From Gemmatimonadota bacterium (GTDB lineage: Bacteria > Gemmatimonadota > Gemmatimonadetes > Gemmatimonadales > Gemmatimonadaceae): a DNA stretch of 64,000 nt. Below are positions 1-64,000 of the stretch, in pieces. How positions within the stretch are numbered: position 1 is the stretch's first letter; each line of letters opens with the position of its first letter. The DNA lies in contig JAJTGR010000019.1 of assembly GCA_021299375.1 (NCBI GenBank), forward strand, positions 1 through 64,000, written 5' to 3'. The position numbers and the translations under genes are program-made. The notes beneath the pieces are model-generated. The model was given only the letters and a program-made list of their open reading frames with translations. It had not been told where the DNA came from and did not search any database.

Positions 1-271
1 CGACCTCCTGCCCGCCCTTGAACAGCGTGGCGTACCGGTCGCGGTACGCTTCCATCTGGGTGGTGCATCCGGGGGTGCCCGCCTGCGGGAAGAAGGCCAG
101 CACCACCGTTTCACCGCGATGCGCCGAGAGCGTGAAGGGGGCCGAATCGGCACCCTTGGCCGTCACGGTGGTGACGGTGAAATCGGGTGCCAGGTCGCCC
201 ACCTTGAGCGTCTGGGCGGTGAGGGGATGCGCGGCGCTGAGGAACGCCAGCGTGAGCAGCGTGCGGGGCAA
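1..271 (-). CDS. Peroxiredoxin (AhpC/TSA, Bcp-like), N-terminal part only
   Basis: The gene runs off the left edge, so only about 90 N-terminal residues are present. From a TTG start the protein begins with a short hydrophobic signal-like stretch ending in TAQT. A thioredoxin-fold peroxiredoxin opening follows: LKVGDLAPDF, then FFPQAGTPGCTTQMEAYRD, whose Cys in PGCT matches the peroxidatic Cys of Bcp-type peroxiredoxins. The family reduces hydroperoxides using thiols; the apparent signal sequence suggests an exported form. No ATG fits this frame, so the TTG start is a best guess. It lies downstream of aconitase on the same strand but is separated from it by a hairpin terminator and about 275 nt. 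Confidence 0.75.
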   Translation of the reverse strand, partial: MPRTLLTLAFLSAAHPLTAQTLKVGDLAPDFTVTTVTAKGADSAPFTLSAHRGETVVLAFFPQAGTPGCTTQMEAYRDRYATLFKGGQEV

Positions 272-546
272 CGGTTGGTTCCGGGTGGCGGGTGGCGGTT
301 TCGAGGCATATACACGAGCGGTGCCACCTTCGCCGCGGTTCCCGTGCGGCGCGCATCGACGGAGCCCCGGCGGCCCCGCCGCCCCGTGAGCGGATCCCTG
401 AGGAGGTAACGCCGGCGCACCGGGGAGCGAGGCGACGCTGTGCGCACGGCCACCCCCGAAGAGAGCAGCGAGTGGAGTGAGCGGGCGCCAGCCGGGGCGT
501 GTCGCACGCGCAGACCTGACCCCGACCAAGACCAAGACCAACGCAC
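272..546. other. Gene-free interval upstream of the peroxiredoxin
   Basis: No coding signal fits on either strand. A TATATG hexamer on the minus strand near 313-318 could be a -10 box for the peroxiredoxin, about 40 nt ahead of its TTG start. No good -35 is visible. Confidence 0.4.
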
Positions 547-578
547 AACGGGCCCCGAGCCGAAGCCCGGAGCCCGTT
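547..578 (-). terminator. Hairpin terminator after aconitase
   Basis: Fourteen-base arms (AACGGGCCCCGAGC and GCCCGGAGCCCGTT, 12 of 14 paired) flank a CGAA tetraloop. The hairpin starts 18 nt after the acnA stop. There is no long T-tract, only a GT-rich run downstream on the minus strand. Confidence 0.6.
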
Positions 579-596
579 CCGCTGCCACCGAAACGA

Positions 597-3311
<2,715 letters not shown>

Positions 3312-3461
3312 GAAGGGGAGTGTCCTGCGCGCGCCGACCCCTCGGGCGGCCACGCGCGTCCGGAACGGAGCCACTCATCGCGCCGTGATGCCGTGCGGCG
3401 CACGACAGCCGGTACCGACGAGGCTACCCGTAATATCGACCGCGGCGCACGGGAGCGCCAA

Positions 3462-4604
3462 TCACGCCGACTGGGCCAGTCGCTGGGCCGCCTCGCCCTG
3501 TTCGGGCACGGGCGCCACGGTGATGGCCCCCACCGGGCAGCTGCGCACGAAGTCGCCGTCTGCCGGCGAGAACTCGCGGATGGACAGCAGCGGAAACGCC
3601 CGCTGCTCCGGGTCGAGCGCCATCAGCCGCGGCGCCTGGGCCACGCAGACCCCGCATCCGGTGCAGCGCTGGCGGTCGACGGCAATCGTCACCTGCTGGC
3701 GGGGAAAGATGCCCCCGGGCGCGCTGAGGGCGTCGAGCAGGTGGGGCAACGCGTCGCGCATCGCCTCGTAGCCCATCTGGATCAACGCCTCCACATGGCT
3801 GAACGAGAACCAGCCGATGTGGGCCACTTTTGGGCGTACGAGCAACATGGGCGGACCCGTCCAGCGGTCGAGCGACGCCTGCTGCATTTCGTGCATCATC
3901 ATCGTGGCCGCCCGCATGAAGATCGACGCGAACCCCTGTTCCGCCACGCCGGTGGCCAACGGTACGTCGGCGATGCCGACATCGACCGCGATCAGGGCGT
4001 CGACGTCCATGCCGGCAATTGCCACCGGCAGGTTGTCGGTGGTGCCACCGTCGATGCAGACGCGGTCGCCCACCACGCCGGGGGGAAAGAAACCCGGGAG
4101 TGCGCAGGAGGCATACACGGCATCCCGCACCGGAACACGGCGGAAGCCCGGGCGGCCAAAGACCACCGGGGTTCCGCGCTCGAGGTCGACCGCCGTCACG
4201 AGCAGCGGGCGCGCGAAATCTTCGAAGGTCCCATCATCCACCAGCTCCTCGCACAGGCTGCGGAGAGGTTCCTCGAGGTAGATGGACCGGGAGAGCATGC
4301 GCTCCATGAGCATGCCCACGTGATTGATGCGGAACAGGTCACGACGGCGGAAGCGGAGCGCCCGCTCGGTGAGCTGCTCCGGGGTGCGCCCACTTGCCGC
4401 CGCGGCGGCGATCATCGCCCCGATGCTCGACCCGGCATAGAGATGCGGGGTGATGCCCGCTTCGCGAAGGGCGCGCAGCGCGCCCACATGGGCCATGCCC
4501 TTGAGGGCACCGCCGCCGAGCACCACGCCGATGCGCGGCAGTGCCTGATGGGCGACCGCGCTGTGCATCGGCGTGCCCGTCGCGGGACCACGAAAGGGAT
4601 TCAT
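3462..4604 (-). CDS. Patatin-like phospholipase fused to a [4Fe-4S] ferredoxin domain
   Basis: Residues about 24-290 are a patatin/RssA-type serine hydrolase: glycine-rich oxyanion loop GGGALKG (30-36), nucleophile S60 in GSSIG, and catalytic D185 in DGG. Such enzymes are cytoplasmic lipid acyl-hydrolases with a Ser-Asp dyad. Residues about 305-370 carry C314, C317 and C320 (CxxCxxC) and C356 followed by Pro, the ligand set of a single [4Fe-4S] ferredoxin (Fer4_13/Fer4_19 style). The two domains share one open frame with no stop between, so this is a real fusion in this sequence. ATG 4604 (MNPF) or an internal ATG at 4568 could be the start. The role of the iron-sulfur domain is unknown; redox gating of lipolysis is only a guess. 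It is divergent from the response regulator. Confidence 0.88.
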   Translation of the reverse strand: MNPFRGPATGTPMHSAVAHQALPRIGVVLGGGALKGMAHVGALRALREAGITPHLYAGSSIGAMIAAAAASGRTPEQLTERALRFRRRDLFRINHVGMLMERMLSRSIYLEEPLRSLCEELVDDGTFEDFARPLLVTAVDLERGTPVVFGRPGFRRVPVRDAVYASCALPGFFPPGVVGDRVCIDGGTTDNLPVAIAGMDVDALIAVDVGIADVPLATGVAEQGFASIFMRAATMMMHEMQQASLDRWTGPPMLLVRPKVAHIGWFSFSHVEALIQMGYEAMRDALPHLLDALSAPGGIFPRQQVTIAVDRQRCTGCGVCVAQAPRLMALDPEQRAFPLLSIREFSPADGDFVRSCPVGAITVAPVPEQGEAAQRLAQSA

Positions 4605-4623
4605 CGGCGCGATCTGCCCGGCG

Positions 4624-4653
4624 TCATCTCGCGTTCATCTCCGCTGGTAGATT
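4624..4653 (+). promoter_or_regulatory. Direct-repeat operator and leaderless -10 of the response regulator gene
   Basis: TCATCTC occurs at 4624-4630 and again at 4635-4641, exactly 11 bp apart, the spacing used by OmpR/PhoB-family dimers. A TAGATT -10-like box at 4648-4653 ends 7 nt before the ATG. The same arrangement precedes czcC, so autoregulation is inferred. Confidence 0.5.
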
Positions 4654-4660
4654 CCCACCC

Positions 4661-5338
4661 ATGCGTGTGCTCCTAGTGGAAGACGACGACACGTTGCGCG
4701 AGAGCGCAACGGCCTACCTGCGGGCGTCGGGATTTGCGGTCGATCCGGCCGCCACGGGGAAGATGGCGCGTGAACTCGCCGCCGTCAGCCCGTACGATGC
4801 CGTCGTGCTGGACGTCCGGCTCCCGGACGACGACGGCTTTGTGCTGTGCACGGCGCTGCGCGGACGGACACCGGCTCCCCGCATCCTCATGGCCACGGCG
4901 CGCGATGGGGTGGCGGATCGCATTGCCGGCCTCGACCTGGGGGCGGACGACTACCTCGTGAAGCCATACGCGCTGGGCGAACTCGTGGCACGGGTGCGGG
5001 CCCTGCTGCGGCGCCCCGATCATGCCGCCCCCACGGTCCTGCAGGTGGCGGACCTCCAACTCGACCCGGCCACACGCGAAGCCCGCCGTGGGGGTCGGGC
5101 GATTGCCCTTACCACCAAGGAGTTCGCGGTACTCGAGGTACTCATGCGGGCGCCGGGCCGGGTCCTGTCGCGCGAGTTCATCGGCGAACACGCGTGGGAC
5201 GACAACTTCGATCCGATGAGCAACGTGATCGACGTGTACATCGCGCGGCTGCGCCGCAAGGTGGACGGCCCCGATGAACCGGCACTGCTGTCCACCGTGC
5301 GCGGGGCCGGCTACCGCCTTGCGCCGCCCTCCCGGTGA
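4661..5338 (+). CDS. OmpR-family response regulator
   Basis: The 225-residue protein has an N-terminal receiver domain (acidic pocket EDDD at 7-10, phospho-acceptor D51 in LDVRLPDDDG, conserved K in LVKPYALGEL). A C-terminal winged-helix DNA-binding domain follows (LTTKEFAVLEVL, SNVIDVYIARLRRKV, TVRGAGYRL). The start MRVLLVEDDD is the family start. The stop overlaps the GTG start of the histidine kinase (GTGA), so the two are translationally coupled. Proximity to the CzcCBA operon and shared upstream repeats point to metal-responsive control of efflux, like CzcR/CusR/CopR. The inducing metal cannot be read from the sequence. Confidence 0.95.
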   Translation: MRVLLVEDDDTLRESATAYLRASGFAVDPAATGKMARELAAVSPYDAVVLDVRLPDDDGFVLCTALRGRTPAPRILMATARDGVADRIAGLDLGADDYLVKPYALGELVARVRALLRRPDHAAPTVLQVADLQLDPATREARRGGRAIALTTKEFAVLEVLMRAPGRVLSREFIGEHAWDDNFDPMSNVIDVYIARLRRKVDGPDEPALLSTVRGAGYRLAPPSR

Positions 5339-6702
5339 CGCTCGCCGGCATCGGGCGCGTGGACGGGAGCCGGCCCCGCATCCGCCTGCGCTTCACGGCG
5401 CTCTATGCCGTGACCCTGCTCATCGTGCTGCTGGGGGCCGCCACCGTGCTGCGCTTCACCTTGCGCAGTACGCTCCAACGGGAGTTCGAGGAGTCCGTGC
5501 GTGCGTCGGCCGGTCTGGTGACCCAGTTCTTTCGGACCGAGGTGAACGAGTACCGCACCATCGAGGCCACGCTCACGCACATCTCCGGTGAGCTGGTCTT
5601 CGAGGATCGGGTCATTCGGTACCGCCAGCCCGACGGGGCGCTCTTCCGCAGCGACGCCCGCCTGGCGCCGTCGGCCCGTCGGCGGCCGACGGCCGCAACG
5701 CACGCCGTGCAGTTTCCGCTCGATCGCGATCTCGCCCCGGGCTGGACGGTGGAAGTCGAGGCCAGCCTGGCCAACATGCGCGCCTTGCAGGCCCGGGTGG
5801 ATCGCTGGTTCCTGATTGGCATCCCGGTGCTGGTGCTCTGCGCGGCGGTGGCCGGCTGGTGGCTCACCGGGCGGACGCTGCAACCGGTGGGGGCCATGGC
5901 CAGCGCCGCTGCGCGGATCGCGCCGGCCAGTGGTGCCCGATTGCCCATTACCGACCCCGATGACGAGCTGGGGCGCATGGGCGGGCGCTTCAACGCACTG
6001 CTCGACCGGCTCGATGGCGCGCTGACCCAGCAGCGACGGTTTCTCGCCGATGCCGCCCACGAGCTGCGAACGCCGATCGCCCGCATGCGCGCCCGGGTCG
6101 AGTTGGCGTTGCTCGAGTCACGCGAGGGGACGCCGGAGGTGCTGGCCCCCCTCGAGCAGGAGCTGCGCGCCATGTCGCAGCAGGTCGACGAACTGCTGCA
6201 GCTGGCCCGCGCCGATGCGGCGGGCGACGAGGACATGCCGGCCCCGGTCCACCTGTATCTCGACGACCTGCTCGCCGACGAAGCCCCGCGCTGGCAGCCG
6301 CAGGCGCACCAGCTGGGACGCCAGCTCTTCATCGCCGAGCTGGAGGAGACCCCGGTGCAGGGGGAGGCGCCGTTGCTGTCGCGGCTCATTGGGGTGCTGG
6401 TGGACAATGCGCTCCGCTACGGGCGCGCCGGCGGCACGGTGCGCCTGTCAGTGCGCCCGGACGGGGCCTTCGCCCGGTTCGACGTCGACGATGATGGCCC
6501 GGGCGTTCCCCCGGCCGAACGGGAACGCGTGTTCGATCGGTTCTACCGTGGTGAAACGGCGCGGCACCAGCGCTCCGACGGCAGCGGCCTCGGGCTGGCC
6601 ATCGCGGCGTGGATCGTCACGCGCCACCACGGGCACATCGACGTGGGGCAGAGCGAACTGGGCGGAGCACGCTTCACGGTGCGCCTGCCGCTGGCGACAT
6701 AG
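5335..6702 (+). CDS. Sensor histidine kinase, partner of the adjacent regulator
   Basis: This is a 455-residue membrane kinase. TM1 spans about residues 20-42. A periplasmic loop of about 115 residues contains no His/Cys-rich metal site. TM2 is about 162-183 (LIGIPVLVLCAAVAGWWLTG), followed by HAMP and then HisKA with phospho-acceptor H242 in DAAHELRTP. The HATPase_c boxes are N (DNALRYG), G1 (DDGPGVPP) and G2 (GSGLGLAIAAWIV). The GTG start overlaps the regulator stop by 4 nt. It should autophosphorylate and transfer to D51 of the regulator. The stop codon lies at the foot of a terminator hairpin. Confidence 0.95.
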   Translation: MTLAGIGRVDGSRPRIRLRFTALYAVTLLIVLLGAATVLRFTLRSTLQREFEESVRASAGLVTQFFRTEVNEYRTIEATLTHISGELVFEDRVIRYRQPDGALFRSDARLAPSARRRPTAATHAVQFPLDRDLAPGWTVEVEASLANMRALQARVDRWFLIGIPVLVLCAAVAGWWLTGRTLQPVGAMASAAARIAPASGARLPITDPDDELGRMGGRFNALLDRLDGALTQQRRFLADAAHELRTPIARMRARVELALLESREGTPEVLAPLEQELRAMSQQVDELLQLARADAAGDEDMPAPVHLYLDDLLADEAPRWQPQAHQLGRQLFIAELEETPVQGEAPLLSRLIGVLVDNALRYGRAGGTVRLSVRPDGAFARFDVDDDGPGVPPAERERVFDRFYRGETARHQRSDGSGLGLAIAAWIVTRHHGHIDVGQSELGGARFTVRLPLAT

Positions 6703-6719
6703 GCGCCCGGCGGGCGCCT
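6701..6719. terminator. Bidirectional terminator between kinase and FliS-like gene
   Basis: A perfect 8-bp stem AGGCGCCC/GGGCGCCT encloses a 3-nt loop. It overlaps the kinase stop on one side and touches the stop of the convergent small gene on the other. Confidence 0.65.
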
Positions 6720-7078
6720 CAGCAGAGGGGCAAATCGGTGAACGGCGGGAAGGGGGGCCGTACCGCCAGCCGCTCCGCCGACGGCACCGCTGGCTGCACC
6801 GCTCGCCGCCAGGCGTCACGGAGCGTACGCAGGCACTGGGCGGCGCCCACGAAATCGCGCCCGTCGACGGCCTCCTCGCACCACGCATACAGGGCATCGA
6901 AGCTGCGCGCGGCGCTCGAGTCGAGCTCGAGCGCGCTGCGCAGCACCGCGATGGCGTCGTGCGCGCCAGCCGCGTCGAATGCCTCACAGGCCCGGATCGC
7001 GCGGTCGTACGCGCGGATAAGTCGCGCCAGGCAATCGGCGGTACGGTGATCGGAGTCGATCACCGGCACAGTGAACAT
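6719..7078 (-). CDS. Small FliS-like helical protein
   Basis: The 119-residue, mostly helical product follows the pattern of the flagellin chaperone FliS. It has an N-terminal helix with RLIRAYDRAIRACEAFDAAG, a middle helix LRSALELDSSAARSFDALY, and a C-terminal CLRTLRDAWRRAV ending typical of FliS. FliS caps flagellin in the cytoplasm before export. No flagellar gene is nearby, so it could be an orphan FliS or a structurally similar protein with another partner. The ATG at 7078 (MFTVPVIDSD) was chosen because the longer in-frame extension looks random. It is convergent with the kinase and divergent from the efflux operon. Confidence 0.55.
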   Translation of the reverse strand: MFTVPVIDSDHRTADCLARLIRAYDRAIRACEAFDAAGAHDAIAVLRSALELDSSAARSFDALYAWCEEAVDGRDFVGAAQCLRTLRDAWRRAVQPAVPSAERLAVRPPFPPFTDLPLC

Positions 7079-7262
7079 GGGCGTCGGAGAGGGCACGGCT
7101 TGAGAAGCAGAGGTTCCATGATGAGCGGAGCGGCGCGCGCTCCATAGGGGTTTTTCGGTCGCGGTCGCGACCAACTTGACCCCTGGTCCCACGTTCCGGT
7201 CGCCCGGCGTGACGATCGACGCTTCCCGCATGACGAGGGGAGCCGTTCGTGAAGGCGTCGCC

Positions 7263-7295
7263 GTTCACGACCCGTTCATCCAGTGGGCGTAGGTT
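7263..7295 (+). promoter_or_regulatory. Direct-repeat operator and -10 of the CzcCBA operon
   Basis: GTTCAC at 7263-7268 and GTTCAT at 7274-7279 are 11 bp apart. A TAGGTT -10-like box at 7290-7295 sits 5 nt before the ATG. The repeat-to-box distance (14 bp) nearly matches that at the regulator's own promoter (13 bp), consistent with activation by the same protein bound over the -35 region. Confidence 0.5.
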
Positions 7296-7300
7296 GCAGC

Positions 7301-8653
7301 ATGCGACCACCGGCTCTCCCCGGCGCCTGCCCCGGCGCCTCGTTTCGTCCCGCGTTCGGCGCTCTGTTGCTGTTCGCCGTCCCGCTGGCGACCCTGCCCG
7401 CTCAGGCGCCTGCCGTGCCCCCCACGCCGGAGGTGGCGTCCTCCGTCCCCGCGGCGCTGGATCTGGCCGCGACGCTCGCGCTCGCCCGTCGCGCCGGCCC
7501 ACTCCAGCGCGTCGCCACGGCCCGTGAACAGGTAGGGCTGGGGCGGGTCCGTGAAGGCGCCCAGTGGCTCAATCCCACGATCGAATGGCGTCGTGAAAAT
7601 CTCGGCAGTCCGCTGCAGCCCGACATCTTCGCCACGCTGTACGTGCCCATGGATGTGAGCGGCCGCCGGCTCGCGCTTCGCGGGGCGGCGGCGGCTGGCC
7701 GCCAGCGCGTGGCTGGCGATGCCGCGGCCGAGCGGCGCGACGGGGAACTGGCCGTGGCGCGGGCGTGGCTGCGGGCCGCCAGCGCCCAGGGGGCGCTCGA
7801 CATCGCCCAGCGACAGTATGCCGCGCTGCGTGAGATTGCCGAGGTCGACGCCGCCCGGCTTCGGGAAGGGCTGGTGGCCGAAGCGGTGGGGCTGCGCACA
7901 TCGCTCGAGGCCGACCGGGCGCGTGTGGCACTCGTGGCGGCGCGCAGCGAGGCGGCGCAGGCCCGCGCCCAGATCGCGCGGCTGCTGAGCATGACCGACG
8001 CCGAGCTGCCACCGTTGGCGCCCCTGGCGGCGCCAGCGCTGCCGTCGCCACCCGATTCGGCTGCGGTCCAGACTCTGGCCCTGCGCGTACGGCCGGATGT
8101 GCAGGCGCGTGAGGCGGCCGTGCTGGAAGCCCAGCGGCGCCTGGCAGCCGAGCAGCGCGGCGTCTTCGGTGATCTGCAATTGCAGGGCGGCACCAAGGAA
8201 ACCGGCGGCTTCATGACCGGACAGATCGGGCTGGCCATGCCGTTCCCGCTCTTCAATCGCAACAGCGGCGCGCGCCAGCGCGTGGCCGGGGAGCTGAGCG
8301 AGGCCCGTGTCCTGCGGGACGACCTGCGCCTCGCGGTGGGCGGCAGCGTGGCCGCCGCCTGGCACACCTACGCCGAGGTGCGTGCGGCCGCCGCCGATGC
8401 CGCCACATTCGACGCTCGGGGGCGCGAAATCGCGCGCATCGCCCGGGTGTCCTACCGTGAGGGCCACGCCACGCTCACCGAACTGCTGGACGCCGAACGC
8501 GCTGCCGCCGACGCGATGCTGGCGCACCTCCGCTGGGCGGCCGATGCCTGGCTGGCCCGCCTCGAGCTTGAGCGCGCCATCGGTGCGCGACTCGATGCCG
8601 ATGGCCCCCTCGACCTTCCCGTCCTTTCCTCGCTGCTGACGCCCGGCTCATGA
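7301..8653 (+). CDS. czcC: TolC-family outer membrane channel of an RND metal efflux pump (CzcC type)
   Basis: The 450-residue protein has a signal peptide (hydrophobic stretch to about residue 35, ending LPAQA) and two outer-membrane-efflux repeats of long alpha-helices rich in Ala and Arg, ending in LERAIGARL. It would form the trimeric outer-membrane and periplasmic tunnel for the pump encoded next. An upstream in-frame GTG at 7283 is possible, but the ATG at 7301 fits the -10 box and gives a normal signal peptide. Its stop overlaps the next start (ATGA). Confidence 0.9.
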   Translation: MRPPALPGACPGASFRPAFGALLLFAVPLATLPAQAPAVPPTPEVASSVPAALDLAATLALARRAGPLQRVATAREQVGLGRVREGAQWLNPTIEWRRENLGSPLQPDIFATLYVPMDVSGRRLALRGAAAAGRQRVAGDAAAERRDGELAVARAWLRAASAQGALDIAQRQYAALREIAEVDAARLREGLVAEAVGLRTSLEADRARVALVAARSEAAQARAQIARLLSMTDAELPPLAPLAAPALPSPPDSAAVQTLALRVRPDVQAREAAVLEAQRRLAAEQRGVFGDLQLQGGTKETGGFMTGQIGLAMPFPLFNRNSGARQRVAGELSEARVLRDDLRLAVGGSVAAAWHTYAEVRAAAADAATFDARGREIARIARVSYREGHATLTELLDAERAAADAMLAHLRWAADAWLARLELERAIGARLDADGPLDLPVLSSLLTPGS

Positions 8654-9870
8654 CCATGCCTGCTGCTTCTCTGCGCGCCACACACGCGGTGCTCGCCGTC
8701 GTCTCCCTGCTGGCCGCCTGTGGCAAGACGGACGCCCCCGCGCCGGCCGACTCGGCGCCGCCTCTGTCGACGACCGCCGGCGTGGACTCCGCCACCCTGT
8801 CGGCGGAGGCCGTCCAGATCGCCGGCTTCACCGTGGACTCGGTGGTGCGCCGGCCCTGGCGCACCGCCGTGACCGTGCCGGGCCGCCTGGAGCTCGATCC
8901 CAACGCCCTCGAGACGATCGGGTCCATCACCGAGGGGCGTATCACGCACGTCACCGTGCGGGTGGGTGATCGGGTCGCCGCGGGGCAGGCGCTCGTGATG
9001 ATCCACAGCCACGAGATCATGGACGCGCGCAGCCGGTTGGCCACGGCCAAGGCGCAGGTCACGGCGATGGAAGCGGAGCGCGACCTCGCCCGCACCGCTG
9101 CCGACCGCGCCCGTCGGCTCTTCGACAACAAGGCCATGTCGGTGGCGGAGGTCGAGCGGGCCGAGGTGGCGCGGAAGGTGGCGCAGGCCAACTACGACCA
9201 GGCCGTGGCCGAGCGTGATCGGGCCGTAGCCCTCATCGAACACCTCGCGGGGCTCGGGCCGCTGCCCGCCGGTGCCGACGAGCACGATGTGATCGTCCGC
9301 ACGCCCATCGCCGGCGTGGTCACCTCGCGCGAGGCGCAGCCAGGAACCGTCGTGCTGCCGGGGACCCCGCTGGTCACGGTCGGCAACCCCGATCGCCTCC
9401 AGATCGGCATGCACCTGCCGGAACAGGCGGCGGCCGGGGTGCACCCGGGGGCCAGCGTCCGCTATGCGATGACCGAAGCCCCCGCCGAGCGGTTCGACGC
9501 GGTGGTCACCCGCGTAGCGCCCACCGTGGACACCCTGACGCGCACGGTGGAGGTGGTCGCGCAATTGCGTGGGCGCACCACGGGCCGCGCCGAATCGTTC
9601 GTGCAGGCGGACATCGAAGGGACGGGCACGGCCCCGGCGCTCGTCGTGCCGGCGACGGCGGTGCAGGCCATGCAGGGCGACACGGTCGTGATCGTTTCCG
9701 AGCCACGCGGCGAGGGCCTGTTCATCAAGGCCGTACCGGTGCGGGTGGGACGGCGTACGACCGACCGCGTGGAGATTCTCGGCGGCGTGTCCTCGGGTAC
9801 CACCGTGGTGGTGCGCGGGGCCGCCATCGCCAAGGCCGAGCTGCTCAAGCGTCGCGGCGGCGGGGCATAG
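8650..9870 (+). CDS. czcB: RND efflux periplasmic adaptor lipoprotein (CzcB/CusB type)
   Basis: This 406-residue membrane-fusion protein has a lipoprotein signal with lipobox LAAC (C24), so it is probably anchored in the inner membrane. A barrel-sandwich/lipoyl half (ITHVTVRVGDRVAAGQALVMIHS) is followed by a helical hairpin (about 125-200), the second lipoyl half (VIVRTPIAGVVTSREAQPGT), and beta-barrel and membrane-proximal domains. It links the CzcA-type pump to the outer-membrane channel. No N-terminal Met/His metal-binding cluster like that of CusB is obvious. It is coupled to the preceding gene by a 4-nt overlap and lies 3 nt from the next. Confidence 0.92.
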   Translation: MTMPAASLRATHAVLAVVSLLAACGKTDAPAPADSAPPLSTTAGVDSATLSAEAVQIAGFTVDSVVRRPWRTAVTVPGRLELDPNALETIGSITEGRITHVTVRVGDRVAAGQALVMIHSHEIMDARSRLATAKAQVTAMEAERDLARTAADRARRLFDNKAMSVAEVERAEVARKVAQANYDQAVAERDRAVALIEHLAGLGPLPAGADEHDVIVRTPIAGVVTSREAQPGTVVLPGTPLVTVGNPDRLQIGMHLPEQAAAGVHPGASVRYAMTEAPAERFDAVVTRVAPTVDTLTRTVEVVAQLRGRTTGRAESFVQADIEGTGTAPALVVPATAVQAMQGDTVVIVSEPRGEGLFIKAVPVRVGRRTTDRVEILGGVSSGTTVVVRGAAIAKAELLKRRGGGA

Positions 9871-9873
9871 CAC

Positions 9874-12800
9874 ATGCGCACCCTCATTCACTTCGCGCTC
9901 AAACGGCGCGGCCTGGTCGTGAGCTTCACGCTGGCGCTGATGGCCGCCGGCTTCTATGCCCTGCAGCACATTGCGTTCGACGCGTTCCCCGACCTGACCG
10001 GCACCCGCGTCGAGGTGATCACGGTGGCACCGGGAATGGCGCCGGAGGAGGTCGAGCGGCTCGTCACGTATCCCATCGAGTCGAGTCTCATGGGCGTGCC
10101 GGGAGCGCAGGGCGTGCGCTCCACGTCCAAATTCGGACTGTCGCTCGTCACCGTGCCGTTTCCCGACAACGTCGACGTGTACTTTGCGCGCCAGTTGGTG
10201 CAGCAACGCCTCAACGATGCCAAGGGCGCGTTGCCGGTGGGCATTGAGCCGGCGCTCGGCCCGGTGTCCACACCCATGGGTGAGCTGTACCAGTACGTCC
10301 TCACGAGCGACTCGCTGTCGCTGACCCAGCTCAAGACGCTGCACGACTATGTGGTCCGGCCACGTCTGCGCACGGTGCCCGGCGTCTCCGAGGTGAACTC
10401 CTGGGGCGGCCTGACGGAGCGCATCGAGGTCGAGGTCGACCCGGTGCGCCTTGCCGGTGTCCAGCATACCGTGGTGGATGTACACCATGCGCTCGCGGCC
10501 AACACCCTCGCGTTCGGCGGCAGTTACCTCGAGCAGGGCGGTGAGCGGTACACGCTGCGCGGTCTCGGGCGGGTGGAGAGCGCCGCCGAGGTGGAGCGGG
10601 TGGTCGTGGGGTCGCACCGCGGCGCCCCCGTCCGGGTGGGTGATGTGGCCACCGTGCGCCTTGGTGCCCTGCCGCGCAACGGCGCCGTCACCAAAGATGG
10701 CGAAGGCGAAGTGGTGAGCGGCATGGTGCTGAAGCTCAAGGGCGCCGATTCCCGCCAGGTCATCAAGGCCGTGCGTGCCCGCATGGAGGAGATCAAGCAG
10801 GCCTTGCCCCCGAGCGTCAAGGTCGTGCCGTTCTACGACCAGACCGACCTGGTCGCCCGCACCTCCACCACCATCATCAAGAACCTCGTCGAGGGCGGGC
10901 TCCTCGTCATCGCCGTACTCTTCCTGTTCCTGCGGAACGTGCGGGCGGCACTGATCGTGGCGTCCGTGATCCCCATCTCGATGCTGATCGCCTTCATCGG
11001 GATGGGCACCTTCGGCTACTCGGCCAACCTCATGAGCCTGGGCGCTCTCGACTTCGGGCTCATCGTGGATGCCTCCGTGGTCATGGTCGAGAGCTTCATC
11101 CGGCGCCTCGAGTCGAGTCGCGACACCAACCGCACGGGGCTCTTCGAACGCGCCGCGGTCGAGGTGGGGCGCCCGATTCTCTTCGGCATCGCCATCATCG
11201 TGGCCGTGTACATCCCGATCTTCACGCTCGACGGGATGGAGGGGCGCATGTTCAAACCGATGGCCTTCACCGTGGTGTGTGCGGTGCTCGGGTCGTTGCT
11301 GCTGGCGCTCACCTACGTACCGGCGATGTCGGCGTGGGCGCTGCGCGGGGGCAACGCCACGCCAGCGCCATGGCTTGAGCGGCTCACCTCGGCGTATCGC
11401 CGGGTGCTCAGCGGGGTACTCGCCCGGCCGCAACCCATCGTGCTCGCCTCCGTCGTGCTGGTGGTGGCCGCGGTGGGCTCGCTCACCCGGATCGGTACCG
11501 AGTTCATGCCGAAGCTCGACGAAGGGTCCATTCTCATCACCACCCGGCGCATGCCGAGTGTCGACCTCGCCGATGCGACGCGCCTGTCCCTGGCGGCCGA
11601 GCGCATCATCAAGCGGTTTCCCGAAGTCGTGACCGTGGTGACCAAGGAGGGACGCCCCGATCTTGCCACGGAGGCGATGGGGCTCTTCGAGGGTGACATG
11701 TACGTCATCCTCAAGCCGCACATGGAATGGACGACGGCCAGCACCAACGAGGAGCTGGTGGTGGCGCTCGACTCGGCCCTGCGGGTGGTGCCGGGGCTGG
11801 AGGTGTCGTTCACGCAACCGCTGGCCATGCGCCTCGATGAAGCCGAGAGCGGCATCAAGACGGATCTGGGCATCAAGGTGGTGGGGCCGGATCTCGAGCA
11901 GAACCAGCTGCTGGCCGACCGCATCATGCGTGTGGTGGCCACGGTGCCCGGCAACGCCGATGTGGCGGTGGAGGTGGCCGAGGGCAGTGGTCAGATTCGC
12001 ATGCAGATCCGCCGCGAAGCGCTGGCGCAGTACGGCCTGTCGGTGGCCGACGTCCGGGACGCCATCGACCTGGCGATGGGGTCGCAGAAGGCAGCCGAAC
12101 TCATCGACGGCTTCCGCCGGGTGGACATCGCGGTGCGCCTGCCGGCGGCGTACCGGGCCGACGCGGCGGCGATCGGGCGGCTCACCATTCGCGCGCCGGG
12201 CGGCGAACTGGTGCCCCTGTCGGCGGTGGCCGACGTGCAGTCGACGACAGGCCCCGAGTTGATCGGGCATGAGGATGCGCAGCGACGGTCGCTGGTGCTG
12301 AGCAATGTGCGCGGGCGCGACCTGGGCAGTTTCGTGCAGGAGGTGCGGGCACGGATCGCGCGGGAGGTGCTGCTCCCGGCCGGCGTGTTCCTGGAGTGGG
12401 GCGGGCAGTATGAGAACCAGCAGCGCGCCATGTCCCGGCTAACGCTGGTGGTGCCGGGCGCCCTGCTGCTCATCTTCGGGCTGCTGTACCTGTCGTTCCG
12501 GTCGGTCTCGCAGGCGATTCTCGTGCTCTCCAATGTGCCCTTCGCCCTCGTGGGAGGCATTGCGGCGCTGTGGCTGCGCGGTCTCAACCTCAACCTGTCG
12601 GCAAGCGTCGGCTTCATCGCGCTCTTCGGCATTGCGGTGCTGAACGGCGTGGTGATGGTGGAGCACCTCAACCACATGCGGCATAGCGAGAACCCGGAAG
12701 AGGATACCGTGCTGGCGCGGGTCCGGAAGGGCGCCGCGGACCGGTTGCGCCCGGTGCTCATGACGGCGCTCGTGGCCAGTCTTGGCTTCATCCCCATGGC

Positions 12801-12984
12801 GATCAGCACGAGCCCGGGCAGTGAAGTGCAGCGCCCGCTGGCCAGCGTGGTGATCGGTGGCCTTGTGACCAGCACCCTCCTGACGCTCTTCGTCCTGCCG
12901 GTGCTCTACGCGTGGCTGGAGGCCCGGCGGCCGCAGAAGGTGCGGCATCACGCCACCGCCGTCGCGCCGCTGCCCGCGGCCTGA
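9874..12984 (+). CDS. czcA: Heavy-metal RND efflux pump inner-membrane transporter (CzcA/CusA type)
   Basis: The 1036 residues match the HME subfamily of RND pumps. There are 12 TM segments in two halves with large periplasmic loops. The TM4 signature GALDFGLIVDASVVMVESF carries the Asp residues of the proton relay and the DFGLIVD motif specific to metal (HME) pumps rather than drug pumps. It exports divalent or monovalent metal ions by proton antiport. The exact metal (Zn/Co/Cd against Cu/Ag) is not decidable by eye. It is the last gene of the operon and is followed by a very strong terminator. Confidence 0.96.
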   Translation: MRTLIHFALKRRGLVVSFTLALMAAGFYALQHIAFDAFPDLTGTRVEVITVAPGMAPEEVERLVTYPIESSLMGVPGAQGVRSTSKFGLSLVTVPFPDNVDVYFARQLVQQRLNDAKGALPVGIEPALGPVSTPMGELYQYVLTSDSLSLTQLKTLHDYVVRPRLRTVPGVSEVNSWGGLTERIEVEVDPVRLAGVQHTVVDVHHALAANTLAFGGSYLEQGGERYTLRGLGRVESAAEVERVVVGSHRGAPVRVGDVATVRLGALPRNGAVTKDGEGEVVSGMVLKLKGADSRQVIKAVRARMEEIKQALPPSVKVVPFYDQTDLVARTSTTIIKNLVEGGLLVIAVLFLFLRNVRAALIVASVIPISMLIAFIGMGTFGYSANLMSLGALDFGLIVDASVVMVESFIRRLESSRDTNRTGLFERAAVEVGRPILFGIAIIVAVYIPIFTLDGMEGRMFKPMAFTVVCAVLGSLLLALTYVPAMSAWALRGGNATPAPWLERLTSAYRRVLSGVLARPQPIVLASVVLVVAAVGSLTRIGTEFMPKLDEGSILITTRRMPSVDLADATRLSLAAERIIKRFPEVVTVVTKEGRPDLATEAMGLFEGDMYVILKPHMEWTTASTNEELVVALDSALRVVPGLEVSFTQPLAMRLDEAESGIKTDLGIKVVGPDLEQNQLLADRIMRVVATVPGNADVAVEVAEGSGQIRMQIRREALAQYGLSVADVRDAIDLAMGSQKAAELIDGFRRVDIAVRLPAAYRADAAAIGRLTIRAPGGELVPLSAVADVQSTTGPELIGHEDAQRRSLVLSNVRGRDLGSFVQEVRARIAREVLLPAGVFLEWGGQYENQQRAMSRLTLVVPGALLLIFGLLYLSFRSVSQAILVLSNVPFALVGGIAALWLRGLNLNLSASVGFIALFGIAVLNGVVMVEHLNHMRHSENPEEDTVLARVRKGAADRLRPVLMTALVASLGFIPMAISTSPGSEVQRPLASVVIGGLVTSTLLTLFVLPVLYAWLEARRPQKVRHHATAVAPLPAA

Positions 12985-12997
12985 GCCGGGCCCCTCG

Positions 12998-13042
12998 CGC
13001 ACGAGGGCGCCGTCACGCGACTGGTGACGGCGCCCTCGTGCG
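12998..13042. terminator. Very strong bidirectional terminator hairpin
   Basis: A perfect 19-bp G+C-rich stem (CGCACGAGGGCGCCGTCAC and its complement) encloses a 7-nt loop. It starts 13 nt after the czcA stop and lies between convergent genes. No U-tract follows. Confidence 0.8.
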
Positions 13043-13058
13043 TCAGGGCCGGCAGGGA

Positions 13059-13479
13059 CTACTTGACGAACTGGTACAGCCCGTAGAGCCCGATGCCGGC
13101 GCCACCCAGCATGACGATGGTGCCGGCGTCGCCTCCGATGACCGCGCCGGTGATGAGCGCTGCCGCACCCACGATCATCAGCGCGCGATTCTGGCGCGTG
13201 TCACTCCGGGGAACCGGCGCTGGTGCCGGTGCGGTCTCACTCGCGCGCGCACGCAGCGCGACACCGAGCGGCATCAGGCGCGGTATCAGGCACCGTGGCG
13301 TCCTGGCTCGCAGCCGAAAGCCCTGCGGCGACCACGGCGAGTTCCGGCCGTGCGCTTGGCGGGACGGGCTGCACGTGGCTCCGGTCGGACTGGGCGCCGG
13401 CCACGGCAGGCACGAGCAGCACGGTCGGCAGCAGGCGGGTCATCCGGCGCGCGAACGGGTGGGGCATCTGGTTCTCCAT
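13059..13479 (-). pseudogene. Small exported membrane protein gene, apparently frameshifted
   Basis: Two overlapping minus-strand frames read as one protein broken by a single-base shift around 13240-13290. The first frame supplies a signal peptide (MENQMPHPFARRMTRLLPT..., cleavage near VAGAQ) and an Ala/Pro linker. The second, from about 13274 down to 13059, supplies MPLGVALRARASET and then a two-helix hydrophobic tail (RALMIVGAAALITGAVIGGD, TIVMLGGAGIGLYGLY). Neither half makes sense alone, because the first lacks the membrane part and the second lacks a signal. Function is unknown. The shift could be a sequencing error, real decay or programmed. Confidence 0.5.
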
Positions 13480-13639
13480 GGAAAAGGGGATGGCCAATGA
13501 TACGACGAAACACCCAATTCGTGCGTGCTCGCCGATGTCCGCGCCTCCCGCGGGTCGTCCCACTATTCTTCACGGCACGCGGCGCACGCGCACAGGCGGG
13601 GCCGCGAGTGGTCCCACGTCCGTCTCCGTGATCCCGATC

Positions 13640-14830
13640 ATGTCCGATCCGCTGCTGCAGTTCCGCGAGGAGTTCCCGATTCTCGCCACCTCCACGTACC
13701 TCGTGTCGAACTCGCTGGGCGCCATGCCCCGCACGGTGCCCGCGCAACTGGCGCGCTATGCGCAGCAGTGGCAGACGCGGGGGGTGCGCGCCTGGGCGGA
13801 AGGGTGGTGGGAGATGCCGGTCACGATGGGCGATCGCCTCGCGCCGCTGATCGGGGCGGCGCCTGGCAGCGTGGTCATGGTGCCGACGGTCTCTCACGGC
13901 ATGAGCGCCATCCTGAGCGCGCTCGACTACCCGGCCGAGCGCAACGAGGTACTCATGACCGCGCTCGATTTCCCGTCCGTGCGCTATGCCTACGACGGGC
14001 TTGCCCCGCGCTTCGGCGCCCGCATAGTCGAGGTGCCCAGCGACGATGGCCTCGGGATCGACCTCGAGCGGCTGCTCGCCCACATCACGGAACGCACGCG
14101 GCTGGTCGCCGTTTCGCACGTCCTGTTCCGGTCCGCGTACATCCTCGATGCGGCGGCCATCGTGGCCAAGGCGCACGCCGTGGGCGCGCTGGTGGCGCTC
14201 GATGCCTATCACAGCGTCGGAGTAATGCCGGTCGATGTGCAGGCGTTGGGGGTGGATTTCCTCTGTGGCGGGGTGCTCAAGTGGCTGTGCGGCGGGCCGG
14301 GGGGATGCTTCCTGTATGCGTCCCCGGCCATGAGTGCGCGCTACGCGCCTGCCCTCACCGGGTGGCAGGGGCATCGGCAGCCGTTCGCGTTCGACAATGC
14401 GATGGTCGCGGCCGAGGGGGGCTGGCGCTGGCTGGGGGGGACGCCGGTCGTACCGGCGCTCTTCGCCGGCCTCGAAGGGCCGCGGCTTGTCGCCGAGGCC
14501 GGACTCGAGGCCATCCGCGCCAAGAGCATGCGGCAGACGGCGCGGCTGGTCACGCTGGCCGACGCGCGAGGGTGGACGGTGCACGCGCCCCGTGATCCGG
14601 CTCGCCGCGGCGGCACCGTGGCCTTCAGTGTGCCGCACGCCGCCGAGGTGGCCCGCGCGCTCCTCGCCCGCGATGTGGTGATCGACTACCGCCCCGGGGC
14701 CGGCATTCGCGTGGCCCCACACTTCTACACGACCGATGCCGAGCTCGAGGCGGTCGTGGCGGCGATGGACGAGATCCTCAGCACCGGGGCATGGCAGGCC
14801 TTTGCCGGCGTGCAGAGTACCGTGACCTGA
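13640..14830 (+). CDS. Class V PLP-dependent enzyme, kynureninase-like
   Basis: The 396-residue protein has the aminotransferase class V fold. The PLP lysine is probably K214 in GGVLKWLCGGPGG, a context close to kynureninase. VALDAYHSVGVMPVDV supplies the Asp that pairs with the pyridine nitrogen, and PGAGIRVAPHFYTT is the C-terminal Arg motif. Kynureninase cleaves kynurenine to anthranilate and alanine, but no other tryptophan-catabolism gene is nearby, so a cysteine-desulfurase-like or other lyase activity is possible. The ATG at 13640 (MSDPLLQFREEFP) is the natural start; the long upstream in-frame extension is not protein-like. Confidence 0.8.
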   Translation: MSDPLLQFREEFPILATSTYLVSNSLGAMPRTVPAQLARYAQQWQTRGVRAWAEGWWEMPVTMGDRLAPLIGAAPGSVVMVPTVSHGMSAILSALDYPAERNEVLMTALDFPSVRYAYDGLAPRFGARIVEVPSDDGLGIDLERLLAHITERTRLVAVSHVLFRSAYILDAAAIVAKAHAVGALVALDAYHSVGVMPVDVQALGVDFLCGGVLKWLCGGPGGCFLYASPAMSARYAPALTGWQGHRQPFAFDNAMVAAEGGWRWLGGTPVVPALFAGLEGPRLVAEAGLEAIRAKSMRQTARLVTLADARGWTVHAPRDPARRGGTVAFSVPHAAEVARALLARDVVIDYRPGAGIRVAPHFYTTDAELEAVVAAMDEILSTGAWQAFAGVQSTVT

Positions 14831-14914
14831 GGCGGCGGCGGTCGGGCGCTGGCGCGACGGCGCTCATGGCCGCATGTTCCCCGGGTTCCTTCGCGACCCC
14901 AGCCCCCGAGAGTG

Positions 14915-15160
14915 ATGACTGTTCCGCCGATTCCCTCGCCCAAGAAGCTGCGCAAGCAGTACGAAAACAACACCCATCCGCTGATCGTCCTCAAGTTCGA
15001 GGACGGCCACGAGATCAAGGTCTACCAGAACACGGGCAAGGTGTTCGACGCCTGGTCGGGCGAGACGGTCAAGATCATGGCCGTCACCGATCCCACGTCG
15101 AGTGACTGGGAGCTCGTCGAGGCACGCAAGGCCGACGCATTCGCCGACGCGTCGCCGTAA
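14915..15160 (+). CDS. Conserved-looking small protein of unknown function
   Basis: The 81 residues begin MTVPPIPSPKKLRKQYEN. The protein is soluble and charged, with a short beta-rich core (HPLIVLKFEDGHEIKVYQNTGKVFDAW) and an acidic tail. Codon usage agrees with neighbours and the sequence does not look random, so I take it as real. GTG 14912 or ATG 14915 could start it. No function is assigned. Confidence 0.65.
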   Translation: MTVPPIPSPKKLRKQYENNTHPLIVLKFEDGHEIKVYQNTGKVFDAWSGETVKIMAVTDPTSSDWELVEARKADAFADASP

Positions 15161-15300
15161 GCGTTGGCGACAACTCGGTGCCGCGACGGTTCGCGGCATC
15201 TCCCGGCCGGTTGCCGGGCAGCGCGCGGCGCATCGGGTCGATGCGCCGCGCGTGTGCTGTGCCGGCATGGGCTCGGTGAGCCCCTGTCGGCGGGTGCCCG

Positions 15301-15329
15301 TTGCCCCCTGTCGCGCTGCAGGGTACAAT
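15301..15329 (+). promoter_or_regulatory. Sigma70-like promoter, probably leaderless, for psuG
   Basis: TTGCCC (15301-15306), a 17-bp spacer and TACAAT (15324-15329) form one of the best promoters in the window. The GTG start lies 6 nt after the -10 box, so transcription should begin at or within a base of the start codon. Confidence 0.6.
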
Positions 15330-15335
15330 CGCAAG

Positions 15336-16253
15336 GTGCCAGAGAGCTTCCTGCGCCCTCGCAGCACCAGAGTCGTGCACGCCGCGCGTGAGCGCGGTGG
15401 TGCCGTCGTCGCCCTCGAGAGCTCCGTGCTCGCGCAGGGCCTGCTGCCGCCGCACAATCGCGAGGCGGCTCACCGCATGGTGTCGGCCGTCGAGCAGGCT
15501 GGCGCGACGCCCGTCATCACCGCGATCGTGCGCGGTGTGCCGGCCTTCGGACTCGAGGCCGACGACCTCGAACGCTTTCTGGCGCGCGACGGTGTCCGCA
15601 AGGTCTCGGCGCGGGACCTCGGGGTTGCCATGGCCGAGGGAGCCGATGGCGCCACGACGGTCGCTGCCACACTCGCGCTGTGCGCGTTGGGCGGTCTTGA
15701 CGTGTTTGCCACCGGCGGCATCGGCGGTGTGCATCGGGACGCCCCATTCGACGAGTCCGCCGATCTGGTGGAGCTCGCGCGGACGCCGGTGATCGTCGTG
15801 TGTGCCGGCGCCAAGTCCATTCTCGACCTGCCGGCCACGCTGGAACGGCTTGAAACGCTCGGGGTGCCGGTCGTCGGGTGCGGCACGGACGAGCTGCCGG
15901 GGTTCTTCACCGTGAGCACCGGGCTGCGGCTCACGGCACGGCTCGATACCCCGGCGGCGATCGCCGCGGCGTGGCGCGCCCACCGGGCGCTTGGCCGGAC
16001 GAGTGCGATGCTCGTCGTGCAACCACCCCCGGTCGACGAGGCGGTACCCGCCGCGATCGTCGAAGAAGCCACACAGGCCGCCCTTGCGGCCGCGACCGCG
16101 GCCGGTATCCGCGGCGCGGCCGTCACCCCCTTCCTGCTGGGTGAGATCCAGCAGCGCACCAGCGGACGCTCGGTACGCGCCAATCTGGCGTTGCTCGAGG
16201 CGAACGCCCGGCTGGCCGGCCAGATCGCGACCGCCCTGCAGGTCGCGCGCTGA
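15336..16253 (+). CDS. psuG: Pseudouridine-5'-phosphate glycosidase
   Basis: The 305-residue PsuG family protein reversibly cleaves pseudouridine 5'-phosphate to uracil and ribose 5-phosphate. Family blocks visible are VVALESSVLAQGLLPP near the N-terminus, KVSARDLG, GATTVAATLALCALGGLDVFATGGIGGVHRD, CAGAKSILDLPATLE and TPFLLGEIQQRTSGRSV with N and lysine-rich surroundings. The GTG at 15336 was chosen from the family N-terminus and the -10 box 6 nt upstream. No PsuK kinase partner lies beside it, so pseudouridine phosphate must come from elsewhere or another kinase. Confidence 0.93.
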   Translation: MPESFLRPRSTRVVHAARERGGAVVALESSVLAQGLLPPHNREAAHRMVSAVEQAGATPVITAIVRGVPAFGLEADDLERFLARDGVRKVSARDLGVAMAEGADGATTVAATLALCALGGLDVFATGGIGGVHRDAPFDESADLVELARTPVIVVCAGAKSILDLPATLERLETLGVPVVGCGTDELPGFFTVSTGLRLTARLDTPAAIAAAWRAHRALGRTSAMLVVQPPPVDEAVPAAIVEEATQAALAAATAAGIRGAAVTPFLLGEIQQRTSGRSVRANLALLEANARLAGQIATALQVAR

Positions 16254-16281
16254 TGCGGGCTGTGCCGGGCGGGAACGCTCG

Positions 16282-16311
16282 TTGAACCAACACCGTGCTC
16301 CACGGTACTAT
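16282..16311 (+). promoter_or_regulatory. Sigma70-like promoter of the TPR gene
   Basis: TTGAAC (16282-16287), an 18-bp spacer and TACTAT (16306-16311). Unlike most units here it leaves a leader of about 29 nt with a GGAGG at 16331-16335, 11 nt before the ATG. Confidence 0.55.
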
Positions 16312-16346
16312 CCGGTAACCCGTTCGATCCGGAGGCCTGTTCCGCC

Positions 16347-17507
16347 ATGTCCAACCCGTTCCTGAGTTCCGAGGAATACGACGAGCGCGCCCACGCGCTG
16401 TACAACGAGGCGCGCTACGACGAAGCGCTGCAGTTGTTGCGCGAAGGGCTTGCGGTGTATCCGACGGCGGTGGAACTGCACGTTGGCGCCGGCTATGCGC
16501 GCCTGGCGCGTGAGGAGTTCGCCTGGGCCCGCCGCAGTTTCGACGAGGCGCTCACGCTCGATCCCGAGCATGAAGATGCCCTGGCCGGATTGGGCGAAGT
16601 GCTGCTCAAGTTCGGGCAGGTGGAGGCGGGCATGCAGGCGTTCGAGCGTACGATCGCCCTCGGGTACGACGACGATGTCGACCTGATGCTGCAGATCGGC
16701 CGGACGCTCTTTCGCGAAGGCTACGTCGAGACCTGCCTGCAGTACTTCGAGCACGCTGTCGAGCACGCCGACGACTCGGCTGAGGCCGTGTCGTGCATCG
16801 GCTATGCGCAGCACCGGCTGGGGAACGATGTGGAGGCGACCATCGCCCTGCGCCGGGCGCTCACGATCGACCCGGAGTACGCCGAGGCGCGGGTGTATCT
16901 CGCCAACCTGCTCTACGACGCCGGGGACCTCGATGGCGCCCTGCGGGAGTTCGAGAAGACCACGCCCGAGGATCACTGGGACGAACTGGGCATCTGGCGC
17001 CTGATGGAGCTCAAGAAGTCGGTCTACCGGCTCAACGATGACGACGGCGAGCTGAAGCCATGGGAAGCCCGCCTCGGTGAGCTGGAGGGAGAGCCCGACG
17101 ACATCGACGAACTGCTGGCGGACGTCGAACAGGCGATGCTCGATCGGGAGACAGAGGGGAACCCGTCGCCGGCCGGGCCTCTGGAAACGCTGGGCACCCT
17201 GCTGACTGGCCTCGCCAGTCAGCAACAGGCCGCGGAGCAGAGCGAGGTCGCGTCCACCGACGTGCTGATGGCCGACTCGGACACCCATCGGGTCGTCATG
17301 CGCGACGGCAGCAGCTTCGAAGGCTCGTGGGACGAGATCGTGCAGGCGCTGCGCGATGCCCGCGATGCCGGCCGTCCGTTGCACGAGTATATGGCCATCG
17401 AGGCCCGTCGCTTCTACGGCGCCACCGGCATCAACATTGCCTCGCACGCCCCCGAAGCCTTCATCCGTGGCGGCGCGGCTGCCGGGATGCTGCGCATCGT
17501 CCGCTGA
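16347..17507 (+). CDS. Cytoplasmic TPR-repeat protein
   Basis: The 386-residue acidic protein has no signal peptide or TM segment. Residues about 10-220 form at least five tetratricopeptide repeats (for example ALYNEARYDEALQLLREGL and YARLAREEFAWARRSFDEAL). These are followed by a low-complexity acidic linker (about 250-310) and a small C-terminal domain (HRVVMRDGSSFEGSWDEIVQ ... EYMAIEARRFYGATGINI). TPRs mediate protein-protein contacts; partner unknown. It has its own promoter and a proper ribosome-binding site. Confidence 0.85.
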   Translation: MSNPFLSSEEYDERAHALYNEARYDEALQLLREGLAVYPTAVELHVGAGYARLAREEFAWARRSFDEALTLDPEHEDALAGLGEVLLKFGQVEAGMQAFERTIALGYDDDVDLMLQIGRTLFREGYVETCLQYFEHAVEHADDSAEAVSCIGYAQHRLGNDVEATIALRRALTIDPEYAEARVYLANLLYDAGDLDGALREFEKTTPEDHWDELGIWRLMELKKSVYRLNDDDGELKPWEARLGELEGEPDDIDELLADVEQAMLDRETEGNPSPAGPLETLGTLLTGLASQQQAAEQSEVASTDVLMADSDTHRVVMRDGSSFEGSWDEIVQALRDARDAGRPLHEYMAIEARRFYGATGINIASHAPEAFIRGGAAAGMLRIVR

Positions 17508-17570
17508 CTCGCTGATCCGTCGCGGCGAGTCGCCGCCACTGGTCGGCCGGACGCAGTCGCCCTACACGCC

Positions 17571-18674
17571 ATGAGCCTCGGCACCGAACCCTCCCTGCAG
17601 ACGGCGCGCGCCGCCCTCGATGCGGCGCGTGTCGTCTTCGCGCGCGGCAGCACCGCCACGGCCCCGGCGCTCTGGCGCGCCGCCCAACCGGTGCTGCAAC
17701 TCGCGCTCGGACGCCCGGAGCTCACGGGGCACGCGCTGGTGGGCGAGGCTCGTCGGATTGGGGTGCTGACGCTGTCCGATGCCCACGCCCTGGTTGGGCT
17801 GTCGTCGTGGGCTGACCGGAGCGACACGCCGCCGGCCGACGAGGCGGAACGCCTGCTGGTGCGTGAATCGTGGATGGCGCTCGAGCACGCGGTGCCCGAC
17901 GTTGCCCCACCGCTGGGTCTCGGCGCGGTCACCTCGCCAGTACCACCCTACACCCTGCCGCTCGCTCCGTCGAATCGGCCGCCGCGGGAGTCGTCCGGGC
18001 CCCAGTCGTGGGCACCACCGCCCGCCGGGCGCGCCTCCGGCGATTCGCCGAGTCCGCACACCGTGTCGGCCGAGCCACTGGGCGCCCAGGCGGTGGCGCC
18101 GCGGCGTCGCCCGGGCCCCGCCGTCCTGACCGGCGTGGCCGCGATGGTGCTCGTTGGCGCAGCGGGCGCGCTGTGGTACGTCGCCGGCCGCGCTGATCGA
18201 GTCTACCGTGATGGGGTCGACGCCTATCAGCGCGGCGCCCGGGAGGTCGCGCGCGCCGCCTTCGTGCGGATGGCGCAGCAGCATCCTGAAGACGCGCGCC
18301 CACTCGTGTACCTCGGGCGCATCACCCGCGAGGAGGGAGATCTGGCCCGGTCGCGCCGGTTCCTCACGACCGCCGTGCGTCTCGACCCGCGCAGTGCCCT
18401 GGCGGCCCGCGAGCTCGCCGGTGTGATGCTGGCCGATGGCCAACCGGACATTGCGCGACGTTTCTACGTGCGCGCCATCGAACGCGACCCGGCCGACCGA
18501 GTGGCGCAGGGCTTCCTCGCCTGTGCGCTCGCCCGCCTGCAGCGCTTCGACGAAGCCCGTCGCTGGATGGACCGGGCCGGCCCCGGCGACTGGCAGCGCT
18601 GCGTGCCGCCCATGCCGGTCCCGTCGCCGGGCGCCTTGCCGCCGACGGCGTCCCCCCGCCTCCCCAGCTCATGA
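17571..18674 (+). CDS. Membrane-anchored TPR protein
   Basis: The 367 residues comprise an N-terminal cytoplasmic helical part (about 1-110), a Pro/Ser-rich linker (about 120-180), one TM helix (about 184-205, VLTGVAAMVLVGAAGALWYV) and a C-terminal TPR region (AYQRGAREVARAAFVRMAQQ, LARSRRFLTTAVRLDPRSAL, IARRFYVRAIERDPADRVAQ). The C-terminal side is probably periplasmic. Its stop overlaps the start of the M16 protease (ATGA), so the two are co-translated. It could scaffold or regulate the protease, which is inference. Confidence 0.75.
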   Translation: MSLGTEPSLQTARAALDAARVVFARGSTATAPALWRAAQPVLQLALGRPELTGHALVGEARRIGVLTLSDAHALVGLSSWADRSDTPPADEAERLLVRESWMALEHAVPDVAPPLGLGAVTSPVPPYTLPLAPSNRPPRESSGPQSWAPPPAGRASGDSPSPHTVSAEPLGAQAVAPRRRPGPAVLTGVAAMVLVGAAGALWYVAGRADRVYRDGVDAYQRGAREVARAAFVRMAQQHPEDARPLVYLGRITREEGDLARSRRFLTTAVRLDPRSALAARELAGVMLADGQPDIARRFYVRAIERDPADRVAQGFLACALARLQRFDEARRWMDRAGPGDWQRCVPPMPVPSPGALPPTASPRLPSS

Positions 18675-21334
18675 ATGCCCGCCTCCAGCGGCCGAGCGAC
18701 GCGCTCGCGCTGCACCACGGCACCGTGCGCGACGTGCTGCCGAATGGCCTCACGCTGCTCACGCGGCGCGACCCCTCGGCGCCGGTCGTGGCGATCGTCA
18801 CCCACGTGAAGGCGGGCTACTTCGACGAGACCGACGACCTCGTCGGTATCGCGCACGTGCTGGAGCACATGTTCTTCAAGGGGACGCCCACGCGTGGCGT
18901 GGGCGCGATCGCGCGGGAGACCAAGGCCAATGGCGGCTACCTCAACGCGCACACGATCTACGACCACACCAGCTACTACACGGTGCTGCCGTCCTCGTCC
19001 TTCGTGGCCGGTCTCGAGATCCAGTTCGACGCCTATGCCCGCTCGCTCATCGACGGCGAGGAGTTGGCGCGCGAGCTCGAGGTCATCATCCAGGAGGCCA
19101 AGCGCAAACGCGATACGGCCTCCGCGGTGGCGATCGAGACGCTGTACGAGGTGCTGCACGACCGTCATCGCATCCGTCGCTGGCGCATCGGCGAGGAGGC
19201 GGGGCTGCGCGCCCTGACGCGTGAGCAGCTGGTCGCGTTCTATCGCCGGTGGTACCGCCCGGACAACACCATTCTGGCCATCGTCGGAGACATCGACCCC
19301 GACGTGGTGCGTCGCGAAGTGGTAGCCCGCTACGGCGCGCTCTCCGCCGGTGCGCCTCCGCACGATCGCGGTCCGCGCGAAACCATGGCCCCGGGGCTCC
19401 GTCGACGCGAGTGGAGCGGCGATATCGCGCAGCAGCATGTGGCGTTCGGCTGGCGGGTGCCGGGCCTCGCGCATGCCGATGCCCCCGCGCTCGACCTGGC
19501 GGGGGTGGCGCTCGGGTCGGGGCGCGCATCCCGTCTCTACCGCGCCGTGCGCGAGCGGCAGCTGGCGTCGTCGGTCACGGCATGGGACTACACCACCGAT
19601 GACATCGGGGTCTTCGTGCTGCACGCGGAGGCGCCCGCCGACCGGGCCCGGGAAGCGACGCAGGCCATGTGGCGCGAGGTGCAGGCGGCGCGGCACGATG
19701 GCCTGCGGGCCAGCGAAGTCCTGCGCGCCCAGCGCGTCGTCGAGGCGCGATGGCTGCGCCGCCTGGAGAGCATGGACGGCCAGGCGCAGTACCTCGCGTC
19801 GTGGGAAGCCGATGGCGGCCTCGCCCTGGCGTCGCGCTACTACGACACCCTCCTGTCACTCGACGCGACGCAGCTGCAGCAGGCGCTGGTCGCGCACCTC
19901 GACCCCGAGCAGGTGAGCGTAGTGTCGTACCGGCCGGACGGCACCTCGCCGCTCGTGACGTCCGATGATGAACTGCGGGCGCTGCTCGCCGCCGAACGCA
20001 CGCGCGGCAGTGCCGTCATGCCCACCGCGTCGACGCCGACCCCGACGGACGTGGCGGCTGTAGCCTTTGCGGCCCCCGAGCCGTCGCGGCGGGCGTCCCG
20101 CGTCGAAAGTGATGTGCACGTGTTCACCACCAGCGGCGGCGTCCCCATCCTGATCCTGCCGCGTGCCGGTACGCCCCTCGTGAACGTTGGCGTGTTCCAG
20201 CGCGGGGGGGCGGCCATTGAGGCGGAGGTGCACGAGGGGCTCGCTCGGCTCACGGCCCAGGCGATGCTCAAGGGCACACGAGCGCGCTCCGGTACCGCCG
20301 TCGCCGAAGCCGCCGAAGCGATGGGAAGCAGCATCGGCGTGAGCGCGGGACTCGAAAGCCTCGGGTGGTCGTTGTCGGTGCCCGTGCGTCATCTGGCCGC
20401 CGCCGCCGCGTTGCTGGGCGAAGTCGTACAGCACCCGGCGTTCGCGGCCGAGGGCGTGGAGACGGAACGGACGCTGTCGCTCGCCGAGGTCGCGCGCGCC
20501 CGCGACGACATGTATCGCTGGCCGATGCGTCTCGCGGCCACGGCCGCGTTCGGTGGCCATCCGTATGCGCGGTCGGTGATCGGGTCGGCCTCGTCACTTG
20601 CCGAACTCGATTCCGTGCTGGTGGCCGCCTATCACGCGCAGCATGTGCGGCGCGGCGAGACCGTGCTGGCGGTGGTCGGTGACGTGGATCCCGAGGCGAC
20701 GGCCGCGCTGCTCGACCGTACCTGCGGCGATCTGGTGTACCACGCCGATGTGCCGCTGCCTCCGGTGGCATGGCCGAACGAGCGGCATGTGGCGCACGAG
20801 GTGCGCGCCAAGCAGCAGACGGCGTTGGCCCTGCTCTTTCCCGGCCCCGCGCGCACCTCCCCGGCGCGTCATGCCGCGCGGGTGCTGGCCGCGATTGCCA
20901 GCGGCCTCGGCGGGCGGTTCTTCGAGCAGCTGCGCGACAGACAGTCGCTGGCGTACACCGTGGCCGCGTTCCCCATCGAACGCCGAGCCGGCGGGGCGTT
21001 CGCGGCCTACATCGCGACGTCGCCTGCACGCGAGGACGAGGCTCGCGATGGCCTGCTGCGCGAGTTCGCCCGTTTCGTGGACGAACGGCCAACGGCTGAG
21101 GAAGTGGAGCGCGCCTGCCGCTTTCTTGTCGGCACCCACGCCATCGCCCAGCAGTCAGGGAGTGCGGTGCTGGGCGACCTGGTGGACGCCTGGCTCCTCG
21201 GCGATGGGCTGCATGAACGGCATGAAGTGGAAGCGCAGCTGACCGCGGTCACCGCGGCCGATGTGCAGGCGGTGGCGCAGCAGTACTTCGATCCGTCGGT
21301 GGTGGCCGAGGGCGTGGTGCGCGGCACCGCGTGA
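18671..21334 (+). CDS. M16-family zinc protease, two-domain fusion
   Basis: The 887 residues correspond to two M16 units in one chain, as in PqqL/pitrilysin. The N-terminal unit has the inverted zinc motif HxxEH (H62, E65, H66 in HVLEHMFFKGT) and the downstream glutamate in EVIIQEAKRKRD. The C-terminal unit (from about residue 480) has VHEGLARLTAQAMLKGT where HxxEH should be, so it is the usual inactive partner. No signal peptide is visible from ATG 18671, so the protein may be cytoplasmic. Function is probably degradation or maturation of peptides. Confidence 0.92.
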   Translation: MNARLQRPSDALALHHGTVRDVLPNGLTLLTRRDPSAPVVAIVTHVKAGYFDETDDLVGIAHVLEHMFFKGTPTRGVGAIARETKANGGYLNAHTIYDHTSYYTVLPSSSFVAGLEIQFDAYARSLIDGEELARELEVIIQEAKRKRDTASAVAIETLYEVLHDRHRIRRWRIGEEAGLRALTREQLVAFYRRWYRPDNTILAIVGDIDPDVVRREVVARYGALSAGAPPHDRGPRETMAPGLRRREWSGDIAQQHVAFGWRVPGLAHADAPALDLAGVALGSGRASRLYRAVRERQLASSVTAWDYTTDDIGVFVLHAEAPADRAREATQAMWREVQAARHDGLRASEVLRAQRVVEARWLRRLESMDGQAQYLASWEADGGLALASRYYDTLLSLDATQLQQALVAHLDPEQVSVVSYRPDGTSPLVTSDDELRALLAAERTRGSAVMPTASTPTPTDVAAVAFAAPEPSRRASRVESDVHVFTTSGGVPILILPRAGTPLVNVGVFQRGGAAIEAEVHEGLARLTAQAMLKGTRARSGTAVAEAAEAMGSSIGVSAGLESLGWSLSVPVRHLAAAAALLGEVVQHPAFAAEGVETERTLSLAEVARARDDMYRWPMRLAATAAFGGHPYARSVIGSASSLAELDSVLVAAYHAQHVRRGETVLAVVGDVDPEATAALLDRTCGDLVYHADVPLPPVAWPNERHVAHEVRAKQQTALALLFPGPARTSPARHAARVLAAIASGLGGRFFEQLRDRQSLAYTVAAFPIERRAGGAFAAYIATSPAREDEARDGLLREFARFVDERPTAEEVERACRFLVGTHAIAQQSGSAVLGDLVDAWLLGDGLHERHEVEAQLTAVTAADVQAVAQQYFDPSVVAEGVVRGTA

Positions 21335-21365
21335 CCGTGTCCTCGCGCGCCTGCTGGCGGTGCGA

Positions 21366-22898
21366 TCAGCGGGGGATGCGCGCCTCGCGCATGCGACGGG
21401 CCGCCAGTCCAATCGATTCGATGGCGCCGCGCCGCCGACCATTCGCGGCCCGCAAGCCGATCCATCCGGTGTAGTCGGCGGGTTCGCCGACGATCGCGGC
21501 GCCGATCCAACTGCGCCGCGACCCCCAGGCGAGTGCGCGACGGATTGCCGCGGTCTGGGCGGCATCGCCATGGGCGTGGGGCAGACCGCCGACATTCACC
21601 AGCCAATGCGGTCGTGCGGCGGCATCGGCCGCCCGCGCTCCGGCATGCCAGCGATCGAGTGCGCGCAGTCTCGCATCGACGGCCGGCAATCCGCTGAACG
21701 ACGGATAGATCATCGCTCCGACCAGTTCGACCGGTGAATTGGGGCCGACCGCCCAGCGGTACACGCTGCTGTCCACCGCATCGAGGCGTGCGGCACTCCA
21801 TCCGAGCGCCGTGCGCGGGCGGAGGGCCTGAACCTTGGTGGCGCTGAGGATGAGCAGGGTACGCCACCAGGCCGCCGGTGGCGGCGGCGCGGCGAACCAC
21901 GCCGGCAAGGGATCAGCCAGGGCGGGGAAGACCACATCGGGCTTCAGCGTCCGTAGCACACGCTCGAGGGCCTGCAGGCGCGGCGACAACGCGGTCGCCC
22001 TGGCCCCGTTCCCCAGACGAAGCCCCACGGCCAGGCGCAGACTGTCGCTCCGCAGGGGCTCGAGGACCCGCGCCAAGGAGTCGAGCGCAGCAGCGCGCGT
22101 GCCCTCGTCGTCGAGCAGCACCAGGACAACGTCCGGTGCGAAGGCGTCGACCAGCGGCAGGTCGGCGCGGATGGCTCGGGCGGGGGGAGCGCCTCCAAGC
22201 ACCGGCAGGAGGCGCACCCCCACCAGGAAGTCGCCGGCCGGCCGCGCCTGCATGGGCTCCGTGCTGGCGGCCTCGTAACTGCGGATGGCGGCCACCCCGC
22301 GCGGCCACTCGATCACCAGCAGCGTGGTGAGCGCGGTCGCCGCCAGCACCAGCACGGCGCGGGCCACGCCGGAGAGCCGCCAGCGGGCCGGGAAGGCCGG
22401 CGCCAGGATGGGGACCAGCGCCGTGAGCGGCGACACGAGGGCCGCCCGCCCGACGGTGATCCCGACGATACTGTCGCGGGCGGCCACGGCGGCCTGCAGC
22501 GCCTCCGGGGCCACGCCGCGCTGCACTGTGAGGTAGTCCCCGATCGAAATCGCCGCGAGCAGCAGGTCGTAGAGCAGCAGCGGGACGCCAACCAGCAGCG
22601 ACACCAGGCGCGCCCCGAGCGCGAAGAGCACCTGCAGCGCGAAGACGACCGCCACCAGCGGCAGGAGCCAGGTGATGCCGGAGATCGTGCGGGCGCCGGC
22701 CTCGGTGCCGGTGGCCACGCCGATCACGACCGTGGGCACCACAAGGAGCCCGCAGAAGGCCGTCAGGTGCGTGAACAGGCGAGGGGCCTCCCGACGTGCC
22801 GCGATCCACCCGGCGAGGGCGACGTCCCAGGCGAGCACGGCCGCCGCGATGCCGAGCACGACCAGCGGGAGGGGGGCGAGCAGCAGGTCGCGCGGCAT
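21366..22898 (-). CDS. Polytopic membrane protein with a large soluble C-terminal domain, function unknown
   Basis: The 510-residue protein has about six or seven TM segments in residues 1-215, then a soluble domain. That domain contains ordered motifs (DAFAPDVVLVLLDDEGTRA, LKPDVVFPALADPLPAW, PHWLVNVGGLPHAHGDAAQT, SWIGAAIVGEPADYTGWIGL). The alternation and the spaced Asp, Glu and His residues suggest a TIM-barrel or glycosidase-like fold, but I cannot name the family. It is convergent with the M16 gene and divergent from the phosphatidyltransferase. Confidence 0.75.
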   Translation of the reverse strand: MPRDLLLAPLPLVVLGIAAAVLAWDVALAGWIAARREAPRLFTHLTAFCGLLVVPTVVIGVATGTEAGARTISGITWLLPLVAVVFALQVLFALGARLVSLLVGVPLLLYDLLLAAISIGDYLTVQRGVAPEALQAAVAARDSIVGITVGRAALVSPLTALVPILAPAFPARWRLSGVARAVLVLAATALTTLLVIEWPRGVAAIRSYEAASTEPMQARPAGDFLVGVRLLPVLGGAPPARAIRADLPLVDAFAPDVVLVLLDDEGTRAAALDSLARVLEPLRSDSLRLAVGLRLGNGARATALSPRLQALERVLRTLKPDVVFPALADPLPAWFAAPPPPAAWWRTLLILSATKVQALRPRTALGWSAARLDAVDSSVYRWAVGPNSPVELVGAMIYPSFSGLPAVDARLRALDRWHAGARAADAAARPHWLVNVGGLPHAHGDAAQTAAIRRALAWGSRRSWIGAAIVGEPADYTGWIGLRAANGRRRGAIESIGLAARRMREARIPR

Positions 22899-22955
22899 GG
22901 TCTGCGGACGTTAACGGCCGCGACGAATCGCTGGCACCCCGGGGTCGCCGCACAA

Positions 22956-22961
22956 TAGTTT
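22956..22961 (+). promoter_or_regulatory. -10-like box of the phosphatidyltransferase gene
   Basis: TAGTTT ends 5 nt before the ATG. No Shine-Dalgarno sequence is present, so a leaderless mRNA is inferred. No clear -35. Confidence 0.35.
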
Positions 22962-22966
22962 CCAGA

Positions 22967-23536
22967 ATGGCCAGCGCGTCCAATGCGACCACGGTGTTCA
23001 CCGTGCCGAACCTGGTATCGGCATCACGGGTGGCGCTGGCGTTCGGCTTCCTGTTGACGGATGCCGTTCCGGTGCGTCTGCTGCTCATTGGCGTGGCCTC
23101 GCTGTCGGACTTCCTCGACGGCTGGCTTGCCCGCCGCACCCAAGCGGCCTCGCGCATCGGGGCGCTGGTCGATCCCGTGGCCGACCGGTTCTTCGCGCTG
23201 TGCGTCATCATCGCCTACGTGATCGACGGCCAGTTGCGCCCATGGCAGGCGGGCGCCCTGTTCTTTCGGGACGTGATGACCCTGGTGGGCTGGTTTGTGG
23301 CGCGCCATGTGAGCTGGCTGCGGCCCATCACCTTCAAGGCGCGGCTCGTCGGCAAGGTGGTGACCGTGTTGCAGTTCGTCACCTTTCTCGCCGTGCTGCT
23401 GGCGCCTGCCACCGTCGACACCCTGGTGCTGGTCGTCGCCGGGCTGGGCGTGATCGCCACGGTGGACTACACCCTCATGCTCTGGCGGGAGCGTGTCCGG
23501 GTGCCGGTGTCCGAGCCGGGCGACGACTCGCGGTAA
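22967..23536 (+). CDS. CDP-alcohol phosphatidyltransferase family membrane enzyme
   Basis: The 189-residue integral membrane protein has the full family signature DGxxARxxxxxxxxGxxxDxxxD in the stretch LDGWLARRTQAASRIGALVDPVADR, which binds Mg2+ and CDP-diacylglycerol, followed by four or five more TM helices. Size and sequence fit phosphatidylglycerophosphate synthase (PgsA) or a cardiolipin/inositol-phosphate relative. The acceptor alcohol cannot be fixed by eye. Start ATG 22967 (MASASNATTVFTVPN). It is followed 4 nt later by a terminator. Confidence 0.88.
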   Translation: MASASNATTVFTVPNLVSASRVALAFGFLLTDAVPVRLLLIGVASLSDFLDGWLARRTQAASRIGALVDPVADRFFALCVIIAYVIDGQLRPWQAGALFFRDVMTLVGWFVARHVSWLRPITFKARLVGKVVTVLQFVTFLAVLLAPATVDTLVLVVAGLGVIATVDYTLMLWRERVRVPVSEPGDDSR

Positions 23537-23540
23537 ACGT

Positions 23541-23569
23541 CGAACGCCTCCCGGAGGGGGAGGCGTTCG
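23541..23569 (+). terminator. Terminator after the phosphatidyltransferase gene
   Basis: A perfect 12-bp stem CGAACGCCTCCC/GGGAGGCGTTCG has a 5-nt loop, 5 nt after the stop. It also faces the convergent small gene. Confidence 0.75.
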
Positions 23570-23605
23570 CATGGCAATGGCACTGGTCGAAGCAGAGGGC
23601 GACGG

Positions 23606-23875
23606 TCAGACCGACGCCGGCTCCTGCGCCTGCTTCCGGGGCGGCTGCGCAAAGCGCTCGCCAAGAGTGCGCAGCTCGGTAAACTCGGGAGCCTTGAGCT
23701 CCGGATACCGATCCTGCAGATAGACCATCGTGGCGTCGAACCACTCCTTCTGGTCTTCGGGATGACACCCGATCACGCCGCACTGCATGATCTGCTGGAA
23801 CATCTCGTCACGGGCCTCCTGATACGGCGAGGGCACCATGGAATCACGACGCGGACGAAGCTTGGGCTTGGCCAT
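23606..23875 (-). CDS. Small soluble protein of unknown function
   Basis: The 89 residues begin with a basic tail (MAKPKLRPRRDS) followed by a compact helical region (YQEARDEMFQQIMQCGVIGC, KEWFDATMVYLQDRYPEL) with two Cys. A purine-rich AGAGGA lies immediately upstream of the ATG. Composition and codon use look genuine. No family recognised. Confidence 0.65.
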   Translation of the reverse strand: MAKPKLRPRRDSMVPSPYQEARDEMFQQIMQCGVIGCHPEDQKEWFDATMVYLQDRYPELKAPEFTELRTLGERFAQPPRKQAQEPASV

Positions 23876-23945
23876 TTCCTCTGGGTAGTGCGTCGAACAT
23901 GCTGCCCGGCGTTTCCGGGGCAGCCTCAGAAACCTAACTGATGAG

Positions 23946-23967
23946 AAACCCGCTTCCTAGTGGCGGG
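23946..23967 (-). terminator. Terminator after the alpha/beta hydrolase gene
   Basis: On the minus strand CCCGC and GCGGG pair around a 9-nt loop and are followed by TTTCTC, 20 nt beyond the hydrolase stop. Confidence 0.5.
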
Positions 23968-23986
23968 CTGGGCCGAATGCGGGACT

Positions 23987-24868
23987 TCACCGGCCGTGCC
24001 CTGTATACGCGACCCAGGCGCGGAGCGCTGCGGTCAGGGCCGCGGGGGCGTGTTCGGCGACCAGGGTGTCGGCGCGGACGCCGGTGGTGACGGGGCGTAG
24101 CGTGGCGGCCGGCAGCAGCTGCTGCCAGCGTGACACCCGCCCGGCGGGGTCGCCCCCCCGCGACGACTTGCCCGGCGCTTGGACCGGTTGCCCGACTCCA
24201 CACCAGAGCAGCACGTCGGCGCGCAGCATTGCGAGCCGCTGCCAGTCGTCTGCGGAAAGTGTGATCGCACTGGCCAGACGGAGCAGGTCGGTCGCCCCGG
24301 CGCTCCCCACGAACGGCGCAAGGTACCGCGCGACCAGCAGGTCGGGCATCTGTTCCGGTGCCGTCACGGCGCCCCGCAACAGCGGCTCGAGCAGAGGGCG
24401 GACCGCGAACATGGCATGGGATTGCAGCGCCGTGAGCGCAGAGGATCGCTGCAGGGCCCGGATGTCCGGTCCTGGCAGGTCATCAGGATCGAGCGGCTCC
24501 AGCAGTGCAAGGCGGCGCACCACGGTGGGGGACCGGGCTGCCAGGAGAAGGGCGACGAGGGCACCCAGATCCTGCCCGATGACCGTGACGTCGCCGAGCC
24601 CCAGCGCACTCATCGCCTGCTCGACGTAGGCCGCCTGCACGCTCGGCCGGAACTCGCCGTCGGGCGGGCGATCCGATTCCCCGAAGCCCAGCAGGTCGAT
24701 GGCCAACGCCGTGTACCCCTGCTCGGCCAGGCGCGGGGCGACGGCGCGCCAGAGGAAGGCGCACGTGCCGAATCCATGCAGCAGGACGATGGCCGGCCCT
24801 CCCCGTCCATATCGCTCGACATGCAGCGCGCCGGGGCCCACGGGGATATGCAGGTGTTCGGTGTACAC
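23987..24868 (-). CDS. Alpha/beta hydrolase with aspartate nucleophile (dehalogenase/epoxide-hydrolase-like)
   Basis: From a GTG start the protein has 293 residues. LLHGFGTCAFLW is the oxyanion loop and LLGFGESDRPPDG follows strand 4. The nucleophile elbow is GQDLG, with Asp (about D100) where esterases have Ser, as in haloalkane/fluoroacetate dehalogenases and epoxide hydrolases. A C-terminal His (about H273, in VAEHAPAAL) completes the triad. I prefer GTG 24868 to the ATG 36 nt upstream because a TATCCT -10 box ends 7 nt before it and the extra residues are Ala/Pro-rich. Substrate unknown. It is divergent from the next small gene. Confidence 0.85.
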   Translation of the reverse strand: MYTEHLHIPVGPGALHVERYGRGGPAIVLLHGFGTCAFLWRAVAPRLAEQGYTALAIDLLGFGESDRPPDGEFRPSVQAAYVEQAMSALGLGDVTVIGQDLGALVALLLAARSPTVVRRLALLEPLDPDDLPGPDIRALQRSSALTALQSHAMFAVRPLLEPLLRGAVTAPEQMPDLLVARYLAPFVGSAGATDLLRLASAITLSADDWQRLAMLRADVLLWCGVGQPVQAPGKSSRGGDPAGRVSRWQQLLPAATLRPVTTGVRADTLVAEHAPAALTAALRAWVAYTGHGR

Positions 24869-24875
24869 GGGTGGC

Positions 24876-24909
24876 AGGATAGCGCCGGGCGCCGGTGCGC
24901 GCATAGCTT
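24876..24909. promoter_or_regulatory. Back-to-back leaderless promoters
   Basis: On the minus strand TATCCT (24881-24876) ends 7 nt before the hydrolase GTG. On the plus strand TAGCTT (24904-24909) ends 6 nt before the ATG of the next gene. The two units are fired from one short divergent region. Confidence 0.4.
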
Positions 24910-24915
24910 GCGGCC

Positions 24916-25248
24916 ATGTCGGATGACCAGACGTACGATGAAGGCCGGGCGGAGACGCTGCGGGCGATGCTGCGGCTGTTGGCCGCCCGCATTCAGGCGC
25001 TGGATGCCGGCGATGTGCTGCTGGCCAATCCCGGCGAGTTGATGCAGTGGCTCGGTGATGTCCGCAGTGAGCTGTTTCACTACGAAGTACGCTGTACCTA
25101 CGACACCCCCGAGATCGCCGAGCATCGTCGACTGGTTGACGAGGCCCGGGCGTCGGACGAGCGTTCAGTCGACGACGGATACGGCAGTTCCTGGGAACCT
25201 ACCGGCTGGACGCCGGACGACGACGAGGAGAGCGAGTGGCCAAGGTGA
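24916..25248 (+). CDS. Small acidic protein of unknown function, coupled to DsbA-like gene
   Basis: The 110 residues form an N-terminal helical part (GRAETLRAMLRLLAARIQAL, NPGELMQWLGDVRSELFHYE) and a very acidic Trp-containing tail (SSWEPTGWTPDDDEESEWPR). No signal peptide. It overlaps the GTG start of the next gene by 13 nt, so the pair is co-translated. No family recognised; a role linked to the thiol oxidoreductase is conjecture. Confidence 0.7.
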   Translation: MSDDQTYDEGRAETLRAMLRLLAARIQALDAGDVLLANPGELMQWLGDVRSELFHYEVRCTYDTPEIAEHRRLVDEARASDERSVDDGYGSSWEPTGWTPDDDEESEWPR

Positions 25249-25943
25249 CCCCGAAGAAGAAGACGAACACCGGATTTCTGGTGGTGATCGCGGTTGTGCT
25301 GGTGGCGGGTGCCGCGGGTATCTGGACGACCATGCAGAACAAGCCCAAGCCGATCGAGCTGGCGGCCGGTACGCCGCTGCCGGCAGCGGAGGGCTACCTG
25401 CGCGGCAAGCCCGACGCGCCGATCACGATCATCGAGTTCGCGGACTTCGAATGCCCGGGCTGCGGCCAGTTCGCCACGCTGCAGGGCCCGGACATCAAGG
25501 CCCGCCTGGTCGACGCGGGGGTGGTGAACTTCCGCTTCTACGACTTCCCGCTCACGAGCATTCACCAGAACACCATGGCGGCGCACTTGGCAGCGGCTTG
25601 CGCCAACGACCAGGGCAAGTTCTGGGAGATGCACGATGCGCTGTTCGCCGGGCAGTACGACTGGAATACGCAGGCCACGAGCAATCCGCGCAAGTTCTTC
25701 GATGAGTACGCCACGAAGATTGGGCTCGACCTGGCGGCGTACACGCAGTGCTTCGATGCACAGAAGCACGTGGCGCGCATTCAGGCGAATCAGAAGGCCG
25801 GCACGGAGCGTGGGGTGCAGAGCACGCCAACGCTGATCATCGACAACAAGGTGTACCCGGGCCGGTTGTCATTCGACCAGATCAAGAAGCTGGTGGACTC
25901 GCTGTCGGCGGCGGGTGTTTCGACGGCGCCGACCGCTCGCTGA
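25236..25943 (+). CDS. Membrane-tethered DsbA-family thioredoxin-like protein
   Basis: The 235-residue protein has a lysine-rich N-terminus (MAKVTPKKKT) and one TM helix (about 13-31) anchoring a periplasmic DsbA/DsbG-type thioredoxin domain. The redox motif is C73-P-G-C76 in FADFECPGCGQF, the helical insert is about 100-175, and the cis-proline is in VQSTPTLIID. Likely a disulfide oxidase or isomerase for exported proteins. The GTG start lies inside the preceding gene. A strong hairpin follows. Confidence 0.9.
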   Translation: MAKVTPKKKTNTGFLVVIAVVLVAGAAGIWTTMQNKPKPIELAAGTPLPAAEGYLRGKPDAPITIIEFADFECPGCGQFATLQGPDIKARLVDAGVVNFRFYDFPLTSIHQNTMAAHLAAACANDQGKFWEMHDALFAGQYDWNTQATSNPRKFFDEYATKIGLDLAAYTQCFDAQKHVARIQANQKAGTERGVQSTPTLIIDNKVYPGRLSFDQIKKLVDSLSAAGVSTAPTAR

Positions 25944-25974
25944 ACGTCAGCGCGCTGGATTCGCTGTGCATTCG

Positions 25975-26007
25975 CACCGCGCGAGTGGTCCGTCCACTGG
26001 CGCGGTG
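25975..26007. terminator. Bidirectional terminator
   Basis: Fourteen-base arms CACCGCGCGAGTGG and CCACTGGCGCGGTG (13 of 14 paired) have a 5-nt loop, between the DsbA-like gene and a convergent small gene. Confidence 0.7.
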
Positions 26008-26026
26008 TGGCGCATCAGGGCGCGTG

Positions 26027-26286
26027 TCAGGGCTGCTGATTTCGCAAGGTGCGGACGAGCATCATGGAGAGGACCAGGGCACCGATGACGTACAGTAGAA
26101 ACAGCGGATTCGGCGCCAGCCCGAGTCGGCCCGGTACTCCTCCCTCGACCATGCAATAAAGCCGCGTCCACGCGGCATACGCGGAACGCCCGCTTTCTCC
26201 TCCGGCTTCACTGGGCGATTGAGATAATGGTTGATCGGCCACCTCAGGAGCATGAAGAAGGCCACTGGAATGAAGGCGATGACCAT
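26027..26286 (-). pseudogene. Two-helix membrane protein gene, apparently frameshifted
   Basis: Two minus-strand frames join into one sensible protein if one base is restored near 26130. The 5' frame (start ATG 26286) gives an N-terminal TM helix, VIAFIPVAFFMLLRWPINHY, and a basic loop ending WSREEYRAD. The 3' frame continues LGLAPNPLFLLYVIGALVLS... to RNQQP. Adding one C after GAC gives RADLGLAPNP with no seam. As sequenced, the 5' frame ends in nonsense and the 3' frame has an unlikely N-terminus. Function unknown; it could be intact in the genome if this is an assembly error. Confidence 0.5.
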
Positions 26287-26341
26287 GAGCGTCTACATGG
26301 CTACTCCGGACGTTCGGGATGCCCCATGCAGCGATTCCGTG

Positions 26342-26374
26342 TTCGCCACGCCACGCTGAGCCGTGGCGTGCGAA
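26342..26374 (-). terminator. Hairpin after the 123-residue gene
   Basis: TTCGCCACGCCACG pairs with CGTGGCGTGCGAA with one bulged C, just beyond the stop of the next minus-strand gene. Confidence 0.5.
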
Positions 26375-26379
26375 AGACG

Positions 26380-26751
26380 TCAGGCGCGGCGTCGCCGCGC
26401 CGCCGCCTCGTCGAGTCGCAGTTCCGGCATCGGCACCGCTTCGGCAGTGCCGTGTTCGTTTGGAGTGGTTGCCTTCGGCACCAGCGCCTCACCAAGCGCC
26501 ACCAGCGCCCGCGTCCCAATCACCGAGGCGAGCGGGTCGGGGATGGCCATTTCCCGCACGTAGATGTCGAGGGCGCGCTCGTACCCGACCTCGGGAGCGA
26601 GGGTGTCCACGAACATGAGGGCGTTCTCCACGTGCGTACCCACCAGCGCCTCATCGGCGCGCGCCTGGGCAAGCCGCAGCCGCTGCTCGGCATCGGCCGT
26701 CAGCTTGCGGGGAAAGAGCGTCTCGGGGAACAGCCGGTTCAGGATCGACAT
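26380..26751 (-). CDS. Small soluble protein of unknown function
   Basis: The 123 residues are mostly helical: MSILNRLFPETLFPRKLTAD, AEQRLRLAQARADEALVGTH, then an acidic region and an Arg-rich tail (EAAARRRRA). No signal peptide or TM helix. An AT-rich stretch (TAATTCGTCTATTCAGAT on the minus strand) sits immediately before the ATG and probably holds the -10. No family recognised. Confidence 0.65.
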   Translation of the reverse strand: MSILNRLFPETLFPRKLTADAEQRLRLAQARADEALVGTHVENALMFVDTLAPEVGYERALDIYVREMAIPDPLASVIGTRALVALGEALVPKATTPNEHGTAEAVPMPELRLDEAAARRRRA

Positions 26752-26864
26752 ATCTGAATAGACGAATTAGCACCAGGCGTTGTTTCATGCCGTGAGCCGT
26801 GTCACCGATGTACACCATTGGCGACGCGTCGGTGCACATTGGTGCCGTTCGACTGGCGGCAGGT

Positions 26865-26962
26865 GCTGCTCCCTCCTCCCTGACACCCTTCTCCCTGACA
26901 CCTGGGGGTTCAGTTCGGTACGCGAAACGGCCAACCCCAGGTGTCAGGAAGGAGGGGGCAGC
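26865..26962. repeat. Intergenic repeat copy A, inverted-repeat form, downstream of acs
   Basis: The left arm 26865-26913 runs from GCTGCTCCCTCCTCCCTGAC to GGGGGTTCAG. The right arm 26933-26962 is its complement over CTGACACCTGGGG-type sequence. The core TGACACC(T) occurs twice in the left arm. Related sequence occurs at 46132-46284 and 50062-50160. It can fold as a hairpin and may serve as the acs terminator. Confidence 0.65.
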
Positions 26963-26970
26963 CGTGACCG

Positions 26971-28935
<1,965 letters not shown>

Positions 28936-29025
28936 GGGGAAGCTGGACGGGCCGACGGGGGAAAACGGCAGGCGCTCGACGACGGCAGCCGTGCGGGCCG
29001 TGTCGCGAGCCATCGCGTGTCCCGC

Positions 29026-29031
29026 TAATGT
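29026..29031 (+). promoter_or_regulatory. -10 box of the ccm-hem run
   Basis: TAATGT ends 6 nt before the ccmA ATG. The complementary strand reads TACATT, so the same bases could also serve the divergent acs gene. No clear -35. Confidence 0.4.
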
Positions 29032-29037
29032 AGAGCG

Positions 29038-29817
29038 ATGCCGATCCCCACCGAAACCACCGCGACGGGTGTCGTGGCCGGTCCTGTCGCGCTGGCCACG
29101 GCGCCCGTGCTGGACGCCGACGGGCTGGTGCGGGCCTTTGGTGGCCGCAAGGCGGTGAATGGGGTGTCGCTGGTACTGGCCGAGGGTGATTGCCTGGCAC
29201 TGTTCGGTCCGAACGGGGCCGGCAAGACCACGCTGCTGCGCCTGCTCGGCGGGCTGCTCAAGCCCACCCGGGGGGTCACGCGGCTGCATGGCACGCCGCT
29301 GCCGGGGCCGGCGGAAACGCGGCGTCTGGTGGGGCTGATCAGCCATCACGCCATGCTGTACCCGGCGCTCACGGTGCGCGAAAACGTGCGTTTCGCCGCC
29401 GAGTGCCAGGGGGTGCCCGACGCCGATGCCGCGACGACCCGCGTGCTCGAGCGGCTGCGGGTGCGCGACCGCGAACACCTGGCGGTCCGCTTCCTGAGCC
29501 GCGGGCTGCAGCAGCGGGTGTCGATCGCGCGGGCGCTCGTGCACGGGCCGCGGCTGGTGCTGCTCGACGAACCCTACACGGGGCTCGACGAGGTGGGGGC
29601 GCTGGCCTTCACCGACGCGCTGCGCGACCTCAAGGCCGGGGGCGCCACGCTGGTGCTGGTGACACACAATCTGGTCGAAGGGCTCTCGCTGGCCACGCGG
29701 GCCGTGATCATGCGGGATGGGGCGTTCGTCCACGACGAACCGCTGGCCTCCGGTGGGTTCGACGTACCGATGTTCCAGGCACGCTACCGGGCCCTCGTGC
29801 ACGAGGGGCTGGCGTGA
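29038..29817 (+). CDS. ccmA: Heme-exporter ABC ATPase CcmA
   Basis: The 259-residue ABC ATPase has Walker [10 protein letters not shown], signature [16 protein letters not shown], Walker [13 protein letters not shown] and a switch His in LVTHN. CcmA drives the CcmAB(CD) machine that releases heme-loaded CcmE during system I cytochrome c maturation. Its stop overlaps the GTG start of ccmB. The N-terminus is about 20 residues longer than usual. No ccmE, ccmF, ccmG or ccmH lies in the window. Confidence 0.93.
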
Positions 29818-30515
29818 GCGGCACGCCCTACCGCCCCCCGTCGTTTCTCGGCGACGCCTGGCGCATTGCCCGAAAGGATCTGCTCATCGAGTTCCGCACC
29901 CGGAGCGCTTTCCTGGCGGCAACCGTGTTCGCGGTGCTGGCGGTGGTGATCTTCCGGTTCACCTGGGATCCGACGGCCATTCCCGCCATAGATCTCGCCC
30001 CCGGCGTGCTGTGGGTGATCTTCACCTTTTCGGGGTTGCTGGGGCTCAACCGGTCGTTCGGGCTGGAGCTGGCGGAGCGGGCGTACGACGGCCTGCTGGC
30101 GTCTCAGGTGTCGCGGGAGTCCATCTTCACGGGAAAGGTGCTCGCGAATCTGGCGTTCGTTGCTGGCGTACAGGCGTTGACGCTACCGGCGGTGGCGCTG
30201 TTCTTCGATCTTCCGGTGGGCGCGGCGTGGGGGACGCTGATCGGCATCGTCGTACTCGCCGCGCTCGGGCTGGCGGCGGTGGGTACACTGTTCGCGGCGA
30301 TCGCGGCGAACACGCGGCTGGCCGAATTGCTGCTCCCCATGATGACGCTGCCGTTCTTCGTGCCGCTGGTGATTCCGGCGGCGCAGGCGTCGGCGGTGGT
30401 GTTGCGCGGGCAGCCGGTGGGCGATGCGATGGCATGGCTCAAGGTGCTGCTGGCGTTTGATCTGGTCTTCGTGACGGCGTGCATCGTCGTCTTTCCGTAC
30501 ACGATCGAGGAGTAG
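29814..30515 (+). CDS. ccmB: Heme-exporter ABC permease CcmB
   Basis: The 233-residue protein has six TM helices and the CcmB pattern: [14 protein letters not shown] at the N-terminus, then [20 protein letters not shown] and [19 protein letters not shown]. The GTG start overlaps the ccmA stop (GTGA). It is the membrane partner of CcmA. Confidence 0.93.
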
Positions 30516-30520
30516 GACGT

Positions 30521-31237
30521 ATGGCGTCGGTGTCGAGCACGGCCACGGCCCCCGGGGGGCTTCCCGCGGTGCGGGCGTTCGACGGGTTTCTCGCGGTGTC
30601 GCTGGTGGCCGTGGTGGCGGCGTGCGTGCGGGCCATCTGGTTCACGCCGGTTGATGCCATGCTGGGCGCGGCACAGAAGATCTTCTACGTGCATGTCCCG
30701 GCGGCCATCGCGGGGCTGTACCTCGCCTGCGGACTGCTCGCGATTGCCAGTATCGGCTACCTCTGGATCAAGGACGAACGGCTCGACCGGCTGGCAGAGG
30801 CGAGCGCCGAGGTGGGGCTGCTGTTCATGGGCATCGTGCTGGTGACGGGGCCCATCTGGGCGCGCACCAGCTGGGGCACCTGGTGGGTCTGGGAGGCGCG
30901 CATCACGAGCACGCTGTTCCTGTGGCTGCTGGTACTGGGCTACCTGGTGCTGCGTGGTGCCGTGGAAACGCCGGAGAATCGCGCTCGGCTATCGGCGGTC
31001 ATGGGCTCGCTGGCGGCGTTGCTGGTGCCGTTCATCCATCTCACGGTGAAGCTGTTCCGTGGCATGCATCCGCAGCCGGTGGTGATCAAGCCGGAGAAGC
31101 CCTCCATGCCCGGAGAAATGCTCTCCACGTTCGGACTGGCGACGGTGGCGTTCCTCCTGCTGTTCTTTGCGCTGCTCCGGCTGCGGTACCGCTGGGCCGG
31201 CATGCGTGACGCCCGCGCGGCCATGGAGGCGGCGTGA
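30521..31237 (+). CDS. ccmC: Heme-handling membrane protein CcmC
   Basis: The 238-residue protein has six TM helices and the Trp-rich heme-binding motif WGTWWVWEAR (residues about 120-130). Flanking His are in IFYVHVPAA and PFIHLTVKLFRGMHPQP. CcmC presents heme to the chaperone CcmE in the periplasm. The ATG is 5 nt after ccmB, and its end overlaps the next gene. Confidence 0.94.
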   Translation: MASVSSTATAPGGLPAVRAFDGFLAVSLVAVVAACVRAIWFTPVDAMLGAAQKIFYVHVPAAIAGLYLACGLLAIASIGYLWIKDERLDRLAEASAEVGLLFMGIVLVTGPIWARTSWGTWWVWEARITSTLFLWLLVLGYLVLRGAVETPENRARLSAVMGSLAALLVPFIHLTVKLFRGMHPQPVVIKPEKPSMPGEMLSTFGLATVAFLLLFFALLRLRYRWAGMRDARAAMEAA

Positions 31238-31419
31238 GCGCAACGGGGCTGTTACTGCTGTCTGCCGTGCAGGACACGGTGGCGTACGTGGCCAGGCCAA
31301 GCGGTCCGCCGGCCAGTGAGGGCTACATGTGGGCGGGATATCTCGTGGCGCTGGGGTGCTACGCGGGGTACATCGTGCTGATGGCCCGGCGTATCGCGCG
31401 AACGAAGCGCGGGCGCTGA
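31234..31419 (+). CDS. CcmD-like small membrane protein
   Basis: The 61 residues have one TM helix (YMWAGYLVALGCYAGYIVLM) followed by a basic cytoplasmic tail (ARRIARTKRGR), the architecture of CcmD, which helps release holo-CcmE. Position directly after ccmC with a GTGA overlap supports this, although sequence identity cannot be judged for so short a protein. Confidence 0.7.
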   Translation: MSATGLLLLSAVQDTVAYVARPSGPPASEGYMWAGYLVALGCYAGYIVLMARRIARTKRGR

Positions 31420-31444
31420 GCCCCCGGTCCCTCCAGGGTTGCCG

Positions 31445-32269
31445 ATGCAGGGGAACACGTTGCCTGCGTATCTCGCGGGGCTCCGCATTGCCGTCACGCG
31501 GGCCGGTGAGCGGGGGACGCCGCTGGCCGACGCGCTGCGTCGCGTTGGGGCCACCGTGCACGAGATTCCGCTCACGCGCATCGAGACCCTCGAGTTGGCG
31601 CCCTTGCGTGCGGCGGTGGCCCGCCTCGCCGACTACGACTGGATTCTGCTCACGAGCGTGAACGCGGTGGAGCATCTGGCCCGCGTGGTTGCCGAACACG
31701 GGGCACGGGCGGCCATGGCCACCCGCCGGCTGGCGGTGGTGGGGACAGCCACGGCGGCGGCCTGTGACGCCCACGGTTGGCGGGCGCCCACGGTGCAGCC
31801 CGACAAGGCGCAGGCCGAAGGGATGCTCGATGTGATGGCGGCGCGTTCGGATATCGACGGGGCGCGCATGCTGTACCCGGCTGCAGCCGGCGCTCGCGAC
31901 GTGCTTCCCGAGGGGCTGCGTGCGCTGGGGGCCGCCATCGATGTGGTGCCGGTCTACCGCAGCGCCCCTGATCCCGAAGGGCAGGCGCGCCTTCGGGCGC
32001 TGGCCGCGTCGGGAGAGCTGGACCTGGTGACGGTGGCCGCGCCGAGCGCCGTCGATTCGCTGCTCGAGGCCCTGCCGCCGGAGTACGCTGGCCGGCTGCC
32101 GGTAGCGTGCATTGGTCCGGTGACGGCGCGGGCGGCGCGAGTGGCGGGGTTCCCGGTCAAGCTGGAGAGCACCGCCGCCACCATGGAAGGGTGGGTCAAG
32201 GCAATCGTGGCGGCGTACGCACCGCCGGGTGGCGCGCCCCCCGTCACGGTCGCGCCGCCCAGCGCTTAA
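31445..32269 (+). CDS. hemD: Uroporphyrinogen-III synthase
   Basis: HemD cyclises and inverts ring D of hydroxymethylbilane. The 274-residue product has two Rossmann-like lobes, with family features IAVTRAGERGTPLADALRR, LLTSVNAVEHL, LAVVGTATAAACDAHGW and VTVAAPSAVDSLLEAL ... IGPVTARAAR. HemD is poorly conserved, but placement directly before hemC and hemB makes the call firm. ATG 31445 is used; a TTG two codons upstream is possible. Confidence 0.92.
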   Translation: MQGNTLPAYLAGLRIAVTRAGERGTPLADALRRVGATVHEIPLTRIETLELAPLRAAVARLADYDWILLTSVNAVEHLARVVAEHGARAAMATRRLAVVGTATAAACDAHGWRAPTVQPDKAQAEGMLDVMAARSDIDGARMLYPAAAGARDVLPEGLRALGAAIDVVPVYRSAPDPEGQARLRALAASGELDLVTVAAPSAVDSLLEALPPEYAGRLPVACIGPVTARAARVAGFPVKLESTAATMEGWVKAIVAAYAPPGGAPPVTVAPPSA

Positions 32270-32272
32270 GTT
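32267..32272 (+). promoter_or_regulatory. Possible internal leaderless -10 before hemC
   Basis: TAAGTT overlaps the hemD stop and ends 6 nt before the hemC ATG, the same geometry seen at other unit starts. It may allow separate hemCB transcription. Confidence 0.3.
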
Positions 32273-32278
32273 GGGCGG

Positions 32279-33265
32279 ATGTCTGCTACTGTCCGCATCG
32301 GAACGCGCAGCTCCGAACTGGCGCTCTTTCAGGCCCGCCAGGTGGCTGCCCTGCTCGCCGAGTATGGCGTCGCCAGTGAACTGGTCACGTACACGACCAT
32401 CGGCGACCGCATCCTCGACAAGCCGCTGGCCGCCATCGGGGAGAAGGGGCTCTTCACCGCCGAGTTGGAGGCCGACCTGCTGGCTGGCCGCACCGATTGT
32501 GCGGTCCATTCGCTCAAGGACCTCCCCACCGCCGATCCAGCGGGGCTGATCGTGGTCGCGCTGCTCGAGCGCGAGGATCCGCGCGATGCGTTCGTGACGC
32601 GGCCGGGGATCACGGCCACGCGGCTCGCCGAATTGCCGGATGGCGCGAAAGTCGGCACCAGCTCACTGCGTCGCCGGGCCCAGCTGCGGGCGCTGCGCCC
32701 CGACCTCGAAGTCTGCGAACTGCGCGGCAACGTGGGCACCCGCCTGCGCAAGATCGACGAGGGACAGGTGGACGCCGCGCTGCTGGCGGCAGCCGGCCTG
32801 CGCCGCCTTGGGCTTGGCCATCGCATCGTGTCGCTGCTCGATGCGCCCGACTGGCTTGGCGCGCCGGGGCAGGGAGCCATCGCCGTGCAGGCGCGCGCGC
32901 ACGACGAGGCCATGCTCGCCATTCTGCGGCAGCTCGATCATGCCCCCACGCGGCGCAGCGTGACCGCCGAGCGCGCGCTGCTCGCCACGCTCGAGGGCGG
33001 GTGCCAGGTGCCGATCGGCGCCGCCACGCTCGATGAGCCGGAATACGGGCTCATGCTGCACGGGCTCGTGGCCAGCGTGGATGGCTCGAGCGTGGTGCGC
33101 GGCGGCCTGCCCATCGACGTGAACGATCCGGCGGCCAGCGGCCGCGAACTCGCGCGGCAGCTGCACGCGGCTGGCGGCGCGGGCATTCTCGAGGCGCTGC
33201 GGGCCGCGCCGCCGCATCCGGCGCGCGCGGCGCGTGTCGAGTCCCAACCGGAGATCTCCCAGTGA
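32279..33265 (+). CDS. hemC: Porphobilinogen deaminase (hydroxymethylbilane synthase)
   Basis: Polymerises four porphobilinogens. The 328-residue product has [19 protein letters not shown] at the N-terminus, KDLPT with the catalytic-site Asp nearby, the arginine-rich cofactor loop [13 protein letters not shown], and C242 in [11 protein letters not shown], which carries the dipyrromethane cofactor. The end overlaps the hemB GTG start by 4 nt. Confidence 0.97.
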
Positions 33266-34296
33266 GCGACGGCAGCTTCAGCGTGGAGGCGTTCGATCCC
33301 ACCGACTTCGGCATGACACGCCCCAATCCGGTGCGCCCGCGTCGCCTGCGCCGCACGGAGGCCATTCGCCGTATCGTGCGCGAGACCCGGCTCGACCCCG
33401 CGCAGCTCATCTGGCCGCTGTTCGTGCGGTCGGGGCAAGGCCTCCGTACCCCCATTGGCAGCATGCCGGGTGTCTACCAGACGTCGGTCGACGAGTTGAT
33501 CGAGGACGCGCGGAAGGCCGCGGATGCCGGCATTGCGGGGATCCTGCTCTTCGGAATCCCCGACAGCAAGGACGCGGTGGGCTCGTCGGCGTGGGATCCG
33601 CACGGCCCGGTGCCGGAGGCGGTGCGTGCCGTGAAGCAGGCGTTCCCCCAACTCCTCGTCATCACCGACGTGTGCATGTGCGAGTACACCGACCACGGGC
33701 ACTGCGGGGTGCTCACCAGCCAGGGCGACGTGGACAACGACGCCACGCTGGTGCTGCTGGCGCGCGAAGCACTGGCGCACGCCGAGGCAGGTGCCGATAT
33801 CATCGCACCGAGCGACATGATGGATCATCGCATCGGGCACCTGCGCGAGGCACTCGACGACGACGGCTACTCCCACGTGCCGATCATGAGCTACGCCGCC
33901 AAGTATGCGTCGGCGTTCTATGGTCCGTTCCGGGAGGCGGCAGAGAGTACGCCAGCGTTCGGCGATCGACGCAGCTACCAGATGGACCCGGCCAATGCCC
34001 GCGAAGCGCTGCGTGAGGTGCGGCTCGATGTGCAGGAAGGCGCCGACATCCTCATGGTAAAGCCGGCCGGTGCCTATCTCGACATCATTGCGGCCGTGAA
34101 GCAGGACACCGGGTTGCCGCTTGCGGCGTACCAGGTGAGCGGCGAGTACTCGATGATCAAGGCGGCGGCCGAACGGGGCTGGCTGGACGGTGAGCGGGCC
34201 ATGATGGAGTCGCTGGTGGCCATTGCCCGCGCCGGCGCCGACCTCATCATCACCTACTTCGCGATCGACGCGGCCGCACTCCTGCGGGTACGCTGA
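33262..34296 (+). CDS. hemB: Delta-aminolevulinic acid dehydratase (porphobilinogen synthase)
   Basis: Condenses two aminolevulinates to porphobilinogen. The 344-residue TIM barrel has the zinc-type metal site [13 protein letters not shown] (three Cys), Schiff-base lysines K214 ([14 protein letters not shown]) and K267 ([10 protein letters not shown]), and [12 protein letters not shown]. The cysteines mark a Zn-dependent rather than Mg-dependent enzyme. GTG start, coupled to hemC. Confidence 0.97.
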
Positions 34297-34321
34297 GTCC
34301 GATTTCCTTCAACTCCTGCCC

Positions 34322-34864
34322 ATGGCTCGGCACAATCCCTGGCGTGACCTGCCCCCCGGTCCGCATCCCCCGGAACTGGTGACGGCGATCATCGAGATCC
34401 CGGCCGGTTCGCGCAACAAGTACGAGCTCGACAAGGAGACGGGACACTTCAAGCTCGACCGCGTGCTGTACTCGGCCGTGCATTACCCCGGTGACTACGG
34501 GTTCATCCCCCGGACCCTGCACGAGGACAACGACCCGCTCGACATCCTCGTGCGCATCAACGAACCGACGTTCCCCGGGTGCCAGATCACCTGCCGCCCG
34601 ATCGGGGTGCTCCGCATGCTCGACCGCGGCGAGCCTGATGAAAAGATCCTCGCCGTACCCAGCGACGATCCGTATCACCAGGACATCTTCGACATTGCCG
34701 ACATGCCCGCGCACTATCTGCGCGAGATCGAGCACTTCTTCGGGATCTACAAGGACCTCGAGGGCAAGCGTGTCGAAATTCAGGGGTGGGAGAAGAGCGA
34801 GCGGGCGGTGGAGATCATCCGGCGGAGCATCGACCGGTACACGGCGACCTACGGCTCCGCCTGA
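34322..34864 (+). CDS. ppa: Inorganic pyrophosphatase (soluble, family I)
   Basis: Hydrolyses pyrophosphate. The 180-residue product has EIPAGSRNKYELDKETG, VHYPGDYGFIPRT and the metal-binding DNDPLDILV (the family D-x-D-P-x-D motif), then EKILAVP. The ATG at 34322 gives the standard length. It closes the plus-strand run and faces fabF across a repeat-rich gap. Confidence 0.96.
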   Translation: MARHNPWRDLPPGPHPPELVTAIIEIPAGSRNKYELDKETGHFKLDRVLYSAVHYPGDYGFIPRTLHEDNDPLDILVRINEPTFPGCQITCRPIGVLRMLDRGEPDEKILAVPSDDPYHQDIFDIADMPAHYLREIEHFFGIYKDLEGKRVEIQGWEKSERAVEIIRRSIDRYTATYGSA

Positions 34865-35145
34865 CAGCGGCATGGGATATCGAGGACCGTGTTATCGAGG
34901 ACTGTGGTGTTGATAACACCGGCACCGATAACAGCGGCACCGATAACAGCGGCACCGATAACGGCGGCACCGATAACAGCGGCACCGATAACGGCGTCAT
35001 GGAGACGACGTGATCGGGGCGTGCGGGGGGCGCCCCGCCGTCCTGATCACGCCGTCCTGATCACGCCGTCCTCATGACGCCGTTGTCGGTGCCGTCGTTC
35101 TGTCTCGCGTCCGAGCGCTGACCCGTCGTCTCGCGCGCGGCTCGC
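34865..35145. repeat. Minisatellite and nested inverted repeats between convergent genes
   Basis: About six copies of a 15-bp unit (GATAACAGCGGCACC and variants) occupy about 34912-34995. Three copies of a CGTCCTGATCACGC-type 14-bp unit lie near 35038-35080. GTGTTATC (34889-34896) pairs with GATAACAC (34912-34919). The last 15-bp units with CGGCGTCATG (about 34977-35001) pair with CATGACGCCGTTGTCGGTGCCG (about 35074-35095). Between them GGGGCG pairs with CGCCCC. The structure could stop transcription from both sides. The plus strand can be read as a TDNSG-repeat peptide, but I see no start or function for it. Confidence 0.75.
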
Positions 35146-36390
35146 TCAGGGTCGACGAAGCACCAGCGCCGCGTTGATGCCTCCAAACCCGAACGAGTTC
35201 GAGAGCACGACCTCCGGCGCCAGCGCGCGCCCCGTTCGTGGCGTGTAATCCAGGTCGCACGCCGGATCCGGCGTGTCGAGATTGAGCGTCGGGGGGATCC
35301 AGCCGCGCGCGATGGCGAGGGCACTGATGGCCGCCTCGAAGGCCCCCGAGGCCCCGAGGGCGTGGCCGTAGTAGCCCTTGGTGCTGGAGAGCGGCACCCG
35401 GTATGCGTGCGCGCCGAACACCTGCTTGATGGCGAGCGTTTCGGTGGGGTCGTTGAGCGGGGTGCTGCTGCCATGGGCATTGATGTACGCCACCTGCTGC
35501 GGTTCCACGCCTGCATCGTGCAGCGCGAGGCGCATGCAGCGTGCGGCCTGCGCGCCATCGGGGAGCGGCGCCGTCATGTGGTGCGCGTCGTTGGTGGTAC
35601 CGTAGCCGGCCAGCTCCGCGTAGATGCGCGCACCACGCGCCGTGGCGTGCTCCCAGGACTCCAGCAGCAGCACCGCCGCTCCCTCGCCCATGACAAAGCC
35701 ATCGCGATCCCGGTCGAATGGACGCGAGGCGCGCGATGGGTCGTCGTTGCGGGTGCTCATGGCGCGGATGAGCGCAAAGGCGCCAAAGCAGAGCGTCGCC
35801 AGCGGCGCTTCCGAGCCGCCGGCGAGCATCACGTCGGCGTAGCCGTCACGGATCTGCCGGAATGCCTCGCCAATGGCCATCGACCCGGACGCACAGCTCA
35901 TGGCATTGGTGCTGTTGGGGCCAGACACACCGAACTCGATGGCGATGTTGCAGCTTGCCGATCCCCCGAAGACCGCCAGCGCGAGTGTCGCATCGACATC
36001 GCGCAAGCCGCCGCGCAGGAAGCGCGCCGCCTGCTCCTCGGCATAGCCCACACCGCCAAGCGCCGTGCCCATCATGGCCCCCACCCGCTCGCGGTTCTCC
36101 AGCGCGAGGTCGAGCGCCCCATCCTCCAGCGCGAGGTGCGCGCTGGCCACGGCAAACTGGCTGAACCGGTCGAGCCGTTTCACGCGCCGGGCGTCGATCC
36201 ACCGCGTCGGATCGAAGTCCTCGATCTGGGCGGCGCATTGCGAACGAAAGATGGACGCATCGAAGCGAGTCGCGGGGACCACCGCCGACCGCTCGGCGCG
36301 CAACCCGGCCCACATGTCGTCCACCCCGGTGCCGATCGGCGTGACACAGCCGATGCCGGTGACCGCCACCCGCCGGCGCATGGTATTCAT
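35146..36390 (-). CDS. fabF: Beta-ketoacyl-ACP synthase II-like condensing enzyme
   Basis: The 414-residue thiolase-fold KAS has the full catalytic set: C166 (SCASGS), H306 (NAHGSST), K338 and H343 ([14 protein letters not shown]). The Cys context is SCASG where FabF has TACATG, and no chain-length-factor or ACP gene accompanies it. It closes a five-gene operon with cyclase, methyltransferase and flavin enzymes, so a role in a dedicated polyketide-like or fatty-acid-derived product is more likely than housekeeping. Its ATG overlaps the stop of the SRPBCC gene (ATGA). Confidence 0.92.
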
Positions 36391-36923
36391 GCGTCACGCT
36401 CCGCAACACGGGCGAGGCCGGCCAGCGTGCGTGACGCGATGCCGTGCACGAACACGGGCGCGATCACCTGCGTGGCGGCGAAGGCGGAGATCAGCGGCCA
36501 CCCCGGTCCGTCCCACGCGTGCACGATGCGGGTGAGCGTCCCGCCCTCGACGGGGCGGAAGCTCCACTCCACATCCATGCGCGTGGTCACACCTCCGATG
36601 TGCCGGAAGCGCACCCAGGGCACGTCGGTATTGACCGCCATCTCCGAGAGCCACCAGGTGGGCCAGTTGAAGGGGCCGAAGGGACGGTTGGCCGACATCT
36701 CCACGATGCCGCCACCGTCTTGGCGCCGCTCCCGGACGCGCACGAAGCGATAGTGCGCCAGGTACGCGGGCCAGTGCTCGACGGCGGCCGCGATCTCGAA
36801 GATGCGCTGCAGCGGCGCCCGCACGACCTGTTCGTCGACGGTGGTGACGAGACGGTCCGCCGGCGGCGGCCCCAGCACGAAGGGAGTGGTCATCGGAAGG
36901 GTGAAGGAAGTCGGTTGGGACAT
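36387..36923 (-). CDS. SRPBCC (START-like) protein, polyketide cyclase family
   Basis: The 178 residues match the polyketide cyclase/dehydrase SRPBCC pattern: [39 protein letters not shown], central strands ([20 protein letters not shown]) and an amphipathic C-terminal helix ([18 protein letters not shown]). The fold holds hydrophobic ligands and in type II polyketide paths shapes or cyclises the poly-ketone chain. ATG 36923 (MSQPTSF) is used. It overlaps fabF by 4 nt and is 1 nt from the methyltransferase gene. Confidence 0.8.
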
Positions 36924-36924
36924 G

Positions 36925-37620
36925 TCAGCGCGGCGACCACGTCGCCGAAAGGCGGAAGCCGAGGCCCGTGGTGATGGTCGGGGCGTGGCCCGTGGCGCGC
37001 ACCACGAGGGAACGGAGTTCGTCGGGCGTGTAGCCCCGCAGGACCGACACCACGCCGTCATGACGGCTCACGGGGTGAAAGCCCAGGACCCACGAGGCTC
37101 CCCACAAGCCGGCTGCCGCGAGCCAGCTGCGGCGCAGGTCCCCAACGATCACCCGCTGCCGCGCGACCCGCGTGCACTCCTGCAGCAGGCGATCGGCGTC
37201 TGGACCATCGAAGTGATGCAGCACCTGCGAACAGGTCACGATGTCGATGCTGTGGTCGGCGAACGGCAGGGCCAGTGCGTCGCCGGCGAGCGCCGCGGTG
37301 CACCGTGTTCGCGCGGCGTGAGCCAGGCGCGGGACGCGTTCGAGGCCGATCGTCCACAATGCGATGCCGGCGCGCGCGGCACACGCACGGGCGGCCGCCG
37401 GGATGTCGCCAAGGCCGGTACCGACATCGAGCAGCGTCAGGCTGCCTGCGGGGCGGACGGTGGGCTCGAGGAGCGACTCGACGGCCCGCAGCACCGCCCG
37501 ACGCCCGCCAAAGCACCGGTTGGCCAGCGCCACGTCGCGCAACGAGCGGAGCGCCAGCGCCGGATCGGCACGCGGGTCGTCCAGGATCTCGATGCCGCGC
37601 CGACGCGCCGGGGTCAGCAT
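36925..37620 (-). CDS. Class I SAM-dependent methyltransferase
   Basis: The 231-residue product has motif I LLDVGTGLGDIP, post-I acidic region, motif II ALPFADHSIDIVTCSQVLHH and motif III-like RVIVGDLRRS. The N-terminal helix region (RRRGIEILDDPRADPALALR) and C-terminal lid resemble small-molecule O- or C-methyltransferases of biosynthetic clusters. The start ATG at 37620 is 7 nt downstream of the flavin reductase gene in transcription order. Substrate unknown. Confidence 0.85.
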   Translation of the reverse strand: MLTPARRRGIEILDDPRADPALALRSLRDVALANRCFGGRRAVLRAVESLLEPTVRPAGSLTLLDVGTGLGDIPAAARACAARAGIALWTIGLERVPRLAHAARTRCTAALAGDALALPFADHSIDIVTCSQVLHHFDGPDADRLLQECTRVARQRVIVGDLRRSWLAAAGLWGASWVLGFHPVSRHDGVVSVLRGYTPDELRSLVVRATGHAPTITTGLGFRLSATWSPR

Positions 37621-37627
37621 GCGCCGG

Positions 37628-38101
37628 TCAGCGCTCGAGCGTGGCGTAGCCACCGCGATAGTACAACAGCGGCTTCCCCTCGCTGGCGCCTGCCTGTTCC
37701 ACCTGACCCACCAGGATGACGTGGTCACCTGCCGGGTGGCGGGCAACGAGGCGGCACTGCATCCAGGCCAGCACTTCCTCGAGCACCGGGTCGCCCAGCT
37801 CGCCGTCGTGGTACCCGATACCGGCGAAGCGGTCGTCGACCTTGCCGGCGAAGCGCCGCGAGACGGCCTCCTGTCCGGCGCTCAGGATGTTCACGGCGAA
37901 CGACGCAGTGCGCGCCATGAGCGGCGCCATCGTGGCGTCGTTCGCGATGCATGCCAGAATGAGCGGCGGGTCGAGGCTGAGTGACGAGAAGGCGCTCACC
38001 GTCATGCCGTGCGGCGTGCCCTGTTCATCGCGGGCGGTAATGACGGTGATGCCGCTGGCGAAACGCCCGAGCATGGCGCGGAAGAGGTCGTGGTCGATCA
38101 T
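37628..38101 (-). CDS. Flavin reductase-like (FMN-binding split barrel) protein
   Basis: The 157-residue product has the flavin reductase domain: FRAMLGRFASGITVITARDE, GMTVSAFSSLSLDPPLILAC (flavin-binding core), SFAVNILSAGQEAVSRRFAG and CRLVARHPAGDHVILVGQVE. Such proteins supply FMNH2 or FADH2 to a partner monooxygenase or halogenase; the flavoenzyme encoded 19 nt upstream is the natural partner. ATG 38101 (MIDHDLF). Confidence 0.88.
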   Translation of the reverse strand: MIDHDLFRAMLGRFASGITVITARDEQGTPHGMTVSAFSSLSLDPPLILACIANDATMAPLMARTASFAVNILSAGQEAVSRRFAGKVDDRFAGIGYHDGELGDPVLEEVLAWMQCRLVARHPAGDHVILVGQVEQAGASEGKPLLYYRGGYATLER

Positions 38102-38120
38102 GTGAGGCAGTGGAAAGACA

Positions 38121-39353
38121 TCAGGAGAGGAAGCGCAGCAGTGTGCGCGGGCGCAGCACCGCCGATGGCGGCACGAAGTCGCCGGTGACCCCGATGAGGA
38201 GATCGGCAAGATCCCGATCGCGCGAGAGCACCCGCGCGGCGTGGTTGAGCAGGAGCGGCGAGGCCACGGCCATGCCGATCAGGCGTTCGACACGCCACTT
38301 GCCGCCGAAGGTCGCGTGGCGCGCCCGTTCGTACGCCGTCAGCGCCGACACGTGCGCCCGGGGCGAAATGGCCCGCACCGCCTCGGCGGCGAACGGGGCC
38401 AGCAGCTCGCCGCCCCGCAGTGCAGCGTAGATGCCTTCACCGGTGAACGGATCGTAGAAGTCGGCTGCGTCGCCGGTGAGCATCGCCCCCGGCGCCCACG
38501 CACGACGTGCGCGTGAGGCGAAGGGGCCGGTGGCCCGCACCGGCGTCGCGCGCACGGCGGAGGCGAAACGTGGCGCGAGGGTCGGGTGCGCGGCGAGCCA
38601 TGCTCCGAGGAACCCCGCTGCATCACCGGCCATTGCCCGCGCCCGGGCGGTCGGCACCACGAGGGCGACGTTCGTGAGGTCGTCGTTCACCTGCGCGAGG
38701 CCCACATACCCGTTTGCCGTGACATGCATCTCGCCAAGCGTGCCCATGTGCTCCACCCCCCGATAGTGGGTCACCAGCGCCACGCGTCGTGGCCAGCGCG
38801 ATTGGCGGGCGAGGCCGAGGCGACGGGCGACGACCGAACGGAGTCCGTCGGCGCCGATGACGAGGGCCGCCCGCAGGTGCGCCCGCCCGCCCGGAGTGCG
38901 GACGGACACACCGTCCACCGCGCCCGACGCGTGCATGGACAGGGCCTCGACCTTGGCCTCCTCGACCACGACGACGCCGGCCGCCCGCGCCCGGTCGAGC
39001 AGCAGCGTGTCGAGGACTTCGCGCCGCACTCCGAGCCCACGATCGCGAAAGCCGCGAAAGCCATGTCGGGCCACGAACTCCCCGTGAATGCGGGCGCCCG
39101 ACGGCGCGTGCACCACCATGCCGGTGAGCTGCGACGCCCGCCCTGCTTCGAGTGTCGACAGTGCTCCCATGGCGTCGAGAATGCGCGAGCCCTCGGGACT
39201 CACGTACTCGGCGCAGGGTTTGGCGCGCGGGAATCGGGCGCGGTCGAGCAGGCACACCTCAAGCCCGGCCTGCGCGCAGTGCCAGGCCGCGGAGCTGCCC
39301 GCCGGCCCGCCGCCAACCACGATCACCTGCCAGCGTTTGCTTTCGGGGCGCAT
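38121..39353 (-). CDS. FAD-dependent oxidoreductase, geranylgeranyl-reductase family
   Basis: The 410-residue protein has an N-terminal FAD dinucleotide fold VIVVGGGPAGSSAAWHCAQA, the family signature RFPRAKPCAEYVSPEG, the mid motif VIGADGLRSVVARRLG, and the second FAD motif GAMLTGDAADFYDPFTGEGI. Members reduce isoprenoid double bonds or act as flavin monooxygenases or halogenases. It is the first gene of the five-gene minus-strand cluster. A GAGATT box ends 5 nt before its ATG, with TTGACC further upstream at a short spacing. Confidence 0.88.
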   Translation of the reverse strand: MRPESKRWQVIVVGGGPAGSSAAWHCAQAGLEVCLLDRARFPRAKPCAEYVSPEGSRILDAMGALSTLEAGRASQLTGMVVHAPSGARIHGEFVARHGFRGFRDRGLGVRREVLDTLLLDRARAAGVVVVEEAKVEALSMHASGAVDGVSVRTPGGRAHLRAALVIGADGLRSVVARRLGLARQSRWPRRVALVTHYRGVEHMGTLGEMHVTANGYVGLAQVNDDLTNVALVVPTARARAMAGDAAGFLGAWLAAHPTLAPRFASAVRATPVRATGPFASRARRAWAPGAMLTGDAADFYDPFTGEGIYAALRGGELLAPFAAEAVRAISPRAHVSALTAYERARHATFGGKWRVERLIGMAVASPLLLNHAARVLSRDRDLADLLIGVTGDFVPPSAVLRPRTLLRFLS

Positions 39354-39472
39354 CGGCGAATCTCGCTCAGGGACGGACGGTCAATCTGCACCTGAACCAT
39401 AACCCCGGCGTGGGTCAGTGGGTCCGCCCCTGTGGCACCGGCCCGGCGGCATCGAACCGACGGCGGGTCGCC

Positions 39473-40297
39473 CTACCGCCAGAACACCGCCACCGCCGCC
39501 CCCACTACGGTGCAGAGCGCGTTCACGGCGTCGTTGGTGAGCTCGGCGACGCCACCGTGGGGCTGGGTCGATGCACCGCAGCGGTGCACACGCTGCTCGG
39601 TCTCGCGGTGGCATGCGGGGCACCAGCGACGCGCTTGCCACCACGCGCCGATAATCGTGTCAGTCGCGGCGCCGGCCACACCGGCGACGGTCACGGCGCC
39701 GAGCGCATCGATCGGCACCAGCCCGACCACGGTGGCCATCCATGCCAGACCGGCGGCGGCCACCAGCATCCCCGCCGAGCCTGCCAGGCTGACCGCGCCG
39801 GAGGTGCCCGCCGGCACGCGCGTCCAGCGCCGCAGTGAGAAGGGACGACCTCGCCACAGGGTACCGATTTCGGTGGCCAGCGTGTCGGCCCCCGCGGCGA
39901 CCAGCGCACCGGCGGCGGCGAGCGCGGCGGCCCGGGCCTGCGCCGGCCACACCAGCGCCACGACGGCCGCCACGGCAAACACGCCGCCATTGGCGCCGAC
40001 CTGCGCAGCATCGCGGGCAGCCCCCTTCTCCACCACGTCGCCGGCGTGCACGAGTTTGCGCTCACGGCCAAGCCGCGACGCGACCGAGGCGACGACGAAC
40101 CAGCCCACCAGGAACACGCCCCACGGCCTTCCCGCCATCATGGCCACCGCGCCCACCAGCGTGGCCGCCACGGCCCCGCTCGGCGACAGGCTGCCGGCGC
40201 GCAGGGCCGTCACGGCGATGCCGCCGGCCAGCACCGTTGCGATGATGCCGGTGCCGACGCTGGTGGGCCACACCGGCGTCACCGGTGCGTGGGGCAC
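39473..40297 (-). CDS. DUF92 family membrane protein (VTE6-like)
   Basis: This is a polytopic protein of about 274 residues with several TM segments and the DUF92 signature: SRLGRERKLVHAGDVVEKGAARDAAQVGANGG, ADTLATEIGTLW, RVPAGTSGAVSLAGS and a C-terminal CPAC...C-type pair (CPACHRETEQRVHRCG) before LTNDAVNAL. In plants the DUF92 protein VTE6 is a phytyl-phosphate kinase; the bacterial role is unproven. No ATG suits; GTG 40297 is used, GTG 40336 possible. It lies 119 nt upstream of, and on the same strand as, the flavoenzyme cluster. Confidence 0.8.
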   Translation of the reverse strand: MPHAPVTPVWPTSVGTGIIATVLAGGIAVTALRAGSLSPSGAVAATLVGAVAMMAGRPWGVFLVGWFVVASVASRLGRERKLVHAGDVVEKGAARDAAQVGANGGVFAVAAVVALVWPAQARAAALAAAGALVAAGADTLATEIGTLWRGRPFSLRRWTRVPAGTSGAVSLAGSAGMLVAAAGLAWMATVVGLVPIDALGAVTVAGVAGAATDTIIGAWWQARRWCPACHRETEQRVHRCGASTQPHGGVAELTNDAVNALCTVVGAAVAVFWR

Positions 40298-40398
40298 AAC
40301 GTCTGGCCGGCCATGATGGGGAAAGGCACGCGGCACGGTGAGCACTGGACCGCCATCCCGCAAGGCATGTCGGCCAGTGTGGTGGCTGTTCCGTGCGC

Positions 40399-40428
40399 TT
40401 GAATGGGCGCCCCATGACACGTTAGCAT
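40399..40428 (+). promoter_or_regulatory. Promoter of the V4R-like gene
   Basis: TTGAAT (40399-40404), an 18-bp spacer and TAGCAT (40423-40428). The predicted start of transcription is about 40435, which favours ATG 40439 over ATG 40427 as translation start. Confidence 0.5.
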
Positions 40429-40438
40429 GCGCGTATTC

Positions 40439-41131
40439 ATGCAGCCCGTGTCTCTTCCCTCCGACGGCCGGTCCTCCCGCGCCACGATGCCGGCCGATGT
40501 GCCGCTGGCCCTGACCGGTGGTCCGCTCGACGCGCGACTGCCACTCGCCCTGCTGGAGGCGGTCAAGTCCATCGATACGCCGGCCGCCGAGCTCGATGCC
40601 GATTTCGTCCACGAGCTGCGCAACAAGCGCCTCGGTCTGAGCGACACGGTGCTGCAGCAGATCCGGCGCTACGCGGACGCCGTGCGCAGCCGACAGCGCA
40701 TCGGGTACGACGAGGTGCTGGCGCTCGCCCGCCTCATCGGGCGTCGCCCGGATGCCGATCTGGCCTTTCGCGAAGCGGGACGCCGGTGGGCCCGGGCCTT
40801 CGTGGACAGTGTCGGTGCCGCGAAACGGGGCGCGGCGCGTTCGCTGCCCTCGCTGGTGGCACGGCCGATCGCCCTGAGTGCCTTGCGGTCGATCACTCGG
40901 CGTTTCATGAACGGAACGCTCACGCGGCAGGGGAGTACACTGCTGCTCGAGGTCACGGCGCCCGTCTCCGCCGATGCTGCACCACGTGGTGCCGGGTGCG
41001 GGTTGTACGAAGCCGCGTTCCGGGAAGCCCTGGTGCTGCTGGCCGATGCGGATGGCGCCGTCGAGCATGTGTTGTGTCGCGCACGCGGTGATGCCCGATG
41101 CCAGTGGCGCGCCGAGTGGCGCCGGCGCTGA
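40439..41131 (+). CDS. V4R-like domain protein
   Basis: A soluble protein of about 230 residues. The N-terminal half is helical (LPLALLEAVKSIDTPAAELD, GLSDTVLQQIRRYADAVRSR). The C-terminal half resembles the V4R (4-vinyl reductase) small-ligand domain: RSITRRFMNGTLTRQGSTLL, GLYEAAFREALVLLADADGA, and the closing CRARGDARCQWRAEW, where two Cys match the usual metal/ligand Cys pair. V4R domains sense small molecules in transcription regulators and occur in BchJ. The rest of a canonical V4R is hard to align, so this is tentative. Confidence 0.6.
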   Translation: MQPVSLPSDGRSSRATMPADVPLALTGGPLDARLPLALLEAVKSIDTPAAELDADFVHELRNKRLGLSDTVLQQIRRYADAVRSRQRIGYDEVLALARLIGRRPDADLAFREAGRRWARAFVDSVGAAKRGAARSLPSLVARPIALSALRSITRRFMNGTLTRQGSTLLLEVTAPVSADAAPRGAGCGLYEAAFREALVLLADADGAVEHVLCRARGDARCQWRAEWRRR

Positions 41132-41202
41132 TGGTACGCAGTCCCCGCCGGCAGGTGTCGTGGTCGGACACGCTGGCCTGAATCGTTCGCCCAATTCCTC
41201 AC

Positions 41203-42390
41203 GTGCCCATGTTGACGCCCGAGCTGCTGCCCCGCCTGCAGCAATTGCTGGCCGACGCCGATCTCGACGGCTGGCTGCTGTACGATTTCCGCGGTACGAA
41301 CGCCATCGCCGCGGGGCTGCTCGGATTCGAGGGGCTGTGCTCGCGACGCGTGTTCGCCTTCGTGCCACGTGAGGGACTGCCGATCGGCATTGCGCACGCC
41401 ATCGAGCCGGGCCCGTGGGCGCACTGGCCAAAGGCGTGGCCGTTGCGCATCTACAGCGGGTGGCGTGCGCTGGAGGCCGAAGTGGCGGCCCTGGTGGGGG
41501 GCAAGCGGGTAGCCATGGAGTACTCGCCGGGAGACGCCATCCCGTATCTCGACCGGGTACCGGCCGGCGTTCTGGAGCTCGTGCGGGGGGCGGGCGCCAC
41601 GGTGGTGAGCTCCGGCGAGCTGGTGTCGCAGGTGTATGCCACCTGGACACCATCGCAGCTGGCCTCGCACGAGCGGGCCGCCACCCACATCGCGGCCATT
41701 GCGTACGAGACCATCCAGCACGCCGGCTCGATGGTCGCGGCCGGGACGCCTGCCGCCGAACACGAACTGCAGGCGCGCATTCTCGAGGCGTTTGCGCGCG
41801 CGGGTCTGGAGACCGATCACGGCCCCGATGTCGCAGCCTCGGAGAACGCCGCCAATCCGCATTATGCCCCGTCGGCGGCCACGCCGCGTCTGGTGCAGCG
41901 GGGCGACGTCCTGCTGGTGGATCTCTGGGCGCGCGAGACGGGCGGTGGTGTGTACGCCGACCAGACGTGGATGGCCTCGCTGGGGGCGCCGTCGGATCGG
42001 GTGGTCACGATCTGGGAAGCGGTGCGTGATGCCCGCGACGCTGCCCTTGCACTGCTCTCGACGCGCATCGCGGCCGGACTGCCGGTGCGCGGCGGGGAAG
42101 CCGACGATGCCGCGCGCGCGGTGATCGAGGCGCGTGGTTTCGGGCCGCACTTCTGGCATCGCACGGGGCACAGCATCGACTCGCGCGAGCTGCACGGCTC
42201 CGGGCCGCAGATCGACAACCTCGAGTCGCGCGACGATCGACGACTCATTCCCGGCGTCGGATTTTCCATCGAGCCGGGTGTCTACCTGCCCGGCGAATTG
42301 GGGGTGCGCAGCGAAGTCAATGCCTACGTCGGCGACGATGCGCTGCTCGTCACGCCGACCACGCCGCAGCGCACGCTGTTCGTCGTCTGA
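41203..42390 (+). CDS. M24-family metallopeptidase (Xaa-Pro aminopeptidase-like)
   Basis: The 395-residue protein has an N-terminal creatinase-like domain (about 1-145) and a pita-bread catalytic domain. The metal ligands are visible: D in LLVDLWAR, D in VYADQTW, H in RTGHSID, E in FSIEPGVY and E in VRSEVNAYV. Cytoplasmic, probably cleaving X-Pro peptides. GTG 41203 or ATG 41209 can start it. Its stop TGA overlaps the next ATG (TGATG), coupling the two genes. Confidence 0.92.
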   Translation: MPMLTPELLPRLQQLLADADLDGWLLYDFRGTNAIAAGLLGFEGLCSRRVFAFVPREGLPIGIAHAIEPGPWAHWPKAWPLRIYSGWRALEAEVAALVGGKRVAMEYSPGDAIPYLDRVPAGVLELVRGAGATVVSSGELVSQVYATWTPSQLASHERAATHIAAIAYETIQHAGSMVAAGTPAAEHELQARILEAFARAGLETDHGPDVAASENAANPHYAPSAATPRLVQRGDVLLVDLWARETGGGVYADQTWMASLGAPSDRVVTIWEAVRDARDAALALLSTRIAAGLPVRGGEADDAARAVIEARGFGPHFWHRTGHSIDSRELHGSGPQIDNLESRDDRRLIPGVGFSIEPGVYLPGELGVRSEVNAYVGDDALLVTPTTPQRTLFVV

Positions 42391-43253
42391 TGGCAGGACG
42401 CGTACCGCGGCGTCTGCCGGTCGCGAGACGCCCCGGCGAACGCTGCCTGTCGTACGTGATGCGGCTGGCGCTGGTCGGGGGGCTTGTCGCGGGCTGTGGG
42501 GATGGCCGCGCACCGGGACCGGCGGCAGGAAGCGGAGCACCGGCGGCTGCGGTCGCCGATGACACGGGTGCGACGTCGCTCGCCCGAGCGGCCGGTGGTC
42601 GCGACGGCCGCGCCTACACGGTGCGTGCGGCGGCCAACCCCGGTGTGCTCGTCGGACACGTCGGGGGGGGCACCCCGCGGGACACCAGCATTGTGCCCAC
42701 GCACGATCGTGCCGTGTGCCGACCGTTCACGGAGTCCCTGGTGCCGAGTCGTGACGGCGGGGTGGGCAACGCCGTGGTGTGGCTGGTGGGGGTGGCCACC
42801 GGGCCGCGCGATACGACGTCTCGCCGGGTCCGCTTGTCGCTCGATGGTTGCCGCCTCGAGCCGCGCGTACAACGCGTGGCCGTCGGCTCGACGATCCTGA
42901 TGAGCGGCCGCGACGCCATGCTCTCGCGGCTGCAGTTCGTGGCGATGGACGAAGCCACGCCACGGGCCACCGTGCTGCTCAGCGACGCCGGGCAACTCGT
43001 GCCCACCAGTGACCCCACCGCCTCGCCGGCACTCATGCAGGTGCGCGACGATCTGCATCCGTGGGTGCGGGGATGGCTGGCGGTGGCACCTCACCCGTTT
43101 GTGGCCGTGACCGACGCCGATGGAGGGTTTCGGTTTGAGGGCGTGCCGCCGGGGCGCTATCGGCTCGTGGTCTGGCACGAGGCGCTGGGCATCACACGCA
43201 CGAGCATCCGCATCGATGCGGGCATCGAGACGCGAGTGGACGTGGCCTACTGA
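42390..43253 (+). CDS. Lipoprotein with carboxypeptidase-regulatory-like domain
   Basis: This protein has 287 residues from ATG 42390, or 264 from ATG 42459 (MRLALVGGLVAGC). Either form has a lipobox LVAGC, so it should be lipidated and exported. The central region has an Ig/cupredoxin-like look (VLVGHVGG ... NAVVWLVGV ... RVRLSLDGCRLEPRVQRVAV). The C-terminus is a CarboxypepD_reg-type fold (TDADGGFRFEGVPPGRYRLVVWHEALG). A copper-site His or Met set is not evident. Function unknown; envelope surface binding is likely. Confidence 0.75.
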   Translation: MAGRVPRRLPVARRPGERCLSYVMRLALVGGLVAGCGDGRAPGPAAGSGAPAAAVADDTGATSLARAAGGRDGRAYTVRAAANPGVLVGHVGGGTPRDTSIVPTHDRAVCRPFTESLVPSRDGGVGNAVVWLVGVATGPRDTTSRRVRLSLDGCRLEPRVQRVAVGSTILMSGRDAMLSRLQFVAMDEATPRATVLLSDAGQLVPTSDPTASPALMQVRDDLHPWVRGWLAVAPHPFVAVTDADGGFRFEGVPPGRYRLVVWHEALGITRTSIRIDAGIETRVDVAY

Positions 43254-43312
43254 TCGTGCTCGGCACTGGACGCTGGGCGTGTCGAGAATCCAGGGGGAGT
43301 CGGCAGAACACC

Positions 43313-43445
43313 GACGGCGAGAGATGATGGAGACGGTGAGCGACCAACGAGCATTGAGAGCACCGAGCAGTAACCTCGACGAGGAATGCCGCTCGGTGCT
43401 CTCAGCGTCTTGGGTGGCTCACCGTCTCCATCATCTCTCGCCGTC
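43313..43445. repeat. Very long hairpin between convergent genes
   Basis: The outer arms 43313-43341 and 43417-43445 are 29-base perfect complements (GACGGCGAGAGATGATGGAG... and its complement). The inner arms 43355-43368 and 43391-43404 (TGAGAGCACCGAGC) are 14-base perfect complements. They are separated by unpaired 13- and 12-nt internal loops and a 22-nt apical loop. It may terminate both flanking genes, but the size resembles a miniature inverted-repeat element. No target-site duplication is obvious. Confidence 0.85.
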
Positions 43446-43485
43446 TCAGCTCCAGCCCCTCACCATCTCCCCGCTGCTCTCTCAA

Positions 43486-44424
43486 TCACCGACTGAGGGC
43501 CCGGTCCACGCCCATGGCCACGAAGAGCAGCGCCAGATAGAGCAGGGAGTACTTGTAGACCCACCACGCCGGCCCGGTCCACGGCTGCGCCTTCTGTGCC
43601 GTCCACAGCACCGTGAGCACGCCCCACATGAGCAGGCCGCCGAGGATCAGTGCCGAGCCGAGGTAGAAGAGGCCGAACGCGCCGTAAAGCACCGGCAGCA
43701 CCGTGAGCGCGAGCAGGATGACCGTGTACCACACCATCTGCCACATCGTCTCGCGCTCGCCCCAGACCAGCGGGGCCATCGGCACCCGCGCGCGGCCGTA
43801 GTCCACCTGCTTGAGCAGCGCCAGCGCCCAGAAGTGTGGCGGCGTCCAGTAGAACACGATGAGGAACAGGCACAGGGCCGTGACATCGAGCGAGCCCGTC
43901 ACCGCAGCCCATCCAACGAGCGGCGGGAAGGCACCGGCCGCCCCGCCAATCACGATGTTCTGCGGTGAGGTGCGCTTGAGGATCCGGGTGTAGATGAAGA
44001 CGTAGAAGTAGAATCCGGCCAGCGCGAGGCCGGCGGTGAGCACGTTCACGAAGTGCGCCAGCATCCACGTGGCGAGCGTCGCGCAGAAGATCCCGAACGC
44101 CAGCACCTGCGTGGGGGACATGCGCCCGCTGGGAATCGGGCGCAGGCGCGTGCGGGCCATGACATCGTCGATGTCGCGGTCGATGTACATGTTCACCGCG
44201 TTCGCGCCGCCGGCCATGAGGTAGCCACCGAGCATGACCAGCAGCACCGTCCAAATGGACGGCGACCCCGCGGCGTACATGGGGGCGGCGGTGGTCACCA
44301 GCAGCAGCGAGATGATGCGCGGCTTGGTGAGGGCGATGAGGTCGCGCGAGAGCGGGGTGTCCATCGTCGGGGGGACGACGGCGGGATCGACGGTGGCGGT
44401 GCTCACTGGCACGTTGGCGCTCAT
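43486..44424 (-). CDS. ctaB: Protoheme IX farnesyltransferase (heme O synthase)
   Basis: Farnesylates heme B to heme O for terminal oxidases. The 312-residue UbiA-family membrane protein has about nine TM helices, the Mg-prenyl motif NAVNMYIDRDIDDVMART (NxxxDxxxD), and the second conserved loop YTRILKRTSPQNIVIGGAAG. ATG 44424 overlaps the stop of the upstream small gene. No heme A synthase (ctaA) or oxidase subunit is in the window. Confidence 0.95.
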   Translation of the reverse strand: MSANVPVSTATVDPAVVPPTMDTPLSRDLIALTKPRIISLLLVTTAAPMYAAGSPSIWTVLLVMLGGYLMAGGANAVNMYIDRDIDDVMARTRLRPIPSGRMSPTQVLAFGIFCATLATWMLAHFVNVLTAGLALAGFYFYVFIYTRILKRTSPQNIVIGGAAGAFPPLVGWAAVTGSLDVTALCLFLIVFYWTPPHFWALALLKQVDYGRARVPMAPLVWGERETMWQMVWYTVILLALTVLPVLYGAFGLFYLGSALILGGLLMWGVLTVLWTAQKAQPWTGPAWWVYKYSLLYLALLFVAMGVDRALSR

Positions 44425-44666
44425 GCGGGCAGGGCGCGCCAGGCGCCGAGGAAGACTGCCGCGAGTCCGGCGATCGGCAGCAGCACCTGCACGATCTCGG
44501 CCCACCGGCGGGGCGCCGGGACCGCACTGTTGGTCGGGGCGTCGGGCAACGTGCGGAAGACGGCCCGCATGATGAACAGCTGCGACACCGCGCAGGCGGC
44601 GACCATCGCCCAGAACAGCGCGGTCGCCACGGCCGGGGACAGCCAGGAATCGGTCAAGGGAGACAT
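44421..44666 (-). CDS. Small two-TM protein coupled to ctaB
   Basis: The 81 residues have two hydrophobic helices (VATALFWAMVAACAVSQLFI and IVQVLLPIAGLAAVFLGAW) separated by a short polar loop. The 4-nt ATGA overlap with ctaB suggests a role in heme O synthesis or oxidase assembly. I do not recognise the family. On the minus strand TTCACC, a 16-bp spacer and TAGTTT form a plausible promoter 10 nt before the ATG. Confidence 0.7.
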   Translation of the reverse strand: MSPLTDSWLSPAVATALFWAMVAACAVSQLFIMRAVFRTLPDAPTNSAVPAPRRWAEIVQVLLPIAGLAAVFLGAWRALPA

Positions 44667-44720
44667 ATCCCGCAGAAAACTAGACGGTCGACTGAGGTGG
44701 TGAACCCCCGTCCCGTGCAC

Positions 44721-44726
44721 TACCAT
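44721..44726 (+). promoter_or_regulatory. -10-like box of the APC transporter gene
   Basis: TACCAT ends 7 nt before the ATG. No Shine-Dalgarno sequence and no convincing -35. Confidence 0.4.
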
Positions 44727-44733
44727 AGCGGCC

Positions 44734-46110
44734 ATGGCTACCTCCCCCCCTTCCGTCCGGTCCGGTTCGCCGGCTGCGTCCCCTTCGGAGCTGCCCCGCC
44801 AGCTCGGCCTCTGGAGCGCCATCGCGGTGCTTGTGGGGACCACCATCGGCTCCGGCATCTTCCGGTCGCCGGCCGGTATCGCCGACAAGCTGCCCGGCCC
44901 GCTCCCCCTGATGGCGGTCTGGGCCACTGGCGGCCTGTTCGCCCTCTGCGGGGCGCTGACGCTGGCCGAGCTGGCCGGTGCCATGCCACGCACGGGCGGG
45001 TACTTCGTGTACATCCGCGAGGCGTGGGGGCGGCTGCCGGCCTTCCTGTACGGGTGGGCCGAGTTCACGCTCATCCGCGCGGCGGCGCTGGGCGGCATTT
45101 CGCTGACCTTTGCCCAGTATGCCCTGCGGGCCCTGGGGTTCGACCCGGCGGTGGCCCCGTACGACGCCTATGCCCACTACCTGGCTGCAGGCGCGCTCAT
45201 CCTCATGGCGACCATCAACGTGGTCGGCCTCAAGTGGGGCTCACTGGTGCAGAACGTCACGACCGTCGCCAAGTACGGCGGGCTGGTCATCATCGTGCTG
45301 CTGGCCTTCTCGCTGGGGCTGCCGAAGACCGGTGGCTACTTCACCCCCGCCGTGCCGCCGGGCAGCTTCTCGGTGTCGGCGTTCGGCCTGGCGTTGGTGT
45401 CGGTGCTCTGGGCGTTCGACGGGTGGGGGGACCTGGCCAAGGTCTCCGGCGAAGTGGCCGACCCGCGCCGGACGCTCCCCAAGGCCATCGTGCTGGGGAC
45501 GCTGGCGATCATCGCCATCTACCTGCTGGCCAATCTCGCGTATCTGTCGGTGCTGTCGGTCGAGGAGATGCGGCGGGCGCCGCTCGTGGCCGCCGACGTC
45601 GCCCAGCGGCTGATCGGTCCGGTCGGGGTGACGCTCGTGTCGCTCACCGTGCTCATCTCGACGTTCGGGTCGGTGAACGGTTCGCTGCTCACCGGCCCCC
45701 GCATCTTCTTCGCCATGGCCGACGACGGGCTGTTCTTCCGCCAGGTCGCGTCGGTCCACCCGAAGTTCCAGACACCGTACATCGCGATCATCATGACCGG
45801 CGCGCTGGGGGTGGCATTCGTGCTGCTGCGGTCGTTCGAGCAGCTGGCCGACATCTTCGTGACGGCGTCGCTCGTGTTCTACATCCTGAGCATCGGCGCC
45901 ATCTTCAAGCTTCGCCGGCGCCCCGACTGGAACCCGCCGGTGCGAACCCCGCTCTATCCCCTCGTGCCGGCGTTGTTCTGCCTGGCGGTGCTGTTCCTGC
46001 TGGGCAATGCGCTCATGGACCCGGCGCAGCGGGTGCCGACGCTCGGGGTGTTCGGGGTGATTCTGCTGGGGGTGCCGGTGTTCTATCTCACCGTCGGGCG
46101 CAAAGGCTGA
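44734..46110 (+). CDS. APC-superfamily amino acid permease
   Basis: The 458-residue protein has 12 TM helices. TM1 has the unwound substrate-site GTTIGSGIF typical of LAT/APC transporters, and TM2-3 has ELAGAMPRTGGYFVYIREAWG. TM6 has WAFDGWGDLAKVSGEVADPRRTLPKA and TM8 LISTFGSVNGSLLTGPRIFFAMADDGL, all characteristic of L-type/serine-threonine exchangers (SLC7-like). Substrate unknown. It is followed by a palindromic terminator inside repeat copy B. Confidence 0.92.
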   Translation: MATSPPSVRSGSPAASPSELPRQLGLWSAIAVLVGTTIGSGIFRSPAGIADKLPGPLPLMAVWATGGLFALCGALTLAELAGAMPRTGGYFVYIREAWGRLPAFLYGWAEFTLIRAAALGGISLTFAQYALRALGFDPAVAPYDAYAHYLAAGALILMATINVVGLKWGSLVQNVTTVAKYGGLVIIVLLAFSLGLPKTGGYFTPAVPPGSFSVSAFGLALVSVLWAFDGWGDLAKVSGEVADPRRTLPKAIVLGTLAIIAIYLLANLAYLSVLSVEEMRRAPLVAADVAQRLIGPVGVTLVSLTVLISTFGSVNGSLLTGPRIFFAMADDGLFFRQVASVHPKFQTPYIAIIMTGALGVAFVLLRSFEQLADIFVTASLVFYILSIGAIFKLRRRPDWNPPVRTPLYPLVPALFCLAVLFLLGNALMDPAQRVPTLGVFGVILLGVPVFYLTVGRKG

Positions 46111-46131
46111 CGGGGGGCGCACGGCGGATAA

Positions 46132-46284
46132 GCTGAACCCCAAGGCATCAGGAGGAAGGGGGTCAGGGGGGAGGACGCAGCGTCCTGCGGCGTACGGAAA
46201 GCGCCCCGCCGGCATGCCGGCGGGGCGCGTCCTCACTGCTGTCCTGCCGCCTCCTCCCTGACCCCCTTCTCCCTGTTGCCGGGG
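46132..46284. repeat. Intergenic repeat copy B with nested palindrome terminator
   Basis: The left arm 46132-46174 (GCTGAACCCC ... GGGGGTCAGGGGGGAGG) and right arm 46238-46284 (CCTCCTCCCTGACCCCCTTC ...) are imperfect complements over about 31 bp. Nested inside are a GGACG/CGTCC mini-hairpin and a perfect 28-base palindrome GCGCCCCGCCGGCA/TGCCGGCGGGGCGC at 46201-46228. It lies downstream of the APC gene and resembles copies A and C. Confidence 0.7.
46201..46228 (+). terminator. Palindromic terminator of the APC gene
   Basis: A perfect 14-base inverted repeat with no extra loop bases, within repeat copy B, 90 nt after the stop. Confidence 0.6.
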
Positions 46285-46411
46285 CGCCCCGCAGAGTCCG
46301 TGACGGAGCCTCGGATGGCGGACGTGGTGACCTGGGCAGCAGCCCGGCGGGACGCCAGCGTCACACGGCCGCGGCGAGCGCAATCCAGACGCGGATTGCA
46401 CGTCGGACACC
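46282..46411 (-). pseudogene. Decayed N-terminal remnant of a TonB-receptor-like gene
   Basis: On the minus strand one frame gives a signal-peptide-like VRRAIRVWIALAAAV and then a stop. After a frame change the DNA reads AAAQVTTSAIRGSVTDSAGRP, the mature start of an outer-membrane receptor with a carboxypeptidase-regulatory domain (compare AQGTTTGAVTGLVTDARTTS of the intact receptor downstream). The match ends exactly where repeat copy B begins. It is probably a truncated, frameshifted relic. Confidence 0.5.
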
Positions 46412-46733
46412 TGAAAACGTGACGCACTCCTGATGAATGGGAAGGATCGGGCGGTGTCGGGTCGGCGCCAGCTGCAGCGCCGGGGCCCGGGGAGGGGAAC
46501 CGCCGCCCGTCGAGTGCAGCGCAGTCCGGACATGGTCGGGACGGGCATGGGACGGACCGCCCGGCCGTTACCGATCCGTTGCGCGACTCGGCCCTCGATC
46601 AACTCCCGAAGCGCCCGTTCGGTTGCCATGCTATTCGGCCGGTCCTAGCTTCCACCGGGTTTTCTGCGGCGAGCCCGCAGGAATCCGGTCGCTGTCGCGC
46701 CACTCTTTCGTCCCCACTCCTCCTCTCGCTCCC
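46412..46733 (+). other. Gene-free leader upstream of the TonB-dependent receptor
   Basis: No coding sequence is supported. A TTGCCA at 46623-46628 followed by CTAGCT at 46645-46650 (16-bp spacer) is the only promoter-like pair and is weak. It would leave a leader of about 75 nt. Confidence 0.3.
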
Positions 46734-49700
46734 ATGCGTCTTTTTCGTTGGGTCAGCCTCGCCCTCGTCGCCGGTCTCGCGCTGGCCGCGCCGGACCGGC
46801 TCCGTGCCCAGGGCACCACGACGGGTGCCGTCACCGGACTGGTGACGGATGCCCGCACCACCAGCCCCGTCGCCGGGGCGTCCGTCGAAGTCGTCAATCG
46901 CGCCAACGGCGCCCGGGCCTCGCTGGTCACCCGCGACAACGGGCGCTTCTTCATTCCGAACCTCGAGGTCGGCTCGTACACCGTGACGGTGCGCCGCATC
47001 GGCTTTGCCTCCCAGACTCGCGCCGATGTCATTGTCAGCCTCACGCAGACCACCCGGGTCGACTTCACGCTGACGGAGCAGGCGGTGACGCTGGCCGGAG
47101 TCGAGACGCGGGCGGCGGCGGCCACGGCCGACTTCGCGCCCACGCGGACCGGCGCCCAGACGGTCGTCTCCGATACGCTGGTCCGTCGCCTGCCGACGCT
47201 GAACCGCGACGTGTCGGACCTCATTCGCAACACGCCGCAAGTGAACGTTTCCACCACCGGCCGCATCTCGGCGGCCGGCCAGAACAATCGGTTCAACAAC
47301 ATCCAGATCGACGGCGTCTCGCTGGCCAATCGCTTCGGCCTCGGTGACTCCCCCACGGTTGGCGCCCAGGTGGGCGGCCGCGCCCTGCCGCTCGACGCCA
47401 TCAAGGAGTTCCAGGTCCTGCTGTCGCCGTACGACGTGCGCCAGGGCAACTTCACCGGCGCGCTGGTGAACGCCGTCACCCAGTCGGGCACCAACGAGTT
47501 CAAGGGCTCGGCGTTCCTGTACTACCGGGACCAGCAGATGGGCGCGGATACGGCGTTCCTGCGCAACCAGCCGTTCCTGCGGCGCCAGCTCGGCTTCACG
47601 CTTGGTGGCCCGATCCTCAAGGACAAGCTGCGCTTCTTCGCGAGCGTCGAGACCAGCCAGCAGATCGCGCCGTCGTCGGGGCCGTTCTACGACCCGGCCT
47701 CGCCCACGGGGCTCCAGAATTCGCCGGTCGCCACCGCCCGCATCACGGCGGCCCAGATCGACTCGTTCACGACGAGGCTGTCGGGCCTTGGCGTCAACGC
47801 CGGCAACGCCGGCCTGCAAACGAACGAAAACCCGCTGCTCAATACCTTCCTCCGTCTGGACTACCAGATCTCGGACAAGCACCGCCTGGTACTGCGCAAC
47901 ATCTTCAATGACCAGACGGCGTATGACTTCTCCCGCTCGCTCGGGACGTTCAACTTCACGTCGAACGGTTTCGAGCGGACGGAGACATCGAACCAGGTCG
48001 TGGCGCAGGTCTTCTCGAATTTCAGCAACGGGTTCTCCAACGAGTTCACGCTCGGCCTGACCAACACGCGCTTCAAGCGCAATCCCGATGTGCTCGCCCC
48101 ACAGGTGCTGGTGCAGAACATCGGTGGCACCGGCAGCGGCATCGGCTTCCGCGCCGGCACCGAAAACAGCTCGCAGGGGAATGAGCTGCGGGAAGACCTC
48201 ATCGAGATCCAGAACAACTTCACCATGCCGCTCGGCAACCACCTGGTGTCGATCGGCACGCGCAACGAGATCTACACGGTCAACAACGCGTTCCTGCAGA
48301 ACTCGTACGGCAATTACACGTACAACACGCTGGCCGACTTCGTGGCCGGCCGGCCGGCCGCGTCGTTCTCCGGCTCGGGAAGCCTTGGGGGGGATGTGGC
48401 CGCCCAGTTCACGGCCGCCCAGCTCGCCGCCTACATCCAGGACCAGTGGTCGATCACGCCCCGTCTGACGGCCACCTACGGCCTGCGCGTGGACGTGCCG
48501 GTGTTCTTCGACACCCCGTCGGAATCGCCGAACGTGCTGCGCGACTTCGGGCGCAACACCAGCGACCTGCCCTCCGGAAACATTCAGTGGTCGCCGCGCC
48601 TCGGCTTCAACTGGGATATCACCGGTGACCAGAAGAACCAGCTGCGCGGTGGCGCGGGCCTCTTCCAGGGCATCCCGGCGTATGTGTGGATGTCCAACCA
48701 GTTCCAGAACACGGGCGTTGGCCTCGGCCAGATCACCTGCGGCGGCGCCGTGGCCGCCACGAACGGCGCCTCGCCGGCGTTCAACCCGAGTCCGGTGTCG
48801 CCGCGCAGCTGCGGCCCGCGCACGAATGGCCAGCCGGGGCGTAGCCTCGATGACGGGTCGCTGGTGGGCACGGTGAACCTCGCCCAGCCCAACCTCAGAT
48901 TCCCGCAGTTGCTGCGCGCGACCTTCGGCTACGACCGGAAGCTGCCGGGCAACGTGATCGCGACGGTCGAGGGCCTGTACTCGCGGAGCATCAACAACTT
49001 CTTCTACACGAACATCAACGTGTCGCAGAACGAGCGCATCGATGCGCAGGGTCGCACCGTGTTCAACCCGATCGCGGCCACGGGCATCCCGACCATCACG
49101 CCGCGCTTCCCGGTGTACGGCCAGAACGTCATCGACCTCTCCAACCAGAGTCGCGACTACTCCTACAGTGCCACCAGCCAGCTCCGCAAGCGCTTCGAAG
49201 GCGGCTTCGAGGGCGGCGTGGCGTATACCTACAGCCGCAGCTTCGCGGTCACGGACCTCACGTCGTCGGTGGCGTTCTCCAATTGGCAGTTCGGCCGCAT
49301 CTACTCGGGCCCGCAGTCGGAGCAGCGCCTGAACGCCTCGGTGTTCGACCAGCCGCACCGCCTGCTCATCAACGGCACGTACACGGCGCCGTGGAAGAGC
49401 AACCAGACGATCGTTACCTTCTACTTCAACCGCCAGTCGGGTACTCCGTACGCGTTCGTGTACACGGGCAACGCGGGCCGTGGCGACATGAACGGCGACG
49501 GCTCGAACGCCAACGATCCGATCTACATCCCGACGGGCGTGAGCGACCCGAAGCTGCAGTTCGTGAACACGACCGTTGGCGGCCAGACGCTCACGGCGGC
49601 CCAGCAGGCGGCGAGCTTCGACGCCTTCATCAACGACAATCCGTGCCTCGCCAAGCAGCGTGGCCAGATCATGGCCCCGACCTCGTGCCGCAACCCGATG

Positions 49701-49997
49701 TTCGATCGGTTCGACGTGACCATCGAGCAGCAGCTGCCCTCGGTGACGAGCGAGCGCGTGACGATGCGCCTTGACATCTTCAACTTCGCGAACCTGCTGA
49801 ACCGGCGGTGGGGCAAGGTGCGGTCGGCCAGCGGCTTCGGCAATGCGAACCTGCTGCAGGTCCAGTCCATGTCGAGCGCCGATGCCGCCACCCAGGTGCC
49901 GGTCGTGACGTTCGCAAACACCTTCAACCCGCAGTTCGTCCCGCTGAACTTCACGCAGTTCTATCAGATCCAGGCGAGCCTTCGACTGGCGTTCTGA
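46734..49997 (+). CDS. TonB-dependent outer membrane receptor with N-terminal carboxypeptidase-regulatory domain
   Basis: The 1087-residue protein has a signal peptide (MRLFRWVSLALVAGLALAAP, cleavage near RAQG), then an Ig-like CarboxypepD_reg domain (about 26-110: GLVTDARTTSPVAGASVEVV, RFFIPNLEVGSYTVTVRRIG). A plug domain follows (TLNRDVSDLIRNTPQVNVST, IQIDGVSLANRFGLGD), then a large beta-barrel ending in an aromatic residue (QASLRLAF). This is the Oar/SusC-like architecture common in this phylum. Ligand unknown; no SusD-like partner is adjacent. Start ATG 46734 gives a proper signal peptide. Confidence 0.92.
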   Translation: MRLFRWVSLALVAGLALAAPDRLRAQGTTTGAVTGLVTDARTTSPVAGASVEVVNRANGARASLVTRDNGRFFIPNLEVGSYTVTVRRIGFASQTRADVIVSLTQTTRVDFTLTEQAVTLAGVETRAAAATADFAPTRTGAQTVVSDTLVRRLPTLNRDVSDLIRNTPQVNVSTTGRISAAGQNNRFNNIQIDGVSLANRFGLGDSPTVGAQVGGRALPLDAIKEFQVLLSPYDVRQGNFTGALVNAVTQSGTNEFKGSAFLYYRDQQMGADTAFLRNQPFLRRQLGFTLGGPILKDKLRFFASVETSQQIAPSSGPFYDPASPTGLQNSPVATARITAAQIDSFTTRLSGLGVNAGNAGLQTNENPLLNTFLRLDYQISDKHRLVLRNIFNDQTAYDFSRSLGTFNFTSNGFERTETSNQVVAQVFSNFSNGFSNEFTLGLTNTRFKRNPDVLAPQVLVQNIGGTGSGIGFRAGTENSSQGNELREDLIEIQNNFTMPLGNHLVSIGTRNEIYTVNNAFLQNSYGNYTYNTLADFVAGRPAASFSGSGSLGGDVAAQFTAAQLAAYIQDQWSITPRLTATYGLRVDVPVFFDTPSESPNVLRDFGRNTSDLPSGNIQWSPRLGFNWDITGDQKNQLRGGAGLFQGIPAYVWMSNQFQNTGVGLGQITCGGAVAATNGASPAFNPSPVSPRSCGPRTNGQPGRSLDDGSLVGTVNLAQPNLRFPQLLRATFGYDRKLPGNVIATVEGLYSRSINNFFYTNINVSQNERIDAQGRTVFNPIAATGIPTITPRFPVYGQNVIDLSNQSRDYSYSATSQLRKRFEGGFEGGVAYTYSRSFAVTDLTSSVAFSNWQFGRIYSGPQSEQRLNASVFDQPHRLLINGTYTAPWKSNQTIVTFYFNRQSGTPYAFVYTGNAGRGDMNGDGSNANDPIYIPTGVSDPKLQFVNTTVGGQTLTAAQQAASFDAFINDNPCLAKQRGQIMAPTSCRNPMFDRFDVTIEQQLPSVTSERVTMRLDIFNFANLLNRRWGKVRSASGFGNANLLQVQSMSSADAATQVPVVTFANTFNPQFVPLNFTQFYQIQASLRLAF

Positions 49998-50020
49998 TCG
50001 ATCGGCGGGCACAGGAAGTG

Positions 50021-50054
50021 AGCGGGGCCGCGTCGTGGACGCGGCCCCGCTTTC
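50021..50054 (+). terminator. Rho-independent terminator of the TonB-receptor gene
   Basis: A perfect 14-bp stem AGCGGGGCCGCGTC/GACGCGGCCCCGCT with a GTG loop is followed by TTTCGTG. It starts 23 nt after the stop. Confidence 0.85.
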
Positions 50055-50061
50055 GTGTTGC

Positions 50062-50160
50062 ATGAACCCCACGGGAGGAGGAAGGAGGTAGTCAGGGAGG
50101 AGGGAGCAGCGGACGCCGCTCCTTGCTGCTTGCGACCCTCCTCCCCGTTTCGTTGGGGGG
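50062..50160. repeat. Intergenic repeat copy C
   Basis: Read on the minus strand, GCTGCTCCCTCCTCCCTGAC is identical over 20 bases to the start of copy A and ends in GGGGTTCATG. On the plus strand it is GAACCCC ... GTCAGGGAGGAGGGAGCAGC (50064-50110), followed by AGCGG-ACG-CCGCT and a CCCTCCTCCCCG stretch. Confidence 0.65.
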
Positions 50161-50676
50161 CACCAGACAGGCTCTTCCGGGTCGGGCGTGGGTTCGTCCG
50201 GCCACATCGTGGTTCCCCGGATAGCTGGCCAGGCGGGCGCCACAATGCGGGCGCCGCGATTCAGACGCCGTGATGCAGGCGCCACAATGCGGGCGCCGCC
50301 TTCGGCGTCGCGATCCACAGCGGGAGCACGGCCGGATCGCGCTGCGCAGCAGGCCACGCAGGCGCGCTCCGCGGGTGGAGCACCCGTGGTGATCCGGTGG
50401 GGCCTCCCGTTGTGGATCGCCCCCCGCAGGGTGGCCAGGACGCCATCGCGCCGGGCCCGCACGACCCGCGAGTCTCAGGGTGGCCAGGACGCCATCGCGC
50501 CGGGCCCGCACGACCGGGCGCGAGTCGCGCGGCGCGTGATGCCGGGGTGGCGCCGGAGGCCCCCGATCGCCGTCGGGTGCGCGATGCTGGCCGCCGCCCA
50601 ACCAAACGCCACCCCACGCGAAACTCCCACGCGCCACCAAACAACGCGGGGCGCCATCGGCGCCCCGCAGTCCCCA
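50161..50676. repeat. Gene-free, repeat-rich interval
   Basis: A 22-base direct repeat (GGCGCCACAATGCGGGCGCCGC at 50236-50257 and 50278-50299), a 40-base perfect tandem duplication (50427-50466 and 50476-50515, 49-bp period, starting CAGGGTGGCCAGGACGCC), and a 17-base inverted repeat (GCGATCCACAGCGGGAG at 50310-50326 against 50404-50420, one mismatch) lie between the convergent TonB-receptor and mlaD genes. Open frames exist but look like low-complexity shadows. Confidence 0.75.
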
Positions 50677-51564
50677 TCAAAACACCTTGAGGTTGATGTA
50701 CCGCCGCGGGTTCTTCTTCAGGTCCGCCATCAGCGAATCCGCCCGCAGCAGCAGCGTATCCAGTCGCGCGTATACGGCCGGGTCATTCATGAACCGGCCG
50801 ACCGTGCCGTTGCCGCTCGAGACCTTGGTCATGAGCCCCTGCACTTGTTCGTTCGTGGTCCGCAGTTCGCGCGTCAGTGCTTCGAGGCTCGCCGTCGTTG
50901 CCTGCACGTTCCTGGCGGTCGAGTCGACCTTCGCCGAGTCCACGCTCGCCAGCGTCCTGCGCAGCTGCTCCTGGGTCCGCGACAGCTCGGTGGACTGCTG
51001 CTTCACCACCTCGCTCAACTGCACCACCAGTTTCGACACGTCGGCGACGGTCTGTCGCACGTCTTTCATGCCACCGTCGGTCACGAACCGTGCGCGCGTC
51101 TCGTCGGTCAGGGCGAGCACGCTGGCCGCAATGGAGTCGCCTTTCGAAAGCAGGTCGGCCGTGCCCGGTGTCCCCTTGCCGACCGCGATCGTATCGCCCT
51201 TGGCCATGTACCGGTCACGCCCCTTCTCCGGCGTGAGCGCGATCAGCTGGTCGCCAAAGATCCCGTTCGGCTGCACGGAGGCCGTGGTGCCCTGGGGAAT
51301 CTGGTACTGCTGCTGCACCTGCAGGGTCACGGTGATCGTACCATCGGGGATCAGCTCCACGTGGTCCACGAACCCCACCTGCACCCCGGCCAGCAACACC
51401 GGCTGGCCCGGCTTGAGCCCCGCGCCCCACGGAAAGCGGGCATACATCGGATAGCCCTTCGAGAGCCCGCCCCGGGCGATCCAGATGGTCCCCCCCAGAC
51501 CAATCGCAATGGAGAGCATGAGGAGCAGGCCCACCAGCAGTTCGTCGCGTCGTTTCGTCGTCAT
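50677..51564 (-). CDS. mlaD: MlaD/MCE-domain lipid-transport protein
   Basis: The 295-residue protein has one N-terminal TM helix (about 10-30, VGLLLMLSIAIGLGGTIWIA) and an MCE domain (about 38-120: FPWGAGLKPGQPVLLAGVQV, VQPNGIFGDQLIAL). A long coiled-coil tail follows (ADVSKLVVQLSEVVKQQSTE ...) ending in ADLKKNPRRYINLKVF. MCE proteins form periplasmic hexameric rings that pass phospholipids between membranes. ATG 51564. It lies downstream of mlaE in the same operon. The ATPase MlaF is not adjacent. Confidence 0.92.
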   Translation of the reverse strand: MTTKRRDELLVGLLLMLSIAIGLGGTIWIARGGLSKGYPMYARFPWGAGLKPGQPVLLAGVQVGFVDHVELIPDGTITVTLQVQQQYQIPQGTTASVQPNGIFGDQLIALTPEKGRDRYMAKGDTIAVGKGTPGTADLLSKGDSIAASVLALTDETRARFVTDGGMKDVRQTVADVSKLVVQLSEVVKQQSTELSRTQEQLRRTLASVDSAKVDSTARNVQATTASLEALTRELRTTNEQVQGLMTKVSSGNGTVGRFMNDPAVYARLDTLLLRADSLMADLKKNPRRYINLKVF

Positions 51565-51583
51565 GACTGGAATGATGCAGGCC

Positions 51584-52363
51584 TCAGGCCTGGATGAAGG
51601 GAGCAAACACCGCCGCCACGATGGCATCGAGCACGAGGATCGCCACCGAGGCAATGACCACCGCCTGCGCGGTCGACCGGCCGACACCCTCGGCACCGGC
51701 TTCGGTCACATAGCCCTGATAGGCGCACACGAAGGCGATGGCGGCGCCGAAACAGAACGCCTTGATCATCGAGTACACGACCTGAAAGCTCGTGAAGGCC
51801 AGGCGCAGCCCGCTGAGGAAGTCGTCCGTCCGCACGTCGGTGGCCAGCACCAGCGTGGCCCAGGCGCTGAAGATCGCCGTCGCGTTGGCGAGCATCACCA
51901 GCGCGGGCAGCATCACCAGCCCCGCCAGCAGCCGCGGCAGCGCCAGGTACGCCACGGGGTCGAACGACAGCGTCTCGAGCGCGTCGATCTGCTCCGTCAC
52001 CCGCATGGTACCGATCTCCGCCGTCATGCGGGCTCCCACGCGCCCCGTCAGCACCAGCGCCGTGAGCAGGGGCCCCAGTTCGAGCACGATGCTCTGACGG
52101 GCAATCAGGCCCACCACCGACAGCTGGACGCCGGGGAACAGCTGGTAGCGCGTCTGGAACGCCGTGACCCCACCGAGGAAGGCGGCGACGATGACCGTGA
52201 GCGGCACCGACTCCACGCCCATGCGCTGCATCTGCCGGATCGTTTCCGGAAGCCAGGTCGTCAGGTCCCGCACACCGCGCGCGATGTCGCGGGCGAAGTA
52301 CGCGCGTGCCCCGAACGCGCGCAGGACCTCGCCGATCTGGCGGTTGGCAAGGCGCAATATCAT
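51584..52363 (-). CDS. mlaE: MlaE-family ABC lipid permease
   Basis: The 259-residue protein has five or six TM helices and the MlaE/DUF140 pattern: VPLTVIVAAFLGGVTAFQTR, ELGPLLTALVLTGRVGARMTAEIGTM(R)VTEQIDALETL, and the C-terminal AVVIASVAILVLDAIVA. It pairs with an MCE protein and a separate ATPase to move phospholipids. ATG 52363 overlaps the lptG stop by 4 nt. The ATG further upstream would sit inside lptG. Confidence 0.94.
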   Translation of the reverse strand: MILRLANRQIGEVLRAFGARAYFARDIARGVRDLTTWLPETIRQMQRMGVESVPLTVIVAAFLGGVTAFQTRYQLFPGVQLSVVGLIARQSIVLELGPLLTALVLTGRVGARMTAEIGTMRVTEQIDALETLSFDPVAYLALPRLLAGLVMLPALVMLANATAIFSAWATLVLATDVRTDDFLSGLRLAFTSFQVVYSMIKAFCFGAAIAFVCAYQGYVTEAGAEGVGRSTAQAVVIASVAILVLDAIVAAVFAPFIQA

Positions 52364-53445
52364 GTCCGTACGCGGGCCAGGAGGAAGATGGCGAAGAGCC
52401 CCACGAGGATGTTGGGCATCCACGCGGCCAGTTCCGGCGACATGATCCCCTTGCCGCCGATGGCCTTGGTGAGCTGAATGAGCACGAGAAAAAGTATCGT
52501 GGTGGCCAGACTCACGGCGATCCCGTACGCCGCCCCGCCACGCTGTGAACTCGTGGCCAGCGGGGCACCGAAGAGCGCAATGATGAGGCAGGTCACGGGG
52601 ATGGCGAGTTTGAGCATCCGCTCCACCTTGAGCGTGTTCACCTCGGCGCCCGACCGTTCGAGGATACCGATGAAGCGCGTGAGCTCGGCGAAGCGCATTT
52701 CGCTGGGCTCCCGCTCGCTCGCCCGCAGCTCCTGCGGCGTCTCACGGAGGTCGCGGTCCACCAGCGAGTCGAAGGTGAAGACGAGATCCGCCGTGCGGCT
52801 CGGGATGACGTGCAGCACGCCCGACTGCAGCATCCACCCGCGATCGGCGCGCCACTCGCCGCGCGTACTGGCCAGGAGCATGCCCGGCTGCCTGGCCGAT
52901 GCACGCTTCTCGATTTCGAGGTTGTCCACGTACCGGTTGCGCACGTTGAGCGTGTAGATGCGATAGACGCGCCCCGCCTCGCTGGCGAAGGCGAAGTTGT
53001 AGCGGTCGTCGTCGCGCGAGTTGTTGGGGCCGGCCAGCAGCTTGAGGCGTTCGGCATTGGCCGGCGGGGCCACCTCGCTGAACACGAGATCGAGCCCCAT
53101 GGCGAGCGTCGCCATCACGATGATCGGGGCAATGAAGCGGTAGAAGCTGATGCCCGAGGCCTTGGCGGCCGTGATCTCGGAGTAACGCGTGAACGTGCCA
53201 ATGGAAAAGACCGTGGCGAACAGCACGGCGGCCGGCAGCACCATGAACAACGTGTCCGGAATCCAGTACAGGTAGCTGAGCGCGACGGCCTTGATGGTGA
53301 GCTTCCGCTCGGTGTACTTGCGGAGGTTGTCCACGAGGTCGATCACGAACACCAGCACCGGGAAGCCCATGATCGTGACGCCGAAGATGCGCGTGAACTC
53401 GCTGGCGATGTAGCGATCGAGTGGCGTGATGAACCTGCGGCTCAC
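52360..53445 (-). CDS. lptG: LPS-export ABC permease LptG
   Basis: The 361-residue YjgP/YjgQ-family protein has three N-terminal and three C-terminal TM helices around a periplasmic jellyroll domain (about 135-265). The start is SRRFITPLDRYIASEFTRIF; FSIGTFTRYSEITAAKASGI is the coupling region and IIALFGAPLATSSQRGG lies in the C-terminal block. With LptF and the ATPase LptB (not here) it extracts lipopolysaccharide from the inner membrane. GTG 53445 overlaps the lptF stop. Confidence 0.95.
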   Translation of the reverse strand: MSRRFITPLDRYIASEFTRIFGVTIMGFPVLVFVIDLVDNLRKYTERKLTIKAVALSYLYWIPDTLFMVLPAAVLFATVFSIGTFTRYSEITAAKASGISFYRFIAPIIVMATLAMGLDLVFSEVAPPANAERLKLLAGPNNSRDDDRYNFAFASEAGRVYRIYTLNVRNRYVDNLEIEKRASARQPGMLLASTRGEWRADRGWMLQSGVLHVIPSRTADLVFTFDSLVDRDLRETPQELRASEREPSEMRFAELTRFIGILERSGAEVNTLKVERMLKLAIPVTCLIIALFGAPLATSSQRGGAAYGIAVSLATTILFLVLIQLTKAIGGKGIMSPELAAWMPNILVGLFAIFLLARVRT

Positions 53446-55160
53446 GCGGGCTCCGCCGTGACAACCGGCGCCTTCGCCAGCAGCGTGCGCGCCTGACGGT
53501 CGGCCCACCAGTCGCGCAGGCCCCCGCCGCGCGAGGCGTCCGTCGTGGATTCCACGCGCCAGAGCAGCAGGAGGCCGGCCAGGGTGAAGATCACGTTGGC
53601 GATCCACATCGCGACGTAGGCGGGCAGGCGACCCTTGTCGGCCAGGGCCTCGCCGCCCATCAGGCACACATAGTACAACCCGAAGACGACGATGCTCACG
53701 CCGATCGTCGCGCCCACACCGCCTCTGGGGAATCGCAGGGCAATCGGCGGCCCGAAGAGCACGAACACCAGGCAGGCGAACGACAGCGCGAACTTCTTGT
53801 GGATCTCGACGGCGAGGCTGTCGAGCCCCTCACGGGCGGCGATCAGCTGGTTCCCCGCCGCCGAGACGGCCGACTTGTAGACGGACATGGTATCGATAGT
53901 GGCCGTCGGCGCCGCCTGCTGGGCCGCCACCTGTGTGTTCGGGTCGATGCCGGCGGCCCGCAGCGTCGAGTCTTGCTCGAACGTGAGCCCGGGAGCCGGT
54001 GTGTAGCTGCCCCGCGGGAGGACCGTGATGCCACTGGGCGGTGCCGGCGGCGGGACCGCGGGTTGCCCTACGACCGGGGTCCCGGACGCGGCCGCCAGGC
54101 CGGTATCCTTGGGGACGCGTGCCGAATCCGCGGCCACCGGCGGTTGCACCGGCGGTGGCACCGGTGGTTGCGCCTTTGCCTTCTTCGGCAGCACCAGCGA
54201 CGCGACGCCGCCCAGCAATCGGTCGCAGTAGAAGGCCGCCAGCACCTCGGTGCGCGGCCGCTCGCGTGGCACGCGAATGCGCCGCTGTCCAGGCCCCGCG
54301 ATCCGCCGCGAGGCGGAGATGTACTCCTGCCGGATGCGCTCGACCTCAACGGCATCGGCCCGGTACCGCCGATGCATCTCGCACACCGTCATCTCGCGGT
54401 CGCCCTTGTAGCTGTCCGATTCGGAGGTCTCGAAGCCACGGGCGATGCCCTTCTGGCGCACCGTCTGGGTCAGGAAATAGCTGCGCTGCAGGCGCTTCGC
54501 GTCTCCCCGCACGAACTCCTGGGCAAATCCGTCGAACAGCTGGATGATCATGTCCTGCCCGTTCGAGTCGAGGGCGATGATGCCGCTGTCGGCGTAAATC
54601 GTCTTGCGCTCCGGCCCGCGTGACAGGTCGTAGATCACCACGTCGTAGATGCGGTTCGTCTCGGCGTTCACCCGCGCCACTCGCATGAAGAACTGGTCGG
54701 TCACCGGGTTGAGCACCTGCTCGCGCAGTGCGACCGTGGGCTTGGTACGGGTAATGTCCTGTTGAAGGATGCGCAGGCGGTGGTTGGACGCCGGGAGCAC
54801 CTGGTCGTTGAACCAGACCATGACCAACGACACGAGCAACGCGCAGGCGAGGACGGGAGCCATCAGCGTCCGCACCCGCACCCCGTTGGCCTTGAAGGCG
54901 GTGATCTCGTGCTCGGCCGCCAGGCGCCCGAAGGCGAACAGCGTCGCCATCAGCACGGCCATCGGCATGGTCATGGCCACGGTGAAGGGCAGGGACAGCA
55001 CGAAGAACTTGCCGATCGCCGACCACGGCAACCCCTTGCCGGCCAGGTTGGCCAGCTGCCGGGCCACGTACTGCAGCATCAGCAGTGACGTCAGCGCCGA
55101 CAGGGCGAACACGAGCGGACCCACGTGCTCGCGGATGATATAGCGGGTAAGGAGCTTCAC
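53442..55160 (-). CDS. lptF: LPS-export ABC permease LptF with a large periplasmic insertion
   Basis: The 572 residues exceed the roughly 360 of typical LptF. The N-terminal three TM helices (KLLTRYIIREHVGPLVFALS, FGRLAAEHEITAFKANGVRV) and the C-terminal block (FALSFACLVFVLFGPPIALR, FPRGGVGATIG) are canonical. Between them the jellyroll is followed by extra sequence (about 270-450), including a Pro/Ala-rich part at about 331-390. No ATG fits; GTG 55160 is used. It is the first gene of lptF-lptG-mlaE-mlaD and divergent from sprA. Confidence 0.93.
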   Translation of the reverse strand: MKLLTRYIIREHVGPLVFALSALTSLLMLQYVARQLANLAGKGLPWSAIGKFFVLSLPFTVAMTMPMAVLMATLFAFGRLAAEHEITAFKANGVRVRTLMAPVLACALLVSLVMVWFNDQVLPASNHRLRILQQDITRTKPTVALREQVLNPVTDQFFMRVARVNAETNRIYDVVIYDLSRGPERKTIYADSGIIALDSNGQDMIIQLFDGFAQEFVRGDAKRLQRSYFLTQTVRQKGIARGFETSESDSYKGDREMTVCEMHRRYRADAVEVERIRQEYISASRRIAGPGQRRIRVPRERPRTEVLAAFYCDRLLGGVASLVLPKKAKAQPPVPPPVQPPVAADSARVPKDTGLAAASGTPVVGQPAVPPPAPPSGITVLPRGSYTPAPGLTFEQDSTLRAAGIDPNTQVAAQQAAPTATIDTMSVYKSAVSAAGNQLIAAREGLDSLAVEIHKKFALSFACLVFVLFGPPIALRFPRGGVGATIGVSIVVFGLYYVCLMGGEALADKGRLPAYVAMWIANVIFTLAGLLLLWRVESTTDASRGGGLRDWWADRQARTLLAKAPVVTAEPA

Positions 55161-55351
55161 GACATAAATTCCCCGCAGTCCACCCGCTTTATCAAGGGCG
55201 CACCGACGTTGATGTTGAAGGAATGCGCCCGCAGTTTGCGACCGTACCCCGGCCCCTTGGGCTCTTGCCCCACGGGCCTTCGCTGCTACCCCACGACCGG
55301 AGTTCGGTGCGCAGGCTGCTCCAGACATGGGTAGGCGTGGCGGCCGGGGGC

Positions 55352-58300
55352 ATGCGCCGTGCGGCGCTGTCGGTGACGGTGGCGCTGGCGGTGGTCGGCC
55401 TTCCTTCTCCTGGCGCCGCCCTGTGGGCACAGGAGGTGACGGGACGGCCCGCCGGCTCCCTCGCGGACGTCCGGCACCGGATCGACTCACTCGTCCTGCG
55501 TCGGCCCGCCGTCCTTGGCGCACTGGGGCGCTCCCTCCTCACGCGCCCCGATCCGGCCGCCATGGCCGAGCGGGCCGTCCGCGACGCCGAGCGCCTCCGC
55601 GCCAGCCGGCTCCGCCGCGACTGGCAGCGCACGGTCCAACGGAGCTTTCTCCGCCCGGAAGCGGCGGAGGCGCAAGTGGCGGTGACACCGGCCACCCCCC
55701 CGGTGGACTCCGGCCCGACCCCCGGGGCGCTAGTTCCGCTGGCACCCACCCGCCGCGCCACCGGCGATCCGGCCCAAGCCGCCACCGACTTCCTGAACGA
55801 AATCGGGGACCTCGGCATTTCGCTCAACGCCCGGCTCGAGTCCAAGGTCCAGCGCAGCCGCAACGAACGGTGTACGGCGGCCCAGCTCACGATCATCGGC
55901 AACAACTGCTTCGGTATCTTCCAGCCGGCCTTCGACTTCCAGTTCAACGTGCGCACCGGCGGCGTGGTGGCCGACCGCGTGTTCGTGAACGTCGACTACG
56001 ACTCGCAGCGCGAGTTCGACGCCTCCAACAACATCTCGGTCCGCTACCAGGGCAAGACCGACGAGATCCTGCAGACGCTCGAAGTCGGCAACGTCACCTT
56101 CCAGCCGCCGGCCTCCCGGTACCTCACGTCGGGCATCCCGTCGGGAAACTACGGGGTCCAGGCCACCGGGCAGATCGGTCCCATGCGCTTCACGTCCATC
56201 GTGGCCCAACAGCGGGGCAACGTCTCCAAGGACAACGTCTTCACGGTCGGGGAGCGCACGCAGCAGCAGGTCGACCGCGTCATCGAGGATATCCAGGTCG
56301 AAACCCGCCGCTTCTTCTTCACCATCGATCCCCGCCGGCTGCGCGGCTATCCCAACATCGACCTGCTCAACCGGCAGCAGATGCAGCAGCTGGCGGCCGC
56401 GCTCCCCGACTCCGTCCGGCCCGCCCGCATCTACCTGTACCGACAGCTCGTCGGCGCCGCCAACCAGAATCCGCGTGGCCCGCAGTTCTCCGTGCGTGGG
56501 GCCCGCAACCCGGCGCGCCAGATCTACGAAGTGCTGCGCGAGAATGTCGACTACTACCTCGACCCCTCGGGGCTCTGGCTGGTGCTCGTGCGCCCGCTCA
56601 ATCTCAACAACGAACGCCTCGCCATCGCCTACGAGGTGAACGTCAACGGCCAGCCCGGGCGCAACGTGAACACGGGCGGTACCCCCGACATCGAGTTCAC
56701 CGCCGAGCCGCAGTTCGCCAACCTGCTTTGGGAGCCGGAGCTCCAGCCCACCAATCCCGAGTACTTCCTGCGCGAGATCAAGTCCGTCTACCGCCTTGGC
56801 GGCGAGGACCTGCAGCGGGAATCGCTCAAACTCCGGCTCGTCACTGGCACCTCGGGCGACCAGGAAAAGCCCATCGATCCGTCGCGGGGCGAGACCTACC
56901 TGCAGCTGTTCGGGCTGTCGCAGGCCACGAACCCGGCCATCTTCGACGTGGAAAACCGCGTCTGGCCGCGCCCCAACGACCCGAACTTCCGCGCCAGCTT
57001 CTCGGGGGCGAGCGGTCAGCAGAAGCTCATCCCCGACTACTTCGTGGTGTACCCGTCGCTGCAGCCGTTCGCCCGCGCCGGCCTCGCGCAGCCGGCCGCC
57101 AATCCGGCCAACGACACGCTCTACCGCTTCCCCAACGAGTACCTGTACTCGGCGCAGCGCCCGCAGGCCATCTATCGCATGATCGCCAGCTATCAGTCGG
57201 AGGGCGGGGGAGGCAGCCAGTCCATCAAGCTCGCCTCCATCCAGCTGCGCCCCAACTCGGAGCGTGTCGTCATCGACGGGCGCGAACTGATCAAGGATAC
57301 CGACTACACCATCGACTACGATCTCGGCCTCATCAACTTCAGTCGCCCCGACACCCTGTTCGCGCGCCCGCGCCAGGTGTCGGTGCGCTACGAGGAGAAC
57401 CCGCTCTTCGCGGCGGCGCCCACCACCATTCTCGGCTTCGCATCGCAGTTCCCCCTCGACAACGGACAGCTGAGCTTCACCGCCATCTCCCAGACCCAGC
57501 GCTCGGCCCTCACTCGGCCGCCGCTCGGCTTCGAACCGGTGGGGTCGCTCGTGGCCGGCGTCACCGGCAACCTGGCGTGGGACGCCAGTGCGCTCACCAA
57601 CGCGCTCTCGCGGCTCCCGTTCACCCAGACCACCACGCGGTCGCGCATCGCGCTGCAGGGCGAGTTCGCCCTGAGCAAGCCGCAGCCCAACTCGGCGGGG
57701 CAAGCCTACATCGAGTCGTTCGAGGGGGAGGCCGAGCGCCCCATCTCGCTCGCCGAGGCCGCGTGGTACTACAGTTCGCGCCCCGCGCTCGGCACCGCGC
57801 TCGGATCGACCGGCACCAGCGTCTTCTCGCTCAACCGGGCGGCGACGCTCGCCTACCAGAGCAATGGCGTGGACGCCGCCGGCAACTACATCCAGTTCAA
57901 CATCCAGCAGATCGACCCGGCCGTGCGCATCGTCGGCGGCGGCGTACAGCCCGCCGAGCAGCTGCTGTGGATGACGCTCTATCCGCTGCGGACCGGCGGC
58001 ATCTTCGACTTCGAGCCCGGGTCGCCGCAGCGGCGCTTCGCCTGGACCGTGGGCAACAGCAGCAGCCTGGGCACGACGCCGAGTGGGCGGCGGTGGCGGT
58101 CCCTGCGCACGGTGCTCAATCCCAGCGGCGCCGATCTCTCGCGCATCGAGAACATCGAGTTCTTCGTGCTCGTGCAGTCGGAGGCGAGCAAGGTCCGACG
58201 CAATCCCACGCTGGTCTTCGACTTCGGCGACATCAGCGAGAACAGCGTCACCTTCGCGCCGGAGACACTCACCGTGAACGCCCCCGTGCGCGCCGGGCTG

Positions 58301-61300
58301 CCGGTGGACAGTACCTATCGCGGCAAGCGCCTCGTGGGCTACGAACGACTCGACAGTGAGCGCGACCCGCTCTCCCGGGCGTTCAACGCGGTGGAGAACG
58401 ATCGTGGCCTGGCCGGCGATGTGGTGGACACGCTGGTGGTGGTGGATCGTACGGGCGCCGCCCCAGTGACACGCCGCGCCCAGAACGTCCTGCTCTGCAC
58501 CCAGTCGGTGCAGGTGGTGCAGGTGCTCGGGGACAGTCGGGCCAACTGCACGGCGCGCAACAATCGCCTCGACGAAGAGGACATCGACCTCGATGGCCAG
58601 CTCAACCTCCCGTCGAGCGCCATCGAGCAGGAACAGATCAAGCGCTTCGTGGTGGACCTGAGCGACCGGCGCAACTGGACCCGCGTCGGTCGCTGCTACC
58701 GGCAGCAGGATTCCACGGCCGCGGGCGTGCAGAGCGACTCGCTCTGCTGGGTGCAGGTCAGACTCAATTGGCGTGCCCCGAGTGACGAGCAGAACAACCC
58801 CAACGATCGACGCATGCGGGCCTTGCGCATGACCATGGTCTCGGGAATACAGGCGGCCGACGACGACTTCACCCGCATTGCGCTGGCTCGTTTTCGCCTC
58901 GTGGGCGCGCCGTGGCTCAAGCGTGGCAACGAGCCGCTCTCCGGCATGGCGGGTGACTCCAGTGGCACCGTGGGCGGCTACGTCGTCGCAAGCGTCGTCG
59001 GGACGCTCGACTCGACGGCCGCGTTGCCCTACTCGGCGCCACCCGGCGTCGTGGAAGCGCCGGAGAATCGCCAATCGGGCTACGAGAACACGCGTATCCA
59101 GGTGAACGAGCGCGCGCTGCGGCTGCAGGCCGGCCTTCCCGGCCGGCAGTTCCGCCCCTTCGATCGGGCCGAAGCGTTCTTCCGTTTCCCCGAGGGCACC
59201 AAGACCTTCATGGGCTATCGCACCCTGCGCCTGTGGATGCGCGGCCGCGGCAACGGCTGGGGCGAGCAGGGCGAGCTCAATGGCTATGTCAAGATCGGGC
59301 GCGACGAGCACAACTTCTACATGTACCGCACGCCGGTGAACACCGGCGAAAGCCAGAGTGCGTGGCTCCCCGAAGTGCGCGTCGACCTTACCCGCTTTCA
59401 GGCGCTCCGCGCCCAGCTGGAGAATGCCTTCCTCACCGGGAGTGCCGACTCCGTGCAGTGCACGGGCCCCGACCTCGCCCTCATCCGCCGCTCCGGGGCA
59501 CCACGCGGCCTGGCCGTGCGGCGCTTTGCCGTCTGCCAGGACGGCTACATCGTCTACAGCGCCGACCCGGCGGTGACACCACCCAATCTGGCCGGCGTGC
59601 AGGAGCTGGCGGTTGGTTTCGTCCGCATCGACAGCGTGCCGCGCAGTGGCTCGGCGATCATGAACGGCGACACGCTCGAGCTGTGGGTGAACGATGTGCG
59701 CCTCACCGATGTCGTCGACGATGTGGGCTTTGCCGGCGAACTCGGCGTGAGCATGAACGCCGGTGACCTCGCCGACTTCCGGCTCAACCTCAGTCGTCGT
59801 GACCCGAACTTTCGGCAACTCAACGAAACCCCCTCGTTCCTGACCACCAGCGGGGTGAGCTTCGGGACCACGCTGCATCTCGACCGCATGTTGCCGGCGA
59901 AGCTGGGCATCGCCTTGCCCTTCAGCGTGGACTATGCGGGCTCCGGCGTCGATCAGCTGTTCGTCAACCGCACCGATGTGCGCGCCAGCGGCATCGATGG
60001 CTTGCGCGACCCACGCGACCGGCGCGTGAACTATGCGCTGGCGCTGCGGCGGGTTCAGCCCCTCACCTCGGGGTGGTATGCGCCGCTCGTGAACGGCCTC
60101 GCCTTCAACGGGACCTGGTCGACGGCCGGCTCGCAGAGCGCCTTCCAGGAGCAGGCCAGCAGCAGCTATGCCATCGGGGGCGGCCTCACCATCGCCGACG
60201 ATCGCCGCGAAAGCCCGCTGCCCCGCTTCATCAGCGGCCTGCTCGACCTGTTGCCGCGGCGCCTGCGTGAATCGCAGGCGGTGGCGGGACTGCGTCAGCA
60301 GAAGTTCCGGTGGCGCCCCACGCAGTTCCGCCTCAGCAGCTCGTTGGCCCGGACCTCCAACTCCACCACCTCCTTCACCAAGGCGGCGGCGTCGCCCACC
60401 GACACGGGGCAGGTGGCCAGCGGCCTGACCCACTTCTGGCAGAACAGCGGCACCCTGGAGTTCCGCCCCACGCTCGGGTTTTCAGCCGTCATGAACGCGC
60501 GGCAGCTGCTCGACCTGCGCGATTACCGCAGCAGTGCGTTCGCGCCCGACAGTACCGACCGTGGGCAGGCGGCCCAGGCCGAACGGTTGGCGGTGCTCGG
60601 CAGAAGCCTCGGGCTCGAGCGGGAGCGGTCACTCACGTCGGCCGTGCTCTTCCAGCCCTCGGTATCGCCATGGGTGCGGCCGCGCGTGGACTTCACCAGC
60701 TCCTTCACGCTCAGCAAGGACCCGAACGCTCGCGCCTTGCTGCGGGCGCAGGACACCACCGGTGCCTTCCGCCTGCCGCAGCGACTCGGTGCGGCGCAGT
60801 CGCTCAACCTCGGCACCACCGTCGACCTCGGCCGGTTCATCGCCACCCGCACCGGGGACAAGAGTCGCCTGCGCCGCTTCGGCAACACCTTCGCGCCCAT
60901 CGACGTGCAGTGGCAACAGAGCCTGACGTCGAACTACGACAACACCGCCTACATCCCCGGCTTCGGATACCAGCTCGGGCTTGGCGGCGTGGACGCATTC
61001 CGCGGCCTCAACAGCCGCCTCGCCACCACCGCCGGACGGTTGCGCCGAGCCTCGGCGGTGGGGTCGCTCAATCTGCCGTTTTCGCTCAACGTGCAGTCGC
61101 GCATCGAAAACGGCACCACCGAGACGTGGACCCGCCGAACGCTCGACGGGTTTCAGGCGGTCATCACCAGTACCCAGCTCGTGCGCCCCGACTACACGGT
61201 GCGCTGGAGCTGGCGCCCGGTCCGCCTGCGCAAGGTCATCAGCCTGCTCAACGTGAACGGCCGATACGTGGTCACCGAGCAGGAAACCACGATCCCCAAC

Positions 61301-61819
61301 GAAACCGGCGGCCTGGCCGACCGCAGCCGGCAGATTGCCCGCAGCCAGCCGCTCTCGGCGGCCATTACGTGGACGTTCCTGGGGAATCTCACGACCAACA
61401 CGTCGTTCGATCGCCAGCGGCGCGAGGACCTCCGACCCGGCGCCGTCACCACCGGTGAGACGCGCCGGCAGTCGTTCGATGTGGGGCGTACCTTCCGCCT
61501 GCCCAAGAAGTGGAACACGCGCAACGGGCAGCTGCGCGCCAACCTGTCCTATCAGAGCGAAGAAACCTCGTCCATTGTGGCCGGTTCCACGGTCACCGAC
61601 CTGCTCGGGAACGTCACGACCACGGAACCCGCCGTCCTGACCGCCAACGGTCGGCGGGCGTTCAACATCAATGCCAACACCGACCTGTCGGATCTGCTCA
61701 CCTTCACGCTGACCGGCAGCCGGGTGGTGAACTTCGACCGCAACTTCAACCGGCAGACGTCCAACATCATCCTCTCGGCCGTGCTGCAGTTGCGCTTTTT
61801 CGCCGGCGATTTGCGGTAA
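55352..61819 (+). CDS. sprA: SprA-like giant outer-membrane/cell-surface protein
   Basis: The 2155 residues (2198 if ATG 55223 is used) match the size and layout of SprA. It has a signal peptide (RRAALSVTVALAVVGLPSPG, then ALWAQE), an N-terminal SprA domain (NFLNE-type LNEIGDLGISLNARLESKVQ, QPAFDFQFNVRTGGVVADRV, then ISVRYQGKTDEILQTLEVGN), many beta-strand blocks, and a beta-rich C-terminus closing LSAVLQLRFFAGDLR. In Bacteroidetes SprA is the 36-strand outer-membrane translocon of the type IX secretion system and is needed for gliding. No PorV, PorN or GldKLMN genes are in the window. The start at 55352 was chosen from the signal peptide. Confidence 0.85.
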   Translation: MRRAALSVTVALAVVGLPSPGAALWAQEVTGRPAGSLADVRHRIDSLVLRRPAVLGALGRSLLTRPDPAAMAERAVRDAERLRASRLRRDWQRTVQRSFLRPEAAEAQVAVTPATPPVDSGPTPGALVPLAPTRRATGDPAQAATDFLNEIGDLGISLNARLESKVQRSRNERCTAAQLTIIGNNCFGIFQPAFDFQFNVRTGGVVADRVFVNVDYDSQREFDASNNISVRYQGKTDEILQTLEVGNVTFQPPASRYLTSGIPSGNYGVQATGQIGPMRFTSIVAQQRGNVSKDNVFTVGERTQQQVDRVIEDIQVETRRFFFTIDPRRLRGYPNIDLLNRQQMQQLAAALPDSVRPARIYLYRQLVGAANQNPRGPQFSVRGARNPARQIYEVLRENVDYYLDPSGLWLVLVRPLNLNNERLAIAYEVNVNGQPGRNVNTGGTPDIEFTAEPQFANLLWEPELQPTNPEYFLREIKSVYRLGGEDLQRESLKLRLVTGTSGDQEKPIDPSRGETYLQLFGLSQATNPAIFDVENRVWPRPNDPNFRASFSGASGQQKLIPDYFVVYPSLQPFARAGLAQPAANPANDTLYRFPNEYLYSAQRPQAIYRMIASYQSEGGGGSQSIKLASIQLRPNSERVVIDGRELIKDTDYTIDYDLGLINFSRPDTLFARPRQVSVRYEENPLFAAAPTTILGFASQFPLDNGQLSFTAISQTQRSALTRPPLGFEPVGSLVAGVTGNLAWDASALTNALSRLPFTQTTTRSRIALQGEFALSKPQPNSAGQAYIESFEGEAERPISLAEAAWYYSSRPALGTALGSTGTSVFSLNRAATLAYQSNGVDAAGNYIQFNIQQIDPAVRIVGGGVQPAEQLLWMTLYPLRTGGIFDFEPGSPQRRFAWTVGNSSSLGTTPSGRRWRSLRTVLNPSGADLSRIENIEFFVLVQSEASKVRRNPTLVFDFGDISENSVTFAPETLTVNAPVRAGLPVDSTYRGKRLVGYERLDSERDPLSRAFNAVENDRGLAGDVVDTLVVVDRTGAAPVTRRAQNVLLCTQSVQVVQVLGDSRANCTARNNRLDEEDIDLDGQLNLPSSAIEQEQIKRFVVDLSDRRNWTRVGRCYRQQDSTAAGVQSDSLCWVQVRLNWRAPSDEQNNPNDRRMRALRMTMVSGIQAADDDFTRIALARFRLVGAPWLKRGNEPLSGMAGDSSGTVGGYVVASVVGTLDSTAALPYSAPPGVVEAPENRQSGYENTRIQVNERALRLQAGLPGRQFRPFDRAEAFFRFPEGTKTFMGYRTLRLWMRGRGNGWGEQGELNGYVKIGRDEHNFYMYRTPVNTGESQSAWLPEVRVDLTRFQALRAQLENAFLTGSADSVQCTGPDLALIRRSGAPRGLAVRRFAVCQDGYIVYSADPAVTPPNLAGVQELAVGFVRIDSVPRSGSAIMNGDTLELWVNDVRLTDVVDDVGFAGELGVSMNAGDLADFRLNLSRRDPNFRQLNETPSFLTTSGVSFGTTLHLDRMLPAKLGIALPFSVDYAGSGVDQLFVNRTDVRASGIDGLRDPRDRRVNYALALRRVQPLTSGWYAPLVNGLAFNGTWSTAGSQSAFQEQASSSYAIGGGLTIADDRRESPLPRFISGLLDLLPRRLRESQAVAGLRQQKFRWRPTQFRLSSSLARTSNSTTSFTKAAASPTDTGQVASGLTHFWQNSGTLEFRPTLGFSAVMNARQLLDLRDYRSSAFAPDSTDRGQAAQAERLAVLGRSLGLERERSLTSAVLFQPSVSPWVRPRVDFTSSFTLSKDPNARALLRAQDTTGAFRLPQRLGAAQSLNLGTTVDLGRFIATRTGDKSRLRRFGNTFAPIDVQWQQSLTSNYDNTAYIPGFGYQLGLGGVDAFRGLNSRLATTAGRLRRASAVGSLNLPFSLNVQSRIENGTTETWTRRTLDGFQAVITSTQLVRPDYTVRWSWRPVRLRKVISLLNVNGRYVVTEQETTIPNETGGLADRSRQIARSQPLSAAITWTFLGNLTTNTSFDRQRREDLRPGAVTTGETRRQSFDVGRTFRLPKKWNTRNGQLRANLSYQSEETSSIVAGSTVTDLLGNVTTTEPAVLTANGRRAFNINANTDLSDLLTFTLTGSRVVNFDRNFNRQTSNIILSAVLQLRFFAGDLR

Positions 61820-61854
61820 ACCGGTCGCACCACCCGGTCGTGCGTCGCCATGAT

Positions 61855-61886
61855 GCCCGCGGCGTCGTTCCGGTTATGCCGCGGGC
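61855..61886 (+). terminator. Hairpin after sprA
   Basis: GCCCGCGGC (61855-61863) pairs perfectly with GCCGCGGGC (61878-61886) around a 14-nt loop, 35 nt after the sprA stop and just upstream of the comEA -10 box. Confidence 0.5.
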
Positions 61887-61898
61887 TCCCGTCGTCAC

Positions 61899-61904
61899 TA
61901 CACT
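61899..61904 (+). promoter_or_regulatory. -10 box of the comEA-like gene
   Basis: TACACT ends 6 nt before the ATG; leaderless geometry. No clear -35. Confidence 0.4.
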
Positions 61905-61910
61905 GGCCCC

Positions 61911-62498
61911 ATGGCCACCCGTGATGAGCGCCGAGCGCTGGGGTTCCTGGCGGTAGTCGCCCTGCTCGGGGCGGCGGTGCGCACCGTCGGGGTGCAGCGG
62001 TTCGAGGCCGAGACCTTTGGCCTGGTGCCGCCCACGCGTCGGGCGGCACGTGCGGCGGGGCATGAAGCGGGGCGTGATGCGGCGCTCGCCGACCGGGCCC
62101 TCGCGGCGCAGATCGCCGCGATCGACTCCGTACGGGCCGCGCCCAGGCGGTCACGCTCCGGCAAGGCGCGGAAACCATCGGGCGCATCAAGCCGGCCGCC
62201 CGGCAAGCCGACACTCCGCCGTGGGGCCGGTCCGTCCGAACCACTCGATATCAACGCCGCCAGCACCGGCGATCTCGAACGGCTGCCGCGGATCGGCCCG
62301 GCGCTCGCCCGGCGCATCGTCGCCTGGCGGGACGAGCATGGCCCGTTCGCTTCCCTCGACGAGCTGCGTCGGGTGCGAGGCATCGGGCCCTCCACCCTTC
62401 GCCTGCTGGAACCACTGGTGACGTTTTCCGGGGGGCACCGTCCCTTGCTCAGAGAGGGTACGGCGCCCTCGCTGTCCCCCCTCTGCACTGTCCACTGA
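61911..62498 (+). CDS. ComEA-like helix-hairpin-helix protein
   Basis: The 195-residue protein has an N-terminal TM helix (about 8-24, RALGFLAVVALLGAAVRTVG), a basic/Ala-rich linker, and a double helix-hairpin-helix DNA-binding domain at about 112-170 (DINAASTGDLERLPRIGPAL, GPFASLDELRRVRGIGPSTL). ComEA binds incoming DNA in the periplasm during natural transformation. The neighbouring PilB-type ATPase gene supports a DNA-uptake or type IV pilus setting. The C-terminal tail after about residue 172 is not part of the domain. Confidence 0.85.
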   Translation: MATRDERRALGFLAVVALLGAAVRTVGVQRFEAETFGLVPPTRRAARAAGHEAGRDAALADRALAAQIAAIDSVRAAPRRSRSGKARKPSGASSRPPGKPTLRRGAGPSEPLDINAASTGDLERLPRIGPALARRIVAWRDEHGPFASLDELRRVRGIGPSTLRLLEPLVTFSGGHRPLLREGTAPSLSPLCTVH

Positions 62499-62514
62499 CT
62501 CGACACCGCTGGCA

Positions 62515-64000
62515 ATGGCTGCTCCTGCTGCACCGCTCTCCGGCCGGTTGACCGAACGGCTTGGGGATCTCCTCGTCCAGGAAGGACTGCTCACCCGGGA
62601 AGGCCTCGCCAAGGCACTGAAGGAGCAGGACGCCAATCCTGGCCAACGGCTCGGCCTCATCATCGTCAAGATGGGGCTTGTGCCGGAGACGGCGGTGGTG
62701 CGCCTGCTGGCGCGGCAATTCCGGATGCCGGCCGTCGACCTCTCGCGTTTCGAGGCCGATCCCCGCCTCCTCAAGCTCATCCCGGCGGACCTTGCGACGA
62801 AGCACACCGTACTGCCGCTCAAGCGGGACGGCCGCTCGCTGACCGTCGCCATCGCCGACCCGACGTCCATGTCGGTGATCGACGACCTCAAGTTCATCAC
62901 GCGCTACGACATCATCCCCGTGCTCGCCGGGGAGTACTCGATGCGCACGGCCATCGAGAAGCACTACGAGGCCAACGAGACCCACATCCAGAGCCTCCTG
63001 CAGGACATCGCCGGTGAGGACGACGATGTGGAGGTGCTCGAAAACCCGGAGGACACGACCGATGTCAACGTCCTCGCGGCACAGGTCGATGAAGCGCCGG
63101 TCGTCAAGCTGATCAACGCCATTCTGGTGGATGCCGTGACCAAGGGGGCCTCGGACATTCACTTCGAGTGCTTCGAGCACGAGCTGCGGGTGCGCTACCG
63201 CATCGACGGGGCGCTGGTCGAGGTCATGAAGCCGCCCATGAAGATGCGCGCCGCCCTCATCTCGCGCTTCAAGATCATGTCCTCGCTCAACATTGCCGAG
63301 CGCCGCGTGCCGCAGGACGGCCGCATCAAGCTCAAGGTGGGCAAGAAGGTCGTGGACTTCCGCGTGAGCTCGTTGCCCACGCTGTTTGGCGAGAAGGTCG
63401 TGCTGCGCATTCTCGACAAGGGCAACCTCACGCTCGACCTCGACAAGTTCGGCATCGAGCCGCGCGCCGAGCGCGAGCTGATGGAGGCCATTTCGAATCC
63501 CTACGGGATGGTGCTGGTCACCGGGCCGACCGGCTCCGGCAAGACCACCACGCTCTACTCGGCGCTCTCCAAGATCAACACCGGCGACACGAACATCATG
63601 ACCGCCGAGGATCCCGTCGAGTACAACCTGTTCGGGATCAACCAGGTGCAGGTACGCAACGAAATCGGCATGACGTTCGCGGCGGCGCTGAAGGCGTTCC
63701 TGCGGCAGGATCCCAACGTCATCATGGTCGGCGAAATCCGCGACATCGAGACGGGCGGCATCGCCATCAAGGCCGCGCTCACCGGCCACATGGTCATGAG
63801 CACCCTGCACACGAACTCGGCCCCGGAGACCATCACCCGTCTCCTCGACATGGGTCTCGAGCCATTCAACGTGGCATCGGCGCTCAACCTCATCCTCGCC
63901 CAGCGCCTCGTGCGTCGCGTCTGCCCCAAGTGCAAGGTCAAGTACACCCCCGACGCCGCCGAATTGGCCGGTGCCAAGGTGAAGGCCGAGACCACCCTGC
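62515..64000 (+). CDS. pilB: Type IV pilus assembly / type II secretion ATPase PilB/GspE, 3' end missing
   Basis: At least 495 residues; the frame is open at the window end. The N-terminal MshEN/GspE_N domain (RLGDLLVQEGLLTREGLAKA) is followed by a linker and the AAA-like secretion ATPase. Motifs: KGASDIHFE, Walker A GPTGSGKTTT (K343), Asp box (MTAEDPVEY), Walker B NVIMVGEIRD, His box (TGHMVMSTLHTN) and the start of the zinc motif CPKCKVKY. It powers pilus extension or pseudopilus assembly from the cytoplasm. ATG 62515, 16 nt after comEA. PilB against GspE cannot be settled without downstream genes. Confidence 0.93.
   Translation, partial: MAAPAAPLSGRLTERLGDLLVQEGLLTREGLAKALKEQDANPGQRLGLIIVKMGLVPETAVVRLLARQFRMPAVDLSRFEADPRLLKLIPADLATKHTVLPLKRDGRSLTVAIADPTSMSVIDDLKFITRYDIIPVLAGEYSMRTAIEKHYEANETHIQSLLQDIAGEDDDVEVLENPEDTTDVNVLAAQVDEAPVVKLINAILVDAVTKGASDIHFECFEHELRVRYRIDGALVEVMKPPMKMRAALISRFKIMSSLNIAERRVPQDGRIKLKVGKKVVDFRVSSLPTLFGEKVVLRILDKGNLTLDLDKFGIEPRAERELMEAISNPYGMVLVTGPTGSGKTTTLYSALSKINTGDTNIMTAEDPVEYNLFGINQVQVRNEIGMTFAAALKAFLRQDPNVIMVGEIRDIETGGIAIKAALTGHMVMSTLHTNSAPETITRLLDMGLEPFNVASALNLILAQRLVRRVCPKCKVKYTPDAAELAGAKVKAETTL

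Follow-up and report, generated by a model that had tools for sequence, protein, structure and literature searches.

Structures of the Flavobacterium johnsoniae type IX secretion system (T9SS) show the C-terminal domain (CTD) of a cargo bound by the carrier PorV on the outer-membrane translocon SprA, with GldLM power extracting the PorV-cargo complex, and in Flavobacterium it is this release of carrier and cargo for which type IX transport requires energy (PMC10994853). A survey from 2016 found complete T9SSs in Bacteroidetes only (PMC4793230), and SprA together with possible T9SSs has been mentioned for other FCB phyla, Gemmatimonadetes included (PMC11285876, PMC12611786). The presence of SprA outside Bacteroidota is already known and not new, and the novelty reported here lies in what accompanies SprA, not in SprA itself. 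Subscription papers and preprints aside, we found no description in the literature of a motor-less SprA-PorV-CTD system, or of a gene cassette that places a CTD protein between a TonB-dependent receptor (TBDR) and PorV.

Here we analysed a 64,000-nucleotide stretch (the window) of a draft genome from Gemmatimonadota, genus Gemmatimonas, the rest of that genome and other genomes of the phylum. We consider it likely that the product of the window's sprA gene is the outer-membrane translocon of a reduced T9SS that is composed of SprA, PorV and CTD-bearing cargo, exports few surface proteins and is not powered by GldLM. Direct support for this reading comes from the identities of SprA, PorV and the CTD, from the structure of the cassette, from the co-distribution with SprA, and from the non-detection of motor, ring and sortase.

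A full-length SprA in a Gemmatimonadota clade

We found that the window encodes a true member of the SprA/Sov family (Table 1). The protein scores far above the curated cut-off of TIGR04189 (surface_SprA; cut-off 200 bits, E printed as 0) and covers positions 129-1979 of the profile plus a C-terminal stretch at 2083-2317. Searched on its own, it matches the solved F. johnsoniae SprA (6h3i) at 5e-27 (phmmer), and a profile built from twelve Gemmatimonadota SprAs matches the 6h3i chain over residues 438-1898. The reading frame is intact throughout, with the strongest codon-position GC bias in the window. The mechanical open reading frame opens at ATG 55223; the signal-peptide start, MRRAALSVTVALAVVGLPSPGAALWAQEV, is at ATG 55352, and we therefore take SprA to be 2155 aa long, ending at 61819. 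The source genome (4.48 Mb, 96% complete, 116 contigs) holds one SprA copy by profile search. The first-pass annotation had described a SprA-like protein of about 2.1 kresidues with no other T9SS gene close by; the protein is confirmed as a full-length SprA/Sov and the window yielded no T9SS gene besides sprA.

SprA is present in 107 of the 150 Gemmatimonadota genomes. The closest named SprA loci are from Gemmatimonadaceae, and nearly all named loci of the crown belong to Gemmatimonadota. Furthermore, the Gemmatimonadota SprAs form a single clade with the window SprA inside it, and we rejected a recent transfer of sprA from Bacteroidota on this ground.

Table 1. Features of the sprA region (window coordinates).
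Feature	Position	Strand	Evidence
MlaD/MCE-type protein (context)	50677..51696	-	PF02470 5.8e-17
MlaE-type lipid ABC permease following lptG (context)	51584..52423	-	PF02405 4.3e-66
lptG, LPS export permease	52360..53445	-	PF03739 6.6e-63; best NCBIfam model TIGR04408
lptF, LPS export permease, paired divergently with sprA across the phylum	53442..55160	-	PF03739 E 4.8e-81
Divergent intergenic region lptF/sprA	55161..55351	.	start codons; aligned blocks kept among Gemmatimonas-type loci
sprA, T9SS outer-membrane translocon SprA/Sov, 2155 aa with signal peptide	55352..61819	+	TIGR04189 1155 bits; 6h3i profile match E 1e-107; one Gemmatimonadota clade
ComEA-type helix-hairpin-helix protein after sprA, context kept across the phylum	61911..62498	+	PF12836 3.2e-19

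The lptFG neighbourhood of sprA

The lptF gene starts at GTG 55160 and is separated from sprA by about 190 bp, a short divergent region common to sprA and the LPS-export operon that had been pointed out in the first-pass annotation and that belongs to an arrangement conserved across the phylum. On the 3′ side of sprA, the gene for the ComEA-type protein is followed by pilB/pilT-like genes. Alignment of the lptF/sprA intergenic region revealed blocks conserved among Gemmatimonas-type loci, and co-regulation of the two genes is no more than a guess.

It is quite possible, if a little short of an even chance, that this neighbourhood reflects inherited gene order with no functional link, a reading that concerns the LPS-export link alone and not the secretion core. 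Descent alone can preserve gene order, and a sigma-70 consensus promoter that could be shared by the two genes was not found in the intergenic region. Against this stands the persistence of the arrangement: all 51 named Gemmatimonadota-type loci whose sequence extends upstream of sprA have lptF there in divergent orientation, as do 13 out of 13 further loci inspected gene by gene, the Gemmatimonadota sprA loci without lptF being contig ends. The order is kept over SprA identities as low as about 21%. Two Ignavibacteriales-like loci (L228 and L236) are arranged in a comparable way, with lptFG divergent and no more than about 2 kb from the SprA match. The arrangement was not seen in true Bacteroidota sprA loci.

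A receptor-cargo-carrier cassette

Away from sprA, on contig C70 of the same genome, we found an operon encoding a TBDR, a 1453-aa secreted protein and PorV, in this order and with spacings of 14 bp (receptor to 1453-aa protein) and 4 bp (1453-aa protein to PorV). The receptor bears a carboxypeptidase-regulatory-like domain. The PorV gene (C70:20943-21917) is the one match over cut-off to the PorV/PorQ family in this genome and reaches 124 bits against NF033709 (cut-off 90). A profile of cassette PorVs matches F. johnsoniae PorV (6h3i_F) at 3e-8, and the top Foldseek match of a moderate structural model (pLDDT 65) is PorV in the SprA-PorV-RemA CTD complex 8gl6. Since FadL-type barrels look alike, we base the PorV identity on sequence models and gene order.

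No Pfam or NCBIfam model matched the 1453-aa protein. Its C-terminal end reads VVPNPYLV...IYSVSGQ...SGLYLFVL...GKFVIIR, and a CTD profile made from the C-terminal ends at sixteen loci has as its best two PDB sequence matches the CTDs of PorU (6za2 1085-1153, E 0.003) and PorZ (5m11 704-758, E 0.009). The AlphaFold model of this domain (pLDDT 88) gives the same two proteins, PorZ and PorU, as the first Foldseek placements, and the best structural alignments (VIA) are with PorZ (Z 12.1), PorU (Z 10.7) and the translocon-bound NucA CTD (Z 9.0). Profile and predicted fold thus identify the end of the 1453-aa protein as a T9SS-type (type A-like) sorting domain. The curated CTD model TIGR04183 leaves this cargo below threshold in its own genome; standard CTD models miss such cargoes. 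A TIGR04183 match over cut-off on contig C88 (search at E ≤ 10) is internal in a Sortilin/BNR-repeat protein, not C-terminal, and was rejected as cargo.

Cassette and carrier occur with SprA

The TBDR-CTD protein-PorV order was found in the genus of the source genome, in a second genus of its family (g10) and in families f2, f4, f5, f8 and f9, making six families in total. The TBDR is directly upstream of the CTD protein in 20/20 loci with upstream DNA, and PorV is downstream of it in 21/21 loci, a count in which a genome search replaced the simple gene caller where the latter failed. In the early-branching family f9, genomes contain 10-24 CTD matches each and PorV lies directly behind at least 35 of the 41 strong CTD proteins. 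Several f2 and f3 genomes carry the cassette 15-25 kb from sprA.

Across the 150 genomes, a CTD was detected in 43 of the 107 with SprA and in none of the 43 without it (Fisher 4e-8, relatedness not corrected for). These counts come from a search with the CTD profile only; an earlier search scored just three candidates per genome. Similarly, PorV (E ≤ 1e-26) is found in 83 SprA-positive genomes and in no SprA-negative one, a comparison that is likewise uncorrected for relatedness, and SprA and PorV are jointly absent from several genera. Weak PorV-family matches (1e-10 to 1e-14) in f7 genomes that lack SprA were excluded from the PorV count.

The CTD profile detected no cargo in 64 SprA-positive genomes, including three of the genus of the source genome, and SprA may have another role there. 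We weighed whether SprA is kept for envelope building (LPS, lipids, outer-membrane proteins) rather than for secretion, the CTD cassette being a later add-on in some lineages. This would fit its retention in these 64 genomes, its divergent position next to lptFG wherever a Gemmatimonadota locus includes upstream DNA, and the presence of porV in a housekeeping cluster as well, together with Era, PrfB, LysS and LolCE/LolD-like genes. We nevertheless judge it quite improbable, because CTDs occur only with SprA, because PorV, a dedicated T9SS carrier, is missing along with SprA in several genera, and because family f9 combines abundant CTDs with the sortase PorU. The last two features of this early-branching family make secretion the likely ancestral role of SprA.

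Motor, ring and sortase were not detected

For the motor protein GldL, 0 of 29 genomes gave a match over cut-off. Weak GldL matches (E 0.008-0.9) were mostly to long unrelated frames, had counterparts in 9 of the 14 named control genomes, and were rejected. GldM and the ring protein GldN were each found in 0 of 26 Gemmatimonadota genomes and in 5 of 5 true Bacteroidota controls; in the source genome, the motor-protein model PF12081 had no match. Both proteins were also negative in three Ignavibacteria, one Neomarinimicrobiota and two 'Bacteroidetes' MAGs, the SprA of the latter two grouping with Ignavibacteria. No PorU sortase was over cut-off in the source genome or its crown relatives. PorU is present in family f9 at 580-586 bits, and even there GldL, GldM and GldN were not found.

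In the f9 loci L072 and L073, PorU is located between era and porV, whereas at the same place crown genomes have, in this order, era, porV and a next gene that looks similar by eye, without PorU. The comparison is most simply explained by loss of PorU in the crown with PorV kept.

GldL, GldM and GldN could still be encoded in a form too diverged for the HMMs. Extended to the whole machinery, this would mean a canonical T9SS with all its parts, in which the motor GldLM, the ring GldKN and the sortase have drifted past recognition by Bacteroidota models, a reading that we regard as unlikely. GldL and GldM are indeed short or coiled-coil proteins that drift fast, and related genomes have ExbB/ExbD-type motor genes beside the cassette. 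However, SprA, PorV and even the PorU CTD were recognised, and PorU was detected at 586 bits in f9, a family where the motor and GldN were not found; the contrast between Era-PorU-PorV in f9 and Era-PorV in crown genomes argues for true gene loss rather than drift. The system resembles a T9SS core, but as motor, ring and sortase were not detected, we describe it as a reduced variant and not as a T9SS. The type IX-like system proposed in the first-pass annotation is in this respect partly upheld: HMM searches of the genome recovered PorV, and a CTD cargo exists, so that T9SS parts and substrates other than SprA are not all absent, but GldL, GldM, GldN and PorU were not detected and TIGR04183 returned the misplaced BNR-repeat domain only.

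A probable reduced type IX system and its possible energy source

For the reduced system, we infer a transport route that ends on the cell surface. The Sec-exported cargo (the 1453-aa protein of C70) with its type A-like CTD would enter the SprA channel from the periplasm, and PorV, encoded directly downstream of the cargo, would take up the CTD. The PorV-cargo complex would leave SprA laterally and enter the outer membrane, and the cargo would end up on the cell surface next to the TBDR encoded directly upstream. In a system lacking PorU, the CTD probably stays uncleaved, and PorV would hold the cargo as its anchor. The release step would be driven by something other than GldLM, or would need no motor.

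GldLM belongs to the same superfamily as ExbB/ExbD. In family f9, one operon-like run places ExbB, two ExbD and two TonB genes ahead of the cassette, and in f8 the cassette follows ExbD and TonB (both Pfam), which makes ExbBD-TonB a candidate energy source; these genes may equally just serve the TBDR. In a bolder version, to which we give a small chance, ExbB-ExbD-TonB in place of GldLM would drive release via the upstream TBDR, and receptor, cargo and PorV would be joined in a single surface unit, SusCD-like in purpose, with SprA as its loader.

As in F. johnsoniae and P. gingivalis, the Gemmatimonadota have a homologous SprA/Sov, a PorV carrier and an immunoglobulin-like CTD on a Sec-exported cargo. 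Unlike those systems, they have no detected GldL, GldM, GldN or PorU (except PorU in f9), one or few cargoes instead of dozens, an adjacent PorV and TonB receptor for each cargo, and sprA beside lptFG. The carrier-specific substrates of F. johnsoniae, served by PorV and alternative shuttles (PMC12618676, PMC10994853), offer a parallel in that the carrier recognises the CTD; here the carrier gene adjoins each cargo, and while release is GldLM-powered there (PMC10994853), GldLM was not detected here. The T9SS-like sets of Ignavibacteria, Neomarinimicrobiota and other FCB members resemble the present one in having SprA with GldM and GldN not found, and the two Ignavibacteriales-like loci in having sprA near divergent lptFG, but the Gemmatimonadota SprA is a separate clade.

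Taken together, translocon, carrier and sorting domain persist across the phylum with no detectable motor or ring, and with a sortase in one early-branching family only. Accordingly, release either relies on a different motor or proceeds without one. This distribution suggests that SprA, PorV and CTD are an ancestral core in the FCB superphylum and that GldLMN is a Bacteroidota addition.

The housekeeping porV

The housekeeping porV is not present in the source draft genome; its congeners have this second PorV next to rRNA genes, and its lack in the draft is perhaps an assembly gap at the rRNA genes. We also considered whether the housekeeping protein is BamG, which is PorV-like, and rejected this identity, as PorV/PorQ models score far higher and BamG is absent among the crown proteins. 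Separately, a stretch of 5-6 kb upstream of era contains no called genes and, by its size and position, was taken for a putative rRNA operon.

Sorting-domain proteins and associated genes

In f9, an early-branching family of Gemmatimonadota, we found 10-24 matches to the T9SS-type C-terminal sorting domain (CTD) per genome (G001, G003, G005 and G007), most of the strong matches being accompanied by their own PorV, and this multiplication of CTD protein and PorV units may be likened to that of SusCD pairs. CTD cargo was not detected with the lineage-specific CTD profile in G017, G053, G077 and 61 further SprA-positive genomes, and PorV is mostly kept alongside SprA in these 64 genomes. Furthermore, a weak CTD-like C-terminus (24-28 bit) was observed in three genomes on a second protein of ~760-870 aa, which is possibly another cargo.

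In three loci, ExbB/ExbD/TonB genes immediately precede the cassette of TonB-dependent receptor, CTD protein and PorV.

The SprA proteins of two MAGs labelled Bacteroidetes (G155 and G156; loci L228 and L229) group with Ignavibacteria, and neither GldM nor GldN was found in these MAGs, which are probably mislabelled or early-branching.

Neighbourhood of sprA

comEA and pilB/pilT/pilC-like genes come after sprA in the window and at the majority of the phylum's loci, which places genes for type IV pili or competence next to the translocon. Other genomes (L069, L075) carry, close to sprA, relatives of the separate TonB-dependent receptor-like protein of the window. The lptF-lptG-mlaE-mlaD run, likewise present in related loci L074-L076 and L078, joins LPS export and phospholipid transport genes.

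Coordinates of features in the window and in compared loci
Feature	Location	Strand	Remark
Separate TonB-dependent receptor-like protein	window 46437-49997	+	carboxypeptidase-regulatory domain
lptF-lptG-mlaE-mlaD	window 50677-55160	-	contiguous run
comEA, then pilB/pilT/pilC-like genes	window 61911-64000		after sprA
ExbB/ExbD/TonB genes	L116:13016-16001		directly upstream of cassette
ExbB/ExbD/TonB genes	L117:13493-15999		directly upstream of cassette
ExbB/ExbD/TonB genes	L118:178-1321		directly upstream of cassette
Second protein with CTD-like end	L105:5738-8020 (G000:C109)		weak CTD match
Second protein with CTD-like end	G037:C1:3901446		weak CTD match
Second protein with CTD-like end	G046:C113 (L119)		weak CTD match
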